The position numbers and the translations under genes are program-made. A stretch of DNA of 64,000 nucleotides from Aptenodytes patagonicus (taxonomy: Eukaryota; Chordata; Aves; Sphenisciformes; Spheniscidae), in assembly GCF_965638725.1 (NCBI RefSeq), contig NC_134974.1, forward strand, positions 1,200,143 through 1,264,142, read 5' to 3'. Shown one piece after another: positions 1-64,000 of this stretch; positions within the stretch are counted from its first letter, which is position 1, and each line of letters begins with the position of its first letter. The notes under the pieces were generated by a model. It ran no database searches, was not told the DNA's origin, and was given only the letters and a program-made list of their open reading frames with translations.

Positions 1-429
1 TGCTGACTCCAATTAGGATTTCTGATATAATTTTTTACATTTCATTTTGACCATGTACTTTTACTACAGTGATAACAATTATTTACACTCTAGTTGGTCC
101 AATACTTGCTACTATTAAGTTTATTCTCTTTTAACTCATTATTTTTATAAATACCTTTCACCTCTAAAAATTCAGCATTACCTTAAGAGTCAGCGCAACT
201 ATTTAGGGCCTGTGATTCTCTACCTAGCAGTCTTTTCCACATTTCTTGCTCCCATTAGGTACTCGGTCTACCGTTTTACCTCATAAGTCTTCTGTCTTCG
301 AGGAGGGATCACCTCTGCAAGTTGTATTCCTGGGTAGAAAGCAACTGAGCTCCACTCATCTCAATGGACCCTCTGCTTCACACCTGCACACAAAATAAAA
401 ACCAAAAAAATATTGTTACATCAGACACT

Positions 430-1215
430 ACAAAGCCCTCACAACAATTTACACTCCTACCATAAACCACACAGTTAGGCCCCCCTGGTTCACAAGCTGG
501 TCCTCAATGACACTGGTGACCTACTCTGATTCCCCACACCCTTCAACTGCGAGATCCTCGTTCATCTTCCCATGACCATGCGCTACACAACACGCCTCCC
601 TGCAACGACACACAACATGGCACATTCCAGAACAGTGCTCCCCAGGAACAGCATTCCCAGGAGCATCAAAAAGTCACCCTCCCTGCAAAAACCCTGGCCC
701 GAGTGCCTGACCTCTGCCCAAACATTGGTGATGAACATCACCTCACAGAGCGGCTGGGGACCAGGGAAAAAAAACCCAGCTGGGGGGGAAAAAAATAATC
801 CCCAGCTGGGTTTTTTTATTATAGTTTTTCTAAATGTCTGCAGGTTGTGTGTGGAGGTGAGATTTTTTTCTCTTCAAAGAAACATTAAAAACACCACCAC
901 ACAATCATGCAAGGTTACATACAGTCATCACACACACCACTCATTCAGCTACCTCACCAACCACCCCTCACTCTCAAGTGATCCATTCTGCCACTGCCCC
1001 ACCACAACAGGCCACTGCCCCATGTCTGCGGCGCTCCCCCAGAGCCTCAAAAACTGCCCTGCTTATGAAAACCCCAGCCTGAGCCCAACTTCTGCCAAAA
1101 CATTGGCAATGAACATTACCTCACAGACTGGCCAGGACCAGGGGAAAAGAAACCAAACGAGCCAGGGAGAAAAAAAAAATCCCCCAGCCATGTTTGGTTT
1201 TTTTTTTTAAAAAAA
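430..1215. repeat. Two decayed tandem units of about 380 bp
   Basis: Two neighbouring blocks share the same order of motifs. The clearest match is around 720-748 against 1098-1126, where 24 of 28 bases agree (acattggtgatgaacatcac versus acattggcaatgaacattac, followed by the same ctcacaga). Each block ends in an A-rich inverted repeat: arms of 18 bp at 768-785 and 800-817 in the first, and a degenerate version with AAACCAAAC and GTTTGGTTT arms at about 1150-1200 in the second. Weaker echoes (acatacaaggttag-like strings) appear near 1262 and 1790, so the array may once have been longer. No known family could be assigned. Confidence 0.5.
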
Positions 1216-2049
1216 CCATTATGCTCAACATTAAATACAACCTGCAATGAAACACCTCACACATACAAGGTTAGGCACATTCAGAAGCTAACGCTCCTTC
1301 AACAACCGCTCACCCCACCCCTCACTCAAAGCACACTTGTTTCACCACCCACCTGCCACAATGGCATATTGCCCCTGTTCTAGAGCCATCCTTGGAACTG
1401 CCTCACCACACACTTCAAAACAACGTTGCCACTCCATTTGATTCCAAAGTTTCAACCTTCTTAACAGCAAGCCAGGGAAGATGCTTGGCATCAGTTTGTA
1501 TGCTCTGGCAAGACTCGCTTGAGTATTTTCTCCAGTGATCCAGATCACCCTAGGTCAGTGGCAAAACACAACTAAAGGGACTCTACATCCTGCTTGCCAA
1601 TACCTACTGGCTATCCAAAAAAACTGCCCAAACCACCTCCACCTAAACAGACCATGCTAATCAAACCTTGTAAAGCGAGTCACCTGGATGCTGACCCATA
1701 GCTTGACAAGACCAAAGGTCTTAGTTTTGCATATGCCTTCTAACTACAGCTGGAAAAAAAAACAAACCCCAGATATTGAGCCCCACATACACAAGTTAAG
1801 CGAAATTCAGCATTAAGCCTGCTCAACTACCATGCAAACTGCCACTCCCAAAAGGCCAGAGCCCAACCTCTAGCACCCACAAAACACAAAGTAACTGTGG
1901 CAGCTGTCTACAGCTACATGCCCAGAGATGCACTGTACAGTCTTTGCCTAAAGAATCTGGACAGATCAACATGTAACCGTACCACCATAAAGCTGTGCTA
2001 CCCCTGTCTTTAACATTGCTACGCTCCTGGGCAGGGCAGCTCCAACCCA

Positions 2050-2050
2050 G

Positions 2051-2077
<27 letters not shown>
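2050..2077. repeat. (CA)n microsatellite
   Basis: An uninterrupted AC dinucleotide run of about 14 copies. Confidence 0.9.
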
Positions 2078-2081
<4 letters not shown>

Positions 2082-4720
2082 CCTCACACAGACACCACAA
2101 ACAACTTGACTGTAAGACATGAGAGGACCAGAAGTGAGAAACTCCCATAGGGAAGATGCCTCCAGCAAAGAAATCCTGCAGTTCCATGACAGCATAGATG
2201 CCCTAGAGCATCTGTGGGAAAAAAAGTGAGGTGACTGCCATAGCCCATGAGAGAAAGCTATCATCAAAAACAGAACAATGGATGCATGAGAAGCCAGGCT
2301 TTAAAACCTAAGACCATTAAGGATGCAGGGATGAAATCCCTAAAGAAAACTATTGAAACAGAACCCTCAAGAAGCAGAGCTGTGGGCACCGCCTGGCTTG
2401 CCACTACAATAAATGACCCCTCAAAAACATCTACAATTCCATTCATACCAGACAAGTCTATACTTTAAGCTACAATGCAAGATAAAAAGGGCTCAACAGG
2501 CCCTACGCTGATGAGGCAATGTACCCTGAGACCCTTTGGAGGGCTACCGAGGTGCCTGCTGATCACAAAACAGCTATGGCAACATAAAGACCTGAGAAAA
2601 CTATGGTGTAACACACAGAAGAAACTACAGAAAAGTACACACCACCACAGACAGAGGCTGGAACTGCCCAGCCTGCCCACACTACCATCATGCTGAAGAG
2701 TAACCTGCTCCCTTTACCTTCCCAAAGGGGACTCTTCCTGGACAGTCCTCACCCCTACACTGACTTCATAACCCCTCCTTGCAATTCCCAACCTTGTTCC
2801 CTCTCGTGCCCTGGTCCCTTAACTTAGCTTTCAGAGGGCTGGGGACCTGAATACATCCTCAAAGGAAAAAAAAAAAGCTAACTGGGATGTTGCTGCAGTC
2901 ACCCAGTCCTCCTTCTTCATCTGGAAAAAAAGCCACAACAGAGTGCTGGTATTCAGCATCACACTGGTTACTGCCAACCTCTTCCACAAGACCCTCCTCC
3001 TCAGAAGTGCCATAGTGCTCTGCTCACTCTGCTCCCAGCCCCACCCTGCCCCTGTGATGGAAATCAAACAAAACAAAGAAGGACTCTGCTTAATCAGCTC
3101 AGCCTCCGAAAGAAGATTCCTTCCTCTGCTGACACTCAACACCAATAACCTTGTGCTGTTCCTTGAATGCGGGCTGGCCCTCAGATGCCTGTATTGCCCG
3201 TGACCGATACTAGAGCAAACCTCATTGGACACTTAAAGAAAAAGGCAAAACCGGAATAATAGAAAAAACTTGCATGCCTGGGACTGTGATAAAAGAAAGA
3301 CCCCCAGCTGGAGATTGTTATGAGCACAAGTAATACACATCCTCCTCTCCAAGAAATTCCAGGGAAGCCGGTGACAAACCTGCACTGGAGGTAAGTGCCT
3401 AGTCCGTGCCTCTAAGTAACGACTGTGACATCCCCATGGATGGTTACAGGATGGATGGAAAAACTAAGTCAGGAATGAAATAAGTAAAAGGCATGGAGAA
3501 GCAGATACCTCAGAGTTCAGGAGGGGGTATTTTAATGTACCCAGTGCTTTCCAAGATGAGACTAATCAGCCATTCAGCCCTGCATACTGTGATATGGAGG
3601 CCTGGGTGGTTTACACTATATCTCTGGTGACTATATCTCTGGTGACTCTGTCATAGTTCCCCTCAGCTGCACACAGACTAAAACAGAACAGAACTCATTG
3701 ACACCCAAAACCAACTGCAAAACCAGTCTGAGAAAGGCTGACAAACCCTCCTCCCTTTCCCAACCATCCCCCATCCCAAAACTTTTGAAACCCCTTCTCT
3801 TCTCCTGAACGGTCAGGGAAAGAGCCCCACTCCTTCCTGACAGCTCCGTCCCTGCATCCCCTGAACCCTCTGCATCAGCCGCTCCTCGGTAGCTGCTTTT
3901 CTGAGCCGTGCCCTACATTCTGCAGCCACCTGCTATCTTCCATCTTCCTACAGACTCTGGGCTTTGCTACAGGCCCGCAAGATAAATGAAGTCCTGATGC
4001 TTATGATCTACAAGGGGCCTGCCACAAGCTGCAAAGGTTCTAGAGACAACATGGTACTCTGTGGGCAATTGGAAGAGGCAATAAGCCATCCCATACCCTG
4101 AAAGACACTATGCCTTAAGTCCCTGCCACTTTCTCAAGTAACACTAAAGCTCCATATGCAGATGCACTTAAGATCCTCACCCTAACCCCTGCTAGATAAT
4201 CTCACTATCAGTTCTATTAAGACAGATAATACCAGCAGCTTACAGAGCATACAGCAAAACTGGTAAAAAGACAAGGTTCCATCTTCAATAAAATCAGGAA
4301 TTCCAAAAACATGCAACACACCTAGAATAAAAAAAATATACTATTAAACCATCTTGCTACCCCTGAATGCTCAATACAAAATTATTGACCTGAAAAAAGA
4401 AAGCTGGACATAAGTATACTTTCCACTATATATGCTGCATAACCTTGGCTCATCCCAAAGCTCTTACACAGATGCCTCTGCCTCTCTAGAAGTCAAAACA
4501 CATCTGCCCAAGTGCCTTGACCAGCTCAAATCCTGGAATTGACTGAAGGAACAGCAAACCACTGGCATGAGAGAAGCCCAGGAGCAAGATGAGCTCCCTG
4601 ACCAGAGGCTGTGGCTCATATACCCTGGGATCCACCCACCACCCTTCCCACAATCCACCGGGAAAGGGGACGGGCAAACCACCCAAAGGCATAAAAGCAG
4701 CCGGCAGGGTGGTGGGGAGT

Positions 4721-4893
4721 TCTCATCTCACGATGAGATCACGTTGTAGTGATCTACTACAACTCACGTTGTAGTACGAGAGCAGGTATCTGCTCTCATA
4801 GGAATATCCATATTCCTATGGATGCTCGAGCGTGTGCCCAAATCCCCGTGGGAACGGGGACCTGCGTGGGACAGGGACCCACGTGCGACGTGG
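4721..4893. repeat. Chain of consecutive short perfect hairpins
   Basis: At least eight inverted repeats follow one another or overlap, mostly with 4-base loops. Arms are 4721-4727/4732-4738 (7 bp, loop TCAC); 4743-4750/4756-4763 (8 bp); 4755-4763/4768-4776 (9 bp, loop TCAC again); 4778-4785/4790-4797 (8 bp, loop GTAT); 4798-4806/4811-4819 (9 bp, loop TCCA); 4806-4812/4817-4823 (7 bp, loop TTCC); the palindrome GCTCGAGC at 4824-4831; 4843-4849/4854-4860 (7 bp, loop GGGA); 4865-4870/4878-4883; 4879-4884/4888-4893. The chain sits at the change from AT-richer to GC-rich sequence. No function or element family is recognised. Confidence 0.8.
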
Positions 4894-6013
4894 CCGTGCG
4901 TGTGCCGTTACTGCTGTGCCCTGTGTGCAAGGACGGGGGACTCGAGGCACCTGCACCGGGCACAGCCGAGCCAATAAAGCAGGATTTTACCCCAGAACCC
5001 CTGGACTTTCTCTGCTGGGACAGGCAGCCCCCCCCCACCCCCCCCACCCCTGCTCAGCCAAGCCGTCACTTTTTCCCCGTGACTTGGAACAGAGCAGAGG
5101 CGGCTGGTGGCCAGCCCACGGCAGCCGGGGGAAGGAGTTTCATGTGCTGCTCGGTTACTCACGGAGGGGGAAAAAATAAAACCAAACCGCACAGGACTGA
5201 AATAACCCGCCTCGCCGGGGCCAGCAGCTCGGCAGATGACTGTTGAACTCACCACGGGGCAAAGACGGGGCGAGGCTGGAAACAAACACCCCAGGGACCC
5301 CCCCCAAATGCCCCTGCGGGTAACGTGCCCTGGGAGAAGCAAGCGTGTCCCCAGGGAAATGAGGAGCCTGGGGGGGGGCCTGAGCCCCAGCACAGTTTGG
5401 TGGGGGGGGGGGGGCCAGCAACCCTCCCCCCCCCCCCCGACTTTCTTCGTGCATGCACTGCGGGCAGCTGGCTCCTGTCCCCGCTGCTGGGGACAGCGCT
5501 GCGGTTGGACTGAGCTGCCTCAGTTTCCCCTCGCTCTGCTCCCCCCACCCACAGCAAACATCCTCCTGCGAGGTGCATGGAGAGGGGCATGGGGGGGAGG
5601 AAGGAGGTGGGGGGCCCAGGGCTGAGCTGGGGGGAGAAAAGGTGCAAAAGCCAAAGGAAACGCCGACGCTGGGTCCCAGTGAATCAGCGCTGCCGTTGCT
5701 GCGGGGGGGGGGGGGGGGGGGGGGGGCCGGGCTGGCTGAGGGGTGCAGGTGGGTGTCGGGGGGGGGGGTGCAGGTGCCGCACACCCGCCGCCTCGGCTGT
5801 GGCAGCGAGGTGACTGCAGGCAGCAGCCCGGGGGCAGGCGGTGGCTCTGCGGCTCTGCAGCCCCGCGGGGGGACAGGGGACGGGATGACAACTTGCTCCC
5901 CCAGCAAAGAGGTTGGGACTTGCCCCCCCCCCAGGGGGGGGGTTGGGCATTTCTCCAGTCAGCACTTGAGGGGAGGTAGAGCAGCAGCTCCTGCTGTCCT
6001 CTGCTCATCCCAA
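4894..6013. other. GC-rich intergenic DNA with long G and C runs
   Basis: No exon is recognised. The stretch is dominated by homopolymers: a G run followed by a C run at about 5402-5439, which could fold back on itself; a G run of about 24 at 5703-5726; and further G runs near 5760 and 5935. Long open frames on both strands rich in Pro, Gly and Arg are by-products of this composition. An AATAAA at about 4972 lies on the plus strand, but no transcript belonging to it is evident. Confidence 0.6.
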
Positions 6014-6602
6014 GCCCGTGGCCCCCCATAAAACCCCAAGCCCTTCACCCCCATCAACACCAAATCCCTTGGTCCCCCAAACCCTTGGACCCCATAAATT
6101 CCAAATCCTTGGCCCTAGAAATTCCAACCCCCCTGACCTCACAGATCCAAAACCCTTGGCCCCATAACCCCAAAACCTCGGCCCCACAAACCCCAAACCC
6201 TTTGTCCCATAGACCCCAAATCCTTGGCCCCCACAAACTCCAAGCCCTTGGCCCTATAAACCCCAAAACCTTGGCCCCGCAAATCACAAACCCTTGGCCC
6301 CATTAGACTCCAAGCTGTTTGTCCCATAAATCCCGAAAGCTCGGCCTCACAGATCCCAAACCCTCGGCTCCATAAAGCCCAAACCCTTGGCCCCACAGCC
6401 CCCAAATCTCTGGCCCTATAAACCCCAAACCCTTGGCCCCCCAAACCCCAAATCCATGGCCCCCCCTAAACTCCAAGCCCTTGGCCCCTCAAACCCCGAA
6501 CCCTTGGCCCCCATAAACCCCGAGTCCTTGACCCCTCAAACCCCGAACCCTTGGCCCCATGGCCCCTAAACCCATGGCCCCCACCAACCCCAAGCCCTTG
6601 TC
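6014..6602. repeat. Minisatellite, 23-24 bp unit, about 24 copies
   Basis: Diverged head-to-tail copies whose plus-strand unit starts near ATAAACCCC and ends near CTTGGCCCC. Copy length is 22-25 bp and point differences occur throughout. The minus strand is G-rich, with GGGTTT and GGGGTTTATGGGG strings. It lies a few hundred bases past the likely VANGL2 polyadenylation site, so polymerase leaving VANGL2 would read the C-rich strand as template and produce G-rich RNA. Confidence 0.9.
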
Positions 6603-6799
6603 CTGCACCCAGCAGCCTCCAAGGGCAGGACGGGTTTTTCTCCGAGTGCTCCCTTGAGGTCGCATCCTGCCACTGCAGCATCTCCTCTGAGCTGCCCAGA
6701 CCGGGCAGGGTACGGGCAGGAGCAGAGCTAGGACCCAAACCAGTTCCCTCACCCCAAAGCTCTGGGTGAGGGAAGACGAAGGGGGGGGGGGGAAAAAAA

Positions 6800-8809
6800 A
6801 AAAAAGTCAAAATGGGTTTATTTTATTAAAAAAAAAAAAAAATTTGTACAATTTTAGTTCCTCTATAAAAAAAAAAAAACAAACCAAAACAACCAACAAA
6901 ACTTCCTACCACTGCCATAATGCTTCGAGCCACTGCAAACTGTAAAAACAAGCTTTTTATATATTAAAAAACAATTTTACATTTTACAATTTTCTACACG
7001 CATGCACAAGGTCTCGGCTCTGCGGGAAAAAAAACAACCAAAACCAAAACCCAAAACGAACGAAAAAGGGTTTATTCTTCTTAAACTCCAAGTGGAAAAT
7101 CCCCCCCCCTCCCTGGCCGACCCCTCCGCTCGCACTCACTGAAGTCTTTTTTTGCAGTAAACCACCCCAAAACGGGCTCCCAGCGGCAGCAGCACCGATG
7201 GAGCGGGGGGAGGAACTGGGGGGGGGGGGGTGTGTGACACCCGGGTCCTTCGGCCTCAAAGAGGCTGGAAGACGAGGGAAGCCCAGGCAGGGGTTAGAAA
7301 CTGCCGAAAAAAATGGAGATTTCCTGGAAATGGGGAAAGCCAGCCCCGAGCAGCGCGGTGCCCGGGTGGGGACAGACCCCCAGGACCCCTCCAGCATCTT
7401 AATGTTGCTACTGGTACCTCCTGGGGAAGCCCCCAGCCCCTCTGGGGTGGCACACGTGGCCAGCGTGCTACGGCCCCAGCGGCATCATTGACCCCCCCGC
7501 CCCGAACTCGCACCCCTTTAGTGCTTAGGACAAAATAAACCAAAATCAAATCCAACCGCACGCCACCCCGGAATGAAATTCGGCAGCTCCCGCGACCAAA
7601 CCAACCCCACCCTGCCCAGCCACAACTTACCCCACACCCCCCCCCCCCCCCCGCCCTGCCTGGGACCCCACGAGACCCCCGACCCGGCACGGCGTGGCCG
7701 GACAACGGGATCCAGAGGGGGAAAAAAAAAACCACCCCACCCAACCAATTAAAATAAATCCATGAGGTATTTGCGACCTTAACAAAACCAAGGGAAGGCA
7801 AAAGCTTTTGCGTCCCCAATGGTGAGCCGGCCTCTGCTCGTGGGACCACCACGGGCCACCTGCCACCATGGGACATTAATTAAGGACCTCATTGAGCCAC
7901 GAGCCCTCATCACCCTCGCCAGGAACCCCTCGTTTCATTCACCCCGCTGGCTCCGGGTCCAGGATGGGACCCCGAGAGACGTTTTAAGCTGCTCTGCCTG
8001 CAACCCACGGCTGCAGCTCCAACCGGCGTGGGGAAGCCCCACAGGGATGCTGCTGGGACCAGGGACACGGGTCGCCTCGGGAGCAGGGAAACCACTTAAA
8101 AAACCCCTTCTGCTTCTCTTAAAAAATAGGATTTTCACTTGCTTTTGTTAAGAGCTGAGCACGGAAACCATCAGCAGAGAGGCGAGGAGGACGTTCCTAC
8201 AGCCAGGAGCATCACCTCTCCGGTGTCTCGGATGCCGGGGGAGGTTTTCATAGCAGCCATGGATCGCGGAGGTGTTTGCAAAATACTCCCCCCCCCAAAA
8301 AAATCTCTAGGATTAAAAACCAGCCCCAGCCGGCGGGCGGTGGTTTAAGGTCAGAGCCAGGACAGTTGCCAGGTAGAAAACGGGCAAGCGCAAAAGGTCC
8401 TTGGGACCTGATGGTGCTTGAAGACGCTGGTGAAGAACATGTAGAGTTAGCCCTTGAGTTATGGCACCGAAACACCGTCCCCTTCCTGGCCGTGCCGCTG
8501 TCCTCTGCCGGCTGCGCCTTCTGGGGGGGATGCTACACGGACCTGGGTTTCGGGGAGGAGGAGGAGGAGGAGGAGGAGGAGGAGGAAGAGGAGGAAGGGG
8601 CTCAGCCCACCCCAACGGGGGCCAAGCCGAGGCGGAGGGCGAGTGGTCACAGGTAGGTGATGGAGCTGGGCATGGGTGCTGCTTCCCGGCGCCTGCCGCA
8701 GTTCTGCCCTCGAGCCGTGGCCTCCCTGAGCCCCGGCGGAGACAGGGAAGACGAGATGGAGGGGTCCGGAGAGGGTCTGCCCCCCAACCCCTCTCCATCC
8801 CTCTTCAGC
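6800..8809 (-). other. VANGL2: VANGL2 3' UTR with polyadenylation signals
   Basis: This runs from the VANGL2 stop to the last good polyadenylation signals. On the minus strand, overlapping AATAAA signals lie at 6817-6822 and 6822-6827, followed by a T-rich stretch; an earlier AATAAA lies at 7071-7076. The last 250 bases are AT-rich and unlike the GC-rich surroundings, as expected of a real 3' UTR end. A GAG/GGA triplet run is present at about 8555-8600. The length of about 2 kb is inferred from the signals, not from transcripts. Confidence 0.65.
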
Positions 8810-11800
8810 TCACACGGAGGTCTCTGACTGCAGCCTCATGACGAACTTGTGCGACTTGGGGTCCACAAACTCCTCCGAGAGCTTGAAGAAAGGGATCTTC
8901 TTGGTGCTCACCACGAGGCTGAAGTCCTGGCGTTTCAGCACGAAGACCACCCCGTCTTTCAGGCCGTTCGTCACCGGCTCCTCGCTGACCAGCGTCCACT
9001 GCTTGGCCAGCCAGCGGTCCTTGTGGTACTGGATGGTGGGTCCGGCCGTCAGGTACCGCTCAAGGAACGCCTTGGAGGAGGGAAAGGACACGTGAACGTT
9101 GCCTTCCTATGGCTCAGCCTATTTTTTTTTTTGCAGCCTCAAGCTGCTCGGCAGGTCCTGCAGGAAAAACATCCCCGCACGGCCGGTTCCCATCGCTGCG
9201 CGTTGCTCCCTTGGGGTTACACCCGCTTTTCTGGCTTTATCCCCCCAACCCCTTGTCCTCTCGGGGGGATGCTCTCACATGGCGGGGAAAAAAAACCCCC
9301 ACCCAAGTCCTCACACTCCAGACCAAGCCCTCGGGCAAACCTGGAGACCCGTCCCACCTCGCCGTGCCCCCCACGCACCTTGGGTGTCATGTCGTGGGTG
9401 ATGCAGAACTCGAGGTGCTGCAGGATGCTCTCCATGGTGTGGTAGGGCTGTTGCTTGGTGGTGCGCAGGTACTTCTGCATGGCCCGGGCCATGGAGGCGA
9501 AGATGGCCTGAGCTGCCTCCCGTGGGTCCATGATCTCCCGCGGGTTCTTCTGGTCCTCCTCCTGCAGCCGCTTGATGTGGGTGAAGGCTTCTTCTACCGC
9601 CACCACCAGCCTGCCGGGAGGAAAGCCATACGGACGTGGCTGCAGCGGGGCAGAGTCCGGCCGCGGGCAGGAGATCCCCTGGGGTTTGGGGGGAGCCACT
9701 CGCTGCCTGCCTACCTATGGATGGCAGGAACCCAGCTTCCACCCCAAAACGGTTTTGGGGGAGATCCAACAGCCGGGCTTGGGATGCGCTTCCCCGAGAG
9801 CAGGGACACCTCATCTTGGGGGGCTGGAGGTGACCCCAGGAGCGCCCCCTCCCTCCTGCCAGCACAGCCCAGGTCCTCACGGGAGTCCTGGGCTGGGCAC
9901 CCAATGGAGCACACAGCGATGGGGCACCCGGTGCCGCACGGAGCCCGGTCCCCGCCGCCGGCCCCGTACCTGGCACGGCGTTTCCGCACCCTGCGCTCGT
10001 GCTCTGCCTCCTCGTAGTAATACTCGTTGTGGCTGTTGTCGCGCCTCCGGGCAGCCGCCGCGATGACGGCCCGGGACTGGCCCGTGGAGTTGTTCGTTGT
10101 GTTTTCTGCAGGGAGAAGGGTGAGGTTAGAGAGGAGTTTGGGGGCTCCGGGGTGTCCGATGCTCCCCCTGCCCCACGGGCCAGGCTGCGGCGATCCCGCT
10201 CCGGGCTCTCCAGAGCCGAGAGGAGCCTCCGGAGAGGAAAACACAGGGATGGGGAAGGGAAGGAGGAGAGAGAACGAGAGGAGAAGCCAAGGGAAGGGGA
10301 GCTCACCCTCGCCGAGGGAATAGACTTTAAACCCGGACATTTTCTTGGACAGGACGGATTTTGGCAGGTTGAGGAGGGCAGGGTTGTAGACCGGGAAATC
10401 GTGGTAATAGTTCTCCAGGATCCACACGGCTGCTCGCTGGATGCTGCAGGGAGACACAGCCGGGCACGGCGGGGGGGCACAGAGAGCCGGTTAGCACCGC
10501 GCTGAGGGCCGGGGGCAGACACAGCCGGGGCAGGACGAGGAGGGAGGGACAGACAGCGGCGTGGCACTGCAGGGACGTCTCATCCCGTGGAGGGAGCGGG
10601 GCTGTACCCGCTGCGGGGCACACTCGCAGCTCCTCCGGCCGGCTGATGCCGGGGTGCCACGGAGGGCAGCGGCGTGGGCACAACCGCTGGTGAATACAGG
10701 TGTGCATGTGCAGACGCGCACCCGTGAAAGCACATGCCTGAACGCATGTGCACATATGAACGTGCACACGCACCACTGCACGTCCACATATGAACGTGCA
10801 CACGCACCACTGCACGTCCACATCTGTACGTGCACACACGGATTTTATGGTTGGCCTTGACAACCTTAAAGGTCTTTTCCAACACAAATGATTCTATGAA
10901 TGTCCACGCATCAACGCCCGTGCACACACGCACGTGCACATGCACAAACATGGGACACCCCCCCCCCCCCCAGCACCCCCGTACCTGAGATGGCCGACGT
11001 TGTAGAAGCGGCTGGCCCCGTCGGCGGAGCGGACGGCCTTGAGGGTGAACTGGGGCTGGAGCTGGCGCAGCTCGAGCAGCACCACGGCCAGGTAGTGCAC
11101 GAAGAGCAGCGCGTCCACCAGCGAGACGGCGTACTGCACCACCCCCTGGTAGTTGCGGTCCCGCGAGTCCAGGATCCGCACGCCGTAGAAAAGCCAGTAG
11201 GAGACGACGAGGAGGAAGACAAGCACCATAAGCAACGCTCGGAAGACGAAGACGCGAGGGAAGAAGGCTTTGGGGCGACGGAAGAAGAGAGCCCAGCTGC
11301 CCAGCAGGAGGATGAGGAGTTTGAAGGCCACGGAGATGAAGAGCCCCTCGCAGGGTGTCCCGCAGGGCTCCAGCTCCTCCCGCCACAGCAGCTGGGGCAG
11401 GAGCATGAAGGCGAGGGGTGTGAGGAAGGCAAGCAGCGCCAGCGCCCCGGCCAGCGAGACGCCCAGGTGCCGGGAGCAGTCCAGGTGGGCGCTGTCCTCC
11501 ATGTCCTTGGTGATGCGGGTGATGTCATCGTGCGAGATGCTGTGCTCTGACGTCCCCGTCACCACCGTGGTGGTCTCGCCCCAGTTGTCATCCTGGGGAG
11601 GGCGGATGGGAGGGTTACATGGGGGATGGCTCCGTGTCCCCCCCGTCCCCAGCGCCCCGGGGGGCTGCCAGCCACGCCGGACCCCCACCCCAACCCAACG
11701 CCAGCATCTCCCATCCACCAAACCTCAAAGCCCGGCGCGCTGCCTGGCGCCATCACCCCCATTTAGACGGCGGAAACCTCAGCCTGGGGTGAGGGGACGC

Positions 11801-13521
11801 AGCGATTTGGCCGGGACCCTCTAGGAAACCCCTGTCGGCAGCTCCGTGCCGCGCTCCACCTCGCCGGCACTGGCGAGAGCAGCTTTGGAAGTGGGAAGCA
11901 TCCTGCTTCCAGGCAAACCCCCTCATTAGCGGGGCCAGAAGGAACATGCCTGGCTGCCATCCCAACACACCCCCACTGCCGCTGCGCAGGCGGGCGCTGC
12001 CTCCTCCAGCGCCACGCCGGGCAAGACAAAGTCGCCGGTGATCCGGCAGCTCAGAGCACCGGACAGGTCTCCCACCGCCTCCGAAAACCCCCTCCTCAAG
12101 CCACAGGGGTGTGGAAATGACCCGTCCCCATTCGATTCCTTCCCAGCTAAAACGTGGGGTTTTCAGTGGAGGGAGAAGACCTTGCACCGCAGGCGCTGAA
12201 AACACCGCCCCGGCGCAGCCACGGGTCTGTCCATCTGTCCATCCTCTCACTCAGACTTTCAAATCCTGTCTTACAGCGCTTTGGCATCCCTGAAACTTGG
12301 GGTTTTATCGTATCGTATTTTTTCCCTGCCGAATTTCTGCAGGAAAGCCGGTAATTCCATTCCAAACAGCAAACTAAAGCACAGCCTGGGGCTTTCCGGA
12401 GGGATGTGGAGCAGAGGGAGGGTCCGAGAGGACCAGTCCATATCCCAGCCCGACCCCAGGTGAACCCGCGCTGCCATCGGTTCGTTCCAACCGTGGCTGG
12501 ACCGGGCAGGCTCAGCCGCCGGCATCCCAGCCACTGCAAACCCCAGCCTCTGCCGGCGCCGACTTCTTGGTGGGGGAAGATGAAAAGAGCCGTAGCCGCC
12601 TGCGTAGGTGGCTGGGAGATGATTAAAGCCAGGGACCGGGCTCCGCGGCGGCCGGAGGAGTGCCGGCACCCAGGGTGGGGGGGCACGGCAACGCCGCCCC
12701 TGCTGCCGCTCGCACCGAGGGACCCCTGTGGGACCACGGGACCGGGGCAGCTGGCGGAGGGATGCAGCATGGGAGCCTCCTCCACACCAACCCGCCCGCC
12801 GGTGTGATCCTGCCGGGAGCCGGGCTGGGGTTATTATGCCTTGGCATGGCCGAGCCGGTGTCACCTGCAGGTGCCAAGCGAGGAGCTGGAGCTAATCCCG
12901 AGGGAGTGGATCGCCAGGGAGTGGATCCCCAGGGTGTTTTCCACCCTGGGCAGCCCGTGCCCACCCCGGTTGCTTCCCTGGGGTGCCGTGACAGCCAGTC
13001 CCCTTTCATTTGCACCCGCGCTGCCTGCCCACCCGCCCTCCCCGCCAGCACCGCCGCAGCGCTCGCAGGAGTCCGTCCGCCAGCTGAGGGCCAGCCCAAC
13101 CGGCTCGACTGCTCCGCCGGGGAGCACCAGGCATGCCGGGAGCCCCTGCGCCCCGCCGGCGGCTCCCACCCTCGGCAGCATCCCCGCAGCAGGGCAGAGA
13201 TGCCGTCCCCATCCCTCCCCCCTGCCCAACTCACCCTTTCATCCCCCCGAGTCGACTCGTTGTCCAACAAGGGCTCGCCTGGCGCTTGGATGGTCACCGA
13301 CTTGTCCCCGCGGCTCCCATCCCGGCTTTTCGAGCGATGCCGGTCCCGCCGGTCCCTGGAAGGCAAGAGAGGGGAGCAGGGTGGGTGCACCGGGGTGACA
13401 GCACCCACTGGGGCCAGGGACCCCTCCCCGGGCACGCACTGACCCCTCACCTGTGCTTGCGGGAGCTGCGGGAATGCCCGGACTTGTAGGAATATCCCGA
13501 GTACTGCGACTCATTGTCCAT
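8810..13521 (-). CDS. VANGL2: VANGL2, Van Gogh-like planar cell polarity protein 2 (7 coding exons)
   Basis: Core planar cell polarity membrane protein that acts with Prickle, Frizzled, Dishevelled and Celsr at cell junctions. Coding exons, 5' to 3': 13451-13521, 13235-13355, 10985-11592, 10307-10443, 9970-10105, 9379-9610, 8810-9070. All joins have GT/AG ends and keep frame; the sum is 1566 nt, or 521 aa plus stop, the same length as the human protein as I recall it. The Ser/Thr-rich N-terminus starts [11 protein letters not shown]. Four hydrophobic segments lie at about residues 109-132, 147-168, 179-202 and 214-238. The long cytoplasmic tail ends in ETSV, a PDZ-binding motif. Asp255 and Ser464, the positions changed in mouse looptail alleles, are both unaltered. 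The ATG at 13521 has strong context (acacc before, G after). The open frame continues 58 codons upstream without an ATG (see findings). Introns are short after the first, and one holds a CR1 tail. Confidence 0.97.
10751..10842. repeat. 34-bp tandem repeat, about 2.6 copies, alternating purine-pyrimidine
   Basis: Copies start at 10751, 10785 and 10819 with cacatatgaacgtgcacacg (the third is diverged and cut short). Purines and pyrimidines alternate for long stretches (gtgcacacg, cacatatg), a composition prone to Z-DNA. It lies in a VANGL2 intron between the exons at 10307-10443 and 10985-11592, with more CA/TG-rich sequence at 10900-10955. Confidence 0.85.
10846..10902 (+). mobile_element. CR1 LINE 3' end fragment
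   Basis: The sequence ttatggttggccttgacaac, followed by cttaaaggtcttttccaac and then a gattctatga-type end, is the classic 3' terminus of avian CR1 non-LTR retrotransposons. Only the last 55 bases or so are present, as is usual for 5'-truncated CR1 copies. It sits in a VANGL2 intron next to the 34-bp repeat. Confidence 0.85.
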
Positions 13522-13718
13522 GGTGTCAGAGCGCCGGGGCTTGCGCCACTCCACGCCGAGGGGCTTGGGTCTCCCCGGCCCCGGGACGGCGGCCAGGGCC
13601 TCCTTCAGAGGGGGCTTCTTCAGGCCCAGGGGCACCTTCAAGAAGTCGACCGTCACCTTGAGGGACTCTATTTTGATCACCTGGTTGGGCTCGTCTCAGG
13701 AGAAAACGGCTCGCCCGC
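13522..13718 (-). other. VANGL2: VANGL2 5' part of exon 2 with in-frame, AUG-less extension
   Basis: A good splice acceptor (ccttcgcctctgcag) places the exon start at 13718. From 13695 to the ATG at 13521 the VANGL2 frame is open for 58 codons without an ATG; an in-frame TGA lies at 13696-13698. The encoded peptide is not low in complexity: it contains VIKIESLKVTVDFLKV and, nearer the ATG, LGVEWRKPRRSDT. Near-cognate starts in good context include ATA at 13669-13671 (A at -3, G at +4), which would add 50 residues. This could be plain 5' UTR or the coding part of a long isoform. Confidence 0.6.
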
Positions 13719-14492
13719 CTGCAGAGGCGAAGGAGAAGGGTCAGCAGCGGCGCAGCAGCATCCCGGCAATCCCCCGGGGGTCCCAGCCGCCGGTGAGCGT
13801 CCCCTCGCCCACCACCCCTGCACCACCACCGCTCCAGCCCCAGTGGCAAGTGGGGACGGGACTTCAGCAGGGAAAGGGAATTTGGGTCACTTTGGGGCAT
13901 TTTCTATTTTATCCCATGCCCAAGCTGGGTCCGGGATGGCCACCTTCCCCTTCATTAACAATACTGCATGATTAGCTTCTGTTTCGGGTGACTTACACTT
14001 TAATTAATATCACGATCGTTATTTTAAACTGCCAAGAGAGTGCCTAGGGTGGGGGCCAAAAAAAAAAACCAAAAAAACCAAAAGGAATGAATAATTGGGT
14101 GCAGGCAACGTTTCAGGCCCATCTTGCAGCGCGGGGTTCTGCCCAGACACGTTTCCCAGCGCGGAGCCGGGATCTCACACCCAGGAGATCGGCGTGGGAG
14201 TCCCGGTTTCTCGAGGAGCATCGCTTCGCACCGGCTCCAGCTCCCCTTGCAGCAGCCGCCCGAGCCGGGGAAAGCGGGGAGCTCCCAGGCTGCCGGGAGC
14301 CACCGCGGTGGCTCCGAGGATGGGACCGCTGGCCTGGGCCACCCCGGCAGCATCCGGGGACTGGTCCACCATCGCAAGGCTGGCTCGGAGCAGATACCAT
14401 CACCCTGCGCGCTGACTCACGGCTGCCACGTCGTTATTAGCCAACCCCAAACTCCCATTACAGCCATTTGTAGGCACAGACGTATATAAATA

Positions 14493-14515
14493 TACACACA
14501 CACACACACACACAC
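14493..14515. repeat. (CA)n microsatellite
   Basis: An AC dinucleotide run of about 11 copies following an AT-rich tatataaatat string, inside the presumed VANGL2 first intron. Confidence 0.85.
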
Positions 14516-17134
14516 GAGATACCAACCGACGCCTACTTATGGTGTCGGATCTCTGCTGGGTTGGGAAAATAACGCCTTGTTTAAATCCCAGCCGGGCAGC
14601 GCAAGTCACCTTGACCTTGGGCAAAGGCTCGGGGGATGCGGGCGGGAGCTGGGGTCCGCGTTGGTGGTCTCTTGGGGTCCCAGCCCGGGTCGCCCCACTG
14701 GTTTTGGGGACTCCCAAGCTGCTTACAGCCCCGACGCGGGTTCGGTGCTGGCTTGCCTGGGTCTGTGATCCCACCAGGGAGGAGACCCGGACAGGGATGG
14801 GAGCCACCCTCGGGGAGGCAGAGGGGACATCGCGCTGCCTGACCCATGCCGGGGGATGCCGGACCCGGGCGGAAGGGTCCTGCCAAATCCTCCTGCCCTC
14901 ACCCTAAGGGTGCTGGGGGGCTGCGGGCATTAGGCATCCCCCAGAGCCCCAAACCCCCCTTCCCAGCCAGTACCGCATGCTGGGGGGGCCGCGCCGGCTG
15001 TGTTTAGGGGTGGGCCCATGCCGGGTTACCACGGAAATGCCATTTCGACCAAATAAAACCCAAATGTCTTTTGGCCTCTTTTCCAAGGCCTCGGGGAGGG
15101 GGAGGCGGGGTCGAGGAGGGGAAAAGAGGGGGGGGTGGGGTGGGGTGTCCTTTTGTCCCAGATGCTGGATGCTCACACATTTATCACTATGGAAACAAAA
15201 GCCCCCCCCCCCACCCCCACCCACGCCGGTTGTCTAGGAGATGGCAACAGGGCCGGGAGCTCGTCCCGGCATCCCCAGCGAGCGATGGGGGAAGGGGCCG
15301 GGAGAGAAAGGACCCCCCTGTGCCCCCACCCCCCCAACCAACCTCCTGCCAGCCCCCCTCTTCTGGGCTTTGTTTGCAGGCAGGGATCGAGTTTCTGCTG
15401 GGAACAATGCCGGGGCCTCGGCCGCTGCCTCCATCGGCGCAGGGGACCGAGGACAGGCTTGTCCCCAGTCTGGTCCATTAACACCATTAGGAGGTTGATA
15501 CTGGGGCGGGGGACGGACCCGGGGGACTCACCGGCTCCGGGGGACTCACCGGCGGGGCGGGGCGGGAGGTCGGGGCGAGGAGGCTGCAGGCGGGTGCTGT
15601 CCCCCGTCCCGGTGGTCACCGAGGCACTTGGGGCATCCTGATCCTCTGGCGGGGACGGCATCCAGCTGGCGGGTGCCAGAGGGGAGCTGCGCATGGGGGG
15701 CCGCTCACGGGACAGGCGGCCGCGCCGGGGGTCCGCGGTCGAGCTGGGGGAAGCAAGAGAGAAGGAAATCAGGAGCCAGGCGTCCCCGCCGCACACGGAT
15801 GCTTCGCGACATCCCCTCCCCGGGGACCGGGACCACCCAGCCACGTGTTTGGGGGAGAGCTGCAGCACGTCACGCCGGGCACCGCCAGCCAAAGTCCTTG
15901 TCCTGCAGGTCACCCACCTCGATTCCCTCTGGGGGCATCCTCCCCACGAGAGCTCCTCGCTTGGCCTTGACCCCTGGCGAGCACCCGAGAAGAGTGACGG
16001 GCAGGGGAGGAAAACGAGAATGGGCTGGACACCCCCCCAGACACCGCTACAGCTCAAAACCTGCCCCGGCATCACCTCCACGCCACGTCGGCACCCTGCC
16101 CCGTACCCCGGCACCGCGCAGCCGCCTGCCGCTGGATGCGACCCTCCCCAAGGTGTCCAGAGCCAGCCCAAGCTCCGCTCCCGCGCCTCCCCGCTCCAGC
16201 CAGAGCCAGGCACTCCTGGAGAGGTGAAGCCGATTTATCAGCTGAAATTAAGACGGGGTTTTCCAACACATCCCAGTGACTCAAGGCACCAGCCCGTGGA
16301 TTTAACGCTCCTCGGCCACCACAATCCCGGTGGCCAGCAGCCACACCTCAAGTCCACCCCCGAGTCAAGGTTCCCCCCCACGGCTGCACTAGCGGCGTGG
16401 GGACCCCGGGGCCATCCAGCTCCCAAAGGCAAAGCCAGAGCCGGGAGATGAAGGTCGATCCGTTCAGAGGGAGAACAGGGCACGCATTTCCAAGGGGAGC
16501 AAGCAACGAGCCATGGGAACGGCTGCAGAGGGCTGCGGTGAGCCCGGCCCTTCAACCACAAGCTGGCGACGGGGCAGAGGTTACGGGCAGAAGCTCTGGG
16601 GCCCTTTCCCAGGGCAGAGCAGTGGCGCGGGATGGTTTGCTCCGGCATGATCCACGGATGAACCACGGGCGATCTCCGCATCCGGACCAGGGCTCGGCGC
16701 CGGCCGACGAGGACCCTCCGTCTTGCCCGTACCAAAACAGCCAAACTTTCTCCCCAGCAAAGGCTGGCGGGGCGAATAACCCCCAACCCAGCAGTTTTGC
16801 AAGGTTCATTTGTAAATCAAGCAGCCGTCCCGCAGGTCGCTGGAGCCGGGAGCTCCTCGTCCCCCTGTCCCGCGGCCGCTCCGGTGCTGGTGGAGCAACT
16901 TGGCCACTCCAGTGGGGAAGAAAGGGATTTTTTTGGGGGGTGTTTTTTTGATGGTTTGCCCAGCAGAGTGGGGAAAGCCGGTTTGGCAGCAGAAGGTGCT
17001 CAGGTGGAGAGGCTGGAAATGGATGCCTCGTCTCCAGGAGGAGAAGCAGCTTTACCCTCCCGAGCCCACGGAGACGCCGAGCAACTGCCGAGGGCTGGGA
17101 GCGAGAGCCAGACGCATGCAAACGAGGAGGAAAA

Positions 17135-17275
17135 CTCACATTTTTAATAGCGAGGTGATTAACCATCAGAACAAACTCCCCAGGGGAGGAGAGGATTTGC
17201 CATCTCTTGACATCTTCAAGTCCAGACTGGACGGCTTCTCGGGATGATGCTGGAGCACATCACAGGTTCAAAGCA
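17135..17275 (+). mobile_element. CR1 LINE internal 3' fragment, diverged
   Basis: The stretch around accatcagaacaaactcccc, then gatttgccatctcttgacat and cttcaagtccagactggac, is the part of avian CR1 elements a little upstream of the 3' end. It is diverged, and the terminal attctatga motif is not present. Assignment is by recognition of the consensus wording, not by a search. Confidence 0.75.
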
Positions 17276-20200
17276 GCGAGAGCTCGGCTGGGGCTTCGGG
17301 GCGGTCAGAAAAGCCGCTGCCGCCGTCTCTCCTGCCTTTGAGTCCGTGAACCTCAAACACAAACTCTCTTTTGCATTCAAATGCTCAAAAAAATAGGTCC
17401 AAGCATTTCTAGATGAGAAAGCTTTCTTATTTCAAAAGCTCCAGGGCAAATCCTGAGAGAGGAATCCTCTCCTCCCATCCCCGACGAGGCAGCGTGCCCC
17501 TCGGACCGGGCAGCACAAACCCATGCCGCGGGGCTCTCTCCCCGCTTTATTCAGCACCAAGACATCGCGAGAGCTGGGCACGACGTTTGCTGGAGAAAAA
17601 CCCGCTTCGAGCACGGGGCAGAGGGAGAAATCGGTGGCCGAACAACTTCTGTCCCGGCCAAGAGCGTTGGGACCGCACCGGCTGCCTTCGCACTGGAGCG
17701 GATCAGCGAGCGTCCACATGTTCTCACGCCGGAGCTCAGTGATTTACACCACCGGTGCCCTTTTTCCAGCATCTGCAAATCTAGGTCAATTAACTAAATA
17801 CCAGCGTTAAGTCAGGATGCTCTAATGTGGTTACGAGAGGGGTGTGAGCGCAGCCCTTCGCACACCGGCGATAGCCGGCTTCCCACCGCCGGGCCAAGCA
17901 GGAGCAGAAGGGAACATCAGCCACATCTGGGCAGGTGTTTTCCTGCTAGACCCGACAAGCACCGCGGCAACTGAGAAACTGAGTCACGGAGCAGGCCAGG
18001 AGCATCCCGGGGTCCTGGATTCCTGGCACATGACTCCACCGCTGTTCATCCTCCCAATAAGCCCGGGAGGGCTGGAAGCATGGCTCTGCCCGTGGCAGAA
18101 ATGGGGAAACTGAGGCACACCGCAAGCCGGAGTCTGTAGCCGCACGGGCTGTTTATGGACTGGCAGGAAACCTAACGCGAGCCTCAGCCCTGCCTCGCAC
18201 CGTAATTTTTGGGCTGTCCTCCCCTCACTGTGCCAACGCCGAGGAGGTTGGCCCGGGGATCCCCCCCGAGCAGCGATGCCCACAGTGGGGACGCTGCCGG
18301 CACGCCTCCGAAACCGGCCCGGGAACGGGATGCACCTCCCAGCCCCGGCACACGGGTCTGCCGAGCCGAGCGCCCGGCACATTTGCTTGCTTGGCTACAC
18401 AAACACGCCTTGCTGCCTCCGCACAATAGGCACCTTCCCCGGCCGGCCACCACTGCGCTCTCCCGCCGGCCACCGGCCCCCCGAGCCCCACGCTGCCAGG
18501 GAAGCGGGAGGCGGCGGGAGGAGGCGGACGGAGCAATGACCGTATTTCACATACGCACCAAACGCTGGGGTGACGGAGGAGGCTGCCGGCACCGGGAGCT
18601 GGGCGCCCACGGGTGACACGCAAAGAGCAGAAGGTGGGCGCGTGGCTAGGAAAAACCCCTGCTTCGATGCGGGGGGAGACGGGCTCCCCAGGCAGGAGCA
18701 GGGGGGGGTGTCAAAGCAGATATCCCCCCCCCCCCCCCCGCCGCATCTATTCAAGCCCCAAGCACCGGCTCTGCATCATCTACCGAGGAGCTGGGGAGAG
18801 GCCGCCAAGGCAATTCGCTGCCCTCCCCCTGTTTGCAACGCCCCCTCCAGAAGCACAAACACCAACAATTTTCCCTTCCTTTCTCCCCGGGCCGTATCCA
18901 GCCCCGCACCTCCTCTTGGCTGGCGGAGCTGAGGCTTCACAGCGAGCTCACTGTGCGTCCCTCAACCCAGAGGCTGCTCCGCTCCTTTCCACGGCTGAGT
19001 CCCCCCCGTGCCGGGCTGGGAAAGCGGCCGCCCCGGTCCCCCCGGCCGGTGGAACAGCCCCGGCCCCGGGAGATGCCGCCGCTGGGAGGAATCTGCAAAC
19101 TTCCAGCTCTTTGGTCCGTTGGCACGACCAGGCACTTCAGAGGGACGCGGGAAAGGCCCATGGGAAGCCCAAGTGGCTTAATCCAACTCCCCCATGGGGT
19201 CTCATTCTGCTCTCAAATTGCTCAGCGTCAGCTTGGATGCAGAAGGTTTAATATCCCTTCCAAACTGCCAGCTTTAATTACGATCACTCGGGATCGTTAC
19301 AATATCCGCAGGAACGTCCAGTCCCTCGAGCGCTCCGTCCCCACCAAGTTTCCTCCGGCGGGGAAGTCCCACTGCGCGACTACGGGACAAAGCCCAGCCT
19401 TTCACCCGGCATTTCAAACCCGCTGCATGTCTGGGAGCGATGGAGGTCGCAGCCGCGTCGGGCGGCGGGGATGCACTAGCTGCCTCCGCTCAGGTAAAAA
19501 GGACTGCACCGAGATCTAGAACCAGAGGGAGAAAAAATGTACGAAACCCAGGGATTTGCATGAGAAGGGGGCTGGATGCAAAGAGAAAGCTATTTGCATT
19601 GCAAAACCTGCCAGCACCAAGGGATCCTAACTGCAGCCCTACAGCCAGCTGTGCTCCCAGATGCCCACCGGCCGCTTACCTGCTCCGTCTCTCCCTTCCC
19701 AGGGCTCAGCGCCCGGCAGAGGGGCTCAACCTGCACCCCAAATCCTCACAGCCCCCGTCCGCCTTGGCCTGAGATCGTGGGGAGTGCTCGGGGCACCCCG
19801 GGAAGACGAGCGGCAGCTTCGCCCTCGTGGTTTCTGGTGCCGGGTCCAGGCGGAGGCGGGATGGCATCGTGATGCCCATCGAGATGTCCCCTCCTGCTCC
19901 AACCTCCAGTCACACCGGTGGCACCTCCGGGTGGGATGCTGGCACGAAGTGACAAACCTGTGGCCACCCTGGGGCACAGGAGGATGCAAACGCCGGAGTC
20001 CCAGGCTGCTTCTCCGGTGGCCACGAGCATCCAAGCGGTGCCACAGGGCGAGCCGAGGAGGTGCAGGGGTCCATGCTCGTGGTTCGGGCTGTTACTTTGA
20101 TTTCAGCACGTCCTCCAAGAGCATCGTCGGAAGCTCTGTCCCCAAGGCGCTGCAGCGACACCCCAAAAAGCCAGTTCCTACCCCAAAGGGACACCTGCGG

Positions 20201-22079
20201 CATAGACGACTGCGCTTTTAGATCGATCATAGCTCTGCTCCGTCAGCTCCGGGTGCCTAATACTTAACCCTACTAAATCCTGCCAGGCTGTGGCGGGCAG
20301 ACAGAGTTATCTGCGTCTCGGAGCCTGGAAAAGCAGTGTAGAAAGGGGATCTGTGTGGGTCCAGGCAAGGAGCAAGGTGACCGCATTCACCCACCGACTG
20401 CGGTGCTCGAGGTGGGGCCGTGCTCAGCCCGAGGCGGCAAACGCCTTTGGAGGGCACAAGGGAAAAAAATCCCTCGCGTGGGGTCCGGCTTCGGCGGCTG
20501 GTCCTGCCGCCCCGGCAGCCCCGGCGCCGCGATGCCCACGGGTCCGAGCACTCGCTTCGGCTTCATCGCTGGCACTCGCACGGGGGCAGCCAGGGAAGGG
20601 CAGCGAAGGCCCGTGGTTTTCTCCGAGGCCCCCTCCCAAGCATCCTGGCTGGACAATAAAGCCATAAAGCATCTGCCAGCCGCGCCGACCCTCAGAAAAC
20701 AGAACCAAAACCTAAAATTAAGTCGGACCAAAGACCCGGGGCTGATTCAGCTCTGCCCGACGCTGGGGTGATGGGTTCCCTGCCTTCCCCCCAGCCCCCT
20801 TCGGCCCCATTGTCTGCGAGCTGATGAAAACAAGAAACCACATTTGATCATTCAAATGGCTGAAGGGAGCCCAGAAGGAGCACGGGGACGGGCAACTGGT
20901 GCCCCCAGCCCCGTGCCCGTCCTCGGGGCCGTGCCTCCAGGATGGGGGCTGTCCACGGGACCCGGCGACCCGCAACCCTAAAACAATCACCCCACGGTCC
21001 AACAGCCAGGCGAAGAGCCATCGCCGGCTCCAATGAAGTCGTCTGCTAATTAAATCAGCCGGTCTCATCCTGAGCTTCCCCCCCCCCCCAGCACAAAGAC
21101 AGCGTAAATACACAGGAGAAGCCCGGCTGCGCACAGATCGCATCTGACTCAAGCTGCCTCGGAGCCCAGCTCGGTCCCAACACAATCCCGAATTTCTGTG
21201 ATTAAGCAACAGCCGTCCCCAGAGGCTCCGTGAAGATAATATTTAATTCTTCTTTTTTTTTTTTTTGTTTTAAACCTCCGCCTCGGCTATTACACCAAGG
21301 CCTGGAGCGGGGGGGGAACAGACTCTACGCCCTCTCCCAAGGAAATAAAGCCTCTCACCCCAGACAGAGCAGCAGGGCCGATGTCTGAGCTCGCGCCCGG
21401 TGTCGAGCGGAGGGAACTCCCTGTTGGCTCAGGGCGCTGCGCCAGGACGGGACCAAGATAAACCGGATCAGAATCCGGCCGGGTCTCTCCCAGAAGCAGG
21501 TGAGCGTGCCGGCAGGGACAGGCGCAGTGGGCAGACCCTGCCTCGGCGGGTCCTGCAGATCTGGCAGGAGCATCGGCCGTTTTCACTTCCCCGTCCTCAG
21601 AGCAGTCACCCAGCCCTGGCGCAGGGCAGGTAGCGGGATGGACACCCCATAGGCGTGTCCCCCAGCCGCCGCCGCCGCGGTCACTCTATCGCTCGCAGGG
21701 GTTGCAGGCAGGGAGGAAGCCCTGCGCTTACACCCATGCAGGGCACAAAGAGCTCGGAGGCCAAGGGGTGGTTGGCCGCAGCAGGGCAGCTCGGCCAGTA
21801 AACTCCAGTATCAGCATGCCTGCTGCCGAGTGGGAAAGCCACAGGCACCGGTGCCAGGCTGCAGGCAACTGGGGGGGGGGGATCCGGCCCCGCCGCATCG
21901 CCCACCGGGGAGGTTCCCCAGGGCCGGCAGAGCCCTGCGAAAAGGGAGCAACCAGCACTCTGGGAGCGAGGCCCATCCCCGGGTGCATCCCTCAGCACCC
22001 ACCGCCCAGGGACACCCCACCCCACACCCCCCCACCCCGGCCCCCCTTGCTTCAGGGCTGGAGGCAAAAAAACCTGGCG

Positions 22080-22760
22080 GCCCCGCATCTCCCCCTGCCA
22101 CGCAGCGAGGCACCCCCGGGAACGGGGCTCGCCGAGCAGCCGCTCCCCGCCTGGCTGCCGGCCCAGGAAAGTCCCCGGCTTCCCAGGCCCTTCCTGCAGG
22201 GACGCGCCGAGCCCGGCCCCGGCCCCGGCCCCGGCCCCGCTCCTCCCCGCGCTGCGGCGGGGCTACTCCGCACCCCGGCTCCCCCCGGTTCTCCCCCGCA
22301 CTCACCATCGCCGCCGCACCTTTGTGCGCGTCCCCCCCCCCCCGCACCAAAATCCCGGGGCTTGCTGCTGCTGCTGCTGCTGCTGCGGCGGCGGCGGCGG
22401 AGGAGGAGGAGGAGGAAGAGGAGGAGGAGGAGGAGGCGGAGGAAACCCCGAATCCCAGCGGAGCGGCTCCCCCCCCCCCCCCCCACCACCACCCCCCCCC
22501 CCCGGCCCCGCCGCTCCGCTCCGCCGTGCGCCCGGCCCCGGCCCGCCGCGCCCCGGGCCGGCAGCCCCCGCCCGCGCCGCCGCTGTTCCCGGCCGCTCCC
22601 CCCGCGCCCGCCCATTGTCTCCGCTCCGCGCTCCCGGCGCCCCTCCGGGGCCATTGTCTGGGGGGGGACGGGGACGGGACGCGACGCGACCCCCGGCATC
22701 CTTCCCCCCTGTGCCCGCAGGTGGGGAAGGGGGGCCCAGCTCAGGAGGGTCCCAGCCGCT
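22080..22760 (-). promoter_or_regulatory. VANGL2: CpG island with probable VANGL2 first exon and promoter
   Basis: A dense CpG stretch. On the minus strand a strong donor (gcgatg before gtgagtgc) puts the end of an exon at 22306; the first acceptor downstream that fits is the one at 13718 before the VANGL2 ATG. Upstream lies a compound triplet run at 22362-22440 and, further up, two ccATTGTct strings (minus strand agacaatgg) near 22612-22620 and 22650-22660. No TATA box is seen, as expected for a CpG promoter. The exact transcription start is unknown, and the link to VANGL2 is inferred from strand, donor and distance. Confidence 0.55.
22362..22440. repeat. Compound triplet repeat (CTG)n(CGG)n(AGG)n
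   Basis: About eight CTG, five CGG and a dozen AGG triplets in succession, with one AAG interruption. Read in the VANGL2 direction these are CCT, CCG and CAG repeats, and they fall within the likely 5' UTR exon or just before it. Confidence 0.85.
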
Positions 22761-22819
22761 CCCCCCCCCCCCCGGTCCTCGACCGGCAGCCGGGGCTTTT
22801 GGGATAAGGATGGGCGGGG

Positions 22820-22841
22820 GTGTGTGTGTGTGTGTGTGTGT
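22820..22841. repeat. (GT)n microsatellite
   Basis: A GT dinucleotide run of about 11 copies, just outside the CpG island. Confidence 0.85.
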
Positions 22842-23989
22842 CCCAGGGGGGTCCCGCCGCTTGGGGGGTGGCACGGTGGGGCTCAGGGTTAAGCCCCACT
22901 GGAGTCTTCCCCCGGCTTCGGCAGCCGGTGGGGTCACGCAGAGCCCACGAGGTCCTCGTGCCCGGGGGTCACCGTGCCCCAAGTGTCCCTCTGGTCACCG
23001 TGTCCTCAAGTTCCCTTCTGGACACCGTGCCCCCAAGTGTCCCTCTGCACCCGGGCACGAGCATGGCCAGGCCCATGGTGGGGGGGGGGCGAGGATGAGC
23101 CTTCACCCTGGCAGAGGTGCCCCTGAAGGGGTAACAGCCCACTGCGGTCATGCTCCTGCTCCCACCTTTGTGCCAGGCCGGGCTGTTTTGGGGTGGGGGT
23201 GAGGACGTGCCTGTGAACAAGCGACTCCCCGTGGCCCTTGGATGCCCCCACCCATGAAAGCTGGGTCCATCGCCCGGGTCTGGCTGTGTCCCCCGGTGTG
23301 TCTGGGTGGAGAGTCCACCTGTGACCCTCATGGTAAAGGTGTCCTTGGCTTGGAACAGGTCAGGGCGCGTGGGAGCCCCGATCCTCTGCTCCAGCCAGGC
23401 TCCTGCTGCACTGGGTTGGTTGGGAGCGCCTGGAAGACCCCCACCCCAGCTCCCAGCTCCGCTCCCCAGGGACAAGGGATGCACAGGGAGCAAGGAGGGA
23501 CTGGGGGGGGGGGGGGGGGGGAGGGCAACACAGACAGGGGACAGCAGCTCAGCACACACCTGCAGACCATCAGCACACACCTGCAGACCACCAGTCTGCA
23601 GAGAGGGAGCTGGGGGGGCTGGAAAGGATGGAGCCATGCCCCATGCAAGCCCCCGTGCCAGGCATAGGGGTCCCTCATGGGGGTCTCAGGGCCCAGCGCT
23701 TTGGAGCTGCACCGTCCCCTCACCCAGCGGGGCCCGTGGGAAGGAGCCCATGCTCTCACAGGCCACTCGCACCCCCCGGGCAGCAGGGGTGCCATGGGGG
23801 ACACACAGCTCATGGGAGAGGGGGGGAACCCAGCACCCCCACCTGCTCCAGAGGGAGAGACCCCCCTCACCCTTCGCAGCGTCCTGCAAAGCCAGTCCCT
23901 CCACTGGGCGAGGCCAGGAGGCGTGGGGACCCCCCCCCCACGCGTGGGGGACCCCGCGGCGGGGGCGCACCACCTGCCCGGAACAGCCA

Positions 23990-24125
23990 GGCCAGGCCGC
24001 CGGGCGCTTTATATCAATGAGCGAGGCTGGGAACGGGCCGGGCCCGCCCCCCCGCGCTGCCCAATGGCGTGCGGCGCTCTCCTCCCGGCGCACGTCATTG
24101 GCCGGATTTAAATGACTTGTTTTCC
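23990..24125 (-). promoter_or_regulatory. Promoter-like block with CCAAT, CRE-like, GC and TATA motifs
   Basis: Read on the minus strand, ccaatgacgtg (CCAAT fused to a CRE-like TGACGTG, around 24091-24101) is followed by an inverted CCAAT (24061-24066), a GC box (ggggcgggc) and gatataaag at about 24008-24016. The order and spacing fit a minus-strand promoter firing near 23980, where a possible donor (gggcag before gtggtg) follows. It may be an upstream alternative VANGL2 promoter; the motifs could also work on the other strand. Confidence 0.45.
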
Positions 24126-24164
24126 CTTAATGGAGAAGGCGGGGCAGGGGCGGGAGGGAGCGAT

Positions 24165-24210
24165 GGGGCAGGGGCAGGGGCAGGGGCAGGGGCAGGGGCA
24201 GGGGCAGGCT
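24165..24210. repeat. (GGGGCA)n hexamer repeat, about 8 copies
   Basis: A nearly perfect tandem GGGGCA run directly upstream of the promoter-like block at 24.0-24.1 kb, followed by a short (CCCGG)n run. The plus strand could form G-quadruplexes. Confidence 0.9.
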
Positions 24211-27200
24211 TGGCCCGGCCCGGCCCGGCCAGGCTGGAGGGGTCCTGCCCTGTCTGAGCCCCGGCACAGCTCAGCCCATGTGTTTTGGGTCCCCCTGGGT
24301 CACCCCCCCCCCCCCCCCGCCGGTGTGTGCCCCATCAGGCGAGGCCCCAGGCGGGTGGAGTCCGGCAACATCCTCTCCGCAGCATCCAGAAACGCATGGT
24401 CCAGGCTGAGCTCGGTGAGAGCTGCTGGGTCAGAGAGAAGGGAGGGAAAGGGCAGCCAGAGCTGTAAGCTGGGGGAGGGAGGTCGGGGCACCTCGGGAGG
24501 GACCCCCCGAGTCTGGCCAGCTTGTCCCTCCTTTTTTTTATCGAGGGCCCTGGCTCTCGTGGAGGAGCCCGTCTAGGAGTCATCGTTGTGGCTCCTGCCC
24601 AGGGGTGCCCCATGCAGCTCAGCCAGTGACGCTCATCCCACCGTGTATTTTCCTACCGCCCTGCTGGGCTCCACGCTGCAGTTGTCATGGGGAAGCCCAG
24701 CTCCAGCCTGTTCCCTGAGGCGGCTTGAGCAGCCTCGGGGCTGCTCCAGGTCCCCCTCTGCCTCCAGGTATGAAATGGCAAGGAGACCCGATGCTGCATC
24801 CTACACCGGCCGTGGAGACTTGAGGGAGGTGGATCCCAGCCTGTGCTGGTCCTCTGGCTCTTGGCACAGAGCTGGGGGATCAGTGTCCCCCCCGGCCTTT
24901 TCACATAGCCTAATGGGCTGTGTGAGTCACTGGAGCAGCCTTGAGGTGTAACCTTGGGGGTGCAGGAGCTGTGGCCAAGTTTGGGTCCTTGCGACCCAGC
25001 AGGGCTTGAGGATCGCTGCTGGGTGTGGGCCCCCTCTGTTCTCCCTTCCCCCTGCAGCCAGCTGCCCCGGGCTGTCCTCTCGCTCCCGCTCCGGCTCCAG
25101 GAGTGATTAATGGGCCCTCGGAGCTCATTCCTGGCCAGCTGGGGTTGCTGGAGCCTCCCTGCCATCTGGGAAGGGCCGCATTGTTCCACCTTGTGATTTA
25201 CAGGGACGGTCCCCTCCCTCCGCACCCTGCTCTCAGGACAGAAGAGCCTGCCTGGCTCTGCAAGGCGCCTAGCCCTGTCCCACGTGGAGCACCTGGGATC
25301 AGCAGCGCACAGGGTGCTGGGCGCTTCCCATCCATCTCCTGGGGATGAAGGAGCCCCCAGAACCAGCTCTGTCTTGCCTTGTTCTTTGGAAACGACCTTC
25401 TGCAGAGCAAGGAAGACCCAGGGCCCTTGCAAAGTCCCCGTACACCTCCCTGAGCAGAGCGGCAGGCAGTCATGTCCCCTCACACCCGCCGGACCCCTCT
25501 CCTTGCCCAGAGCTGTCCCATCACCCTACACGCTAACAACCGGACCCCGGACAGGTCCAATGCCCATCAGTTCCAAGGCGTCATGGCCGGGCTTCCCGCT
25601 CTGCAGGGAGGGGGGCAGAGGCTCCGGGCAGATAACTCCGGAGATTAGGAGCCCTAGAAAGCAGCGTGCAGGGTGGCCAGCCTCTCCCTGCCCCGGGCAG
25701 GATCAGCAGCATCTAACCCATCCCCACAGATGTTCATCTGACCTGTCTGCAAGCCCTGGGGCGGCAGGCTGCCAGCGATCGCGCCAGACCCTCCTCGGCC
25801 CGTTGGCCCTCCTCTCCCAGCGCCACGCACTGCGGACCCTGCCTGGGGGGGACACACGTGGGTCCCAAACTGCCCCGCTGCACGCCCTCGTGCCCGGCTC
25901 TCACCACGCTGCTGTCTCTGGTCTCCGTCCAGATGGGCTCTTTATCTCTGCTACACGATCACCGGTGCGAGGCATCCGATGGCTCATTAGGTCCTGCTCC
26001 GTGTCTCGAAGGAAGGGATCAGATACGCACTTTATCTAGCAAGACCGTCAGCCCTTTTGGGCCGGGGCCCGTCTCTCCCAGCCACCCGGCTTTGATCGGC
26101 ATCGCGGCCTCGGGGGACCCTTGTGCTCTAAACCAAGCATAAAACAAGCATTTAAAAGGATGGGTCACGGCGGGTGCTTTAGGGAAGGTCCCATGTGTGC
26201 GCACGGGTGCCGTTTGCCTTCGTCCCTTGCACCGGTCCTGGTCCCAGCCCTGCCTGAGAGCTGCAGCGGGGTTTGCGGCAGGTCCCTTCACAGGGGACAG
26301 GGATGCTCCAGGGCCCGGCTGGCAGGGATGGGGTTCCCCAGCCTGGGGGGGTGACAGGGGTCTGGTGTGAGCTTGCAGGGCCCCGTCCTGGGGACCCAGC
26401 AGATGGCACTGCCGCCTCGCGCAGGCGAGCTGGGGACACAGCTGCTGCCCACGGTGACATCCCCAGAGGAGCAGGGCACACACAGGCGGCCTGGCCCTGG
26501 GGCAGCAGGCTGAGACAAGGCGGGGGCCTTCCCCCTTCCCAACCCGGGGTGTCACGTCCTGCCCCGGCTACTCCTTTTTGGGACATGGAAGGGAGCCAGC
26601 AGCCATCCCCACCTCGTCGCTCCCGGGGCAGGGACACAGAAATGCCGCCGGGCAGAAGCAGCTGAGCGGTTTCACGCACGTCTGTTTATCTGCACCTTCA
26701 GGACTATTTTCCATGGGTATTTTTCAAATGAAAAGCCATTCCTCGTGCACGCACCTACCTGCGCGCCGGGTCCAGCGTCCTCCAGAGGCCGGGGAAGGGA
26801 TGGAGAGATGGAGATGTGTATGGGGAAGAAGAGAGAAGGAAATAGCTGTGGGAATAGAGAAAGAGTTGGGAAGTGGGTAGGAAAACGCTCAGGGAGGCAG
26901 AGGAGAAGCCGAGCTGCCCGTTACCCTGCCTGCCCGCAAGCACAAAGAGCAGGCAAGGGACCCAATCTGTCGGAGATGACAGCAAGGCCAGAACCAGCAT
27001 CTAAATTAGCATGAAGTGTTTCCATTGTGCAAGGCACAATGAGGACCATATGTCGGGGCCGGGGCTGGCAGCCGGGAACAACGGGCCCCGCAGAGGTTTG
27101 GGAGCCGCCGCCGCGGAGCTCACGCTGCCCTAAGCTGACTACCACCTCCCGGAGCGCACGTGGCCGGGGGTGGGATGGAGACGGCCGTCCCGCACAAACC

Positions 27201-28230
27201 TCCGTGCGTGGAGGCTGGCGCCGGAGGGGTTGGGAGCCGAGCTGGGTCTGGATGCAGGCGGTGGAGACACGGTGCATCCCAAGGGGCGAACACCGGGGAG
27301 AAATGCCTGAGCTGGGACAAAAAGGGGCCCTGGGAGCGCCGAGGTCCCCCAAGGTCCCCTCCCGTGCCCCACCAGCCGCTATTGCCCCTGCAGCCTGATG
27401 CTGCAGCCCGGCGCAGAGTCCCCCCGCTTCCTTCCCCGGCTCCCTCCCCCATGTTTATTATTTCCCCTTTGACGCATCTCTGCTGAGCCGAGCTGCAGCC
27501 GAGGCCAATTGATTATATGAAGAAATTTGGAGCAAGTCGGCGAACAGCTGCAACCTGCCCCCAGGGACGCGCGGGATCGGCGCAGACAAAGGAGATGAGC
27601 CGCAAACTTGCTTCCCCGCGTAGCTCGGGGTGGGCCGAGGAAGCGGGGAAAGCGCTGGGGGCTCGCAGGGGAGAGGGCTGGGGGACACGGAGAAGGGGAC
27701 CGCGGGGGCTCTGCTAGGCAGAGGTGCACGGTCAAGCGATGGGCGACTTTGGAGCCGGGACCGCACTGATTTCCCAGGGGTACGCAGGAGAGAGAAGGTG
27801 GTTTATTGGGTGTGTTTGGAGATGCTGATGTCTGGACCAGATGTCCTCATCCCTCTGCTGTCACCAGAAGGACCGGGCCATTCGGGGCCTGCTTGTCCCA
27901 GCAAACCCAAGCTGGGCTCAAACAGTGACTGCAGACCCGGGGAAAGCCAAAGACACGGCGTCCGCCCTGGCTCCGAGCAAGCCTGAGCCCAGCCCGTGCT
28001 GGCAGGACTCTTTGAGTGCCAAGAGGACACGTCCTGGTCCCTTGGCCGGAGCGGTGGGCGATGGCCTCCCTCCCACCGCCTCCTTTCACAGGCACGGCCA
28101 CAGCCATCAACTCCTGCGTGGGGAACCTGCCACCACCACGGAACAGCGCAAGGAAGAGATGGTTAAAAACAAGATTAAAAAAAAAAAAAAAGAAAGAAAA
28201 AGGGAAGCTGGGCACTCCAAGTTCAAGATC
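24211..28230. other. VANGL2-NHLH1 intergenic DNA
   Basis: No exon is recognised. Contents: an ancient repeat at about 26038-26155, an AT-rich island near 27450-27530 (with ccaattgattatatgaag) that could be a conserved regulatory element, and otherwise GC-rich unique sequence. It separates the VANGL2 5' end from the NHLH1 3' end; both genes run on the minus strand. Confidence 0.5.
26038..26155 (+). repeat. Ancient amniote interspersed repeat, diverged
   Basis: Contains, diverged, the order of motifs known from an old amniote SINE/L2-like repeat: a gactgtaagctctttggggcagggac-type start (here gaccgtcagcccttttgggc), then a tacagcgcctagcac-like middle. A clearer copy in the opposite direction lies at 46.52-46.69 kb. 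The family name is uncertain. Confidence 0.45.
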
Positions 28231-30853
28231 TCTCTTTTGCTGGCAGTTTAATTTATTTCCCCCTCCCCGACTTCCTTGTGAACTCATAAATAATAAATCC
28301 TTGCACAGCCTGAACAGCCAAGACAAACACACGCTGGGGCACACCGCGTACAAGGGTGGGTTGGTTGGTTTTCCGCCGTGGTCATTAGTTTTTTGTTTGT
28401 TTTCTAGTTTTCCTTTCCCAAAAGTGCACAACACAGCAAATAAATAATAACATTTATCAATAAATTAATTCAATAAATATCCTCGTGGCAGAGAGACGTG
28501 GCTGGTGAGTGGGAGGGGAAGGGTGGGCTGCCCTGCTCTGTCTTGTTCTGCCGCTGCCCCGCTGAGCGGTGCGGTGACGGGGGAGCCGGCTGCGGGGTCC
28601 GCTGCTCCGGCCCTCGGGGATCCCACATTCACTGGTGAGTCCTTGCGAGACAGAGGTAGCGATCGTTCTCCCTGCTTTTACGGGGAGGGGGAAAATGAGG
28701 TACGGAGCGAGGCGTCGCTGGGAGCTGGTGGCAAAGGCAGGGGTGGGATGGAGCCAGGAGGTCTGCGAGGTCCCGGGAAGCCCAGCTCGCAGGGCTCGGA
28801 CATTCAGCACGGGCAGCGGCCAGCACCTCGGGGGGGCAAAAAGCGGAGGGTGGGACCCTGGAGGGCAGAGCAGGGCAGGTGCTGCTGGGACCCCCTGCTC
28901 CGGCTCTGGGGGTTTGCTGGTGTTCGCAGGACATGGCACTGACCCTCTCACCATGAACGTTTCATCTCTGGCACACCGAAGTCCATCTCCCCCAGCACCT
29001 ACCCCACGGGCCGGACCACTGCCTGTCTCGCGGCGAGGCTCGACGAGGAGCAGCTCCAACTCATTCCCCGTGGGCCAGGCTGTGCCTCTGCTCCCGGCCC
29101 GGAGCGTTGGCTCTAAGCACAGTCAGTGGTTTCTGCGCGGTCCTGGTCCCCAGCCCGGGCTCTGCTTGTGCTCTTGCCACTGCCAGTGCAAAATTAACTC
29201 TTAAAACAAACACACACACCCATAAAACAAGGCAAAACATTCACTCTCGCAACGAGCTTTCCCCAGCCTCAGCGTGCCCTTGCTGGTGAAAAGGCTGCTC
29301 GGCTCTGCTTTCCCTTCCCGCTCCCCTCCCTCTCCCAAAGTGCTGATCCGTGTTAGGGGGGGCCGGGGAGAGCCCCGGCTGCTGGAAGCTGGGCAAAGGG
29401 GCCGTGCCTGCTTCCTCCCCTCTCCAACCCCGCTGCCCTGCAAGCCGCAGGTAAAGTGCAGTTTACCCCAGCAGAGCGCGTGCTGTGAAAGGATCACGCT
29501 GCACCAGTGCCATACTGGTTTAAACGGGGGGGCCCGCGGCACCCCGGGGCGAAGCCTCTTTGCACATGAGCCCCGGCAGCACCAGCTGCGCTGCAGAGGA
29601 GGGACGCGGCGCCGGGGGAGCTGAGCGCTGACGTCCCCCCGTGCCGGGGCACGTGCCACGCTTGTGACCCCAGGCCTTTTTCACCAGGAGCACCGAAGGG
29701 GAGACAGAGGAAGAGTCGGGAGGGATGAAGGTCTGGTGCCCCGGGGTGGTCACGTCTGTGGGTGCAACGGGCCAGACCAGGGGGGCTTCACGCTCGTCGT
29801 GCACTAGTGCAAAGGAGGGTCGGGCAGCAAAGCCTGGGATGCACGGGTCTGGGGAGCAGAGTGCTGAGCTTCGGGGAGACCAGATGTGCAACGGAGGGGC
29901 TTGGAGAGACGCCGGGTGCTGCTCCAGCCTGGCATGGGAGCAGGGCCAGCGCTGCTCCGGGCACCTTGCAGGCAGCACGGTGAGCGAGCACGCCTCTCTG
30001 CTCCGTCTCGAGGGGAACCTGCCGCTGTTGTCCATGGAAAGCGTGGCCAGGTCCTGCCAGGTCTGCACCACACTTTGTGCTTCCTTTTGGGGTGTGAAAA
30101 GCCAGGGCAAACACAGAGGAGCCGCTCCGTGCCCAAGGATGCTCCTGGGCTGTGCTCCCTCCGCAGAGAGGACGGTCCTGACGTGGGCCTTTAAGTGCCC
30201 AGCGCGATGCCGGGGGCAGAGCGGCAGCAAACAGACAAAATGCCCAGACTGGCCATGCTGGTGGGGCGGCCGGTGGCAGAAGGCGCAGACAGACAGACGG
30301 ACAAGGCCCCGGGGATGCTTGGTGCTGCAGTGTTTCACAGGTCCATTTTTTTGTGGCTCGTATAAAAGAGGTGACACACAGACAGACTTGGGCTCAGCGG
30401 CTCCTGCTGCGGGTCAGGGAGCGGACGTGGCGGACAGACTGACGGATGTGGGCTCAGGATCCTGTAGGCAGTATCAGCGGGATGCGCAGCAGAAGGACGG
30501 ACAGAAGTTGGGAGCATACACGGCCAGCACAGGCTTCAGGCAGCAGATCCAGCAGGACAGACAGATGGCTGATGGACCAAACATCCAGCCTGACTCAGAC
30601 AGGAGGGAAAGACAGACGGACGTGGGCTTGGTGGTGGGGAAATACAGAACATAGTTCAGATAGGGGGTAGAGCAGACAGCTGGGGACTTGGTCCATTTGA
30701 ACAGACGGATGAACACAGGCACAGCATTTTGGATGCCCAACATGTGGTTCAGGTCATAGATGGACAGACGGACTTGAGCTCTTGGCTCAGATGCCCAGCA
30801 CATGTTCAGGTAGGAGATGCGGCAGACAGACAGACGGATGCAGGCTGGGCGGC
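28231..30853 (-). other. NHLH1: Probable NHLH1 3' UTR
   Basis: This extends from the NHLH1 stop to the first good minus-strand AATAAA at 28252-28257, which overlaps an ATTAAA and is followed by T-rich sequence. A long 3' UTR of about 2.6 kb fits the long NHLH1 transcripts known from mammals. The first 500 bases are the tandem array derived from the CDS end; an AU-rich island lies at 28436-28485. The 3' end is inferred from signals only. Confidence 0.5.
28436..28485 (-). promoter_or_regulatory. AU-rich island in the likely NHLH1 3' UTR
   Basis: Read in the NHLH1 direction it contains several ATTTATT strings (atatttattg, attatttatttg), the core of AU-rich elements that bind ELAV-type and decay proteins. 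The island is about 50 bases of nearly pure A/T inside a much richer GC context, which suggests selection. Whether it acts on mRNA stability is inference. Confidence 0.4.
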
Positions 30854-30897
30854 TCAGACGTCCAGCACGTGGTTCAGGTAGGAGATGTAGCAGATGG
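30391..30897 (-). repeat. Tandem array derived from the NHLH1 CDS end
   Basis: The first copy (30851-30897) is the end of the NHLH1 reading frame ([11 protein letters not shown] and stop). The second, at about 30784-30824, matches it over about 44 bases with roughly five substitutions and one single-base gap. Further diverged copies are seen at about 30733-30765, 30647-30679 and 30524-30563, with weaker ones near 30453 and 30391. Spacing is about 58-110 bp. Between copies runs a (GTCT/GTCC)n-like spacer (plus strand cagacagacggac). In the copies the frame and stops are not preserved, so they are not coding. Confidence 0.8.
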
Positions 30898-31258
30898 CCA
30901 GGCGGAGGATCTCAATCTTGGAGAGCTTCTTGTCCGGCGGCAGGGTGGGCAGCAGCTTCCGCAGCTCGGCGAAGGCCATGTTGAAGGCTTCGACGCGGAT
31001 GCGCTCCCGCGTGGCGTGGGCTGTCCGGTATTTGGCCGTGGCGCGCCGCCGGCGCCGCCGCTCCTCCCGACTCAGGTGCTGCAGGTCTTTCTTCACGGCC
31101 TCACCTGGCTCGGCTATCCGGGACTGAGCGCACAAGCCAACGCCGCCGGCGTCCTCCGCGCTGCCCGTGCGGCCGCCACCGCAGTCACTGAAGATGGACT
31201 CGGACTCGGAGTGTGTCGGGGGCAGGTCGATCTCTGTCTGGTCCGAATTGAGCATCAT
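30854..31258 (-). CDS. NHLH1: NHLH1 (HEN1/NSCL1), neuronal basic helix-loop-helix transcription factor
   Basis: Class II bHLH factor expressed in newly formed neurons; it binds E-boxes in the nucleus, probably with E-protein partners. One coding exon, 134 aa (human: 133 aa as recalled). The N-terminus MMLNSD and the motif [10 protein letters not shown] are family hallmarks. An arginine run (RRRRRR) at about residues 67-72 leads into the bHLH at about 76-128: basic region [13 protein letters not shown], then [20 protein letters not shown] and [17 protein letters not shown]. The end (VLDV) is complete. Residues 25-55 differ from mammals and are Gly/Ala-rich there, so they are the only fast-changing part. 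The ATG-ATG start at 31258 fits the family. The intron and 5' UTR exon lie further right. Confidence 0.97.
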
Positions 31259-34200
31259 CTTTGCGGAAGAGGGGTGGACAGAGAGACGGACGCTTCAGAG
31301 ATGTGGTGCGTCAGGAGGACAGACTGACCCAGGCACGATGTCGAAGCAAAACCGCTCTACTTTAAAGAGAAGGTCTCCGGATCACAGCAAGCCCCTGGCT
31401 ATTCTCCTCCTCTTCCTCCTCATCACACACAGTCTCCGCAAGGGAATTTCAAAATTTTCCCTTTTCCCCGGAGAACTCGTTGGGCGGGCGACAGCTTTCA
31501 CAATAAATAATGTAAGAAAGATGGCAGGATGCATATAAATAAAATAAATAAATAAATATCCTCTGCGCGCGTGTGTGCACAGAGACCGCGGGCTCTTCTG
31601 TGTAGCCGTGGCAGGACCCAGTTTCGGAGCCGTCAGGTGTCAGAGCCGAACTCCTTCCGCGTGCTCTAGAAAACAGAAGCACAGGGGCTCTCAGTACTGC
31701 CCGGCTCCCGGCGGACACGAGAGACGTAGCTAGAGAGCACGGCTGTTTGCTCCACCTGCCCTGCAGCGTTGGCCCCAGCTGGAGCAGGGGACAACCCGTC
31801 CCCGCCGGGCTGGGATGGGGCTCCGGGTCCCCGGTCACGGGCGGCGGAGAGGGAGCCGGTGGGGTGGCTCTGGGAGAAGGTGGAAGCCATTTCTCCTGGC
31901 TCTCCGGAGAGATGACAGGTGGTGGATGAGCGAAGGGGAAAAACAGACTGCGGGGGCGAGAGGAAGGGGGGCTTATTGTATACTAAATGAGCCCGTATGT
32001 CATGGATCCTGGCACCCCCGACATATGGAACCCAACACAGCTGCTTTGCTTGATGTGTCCAAATAGACGCTGGCTCCCCGCTCCCTCCGGGACGCTGCGC
32101 CGCCGGCCGGGAAAGCTGCCTCTCCTTTCCCTTCTCCCCCCCCCCCCCCAGCTTGCCTTCCCTGCGTGGCTCCGGCACGGGGGCCCCAGGCCCGCACAGA
32201 TGCCTCCGGCACCTGGGGAGCAGGTCTGGGAAAAGGCAGGTCTTGCTGCAGGCGCATCTTCCCCCCCGGGGAAGGGGAAGGGCTGGGGTGGAGCAGGGGA
32301 AGGGGAACAAACTTCAGATGGGGAAATGCTCCTGCTGGAAGAGATGGCAGCCTGGCTGGGAAGCCAGCCAGGCAGAGATGTACAACATATTACCTCTCTC
32401 AGGCCTGACAAGCTTGTAATGAGCCATACGACTGAGAAATGGAAACTAAACGAATATGGACAGGCGATGACTGGAAAGAAATAGCCCACATCCCGTTTTA
32501 AAAGACTGGCGGGGGGCAGAGCCCTTGATCTGTGTTTGCAGAAGCACTGCCCGAGAAACACAGGGAACCCCGTAAGCGCGTATAGAAACGTCTGCACAGC
32601 CTCTCTGAGGCCCCCCAAATGTTATGTGGCTGTTCCTTTGCATGCTTACACAAACACACGTGTACACACACACGTACACATATACCCACAGACACGCTTC
32701 CCAGCACATATGTGCAAATATTCCCAGTCAAAAACTCCTCTCCGAGAATCCCACGTCCCTTTATGGACAGTTATTTACACCCACGCTTGTAAACCTACCC
32801 CAGGTCAGGCCTCTCTGCGTGCACATGCACACACTCACCCTTGCACTGTGATATTCAGGTTTCACTAAAAAAATTAACCTGGACTTTTTTTCTCTCTAAC
32901 ACGAAACCTGTCAGCTCTGCGTGAGAGTACAAGCAAACCATCCAAATCCTAAACAAAAAGTTACTCTTGTGAAGCCCTTAGCCTGGAGATGATGGAAGGG
33001 CTGATGGAAACATGGCTTTCAGGATCCATGGAGATGCCCTCTCAAGGCTTTGAGCTCGCAATAAACTACACTGTCCTTAGGGCACGGCTGAGTTTGGTTT
33101 TGTGTTTAACTTGCTCTCCCCGCGATCAGCTTCAGAGACAAACCAGCCAGGGACCAAGAACCACGACCTACGCAGGAGTTTGTAGCTCAAGTTCCCGAAT
33201 TAGCCACATCTGCTGTAGCCATCCACTATAGCCGTGGCTCCTGCCCCTTGTTTAACCTTCTCCATTCCCCTCCCGCTTTAATTTCTTTTTGCCTTCCGCT
33301 CTTGCCCCTTTCCTGCAGATCTGGGACCTCCTTTCTGGTGCTCGGTGGCGGAGGGAGCAGTCCTGCCCTGCCGGCTGCTCTGCCCTCAGGAGTAGCATGT
33401 CCGCGGGTGAACACCACCCAAAGCAAGCCTGTGCCTGGCCGGCGAGCAGCGGCAGCCCTTCATGGCCAGCTTGAGACTTGTTGCCACGGTCGTGTTTCCC
33501 TGCGTGCTGGCGGTGCCGCCCCGCTCCCGCTCACAATAGCCGTCCCTGGAGCATCGCTCCCAGCCGCGGCGGCTCCCGGCAGCAGGGCAGGGCTGCTGCT
33601 CCAGCCGTGAGCGCAAGCTCCGGAGAGGCTGCAGCCGGGCCGGGAGAAGGAGGGAAGGTTGGCTCTGGGGTTGGACACGTGCCACGGCAGCTCTGCACTT
33701 TCAGCTCCTGGGCCGTGGCGAGGAGTCGGTGCGCGGACATCCAGGATCACGCTCACGTGTGCAGCTCCGTACCTGTGCGCGCAGCTTCTCTTTAAATACT
33801 CTCCCCCCTGCTCTTGGGGACGGGGAACTGCATTTGATCTCTTGCACTAGCTTAATCGCTCTTCTGTCTCCCTCTTATCCCGGCGCTGCTGCTCTGAAAA
33901 CAACAGGCCTGTTGTCCTCTTGCTCTGCAAACTCAGGTGCTGCCTCACCCGACCGGGGCCGTGCTGGAGGTGCAGTCCACACGCGGGTGAACCACCCCGG
34001 TAAGACACTGTGGAGCGGCTCCGCTGCCTCCTGGCCCCATCACTTCAGCACAGGGCAGGGAAGGAGGCAAACAACCGCCTCCTGTCCCCTCCTAGGACAC
34101 CAGCACCGAGGCACGAGCGTGTCACTTCATCCTGGAGTAGGAGAGGCTCCAAAAACTCCTTCTCCTTGGGCAGACGGGGATGGCGACCTGGCCCAGCAAC

Positions 34201-35056
34201 AGCCCGGGAACTACTCACTGGTCTGCTGTGGTCCGCAGAGGGCACAGGCTGTGGGACACGTTGCTGTCGCTGTCTCAGGGTCCTTGCGAGTGAATTTAAG
34301 GTGTATCAAACACGGGAGGCAGGAGTCCTGCACGGGGTTCTCTGTTCTCAGTTGCAGAAGGATGTCGGCGGGAGACGCCGGACCATTTGCATGAAGACAA
34401 GTTTCAGTACTGGACCCAGATAAACTCCTTATCCCACTCCTCCTTCGCTGGGAGGAGTCCAGTCCTCAAAAAGCTTTTCCTTCACATGGGTGACTTGTGC
34501 TCTGAGGGGCTCTTTTTCACTCTTTCCTTCAGAAGAACCATAAACTGCCATCTTTCCAAATTCATCTATTGCAAGAACCTCGTTTAAACCTACGCTTGCT
34601 CCAGTCCTGCCTTCAGCAAAACCCCCGCAATACTTAAACCCCCGATGGGAAGCAATGCTTCCCACCTCCTCGCTTGTCCTTTTCCTTGCACTCCAGACCA
34701 GCAGTGTAACAATTTTTGAAGACTCCCTGGCCATGCAAAGTGTGTCTGAGACCCACTTTCAGGCCATCTGAATGGAGGTTCCTTTTCTTTTTCCCCCGAT
34801 CAGAAATCCCCCATACCACCGCCAAGCCCGAAGCGAAGGATGCGCACGCGGGTTTGTGCGTTAAACCTCGCGCCGAGGTCAGGCCCCCTTCCCGAGAGAG
34901 CCTGCGGCTTTGTGCAGAGGGCTACCTTCCCGCACAGACCACGCTGCTTATCTCGCTGTCCCTCTCCCCACCTGCCACGCTGCCATTTCAGCAGCATCAA
35001 ACCTCGCAGCAACATCCAGGAGCACCGCTCGCCCATCCCCAGGACAGCCGCCTTAC
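31259..35056 (-). other. Probable NHLH1 5' UTR intron
   Basis: No coding exon is recognised. If the donor at 35057 is used, this region is the NHLH1 first intron, with a pyrimidine-rich acceptor ending in gcaaag directly before the ATG or a little further upstream. It contains an (AAAT)n run at 31541-31560, CA-rich sequence near 32640-32700, and a perfect 10-bp hairpin at 32350-32373. Nothing else stands out. Confidence 0.4.
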
Positions 35057-35460
35057 CCCCAAGCCGATGACCATTCCTGGGCTCCAGCTTTTCTCTTCCA
35101 GCAGGATGAAGCTCAAAGTAATCCAGGGAGGGAGGAACCGCTTGGCTCATCTGTCCATTGAGGAGGCAGAAAGTTTCCCGGGGTGCGCACGGCGTCCTGC
35201 TTCACGGGATGGACCCGGGGCGTCAGGGGGAACCCCGGCAGCCTTGGGGCCCAGGCATGCTACTCCTTGGGCAGGAGCGCGAGCGGGCCACCGCGCGTTG
35301 AGATGGACACCCCAAGGAGGCATGTGCCCCATACGCTATATATACACCCCAGCCTCGCACGCCGGGTCCGACCCCGGCCGCCTCATTGGCCGCTCCGGTG
35401 CTCCCCCCCTCATAAATATTAAAGTCAAGAGAGGGGATGCCATTGGCTGTGCGGGAGGTT
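35057..35460 (-). promoter_or_regulatory. NHLH1: Probable NHLH1 promoter and 5' UTR exon
   Basis: Read on the minus strand: CCAAT (ccaatggcat, at about 35440-35449), a second CCAAT (ccaatgaggcgg, at about 35382-35393), then a TATA box (gtatatatagcg, at about 35334-35346). Transcription would start near 35310. A splice donor (cttgggg before gtaagg) ends a possible noncoding exon at 35057. Order, strand and spacing all fit a TATA-type promoter driving NHLH1, whose CDS begins 3.8 kb further on. No transcript supports it here. Confidence 0.55.
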
Positions 35461-36552
35461 GGAGCCCCCGGGAGAGGAGGGAGGTTGGATGTGGTCCTGG
35501 AGGGTGGATGGAGGTGGTGGGCTGGGAGGGAAGGTGGGAGGGAGGGAGGAGGGTGGGGGTGCTCCGGGAGAAGGCAACATCTGTTCTCCATGCATATTTC
35601 ATAAAGGAGAAATAGAGAGATGGGAGCGAGCGTGGAAAGGGGAGAGGGAGAGACAGACAGGCAGGCAAGTCCCTGCGCCGGGGTGGGACGAGGAGCAGCG
35701 TCTGCAGAAGAAGCGGGACTGACGGCACAGCCTTCCCGGTGGCTCCCACTGGTGTGCAGCCCCCGCAGCCGCGGCATGGGTGCGTGTGTGTGAGCTGGGC
35801 TGCGTGGCCGTGCTGCGCCGGCATGCACGCGTGTCCCTGTGCACGCAGCCGTGCGATGCACGGGTCTGCGGGTGCACGTGTGGGGCAGGCGAGCGCTGGT
35901 GGGTGCCTGGACCACAGACAGGCTCTCCCAGACAGGCTCTCCCAGCAGCAACAACCACCCCATAGGTCCTGCCTGTGAGCTGCTGTAAAATTCACCTGTA
36001 GTAAAGTTTGGTGAGGAAAGAGAAAGAAAGTGAAAGAAAGAGGTACCCAAAAGACACAGGTATTGCTTTGAAACACTGATCCTCTATTTCACCACGAAAC
36101 AATGATCTCTTTTGTGGGTTAGACTTGGTCTCTGCCTCTCACCCTTCTCTGATTTCAAATTCTCCTGTTAAATGCCGTCGTGAGAAAATCTGCTCTAGTT
36201 TGTCCTCATTATCAGTAAACTCCCTGCTCTGAAATCCCTGCATCCCCTATCCCATGCATACGTATCTGTGTGCGTCCTCCCAGACCTCCCTGCAGTTTGC
36301 TTGCTGGAGTCTCCCACCTTCGTCCTCTCCCTCCTTCGAGTGCTGGAGGTTATGCGCCTCCCCCCCCCCCTTCGCCTCCCTCCCAGGCCCTGGGGGCTGG
36401 TTCCCCCTCCCCTGCACAGCAGGCAAAGCCCAGGTGATGGGCATTCGCACCTGGGCGGACTCCAGCCCGTGGCACGGATCAGCAGATGGTCTCGGAGTTT
36501 GCAGGGCGAGCGGCGGACGAGGCAGAGGGATCAGGTGGCAGCGAGAAGCCTG

Positions 36553-36622
36553 CCTCACCATTGCTATGGCACCGATTATAAAACAATATTTGCCTAATGA
36601 GCTCGTGGCAATAGCCACATCC
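36553..36622. promoter_or_regulatory. Candidate conserved enhancer upstream of NHLH1
   Basis: An AT-rich island with ttgctatggca (an RFX half-site-like string), gattataaaa, and tttgcctaatgagc (homeobox-type TAAT core), inside GC-rich DNA 1.2 kb upstream of the likely NHLH1 promoter. Calling it an enhancer is inference from composition and position. Confidence 0.3.
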
Positions 36623-39600
36623 GCCCCGAGACTAACACGCGCGCAATGCACAGCATGCCTGGGTAATGCACTGGATGCAACGCACGTCATGCATCTATCA
36701 CACGCACGCCCCGCGCACACTTCTCACACGCGCAAATCACTCCTCTCTCGCGTGTGGACACACGAGCAGCACATCCACATCCACACGGGTGTGCACACCC
36801 TTCAGCAACCCCTTCCAGCCCCGTTGCACGCCCCACATCTCCCTGCCCGTGCACACACGTCCCCCTCCTCCCTCGCTGCAGTGTTCCGCCTGGGCCCCTC
36901 ATCTCCCCCGAGAGCCTGATGGGTTGTTTGTATTTATTTCTCGCTCCGTGCTCCCTTGTCCCTCCTCTGTACCCGTCTCGCCTGCCCACCCCCAGGGCCA
37001 GCTCCTCTCCCCCTGCCAGGACGCCAGCAGGGCCCCACCTCTCTCCGCAGCTGATGCTGAGCTGCTCTGGGCATCCTGCCGGGCTGGGCTCGGGGAGGAG
37101 GGGAGGGAAGGAGCGGAGCTGGCTGCTGGAGCCTCCCCACTGGGGACGCCAGGCCTGATCCGCACTGGCCTCGCAGCCACCGCAGTGTGCAGCATCCAGG
37201 CGAGCGGGCAGGTTTCGGCTCCCTTCAGCAGGCTGGCACTCAAGTTCTTCTCTCAAGTTGAGGCATTGGCAGATACATCCTCCCACGCCGGATCCTCGTG
37301 GCTCTCCTGGGGAGCGATGCACAGTGCTCTGCGGGGACACGGACTGCCCGGCTCGCCCCGGAGGCAGGGTACGCTAACCAGGGACAGCCCTCTCTGCTCG
37401 GCTGCAGTGGCACAAGCACAGAGCCTGCTCCCAGCAGCTGAGGCCCCCTTCCCATAACGCAGTCACCTTAACTCTGCCCTGGGATGACGCAGACTCTCAG
37501 CCTTCCTCCTCCTGCAGGTAAGAGCTGAGATTGCAAGGGCCCCTTCATCTGTCAGCATCCAAATTTTGCACTGCCGGGAGGGAGGATTTCATCAGGGGAT
37601 GTCCCTCAGCTTGGAAAATGGTTACTCTTTGTACCCGAGAAGTGTCAACGGGCAGGACGCAGCCCTGATGCTGAGCACTGCACGGCACGCACACAGCCCG
37701 CAAAGCCTTGCAGAGCCGACTGGCTCGTGGAGGGTGAGATGAACACCGGCAGGGCTGTGCCGGGGAGCAGGGGAAGATGAAGCCACAGCCACAGGTCTCG
37801 TGGGAGGGTGACGGCAGAGCAAGAAACTCAAGACTTTTCTCCTGCAATCCAAGCCAATACTCCCGCCGTGGCTGCAATCCTCCCTGGTCCCCACTCAGAG
37901 CCTGCAGCCCATGGGAGCTGCCGTGATCCCTGGGATTTTGGCTGCTGCCTCGTTCTCTACCCCCTCAGCAAGAACTTCTGAGCTTCAAATATGCTAAGGC
38001 TGGCCAAAAACTGATGAGATTTGGGGGAGGGAGAACAAGAGACCCTCTGGCTTTGTTCTTCACTTCTGAGTTTCCCAACTTCCTGGCTGGCAGAAACTGG
38101 TATTCCTTGTCAAAACCAACCAGGTTTCTTAACTGCAGGAGCCCACAAGCTGGAGCCTGCAGAAAACCCTTGTTTCCTCTGAATTCCTGGGCCTCCTTTT
38201 CAACACAGCGTTCAAGAAGAAAGAGGCTGGTGAACACCGGTGGGAGCACAGCCAACTTTTAAAAATCTCTCGATACTTTCGGCTTGACCTGTGAGGTCGA
38301 TGGACCCAGGTGGGTCCATTGCGGTGTTTCCATCCAAGGGGTTGAAGCCCTCCAGGACTTGCCCACCTCGACCCACAAGGTTGAGGGATCAGCTGCAGAG
38401 AGAGGAGCTGTGGCATGGGGCTGGGGGGACCCGAGCCGGGCTCGCCGCTCCAGGCCTCCTGCGTGCGTGCAGGGAGGGCACGGCGAGGTATGAAAAGAGA
38501 CTAGAGGAGGCAGCATTTGGCAGGAGATGAGGCGACATATTGTACAAAACCACTGGGGACCACACTGGCCTGGGCTTGTCAGGGAAAACAGGCAGCTTTA
38601 ACCCTTGTGCTGCTGGAGCAGATCCAGCCGGAGTTTTGTAACTTTTGTAGAGTGAGGGGCTGCACGTCCAAACAACGGGTGGGAGACCTGGAAGGAAATC
38701 CCTGCCACAACTCATAGATGCTGGAAAGACAGAGTCCCTGGGGGGGACGTTACTACTCCTGCCCGTCAACTGGTACCTTCATGCACATGGTGGGACTGCA
38801 CCCCATCGCTCCAGCAAGGACCCTCTGCAGAGCGAAAGGTGCTGGGCTCTGCTGTGTTCCTGTGACCACCCAGCTGCTCATTCATGGCAAAGTCTTCTCC
38901 GGCAGACCTGCCGTTTTGGACCGTTCCCTGCAGCCAAGCCCTCAGCATCCACAGTGTCACGTTTGGTGCCATTACACTTTGTCCAGACATGCACAAGTGC
39001 AGTTTGTGGGGAGGGCAGCTGCCAGCTCCATCACGTCTGGTTTGCAGCACGCTCTTGCAACCAACAGCTGCAGCCTGGGCTGGCTGCGAAGGTTCAGACG
39101 CTCTGCACAGACGGCGCAAGGCCTCGCCGACTACACTGCGATGCTCAGCCGGCTGATGCTCCAGCTACCAGACTCTTCGCAGACAACGAGCAGGAAGCAG
39201 AGCTATTTGGATCGACGCTGGAGAAGCACCTGGGCAGCCTGTTAATCTTCACTCGGGGTGATGATGCCCTGCGAAGCCAGGGCTCGAGGCCTTTTTGGGC
39301 AAGTATGTTAGAGCACGCAAATGCGTGTGCACGTGCAGGCTGTCTGTGCAAGCTGCGTGCGCACAAGCGTGCGTGCACGTGCAAACTTGGGTTGCAGAGC
39401 ACACACGCGTGTGGGTAGGTGGCTGAGCAAGGTCTAGCACCCCTCAGCACGTGTGTTTGCGTGCACACCCATGTTTACTTGTGCATGTGCCTAGCTAACA
39501 ACAGAAGGCCCCTGATCTGCACAGCTCTCTCCACACCCTGGCCACGCTTGCCTGGCTAGTGACAGAAGCTCTCGGCTCCGATAGCCCCTCTCCTCTCCTC

Positions 39601-39825
39601 GCCTTTGTCTCCCTGGCTTTTATTGAGTGCAGGTTTTGTGAGCGGTCGGTGACAGACGGCCCCGGTGCTCGATAACTAGACAATCTGTCACCACCACCAC
39701 TGACAGCTTTCACAAGGAGCCCCTTTCCTTTCATCCTTCCCGGTTCCCTTCGCCTCTGCTTGTCCCCCTTCCACACGTGCTCTCTGGCTTTGTTCCCCCC
39801 TAAAAGCCAAATAGCGACAGAAGCT

Positions 39826-39890
39826 CCTGATCATAATATTGCTCTAATCGAGTCTGTCATAATCGGATCCAATCTAATTACGTTCAGATC
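39826..39890. promoter_or_regulatory. Candidate regulatory island with TAAT-type sites
   Basis: Four or more homeobox-like cores (ctaatcga, cataatcgg, ctaattacg) and cataatattg lie within 65 bases that differ sharply in composition from their flanks. There is no direct evidence of function. Confidence 0.3.
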
Positions 39891-42800
39891 CCTCTCTTCT
39901 CCTGACTCTCTCTATTGCCTGTCCATCTGTCCCTCTCTTCCCTTCCCAGTCTTTGTGTCCATCCATCTGTTATCTGCAGGCCTTTCTCCCTTCCCATCAT
40001 CTCCCTGGGCCCCTGCCCCATTCGCAGCGTGGCCACCCCGGCCCTTTCCTCCAGCGGCTCCCTCTCCAATCCATCTCTCTTAAAGGCCTCTCCATCAATC
40101 CATTTAGCAGCAGCTCCCTGCCTCCTCTAGCCCATCTGCTTCTCCCTTTCTGCTGGCTGCGAGATGCAGAGATGCTGTTTTGTTTGTATGTCGATCTTGA
40201 TTAGCCCCAGAAACCTCACTGTTAAAGCTGTGCTGGCACTGGGGAAAGATCACCTGGGTAGCAGAGAGCTGTAGGTCCTAAGCAGCATCCTCCATCCCTG
40301 CCTCACCATCTACCTCCTCCAAGCAATTGCACCGCACACAAGCGTTCAGGCCGGACACGCAGGTGAAAGAGGCTGGAGATAAAAGGACGGGGCCCCAGGA
40401 GCACAGGGCTGCACAAGGCAGGCTGGGGAAGAGCAAGCTTGAATCAGTATCTCCCCAAACTACCTTCCCTTTTCCCTAGCCCTGGTATTTTTCTCCAGGA
40501 ATGCACACGACTGGCTGGACAATGGACAGACGGATGGACAGACACGCAGGCGTGGTGGTGGTGAGATCTGACGGGACGTTCTTGCTGCACACCGAGAGAG
40601 GACAAGGTCGAGCAGAGCCGGGGCAGACGGCTGCAATGGTATCCAGTGTGGGAACTAGGTGCCCAGGTATCAGTGTGTTGTGGATTTGGGGCGCGGGGTC
40701 ACTCCAGGGTTTTCTGTGCCTTTCCCAGCAGCAGCAGGTGCTGGTCTCCGTCAGAGACGAGGGCAGCAGCAGAGATGGACCCTGAGCATGATCCAGTCTG
40801 GCAATTCCTACAGTCCTATTTGTAGTAGTCAGACCCTGATTTTAAACACATGTTGGACTCAGATGCCTGCTGGGTGCCAGCCAATGGCCCCTGCTTGCTG
40901 CGATAGTTATCCTGAGCTAAGCCGCCTTCGTTCCTTCAGCTGGACCTCGTCGCTGCTCATGGGCAGGACACAGAAAGCAGTTGTCAACGATCGTGGCAGC
41001 AGGATTACTGGAGAGCGACCACAGGCTACTGGACAGAGCACCGGACGGGGACACAGGACCCGGTGTATCCTTTAGACAGCAACATCACACAAAGGCTCCA
41101 TTACGTCTGTATCCACTTTATTGGTCCACGGACCAAAGACCTGCCAGTCTGCGTAGGCAAAGGACGGGCTCAGGCCCACTTCACAGAGACTCAAGGTGCA
41201 GGGCACACAAAGCTCGGAAGTCTTTAAAGTATTCAGCACAGAGAGATCTGGGGCAGTTTCAAAGGCATGCAGAGGAGTAGCTCTTGTGGCAGGCAGCAGG
41301 TTTTTCCACGTATTTATTTGGGAGTTAAAGCTAAATGCTCTCCCTTGAATAATCCACGCCTAAGCAATTGTCACTTGTGGAAACAGGATCTGGTTGTCTG
41401 AATATGCCTTAAAGCGGTATGTAGAGCAACACCTCAGCCTCTCTAAATCCTAAGCTAAGTATCGGGCAGGCAATAGCCCAGCTGGGAGCCGACCCCAGCC
41501 ACACTGCAAATGCTGACCGTCAGGGAGAAGCGAAGGGGGTGAATGACAGTCCTAGCAAGGCCATCTGTGGGACAGCTTGAGTCCAGCCAGCTGCAGCCAC
41601 TGGTGCCCAAAGCACAGACGCTGGGCTCCAGTGCTGGGAACAGGAGAGGCAGCAGAAGCTGGGCAGACTGGAGAGGAAGGATGCTACGTGGGGAGCAGAA
41701 GTGTCGTCTCAAGTAAGAGAAATAGCGACTTCTTAGAGAAGTGACAGAGAGCACAGTACTACAAATGCTGCTCTGCGATGTCCCAAGCTCAGCCCCCAGC
41801 TTGAATAAGGCAACGGTAGCTGTTCCTATAGCTCACCCAGCAAACTCTCCTGCCCTTTGTCAGAAAGCCTCTTTCTTTGGTCTCCAAAAATCAATCCCTT
41901 CACCCCCCCGCCCCGGGCTTCATCTCTATTTTAGCTGCTGATAAAACGTAGAAAACAAATTATTTAAGAAGACACCAATTTTTTCTTCCTGTCTCCACTG
42001 CTTCCTTCTCCCAGAAGCCAAACAGCCCTGGCTTTGTTCTGGGTATTAATTAACTTTCCTGCCTCTTAATATTCCAGAGCCATAAAGTTCCCAGGAGCTG
42101 GGAGGCCGGGCGCTAAGAAAACACACATTTCCTCTCCTTTCTCCTTGTCTCATTGACTGTCACCCCCATATGCCTCCCCCCTCAGGGCACAAGGGCAGCT
42201 GCAAACCCTCCTCTCTGGGCTCAGCCCCAGCCCTCTGCCTCCCAGGAGGCAGCCGAGTTCAGAGGTCAAGAGAGTCAGTGGCATCTTCTTTTTGTGCAGA
42301 AATCCCTGGTAGAGTTGCGTGGGGAGAGAGGAGAGGAAATTGATGCTTGCAAATTATGTGTGTGCATGAAGGGGAGTGTGTGTCTCAGCAAGATGCCTGG
42401 GGGCTGTACGGCGGAGACAGCATGTGCCAGCTGCTCTCCTCAGCAAGAGAGTCAGGGGCTGCCCAAAAAAGCTAGTCTGGGCTTTGACGTAGCTGGAGGT
42501 GGTTTGGGGAAAGTTTCTTCGGAGCAGGTTGGTAATCCAGGCACTATCTCAGTGCCAGAGGCGTGGGTGGGAGTTCCATGGAGAGTCTGTGGGGTTATCG
42601 GTAAGGACAGGACTTCTCACGGATCTTTGCAAGGCAAGGTACAGGGATGAAGCTGATTTTGGAGGACAGTCAGGAGAAAAGTGAGGCCGAGATCCCTGGG
42701 TTTCTACTCCCAGCTTGGCACGTTGTAGCCAAAAGAGCTGGCAGCAGGGAGCGAATTACTTCTCTCCAAGCACAATAGGAAAGGTGGTTCCAGTGCCCGG

Positions 42801-45800
42801 TCGATCTTCTCCAGGGCTGTCCTGCCAGTGCCAGGCTCACCAAAGCTGGGTGCGGGGAGGAGATGAGAACAGGCTCAGAGCTGCAGCCTTTACCTTCGAG
42901 AGCAAAACACAGTGCAAGGTGCAGACAGGCAACTGCCCCTGGGAGCAGCTGCCCCAGCCTTTGCTGGCATCAACAGCCTGTTTATTTTGAGGAGCAGTTC
43001 AGCAAGACTTGCTAGAAGTTGCATCACTTCTTTTTCCCCTGGCAGAGGGCTGCAGAACTTGCTTCTTCCAGGCTCCATCTCTTGAGGGTGAATTTACCCT
43101 TGGCTGCTCAGCTGCTTTCTCCTTTCTTCCCTGTTTCTTTGGTCAAGCGTTGAGCAGGGGAGAGAGCTTGCAGAACCCCTGTCCCACTAAACCAGCAGAA
43201 TAACTGACCTGCTGAACTCAATGCCTAAAAGATGCCAAAGATGCCAACCGCTTGGACAGAAGTCAAAGCTGTCCAGCATCTCTAAGCATCAGGAAGAACT
43301 GGTTAGACCAGGAATGACGTAAAACAACCTCAAAATGTAGTAGCTGCAGAAGAAATTCAAGTACTCGTGCTTTGGAGCAACAAGCCAAAGTCTTAAGAGT
43401 TTAGAAGAGAGCGTTTTCCCAGTACCTGAACTTGACTGTGATGCTGAACTGAAATGGAGCGAGCTTTTGTCTCCTCTGCTGAATGTGCGAGAGAGATGGT
43501 AACCTTTGTCAGCTGGGAGAGTGTCTTAAATCACTGCAGCAAGGTTTGCCAGGAGAAGCCTGTTGAAGCCAAAAAACAGCTAGGTATCTCTAGAGCGTTC
43601 CTGTGAATTGTTTCCCAGCTGGACTATGTCCTCCTGGACCAGCTACGACAGACGCAAGTGGTGCTTGCTGCATCCTTTCCCTAGACCAAGAGGCAGCCAG
43701 GAGTACTCTGCTGTGAGCCGCTGCTTCAAAGACGACCAGACACGGAGCAGGAAAGTTGTTTGCTTTCCATATGTTTTGCATAATTTCCCATGCAAACTTT
43801 TCTAATTATCAAAGCAAATGGGCTGTGAATGGGGGAATCATCTCGTTCACGTCAGCCTACCTCAAAGAAGGCCATACCACTGGCTTTGCACTGTCACCCA
43901 GCGCAACTCAGACTCTACCTTATTTAGCCAGCACACATCAAAATACACGTAGTTGCTCCTCGGAACTCAACAATTTTGTTTCTATTGCAAAGATAAAAAA
44001 TAAATCTACATATATACCAATATTCAAACTACTTTCCACATTAATTTACTGAGAAGGCACTTACTCCCCATTGCTTATTAGCATTAGGGATGCTCTAATT
44101 AATGCACATAATCTCAGGAGTGATGGAGAAAAGCGTATCAGGGGAGTTATCAACTTTAAGGTTTGCGCAGCTGAGGACAGCTGCTGTTACACCAGGACGG
44201 ACAGGAGGAACTAGAGACACAACTCGGCCCCAAACCAAAGGCAGCTACTCTACATTACAAAGGAAGATACACAAGGGGTCCAGCCTGTTTCATTTTTAAA
44301 TTGGGGACATGTATCTACTGCAGATAACTGTACTCGGACTGAAGGCATGGAAAAGATGGCTTAAGAGTGAGCCTTTCCAGGGCTAAGACACTAACTCCGG
44401 GCTTAAAGCAGGAGACAGCACCTCCCTAAGGGGCAGCGATTTAGTAGCCGTAGACAAAGCAGCAAAGGCTTTCCCGGTCCCAGCGGAGGGGAATGAGCAC
44501 TCCCAAATCCACTGTCAGCTCTTTGTTTGAAGATCAGGAATGAGACTAAACGACTGAATAGGTCACAGAGATCCCGATTCCTCCCAACTTGCCCCGTTTA
44601 TGATCTGGAGAGGGATGCAGGTGAACTTAAGACCTTTTCGCATGGTCTTGTTTCCATATAAAATGGGATTTCATTCTCCACGACACACAAAGCAGCTCCT
44701 TTCACCAACATTAGCTTTACTTTAACAAAACACCTTTGTATTTCAAGTACCGTTCACCTCAAGGTCTCAAGAGCATCCCCTCACCCCTGTGAAACAGGGC
44801 AGTATAGCAGGGTCCGTCACCAGTGAGAGAAGGGCACTGCGAGGGGAAGGGAAGCGGCCGCAGCCAGTCTGGGGAAGGACAGGGAAGAGAAACCTAGGGA
44901 CTAGGACTCACTCTCGTAGCCCATTTACTTCCCAGACGAATCCCGCAATCCTGACTATTTGTTCCCCACCCCCTTTCATCCAACACTCAGGCCCAATTCC
45001 CCAGAGGAGGGAAGGCTCAGATCTGCACGCCGCGAGCCTCGTCATCAAAAGCCAGCTGAGCAAAATGCATTTACTGACCATGGCAAAACACAATGAGGAG
45101 GGCTGGAAACACCAATGGCTACTGCCTTTCCTTTCACCTCTCTGTGCAGCGACAGTGCTGGCACCAAGAGAGTTTGAGGGACACGCAAACCCCCAGCTCA
45201 GGGTAAATTTTGGGCTGACAGTCAAGCGGAGACTTGCGGTGTTCTCCAGCGTTGGCAGCAGGAGGGAAAATGTGTCTCTTCTGCAGTGCCTGCCAGCCTA
45301 GCCCCCTTGCTTCTCCCTTCCTTTTGTCAGCCACTGATAGGAGGGTTGCTCATTGCACTGTCCACAGGGGAGACCTGTTGGCCATCCAAGGAGCGGCATA
45401 GGCACAGACAACAGAGGCAGCTGTTTGTTCGCCTCGCCAGAGAGCAGCTCTGAACAAAAAGCTGGGAGTGGAAAATGGGGCTGGGAGTGGTAAAAGGGTT
45501 TATTTCTGTTTGTATGGGGAAAACAAGGGGGGGAAAAAAAAATTCCAACCAGAAGCCTTTGGGGGGAAAACAAAACAAAACAAAAGCGCTCAAACCCAAG
45601 CACGGAATCTAGATCTGAAAGATAGGAGAGAGCACAGTATGGGAAGGACGCATTTTTAATTTGAAAATTATCAAGAACCCTGTGTATATGGACCCAATTT
45701 GCTGATTAGCCATCACTGATCCCACCATCTCTCCACACAGCACTGCTCCACCTTGAATTAAGCATTTGCATTTTGATATGGAGAAAAAAAAAATGTAATA

Positions 45801-46517
45801 AATAATAATAAACTTACCTTAGGGAAGGAAAAACATATTCCACAAAATTCTCTGCCAGACCACATGCTGTCCTGAGGTCCTCTGTCTCACCCAAAATACT
45901 TTCATGCACAGAAATAGTCTACCTGGATAATTTTGGGGAACTGATTTTGTTCTGACAAGTTGGAATGTGTCCAAAGATTAGGAGTTAGAGGCTATGAAAA
46001 TCCTTATTGTAAAGACAAGATATCTCCATGTAAATTGAGATATGAGTTTCTTCAGCATTGCTAGGAGAAATGAAAAGAAATCCGGCACGGAAACATTCCA
46101 CCAAGTATCAGGAGCTGTTTCCTGATAGCAGGATGCATTAGCAAGTGGAAAAAGTCTCCCTCAGGGTAGCATTGAAAGTAAAAAGTCTGAATTACTTTAA
46201 AACTCCAGACTGTATGCCTGGTTGAGAAAAGACTTAAACACAATAAGCCTACACTGTCCTCTAGGGAAGGGAAAACGATGTCTGCTTTAGCACTCATCAG
46301 CTCTGATTTCTGGAATTAATCCTCTCTACCTATTTTTGAGCTCTTCACTTTGGACAACAGCACTATCGCACCTTTAAATCATGACTGCTGAAGAACAAGT
46401 GAATTTTCATACACAAGAAACAACCAGGAACATCCAAGTGCCTGGTTGGTCACAACCCCTAGCCCTGAGAGCCCAGTCTTGCTGGGCACTAAGCAATAGC
46501 ATTGAAGGAAATAAAGT

Positions 46518-46690
46518 GTGTGAGCATGCTCATTAAAAAACACGTTTATTATACCAGCGCCTAGGGATCGACTGAGATCAAGGTACCATCGTACAAAGCA
46601 CTGTTTGGAGTGATCAGCCACCCCTGCCTTGGAGAGCTTACAGTCTAAACAACAGTGAGTTAATCCCCTGTCCTGTCTGAGGGCACAATG
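46518..46690 (-). repeat. Ancient amniote interspersed repeat (SINE/L2-like)
   Basis: Contains cgtttattataccagcgcct, then gatcgactgagatcaaggta, and gagagcttacagtctaaac. This wording is known from an old repeat shared by turtles, crocodiles and birds. The reversed copy reads gactgtaagctct at its start. It lies just past the NCSTN 3' end. The family is uncertain, perhaps MIR- or L3-related. Confidence 0.6.
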
Positions 46691-46849
46691 TCTTTCTTCT
46701 GTCCAGCTGCAGAAAGAATTCAAAGTTTCAAAGCGAGTCAAAAAACAAATCGGACAAACTCTGTTTCTCCCGAGACCGAAACATATTGCAACACCCAGTG
46801 TTTTTGGTCCTTTTGGCAGCAACTAAGACAAAACAGGCAATGGGTTAAT

Positions 46850-47424
46850 TTGTAAGCGGAGATTTTTTTAATTAAACGGAACTATTTATATATATACAAA
46901 ACCCAGAAAATATTGCACCATTAAAAAAAGGACATTTTACATCTAATCATCTGTTAAACACACCTTGCCCTCCCTGCATTGTAGTATACACAGATTCACA
47001 GCAACTGCTGGACATTAACAGGCAACCTGTGCTGTCAGACACCATGGAAATCTGCTGGTCCACATACATCCCAGAGAAAATACCTTTACCCTTTCCACCC
47101 TTGCCTTCATTTAGGGAACACATCCATCACATTGTCGTCTCAGTGGCATTCAGGACCAATCCTCTCAAGTTGCTCAGAAGTAAGGACAAATTAAAAAGAA
47201 AGGCTTTGGGAACTTCTCAGTCACCGTTTCTTTAGGGCTTGGTCGGCACCGTTTTCTGGGAAAGTCTCTTACGTTTTAGGGCTCAGTCCCTAGAACCCGA
47301 GCACGGAAGCTCTGGAGAGAACCCTTTGCATCCCTATCCAGAGAGAGAGGGGCATTCCAGTGTAGTTTTATCTTTGAAAATTGTAATCCAAGGGCTAAAG
47401 ACTTCTCAAGCCCCGAGAGCATCT
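46850..47424 (-). other. NCSTN: NCSTN 3' UTR
   Basis: From the NCSTN stop (47425-47427) to a minus-strand ATTAAA at 46867-46872, followed by a GU-rich stretch (ccattgcctgttttgtctta) typical of a downstream element. Just before the signal is a tatatatataaatag run. A later AATAAA at 46545-46550 falls in the ancient repeat and is a weaker alternative. Confidence 0.6.
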
Positions 47425-50400
47425 TCAGTAAGCCACAGCCCCAGGGTCCCGCGGGATGCTAAAAAGTACATCCGCTTTGGCGTTGATAAAATACGTGGCG
47501 AGGAGAGAGAAGATCAGAATGGCAATGCCCACAACCAAAGTGATTATCTGGGAAGGGATGAGAAACACTTAGCATTGTTGTTACAAACACAGACCTGCAG
47601 CACCTCACAGAATTTGCATCGAATGGGGGTCTCTGTCAGAAAGCTAACAGAGACCAGCTCACTGCTGAGGCACCGCGGACAGTGAAATAAAAAGATACTC
47701 TGAGGACCTTACAGACTTGGACAAAAGCGACTGCCAGACAGGATCAGGTCAGCTTTCGTTGTAGTTATCAACAGTGCACACAAACCGATGTTTAAGAGAA
47801 AAGGTAAGAAAGTTGTACCACGGATAAAGAACGTATCGCGTTTCAGGGTGGTCGACGCAGTTTGCAAAGATTTTTAGCAAGCATTTAACTTAATGCTTTG
47901 GCTACTCCTGCATGAACTGTCATCTCCTCCAGCGAGGAACTCTAAATGCCAACAAGCACAGCTGCTGGCAGAATCAACATCTGTCAAAAGCCTTTGCATA
48001 ACTGAGATTACCTCCTGCTCAGCACCTTTCCTGAAGCCTAAGTGCCAGACCAGTCTAAGGCCTCGTTAGATTCCTCCCCGTCAACCCTTCTCCTTGCATG
48101 GAATTCCCAGACTCCCCTGAATATCTCAGAACAGTCCCCATGCAGTGGCCAGACACTCATGCACCACTACAACTCTCTCAGTACATTTTCTATCGGGTCA
48201 ACACTTCAGGGATGGCTGGGCTCAAACTGTGCATCTCCAGGGCACCAGTATCTACTGGGCTGTAACAGGCCGAGAGACACAGGCAGGGCATTGTGCTTGC
48301 CCGACAGTGTTAAAGAGGCCCAGTGCCCCACAGATAAATTGCTCAGATTTCAAATAACCATCCGAGAGATGCAACAATTGCCTGGGCTTGCATGGCCTTT
48401 GGGTGGCTTACTGCTAGCATGATGACGACAGCGCTGTGCACTCCCGAGTCTGTCCTGACAGGGTATGACATCATTAACAGCCAACCAGAGGGCATCAAGA
48501 CAGGCACAGAGTCCCAAAGTGACTGTACGCTTAACCCTTATTCTGCTGGCACTTAAGCCACATCACACCCAGCTAAGGGCTGCTTAGAATCTGAGACACT
48601 GAACCAACAGCAGCTTCTGTTTGTGAAGGTTTGTGCAAAAGTTAGTCCTGTGCTGTCGAGAGGGGATTCGAGCTGCAGGAAGGAAGATCTGGGCTGCACA
48701 TCAGGCAAAACACCTTAACAGCCAGATTCACTGGCTTGGCTTCCTGTGCTTGGGGAAGGGGTTAAGACTCCTGTCATTTCTATCTTTTATTCACAGAGCT
48801 CAGCCTGCTCATGGGACTCTTGATTATTCTGCACTGTCTCAGCCTCAGCGACTGGGTTATTAACCCACAAATGGCTGGAGGTGGTAGGGTTATCACCAGT
48901 GATGCATTCTTGGTTACCTCATTTTCAAGGATCAAAGCCTGGCTGTTCTTAACTGGGGAGCTCGCACAGGATGATGGCACAAGATCTTGTAACAAACTCT
49001 GAACTGTTTCTCCAGCTGTCAGGAGATGTTATTCAAAGCTAGCCACATTTTTTTCTCTACTTTCTTTTTCAGACATGTACAAACTCACCTCTAGCTCCTT
49101 GCTGGCTACCAGAAATATTCGGGCACGGATCTCTTTCCACCGACTCTCTGTCCACGTGGAGTACTCTGTAGATCCCCATTGCCTCAGCTCAAAGGCAGGA
49201 GAGAGTGCTTTGCTTAGGTGGACGGTTGAACGAACGCAGTAGGGGACTCGTGATGTCGAGTTAGGGTCCAGAGAACCCTGCACCCAGGCATATTCATACA
49301 TCTGCAAAGAAAACGGGAGAGTAAGAGACAGCATAACAGCCACTAGCAAATAACCAGACTATCCCCTCGTTCTGGAACCTTACCCGTGAGAGAGAGAGGG
49401 GCTTTACTGACTGTTCTCACTGTAAGGGGATCCTTTTGCCCACTCCTCCCCTGCCCTTGGGCATTAAGATGCTTCCTTGTTGGAGGAGTTTCCCAGTTCT
49501 CCCATGTGTTACTACAAGCAGTAGAAAGCATTCCTAACCAGCTTTCCTCAAAAGCAGAAACCAGCAAATTGGGACAGCAGATCTATCCTTACCTATCATC
49601 CCACTCCAATGGATACTTACTTCTTTCTCACTGCTGGGTGTTTTGTCAGGGTTCACGCACTCTTCCTTGGTAAGGTTAACAACAGTGCCCGTGAGGTTGG
49701 CCAGAACATACTGTACAAGGTAGGTAGTGTTCACAGGGCTGGAAACGGCAACGTAATGTTGGGGAACATCACCTGGAACAGTCAGAGAAATGGGATTGGC
49801 GGGGAGAGGGCCAGAAGCAGACCATGTTAGTATGGCGCTTCAGAAAGCTGCCAGGTAACATATGGGGTCAAACCCATTCCTGTGTTCTTCTTCCCTACGT
49901 TGCTCTTACCCAGAATTCCTTTTATGTCTGGTTTAATGATGGACTGAAACCAGGAATTGTTCATTTTAATCAGAAACCCATACAGCATTCGAGAGACCTG
50001 GAAAGAGATGGAAATCGGTTTATACAAAGAGGAGAGAAAATAGCATCTTAACAGCTATACCTCTCAAGATTATTTGGCTGACAGATGTTTCCCACTACAA
50101 GGGCCAAGAGCACAGCAAAGGAGAGACTATATGTCACAACTGCATATAATTCAGGACCAAGCTGTGAAAATTGGGTTTGATTCCAGCTCCACTGACTCCT
50201 TAGCTGTGGCACACATTGCCATTTCATCTCAGCTTCATCTTCTGCTTTGTGGAACGAGGATAAAGGAGCTCTGTTTTGTAGAGGGCTCGTGAAGCTTCAT
50301 GTCTGCCCTGAGATCGAGAGGCAAGGAACTAGAGAAGGGTGAAAGGTTTTTCATTCAGCTGTGGTGGGGAAAGAGAGAAGGGGGGGAGGCAAAGCCCTCA

Positions 50401-53400
50401 TGGAGACAGACCGGACAGCATGCTGTGTAAACACATATAAACAGAGACAGAAGGGAAGTACGTGAGGGCTCATCAGAGATGCCAGGGACGCAATTCCATC
50501 TGCTCGTACCGTTTTTGGATCTGCCTGAATAGCAGAGGTGTTGTTGGCTCCCCCCGCAAGCCGGTAGAGAGCACGGGCGACCACTGTGGCAACTTCTGCC
50601 AGGGACTGCAAAAGAAGAGTGCTCTGTGTTAATCAAGATAGGCAGATCCAGCAAAACAAGCAAGCAGAGCAAGCCAGAATCTACACATCCATCAAACGCT
50701 TACATCGTGCTAGCATTTGAGCCCCTATTGCCTTTGTCACTGTACAAAGCACTCCCACCTTCTTTCGGCCCTTTCTGGAAACAGCTTTCCCCCTCTCCCC
50801 ATGACCCTGCATCTATCTGCCCCCACCCAAAGCCCCATCCACCCCAGATACAGCAGCTAAAGAAAATGCAAAGTAGAAACCTTGGCTGTGTCTGTGACAT
50901 ACTCCAAGGTCTCCTCAGGGCTAAGCCCCTCGGGGTATTGCATCCGGATGTTCTCTGGAGTGTCGTACATGCTCTGGTAGTATCTGAAAAGAAGGCAGCA
51001 AACAGAGGTTGGGGAGGGGCAGAAAGAAACCACAGGGCATGGAATTCAATTCAGAGTGTGCCTAAAGCAAACAGTGGGAGCAGTCTCCTGGGAGCAGAGA
51101 TACAGCCCTGCCAAAGCGCTGCCCTGCCACACGCTCCTTAAACCATTTAATGAGGCTTTATAATTAACTTGGCCCTTCCACAGCTTCTCCCATCTGAGGA
51201 TCTCCACGCAATTTACAAGCTGTGATTAGCTTTCAGGTGGGCGACAGCCCAATCTATTAAATGGGTAGAGAAACTGAGGCAAGGACAACCCATGCAGAAG
51301 GTCTCCTGGGAAGAGGGCTTTTGATGCAAGTCGTGCCAGTGGATTTTATTAATGCCTTATCTTGAAGGCGGCGAGGAGTTGCAAGTGAACTCTATGAGAG
51401 ATTTACACCAAGGCGTCTGCAGCACACGCAGCTGAACCGGGAATTGGGCTGAGAGCCCACTGCATGGTCTATGCACCTGACATTCCCAGCTAACCTGGGA
51501 CTGATCCCCCCCGGTCTAAAGATGGATCACACAGCAGTGAGCTGCGCTTTCCTCCACCCCAGCTCTTCTTATCCCTTTAGAGCAGTGCAGATTTAGAGGT
51601 GAAAGGGAAGCTACTTCCCCTTGATTGCTACAGAGATTCTCAGAAACCGCAGAGAAGGATAGAAGATGAAGGGAAGGAGACAATTTGAAGAGTTCCGGGA
51701 AGAGGGGAGAGGCATCTGTCTGTCCTCTACCCCACATTTCCACTTCCAAAGTTGAAAAGGAGCAGGGGATCCCCAAGGAACAGGCTGTAGTAGGGTCATG
51801 TGGGGTGAATGAAAGTGCCCTTTCCAATGCCTGGGGCTTCCTGCCATCACAAATAGAAAGCTATATTAAAAAAAAAAAAAAAAAGGCAGCTAGCTTCTGG
51901 AAGAACAGATGAGGCTTAGGCACGCTCAGTTGCCATTTGCTCACCTCTGGCTTCTAGCCAGCTGTGGGGAACATTTTCTGTACAAAACTGGATTTCTTTC
52001 GGTTGTCAGAATAATTATGTTGCGCTTGTTCAATTACATGGCACATGTTTGCTCCTCCGCTCCCCCCGGACTGCCGCTCTACATGTATGTTAGGCAGCAC
52101 ACCCCCGGCAGAGGCGTTGCAGGAGCTCAGATGCCCTCTGCCGGCTCCGTTGCCTTCGGCTGTGGGCCAACCTGTGCCCGTCCAACCCGGGAGAAGTACC
52201 TGTTCTGGAAGGCAGTCTTGTGGTCAGTCAGGACCACTCCGGGGATGTGCCGGGCCCGAAGGAAGCGCTGGAAGGAAGACGGGGGAAGAGGCTGGGAGTA
52301 TCCAGCTTCCTGCAAAGTCACGCTTGCTCCCACGCTGCTATTATTCAGAATATCTAGCAAGTTTCTAACCTGAAAGAAGAGAAAACGGCACTGTTCCACT
52401 ATTCTTTTGGATGTGTGATTTCTCTGGAAAGGTTAACATCCTGATCATCTGCAGCATGCTAAAGATCCCACAGCATTTTGGTTAGATGAACAACTACACA
52501 GTGCTTTCTATTACCTGCACTTCAACAGATTCATTCATCCGAGAGACAGGGTCTGTATGCATCCATAGAATTGAGTCATTCCTTAGAGCCACCTTCAAGA
52601 AAAAAAAAAACCAAACACCACCATGAGTACGTGACTGGACATTACTGAGTCTTGCAGAGCAGGGAAGTCCAGTCCAGGGAAAAATCAAAACCACTGAAAG
52701 GCTGGCTGGGAAAACCACAGCTAAATTATCACAGAGAAACAGAGAATAAAAAGGTCCCCTAACTTATCCCACACCTGATTCAACTCCACAAACGAATGAA
52801 TGTTGTCCAAGCGGAGAGGAAACTTGTCTTTTTCCATATCATACACCATTCGTGAGCTGCCAATGTAATCAAAGGTCTCCTGCAAGAGAAAAAAAAAAAA
52901 TCCTACATGAATCACATACGGATAGCTGCCTGGCACAACTAACAGCAATATCTGAGAGGCTGAGGTGGACCAAAACCAAGAGCTCGAGGGCCAACTACTG
53001 CACCAAGTATTTCTGAAGGTTCCCGGAGCCTGGCACACGCCAAAAGACCAAAGTAAACATTACATTGTGCCTGGCTCCAAAGACAAAGATATTGTAGGAG
53101 GGGATGGAGCAAAGGACAGAAATGAAGGCAAAGAGAAAAAAAAAACATGGGACAGCTACTGAATTCCACAAGCAAGAAAGGCACAGAGGCAAAGTCAGAC
53201 TTAAGAGAGCACCGATATCTAGCAAGATACCGTTACTGTGAGTAACAGCGGAGAGGCATTAATACAGCCTTTACACTGGCAGAAGTCATCCTCTTTGTTT
53301 TTTGGTACAGAGGACAGCAAGTCGGGGAAAAGAGCAATTCTCCATTCCAGGAATTAAACATATGAAGCTTTCCTGAAAGGAGGGGTGTCTGTTTCCCTGG

Positions 53401-56400
53401 AAAAAAGGCAGGGAAGGCTAGATGACAGAAATGAGTTTGTCAAGGGAGCTGCAAGAAGCTGAGCATTGCCTGGGGAAGAATAGGTGCCCCTAAGAAGAGA
53501 ATCCCCACGACCAAGAAGGGCAATGAAGTCAGCCAGCCACCAGACTTCCCCCTTGACTAATTTACAGCCAAATCTTATCATTCCTCCTGCACCATGGGAG
53601 CACGACAGGGAATGTCCGCTCCATAGCGCTGTATGCCTGTCTCCCCTGGGGAACTTCTGACTAGGGATATATGTGCCGAGGAGGGTGAATGAAGGGAATC
53701 ACATGGCCGCAGCACGGGGGCTGCGGGAGCCAGTTTCACAAAGCTGCACAAAAGAAGCCATCAATGTAGATGCCTTGAGGGGAACATCAGCTGTTGGCCA
53801 TCAGTCCCTCCTCCACAAGCTTGTTCTGCTTTTCCACAGCTGCCAACTCCAGTGCTGGGCGCTCAGAAATGAGCTACATTTCGCTGCTGTCAACACATAT
53901 ATTTTTAATCTAGCCTTTTCTGGGCTTCATTTCAGAATTTAAAGCCTGGCCATCGCAGTTCATCCTGAACGGGGGTGAGGCAGAGAACAGACATGCAGAC
54001 AGGCACACCGGGAGGAGACAGGAGGGAAAGCAAAGTTTGAGTCATTCATCCAGAATGAACTGTGGGGCAGAATATGGGTTGCCCCAGTGGAAGCTCCATC
54101 TGCTGTTGTCATCCCAGTGCAATTAAGATCCTGTTCTCACCAGGGGAGCACAGAGAACCATGGTGTGGGGATGCAGACAAATGACTCCGCACAAAGAGTA
54201 GGGAAAAAGTTCATTTGCAGGGAGCCAAGGGCTGATTTGCTGTCTTAGAACAAGCCAAATGGTGGAGCGACGCCGCTGCTCATACCCCTTGGAAGAAGGT
54301 GAACATTATATTCCTTTGCAGCAAATGAACATCTGACACTTTATGAAGGGCTTCAGCAGCAGCCAAGTGGGTCACAAAAGAAGAGACAGCGCTCTCTGCC
54401 CCAGGTGCAATGTTCCAGAAGAAGGAATGGCTGTCAATCTGTAAGCATGAACAGGAGGTGTAAGAAATGTGCACGTAGACAGAGGAATACTGTATTGGGA
54501 AAGCAAATCTATCACCTCTCCTATCCCGCTCATCCTACTGATAAGGGAAGAACCAAAGGACTCCGCCTAATGAAATTTAAAATACCAATTGCATTGTTGT
54601 GGCAGTCCTGAGGCCTCAGAGCCCTGCGCCACCCCCCCACCCCGCCCCCAGCCCTGACCTGAAAACCGAGATTATCAAATGTGCCATAATTTTAATGCTG
54701 GCATCACTGTTCAGCGTGAGGCTCTGAGATGGTGACAAAATGGAGTTTTGAACTTGCATCTCTGGAGGGTGTAAAGTGACCGTAAATCAGACTGCTAGGC
54801 GGAGAAGCGAACTTCTTTCTGAGCTCTGACACTGACTCACTGCTTGAAAGACAACAAAATCTCCATGTGTCTCAGCCTCTGCCCCCCCAAAAATACAGAT
54901 GAGCCAACCATGCTGTCTCCCTCTGCAACACATTTTAAGGATGTGAAATATCTTAGGAAAGCATTAACTTAGAAACGCTAACTATTTCTACTTGTCTGGC
55001 TCCAGCAGTAAAGAAAATGCTGAAAAAAGTCTCACATAACAAGACAGAAAGAAACAAAACGCAGGTGTCCTTATATTGAAACAATAGGTAAACCCACCAA
55101 CTAAAAGGCTCATACTTGCAGAAACACAATAGCCAGTCGGATCTAAAAGGTTTGGAACATGGGAAGAAATGAAAATATATGCGAGAAGTACGTTCCCATG
55201 AGACTCTCAGCCCACATCCTCCCAGGATCCTTCCAGTCCATGCTCTACAAAGCAAGATTAAGAGGTACCTACTCGTGTAGCGACAATAATAACTTCCTTC
55301 TCAGGATCGACTTTTCCAGAGGAATTGATAGGTTGCAAGGTGCTCCACACGTTGTAATCAAGAAGAGGATCACATACAACCTCTAGGAAGCAGAAACAAC
55401 ATTGCTTGAGTTGAGACTACAGCAGTGACAAGTGAGAAATGAGCTTTCTGGTCAGCTGTAGCTCACCAGTGGTTCTATCACAGGGACAAGCTTCTGCTCA
55501 GCAGGGGTGAAGTCCTGGCCCCAGGAAGGTCACTGGCAAAACATTCACCAGGACCAGGATTTCAATTCACGTACACACAGCCTAATGGGGCAGTAATCTC
55601 AGAGCCATTCTTGATGATCTACGTAGCAGGTATTAGATACCTTTCTCAGCCAGCATCTCTTCTACATATTATCTTCTAAACTGGTGACAAACATAGTCCA
55701 AAATCCCTTAGCACTTCAATAGTTTATTTTGAAAAGGCTCAGTTGGCAAGCAAGCCTTTAGGAAAACTCTAAAATTGCCTTTCTTTTGCACAACTCTATT
55801 CCACTGGGATTTTCACCACCAGCCTTATCCCACATCATGAGCAGGAAAGAGGAATCTGCTCACCTGGATTAATGCTGAAGGTGCTTTGGAGGGAGCTGCG
55901 TCTCATGCAGGTAACCGTGCTGGTGACAGCATGCATGTGGGAAAAAAGCTGCATGGCACAGAGAGGGTACTCGGGGCCAGATCCATCACGAGGGACATTA
56001 TGGTCTTGATAACACTGGATGGAAATAAAAATCGTTACAAAACTTAGCCTTTCTGTAATAGCATCGTGTACTGCATATAAAATTGGACCATATGTTTTTA
56101 CTGTAGATTTCAACATCTAAGCCGAGAGAAAACAAAACTTCTGTCCCCTTTCCTGAACTGTGCAGCAGTTCCCCTCTCCTACTCGTCGAGGAAGTGCAGT
56201 ACCTGTTTAATGACTTGTGTCTCATTGGCATCTTCGAGCAGAAAAATAGGGAAGTCAAAATCCTCGTACGAAAGCCCACTCCCCACAGGATTCCACACGG
56301 TCTTATTGCAGTGTGCAAACTGAGGGCCATAATCTTTGGAATAAACACCTGGAAACAGAAAGAAATGGGCAAATCTGAGCCTGCAAAAGAATAACAGACT

Positions 56401-59400
56401 GCAGGAGAGGTAGGGCCCACTGAGAAAATAGCAGCAAATACAGAATGAGCACCATTACGGGCTGAGGAACCAGCTGAAAAAAGCTTGGAGAGATGGAGTT
56501 GGTCACTGCATGCGGCAGAGTGGCAGAGACAGAGCGCCGTGCCACGCAGAGAGAATGAGAAACATGCATGCTCAAAGCCATCACATGCCAGGAGGCTGGC
56601 ATGAGCACTCAGTGAGCATTTATCACATGCTGAGAGAGCGGAGGAGGCACACAGAGAAACATTATACTTCAAAAGGAGGAACATACAAACCCGCAATTTC
56701 TGAGCTCATCATGTGCTGGAAGTACCCCTAAGGCATCCATAACGTGCCAATCATTTTAACACCTAGATACTGTGCAAACAGCACGAAGGCAGGGACACGA
56801 CAAATGCCAGCACACCAAACTCATCTCAGGAGCGTACACGGCATCCTTCACAACAGAAAGCTTTGTGCAAACTACAGAAGGTGTAGTAACTTCTCCCCTC
56901 AAAGTGCAAGACTGTAAATTTGCTGCACGAAAAAAATAGCGAAAGGAAAACCCAACTGAAGCCACAGGGGGAATTCAGGGAGGCAGAATGGCATTTTAAA
57001 GAGTAGTGACTGGCCCAGACAGGGGTTAACACACCCTCCACTCAATCTGTGCAGACACAAGACGCTTTAATGATCACGTGTGGACAAAGTACAAGTTTCA
57101 CATGTTAAAGAAAAAGAAGTTACAACAACCCTTGGTCAGGTTTAACACTGGAGTGACTTAATGCTGTTTTAGCCGGCTTATCTAATTGTCTTCCCCTAAA
57201 CACCCGTCCCAGCCCTTGTTGAGAAACGATGAGATTCCAGCTCAGACAAACTCCTTTGGAAGAACACATTGAGCCTGTTACCTTAAACACCATTTTGACA
57301 TTAAAGCGGAGCCGCAATTTCAGCCACCCTTTGCACTTCTTGCTTTGACTGTAAAATGTAAAGGCACCATTTCCCTTCCTCCTAACAAGGATAAAGACTT
57401 AAGATTTCCTTACCAAACCCATCATTGGGGCACTTCAAACCAGGAGAGAATCCCTGGGGAGGGCTAGGTTTGGCAACGGTCACAGCAAGGCCTGACACTC
57501 GCGAGGTTCCCTTCAGCTGCAGCATTACCCTCCTGGAAGAGAGAAAATACGAGTGAAACTTTGAATTCATTAATGAAGAGTTACAATCCAAGACGTGCTA
57601 ACGCTGACGTATTACAGTCGAGCAGGCGACGATGCTTTTGACCAAAATAACCAACATGTCCCTTTTCCTTTGTCTTCTCAGAACTGCATGAGAGTACGCA
57701 TACAGCAACAAGCAGAAAACTTCAGCCACTTCTTTCCTGCTCTGCCCAGGAAGAGACGTGAGCAACCTTAATCACGGTGTTAAATGAACTTTAGCAACTG
57801 CTACAGTGATGAACCTGGCATGAGAATTTACACAGAGCAGAGCTCTTCGAACAGCAAACCAGCCCATTTAAGAAGAAATAAATGCAGGCACTAAAACACA
57901 CAAATGTTTCAACCTCACTATACTTCAGTGCAGTCAGGGCTGATTCTGCCATCTGTCACTTGAAAAATGACCTTTTCATCACCGGATTAGGGACCCGTAT
58001 CGGTCTTCTGGGCTCCAGTCACCCTGGGAAGACAAAAAACTGATGATGACCGACCTGTTGAAGAGGCTCCCATCCAGCAGTATCATGTAGGGTGGATGTG
58101 GGCCATCAGCGAGCACCCAGTTCAGGTCCTCCTCCTTCTCAACCACGTGGATCACCCCTGTGTCTCCGCTGATGGAGGCTGTGGAAAGAGAGCGCGCCCT
58201 TCCCGTTTCACAGTGATCCACTTCCTTCACACCCCCAAACCACCCCGGAATAGCAGGGCGGTATGTTCCTACGGGCTTTAGGGAAGAACAGCTCATGGGA
58301 TTAGAGGGCTGGAGGAAGCAATTTGGTGAAGCGGCACCATTTAGCTAGAGCAGGACAGAAAAAGGAACGGCGCCTTTTAGTAGGGAAAGAAAAAAGCTGA
58401 ATAGCATAGATTAAGAAATAAGCACTCATGTTTTGAAAGCTTCTTTTGTTTAAGCACATCAAAGCGCTTAAGGACCTTCAGCTAACTAAGCACTGTGAGT
58501 CTCCCGTGACTGAAGAGAATAAGGAAGTATAGCAGGAAACAGGGCCTGAGACAGAAAGGCACTTGGAGGAGACAGGACCGGCCTCAAGGACCGCGGTCAC
58601 AGAAACAGTTTAGTGCCGCCCCTCAGCAAAGAGTAAAAATTGCAAATTCAGAAACTGAGAGCTCAAAGACAGCTCAGCACGAGGCCCGGAGGAGCGCAAG
58701 GGGCGAAAGATTGTGACAGCAAAGGGGACTAGCAACAAAGCAGGTCCACCGCTTGTCATTTCGCCCCGTCCCAAAGAAAACGGATGACGGACAAAGCACT
58801 TTCATAAGAAGCTACTGATAAAAACAAGCACTTTGTCAAGCCCCCCAGTTAGTAACGGCTGTCATTGTCGGAAACCGCCTGTGACCAGGAAGGCAGGACT
58901 GCGTGCAGCCGTCTGCCCTAGCACTAGGCTCACACAGAGGGTGGAAGAAGAGTCAAGAGAACCTTGTACCCTCGGTTTTCTGACCAACCAAGCGCAGCTG
59001 CGCTGCCCTGTAGTGGCAGCTGACAACCTCTGCTGCAGGGAGCGGCTCACTGTGGAAGCAAAACTGAATTGGAAATGAGCAAAACACTGACTCACACTAA
59101 CTTCACCCAGGAATACTGCTTGAATGGGGTTCCCTCATCTATCTTTTAATTTTAACAGGCATGTAGTTCTGCCTTCCCCGTTTCACTATGACAAAAAAAC
59201 CCCTTACAAAGTTAACAAGCACTGCACAAGCAGCTCAACCAAGCCCTCCGCTCCCTTCAGCTGCCACCTTCTCACTTCTTCACTCCCTGCTCCCTCTCTC
59301 GTGCCTTGTTAACCCCAATGCATTCCGCAACGCTCACAGCTTTGCCTCGTACCCCTAGAAGCTGTGGCTTAGGTTTTGTCCTGTGCGTGCACCGACTGCA

Positions 59401-60192
59401 CAAGCTCAAAATGCTGCGCTCTGCCTCGGCAGGGATTTTCATGGTCTGCAGGAACACAGTCTCTCTAAGGTCTCCACCCCTCAACTTAGCAGAAACAGGT
59501 CAGCATATTCAGCATTACTGGAGCAGGATTGGAAAAGAGGGCAAACAGCGCTGAGAATGAGGGCAATACTGATCTAGGCAAGTCCAACAGGAGAGCTGCA
59601 TTACACCCGATCACCCACGGCACGACCATCCCAAGGAGCAGCTCTGGGGCCCCGCAGCTCTACTCACACTGGCAGCCGATCTGGTGGGTGGCATTCAGGA
59701 GGCGAACGCACGGTGCCGTTTTGTTCAAGGGGATGTAGATCTTCCTCTCAACAGAGTTCCCCTGGCAGGAGCCTGGGGAGAAGACACAGCCCCGCCTCAG
59801 AGGGGGGCAAACCAGGGGCTCCCCGCATGTCAGAAGGCTCTCCCCAACTGAGGGGGGAAAGACGAGCCCCTCCCCAACTCAGAAGGGGGCAGGCGAGGGC
59901 TCCTAGTGCCGCCATCTCAAAGGGGGCCAGGCGAGGCCCTCCCTACCTCCCCTTCAGTCGCTGAGCGGCCCCAAACCGGGGGAAGCGAGGCGAGGCGAGG
60001 CCAGGCCAGGCCAGGCCTGCCCTGCCCAGCCCTGCCCCTCTCCCAGCCAGCCTCACCCGCTGCCAGCACGGCGAGAAGCAGCCCCCGAAGCAGCCCCCGA
60101 AGCAGCCCGCACCAGGCCGGGAGTGGGGCCCGGCAGCTCCCCGCAGCGGCCTCCATCCCCCGGCTGCCCCAGGCCCTCCCCGCCGCCGCCAT
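47425..60192 (-). CDS. NCSTN: NCSTN, nicastrin, gamma-secretase subunit (17 coding exons)
   Basis: Single-pass glycoprotein that receives substrates for gamma-secretase (with presenilin, APH1 and PEN2), which cleaves Notch and APP. Exons 5' to 3': 60057-60192, 59668-59772, 58055-58178, 57414-57532, 56203-56348, 55864-56014, 55273-55382, 54286-54438, 52775-52879, 52515-52592, 52200-52369, 50881-50983, 50510-50605, 49910-49997, 49621-49772, 49089-49301, 47425-47547. The sum is 2172 nt, 723 aa plus stop; human has 709. Signal peptide at residues 1-46; large ectodomain with many N-x-S/T sites; the DYIGS motif at about 352-356, preceded by Glu349 (human Glu333); transmembrane segment at about 684-704; short tail ending PGAVAY. 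All joins keep frame with GT/AG ends. A second in-frame Met at residue 13 would give 711 aa. It is transcribed divergently from COPA. Confidence 0.97.
50155..50290 (+). mobile_element. MIR-like SINE fragment
   Basis: Contains ggtttgattccagctccact, gactccttagctgtggcaca, then catctcagcttcatcttctg and gaacgaggataaaggagctc, which follow the MIR core wording (ctctgccactgac, tgtgacctt, cctcagtttcc, gggataa) with many changes. It lies in the NCSTN intron between the exons at 50510 and 49997. It is old. Confidence 0.5.
51166..51300 (+). repeat. Ancient L3/CR1-like repeat fragment
   Basis: The wording catctgaggatctccacgca, atttacaagctgtgattagc and aaatgggtagagaaactgag matches the 3' part of an old amniote repeat (gaggatctcaaagcgctttac, then attttacagatggggaaactgagg). 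It is in an NCSTN intron. Confidence 0.5.
54812..54965 (+). mobile_element. MIR-like SINE fragment
   Basis: Contains ctgagctctgacactgactc, then actgcttgaaagac, ctccatgtgtctcagcctct and aatacagatgagcc, in the order of the MIR core. It lies in an NCSTN intron (between the exons at 55273 and 54438). Confidence 0.5.
58445..58545 (+). repeat. Possible ancient L3/CR1-like scrap
   Basis: The string cacatcaaagcgcttaagga resembles the ctcaaagcgctttacaaa of an old amniote repeat. It is short and weak, and lies in NCSTN intron 2. Confidence 0.3.
59796..59945. repeat. Minisatellite of about 41 bp, four copies, in NCSTN intron 1
   Basis: Copies begin near 59797, 59838, 59879 and 59916, each with a cagaggggg-like start and a gaggccctcccc-like end; they have diverged from each other. 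It sits between NCSTN exons 1 and 2, within the CpG-rich gene start. Confidence 0.65.
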
Positions 60193-60383
60193 CTTCCCAG
60201 CCCTTCCGCTTCCTCCGTCGCGGCCACGCACGGGGCGCCACCGGAAGCCGCTCTGCACCGGCGGGAGGACTGGCACTCGATGGTCGGGGAGGTGGCGGAA
60301 GCGGAAGGCAGCTGGGGGCACTTCCGGGGCGCCGACGTGGAGGGCCGGGGCGGTGGCGGGGCCGGGGGCCGGGGCGGAGGGCC
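60193..60383. promoter_or_regulatory. Bidirectional NCSTN/COPA CpG promoter
   Basis: Only 191 bases separate the two start codons. The stretch is CpG-rich and has no TATA box. It holds several ETS-type sites: cacttccggg (about 60318-60327), caccggaagc (about 60238-60247), gcggaagcgg (about 60295-60304) and gcttcctccg (about 60207-60216). The NCSTN start lies in aagatggcggc, which also fits the YY1 element common at the 5' ends of housekeeping genes. The pair is divergent in mammals too. Confidence 0.8.

Positions 60384-64000
<3,617 letters not shown>

Follow-up and report, generated by a model that had tools for sequence, protein, structure and literature searches.

How does the end of a coding sequence come to be repeated in the sequence behind its stop codon, and can such a repeat alter the protein? 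The question is raised by the NHLH1 locus of Aptenodytes patagonicus, located in a window of 64,000 nt (the whole stretch of DNA that was analysed, to which all coordinates refer). A sequence-only reading of this window had described the beginning of the NHLH1 3' untranslated region (UTR) as a tandem array, with the end of the coding sequence (CDS) as its first unit and its source. In this study, we delimit the units of the array, evaluate the likeness of each of them to the CDS end and weigh the explanations that can be given for their origin.

In the protein encoded at this locus, Pfam places an HLH domain at residues 78-128 of 134 (E 9e-21). The bHLH domain thus sits near the C-terminus. 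TAL1 is the top solved relative (E 1.9e-13). We provisionally take the gene to be NHLH1 (HEN1/NSCL1), and not its paralogue NHLH2, from the protein sequence and from the presence of COPA about 29 kb away. COPA is represented by an exon on the plus strand (60616-60726) with a match to coatomer subunit alpha in PDB (E 7.1e-33); a frame opening at 60384 on the same strand is presumably the COPA start. The closeness of COPA and NHLH1 agrees with the gene order of human chromosome 1. Short peptide patterns of COPA and nicastrin were matched in the window in three out of nine cases, all three at COPA, and nicastrin was not found by these patterns. No relatives of the NHLH1 protein were found in a collection of bacterial and archaeal genomes, which is not meant for vertebrates. 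Likewise, a viral contig (IMGVR_UViG_3300040971_000002, L001 3400-3690) gave a weak match of 31% to NHLH1 residues 21-107 (E 2e-6, among candidate stretches only), again in a collection not meant for vertebrates. Behind the NHLH1 stop, AATAAA first occurs at 28257 on the minus strand. If it is used, a 3' UTR of about 2.6 kb is possible, with the whole array inside.

The features of the locus are given below. Identities are counted over aligned letters. The p values refer to comparisons of 37 coding nt with each unit (3000 shuffles each) and are partly post hoc, since the unit bounds were drawn by eye.

30854..31258, minus strand: NHLH1 coding sequence, a single open frame of 134 aa
30854..30894, minus strand: source segment, the CDS terminus of ~41 nt, which begins with TCTGC in codons 122-123 and runs to the stop
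30822..30890, minus strand: U0, the CDS end with the first spacer, ending in GTCTGTCTGTCTGC
30763..30821, minus strand: U1, 31/36 against the CDS end with five transitions and one 1-nt gap, equalled by 0 of 3000 shuffles, spacer GTCCGTCTGTC
30670..30762, minus strand: U2, 26/35, equalled by 0 of 3000 shuffles, long (93 nt) with ~30 additional nt at its far end
30607..30669, minus strand: U3, 24/35, weak when taken singly (p 0.0047), its score of 24 being inside the window background
30552..30606, minus strand: U4, 22/31, weak when taken singly (p 0.0050), alignment score at chance level
30488..30551, minus strand: U5, 27/36, p 0.0003
30432..30487, minus strand: U6, spacer alone, coding part p 0.49
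30373..30431, minus strand: U7, spacer and a coding part of marginal likeness, 26/35 in an alignment with several gaps, p 0.032
30285..30372, minus strand: U8, the far end of the array, spacer alone, coding part p 0.33

Most units are 55-69 nt long. The CDS end itself contains a 9-nt near-duplication, CATCTGCTA CATCTCCTA, at 30878-30896 on the minus strand.

The repeat was established by alignment of the terminal 45 nt of the CDS to the following 1454 nt, of which the best eight separate matches were kept. Five of them keep the register of a repeat: 30826-30787 (score 50), 30771-30737 (30), 30676-30645 (24), 30605-30578 (16) and 30555-30520 (32). The other three, at 30569-30562 (16), 30186-30171 (15) and 30284-30273 (14), are at chance level. 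Among 2000 dinucleotide shuffles, none reached a score of 30 (maximum 29), 40 reached 24 and 1778 reached 16. Elsewhere in the window (43 + 43 segments, both strands) the top background scores were 25 and 26, and a match of score 24 would therefore not stand alone. Three copies, U1, U2 and U5, are beyond doubt, and U3 and U4 are backed by their place and spacing rather than by their score. The sequence-only reading had counted at least four recurrences downstream of the CDS end; the observation is confirmed on the minus strand once its bounds are corrected. Its figure of 86% for the nearest copy was exact (31/36 in U1).

Ungapped comparison recovered the same repeat. Positions 30872-30906 pair with 30804-30838 (CDS end and U1, 83% over 35 nt), and positions 30825-30894 (CDS end and spacer, U0) pair with 30607-30676 (U3, 70% over 70 nt). 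Which part of the gene was copied is evident from the CDS itself: the terminal 37-mer scores 46 against 30821..30285, compared with at most 22 for 332 non-overlapping CDS 37-mers. The source is therefore confined to the CDS terminus. Among 12,712 sampled 45-mers from both strands of the window, 71 have at least three good copies in the next 400 nt. These 71 fall at the NHLH1 array and at two other places, both of them arrays reported by TRF (6023-6600 and 10744-10837). The former is a minisatellite with a 23-nt unit, CCCCAAACCCTTGGCCCCACAAA, in about 22.6 copies at 6075-6600; the latter has a 34-nt unit in 2.8 copies with 93% matches.

At NHLH1, the output of TRF is limited to pieces whose units measure 4 to 17 nt. 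With score 30, score 60 and three further settings, it never grouped the CDS end with the ~65-nt units, an outcome that the sequence-only reading had itself named as refuting its claim. We set this failure aside because the alignments and their controls outweigh a threshold. It is reflected in the name, since an array of ~65-nt units that TRF does not report is better called a relic or degenerate minisatellite. As head-to-tail copies, U0, U1, U2 and U5 are firm, U3 and U4 are weak, and U6-U8 are recognised mainly by their spacer.

The spacer consists of low-complexity sequence with a recurrent TCCGTCTGTC-like motif. Allowing up to two mismatches, this motif has 17 matches in 30853..30275, compared with a mean of 1.4 and a maximum of 7 in 2000 shuffles. 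The matches form nine clusters, separated by gaps of 66, 63, 89, 53, 64, 59, 60 and 85 nt (CV 0.18). Compared with uniformly placed clusters, this regularity has a P of 5e-5, the cluster centres having been picked by the analyst. From the nine clusters it follows that the array extends to about 30285, past the end at 30391 that had been proposed for it. The motif is common in the window (46 matches on the rest of the minus strand and 27 on the plus strand) but concentrated at the array. As low-complexity sequence the spacer could expand on its own, which bears on U6 and U8. Two further matches with one mismatch each lie on the minus strand at 31290 and 31327 (31281-31327), upstream of the NHLH1 start codon.

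In which direction the copying went can be judged from several lines of evidence. As far as residue 132, the source segment can be aligned with TAL1 and Twist1, and the coding sequence is therefore the older one. For the conservation of the CDS end in all vertebrates, which the sequence-only reading had presumed, this family-level match stands in. The last residues of NHLH1 and NHLH2 are alike in other vertebrates. The accessible passages of PMC11703107 include none on the C-terminal sequence of NHLH1/2. At the positions in the copies that correspond to the two CpGs of the source segment, TG or CA is found in 7/12, CG in 2 and another dinucleotide in 3; without the marginal U7, TG or CA accounts for 7/10, CG for 1 and others for 2. 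This pattern fits a decay away from the CDS sequence. Transitions and transversions number 5/0, 5/4, 6/5, 8/1 and 3/6 in U1 to U5, respectively, an uneven excess. To judge by the sequences compared, copying likely proceeded from the CDS into the UTR. The alignments, the score of 46 against 22, the TAL1 and Twist1 alignment and the CpG pattern together uphold the description of the locus as a tandem array with the CDS end as first unit and source.

Divergence from the CDS end is 14% in U1 and at least 25% in U2-U5. The decay with distance claimed by the sequence-only reading is not monotonic, U5 (27/36) being better preserved than U3 or U4. U1 and U2 have GGGCAT in common where the CDS has GGACGT. 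Hence the copies do not all stem directly from the CDS, and at least one later duplication or exchange must have occurred inside the array. The longest exact match to the CDS end is 16 nt in U1, 11 nt in U2 and at most 7 nt in U3-U8.

Three other explanations have to be considered. The first is that expansion was confined to a TCTG-rich tract of the 3' UTR, whose resemblance to the CDS end would then be due to chance. The small units returned by TRF, the lack of a significant CDS match in U6 and U8 and a U3 score inside the window background would suit this explanation. Yet the 37 coding nt, from which the spacer is excluded, match U1, U2 and U5 at 0, 0 and 0.0003 of 3000 shuffles, and the rest of the CDS does not match the array. 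A chance likeness is already contradicted by U1 and U2, and we find it hardly credible. A live minisatellite, still exchanging with the CDS end and able to change the protein, would agree with the exact 16 nt in U1 and with the changes shared by U1 and U2, according to which duplication or exchange within the array did occur. Against this stand the divergence of the units, exact matches of no more than 16 nt and the retention of bHLH-family residues at the CDS end. We judge a live array very improbable. The suggestion that slippage or conversion could alter the protein end thus found no confirmation; the array looks like a fossil, and a present-day change of the protein end through it appears unlikely from these sequences.

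An improbable alternative is a functional 3' UTR element, in which repeated E-boxes or UCCGUCUGUC sites have been preserved by selection as targets of an RNA-binding protein or of a transcription factor, perhaps NHLH1. The sequence-only reading had proposed that the repeated spacer may bind RNA factors. The spacer motif is dense, with its 17 matches, and persists in the far units where the coding copy has been lost; one-mismatch motifs occur on the same strand upstream of the start codon; and the array has about double the window's density of CANNTG, with 6 in its 569 nt where the window rate of 5.05 per kb predicts about 2.9. However, TCTG tracts could renew themselves by slippage, the copies contain indels and altered spacing, and the E-boxes of U1 and U2 are explained by CpG decay. 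The copies had been said to repeat CACGTG/CATGTG. CACGTG occurs in the CDS only, while U1 indeed has CATGTG and U2 has CACATG. Transitions at the CpG of CACGTG give precisely these two sequences, both still CANNTG, and such decay is sufficient to account for them; the meaning ascribed to the E-boxes is not sustained. Nor does the RNA of the array favour a functional element: no structure was found, 19/20 shuffles fold equally well or better (z +1.9), and Rfam gave no match at gathering score in 27000-32500. By fold, Rfam and sequence, neither a function of the array's own nor an effect on the gene is evident. Pfam gave no match at E 0.01 for ten ORFs of the window, no tRNA was found, and the 3'-terminal motif of bird CR1 elements is absent.

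We therefore favour, with high confidence, an old and degenerate minisatellite, whose first unit combines the terminal ~41 nt of the NHLH1 CDS with the first ~30 nt of the 3' UTR. It would have been born by slippage, its coding unit held by selection and its UTR copies left to decay. At its birth, TCTGC in codons 122-123 may have mispaired with the TCTG run right after the stop, which would have duplicated the CDS end, the stop and the spacer in one step. With the first stop retained, the additional copy would fall into the UTR, harmless and with the protein unchanged. Later rounds of duplication may then have lengthened the array. The coding unit would have remained under purifying selection, and the UTR copies, presumably neutral, would have accumulated substitutions and indels.

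The CDS edge of the founding unit carries ATCTGCTAC (TCTGC), and the right edge of U0 is GTCTGTCTGTCTGC; the repeat they share is just 5 nt, and TCTG is common in the tract. In the 26-nt stretch at each junction TCTG is found in 8/8 cases and the exact TCTGC in 3/8 (U1, U3 and U6). This is weak evidence for mispairing because TCTG belongs to the spacer motif itself. An origin by mispairing between direct repeats is thus suggestive only, read as it is from the junction sequences.

A variant of this explanation, which we consider unlikely, is that the CDS end served as a protected master copy and seeded the UTR array repeatedly during a long period, so that the array would be a record of these events. 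The coding and spacer halves of the units were compared to test it, the prediction being that the spacer diverges twice as fast. The spacer appeared closer in 4/4 units (U1, U2, U3 and U5), in unreliable alignments with 7 to 11 gaps, and the comparison was dropped as too gapped. As far as it goes, the outcome runs against the master-copy prediction. If re-seeding did take place, the same architecture may occur in other genes whose stop is directly followed by a simple repeat.

VNTRs such as those of CEL and SLC6A3, situated in coding or in UTR sequence, are polymorphic. The NHLH1 array resembles them as a tandem repeat located at a gene's 3' end or close to it. Unlike them, it is much diverged and straddles the stop codon. 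For its possible origin, a close precedent is the model of Haber and Louis 1998, in which slippage, or else unequal crossing-over, at flanking direct repeats 5-10 bp long gives birth to minisatellites, as outlined in a passage of PMC3389668. As in this model, a sequence of ~65 nt with short direct repeats (TCTGC) on either side would have given rise to the tandem array at NHLH1. In contrast to the model as outlined there, one flanking repeat is inside the CDS and the unit carries a stop codon, which leaves one unit under selection and the others free. An array begun by mispairing at separated short repeats is likewise what the passages of PMC3389668 and PMC2820488 on the cited model describe. 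The model cited in these passages has an incomplete terminal unit; the array at NHLH1 is too decayed to be judged on this point. Chicken GGA25 is described as GC-rich and minisatellite-rich, and NHLH1 is not named in the main text of that report (PMC2275740). A narrow literature search found no published description of the present case.

The array is a modest curiosity. It offers a natural example that a minisatellite can start within coding sequence without harm to the protein. When the stop codon is part of the duplicated segment, the duplication stays silent, and the coding unit serves as a constant standard for measuring how far each copy has decayed.
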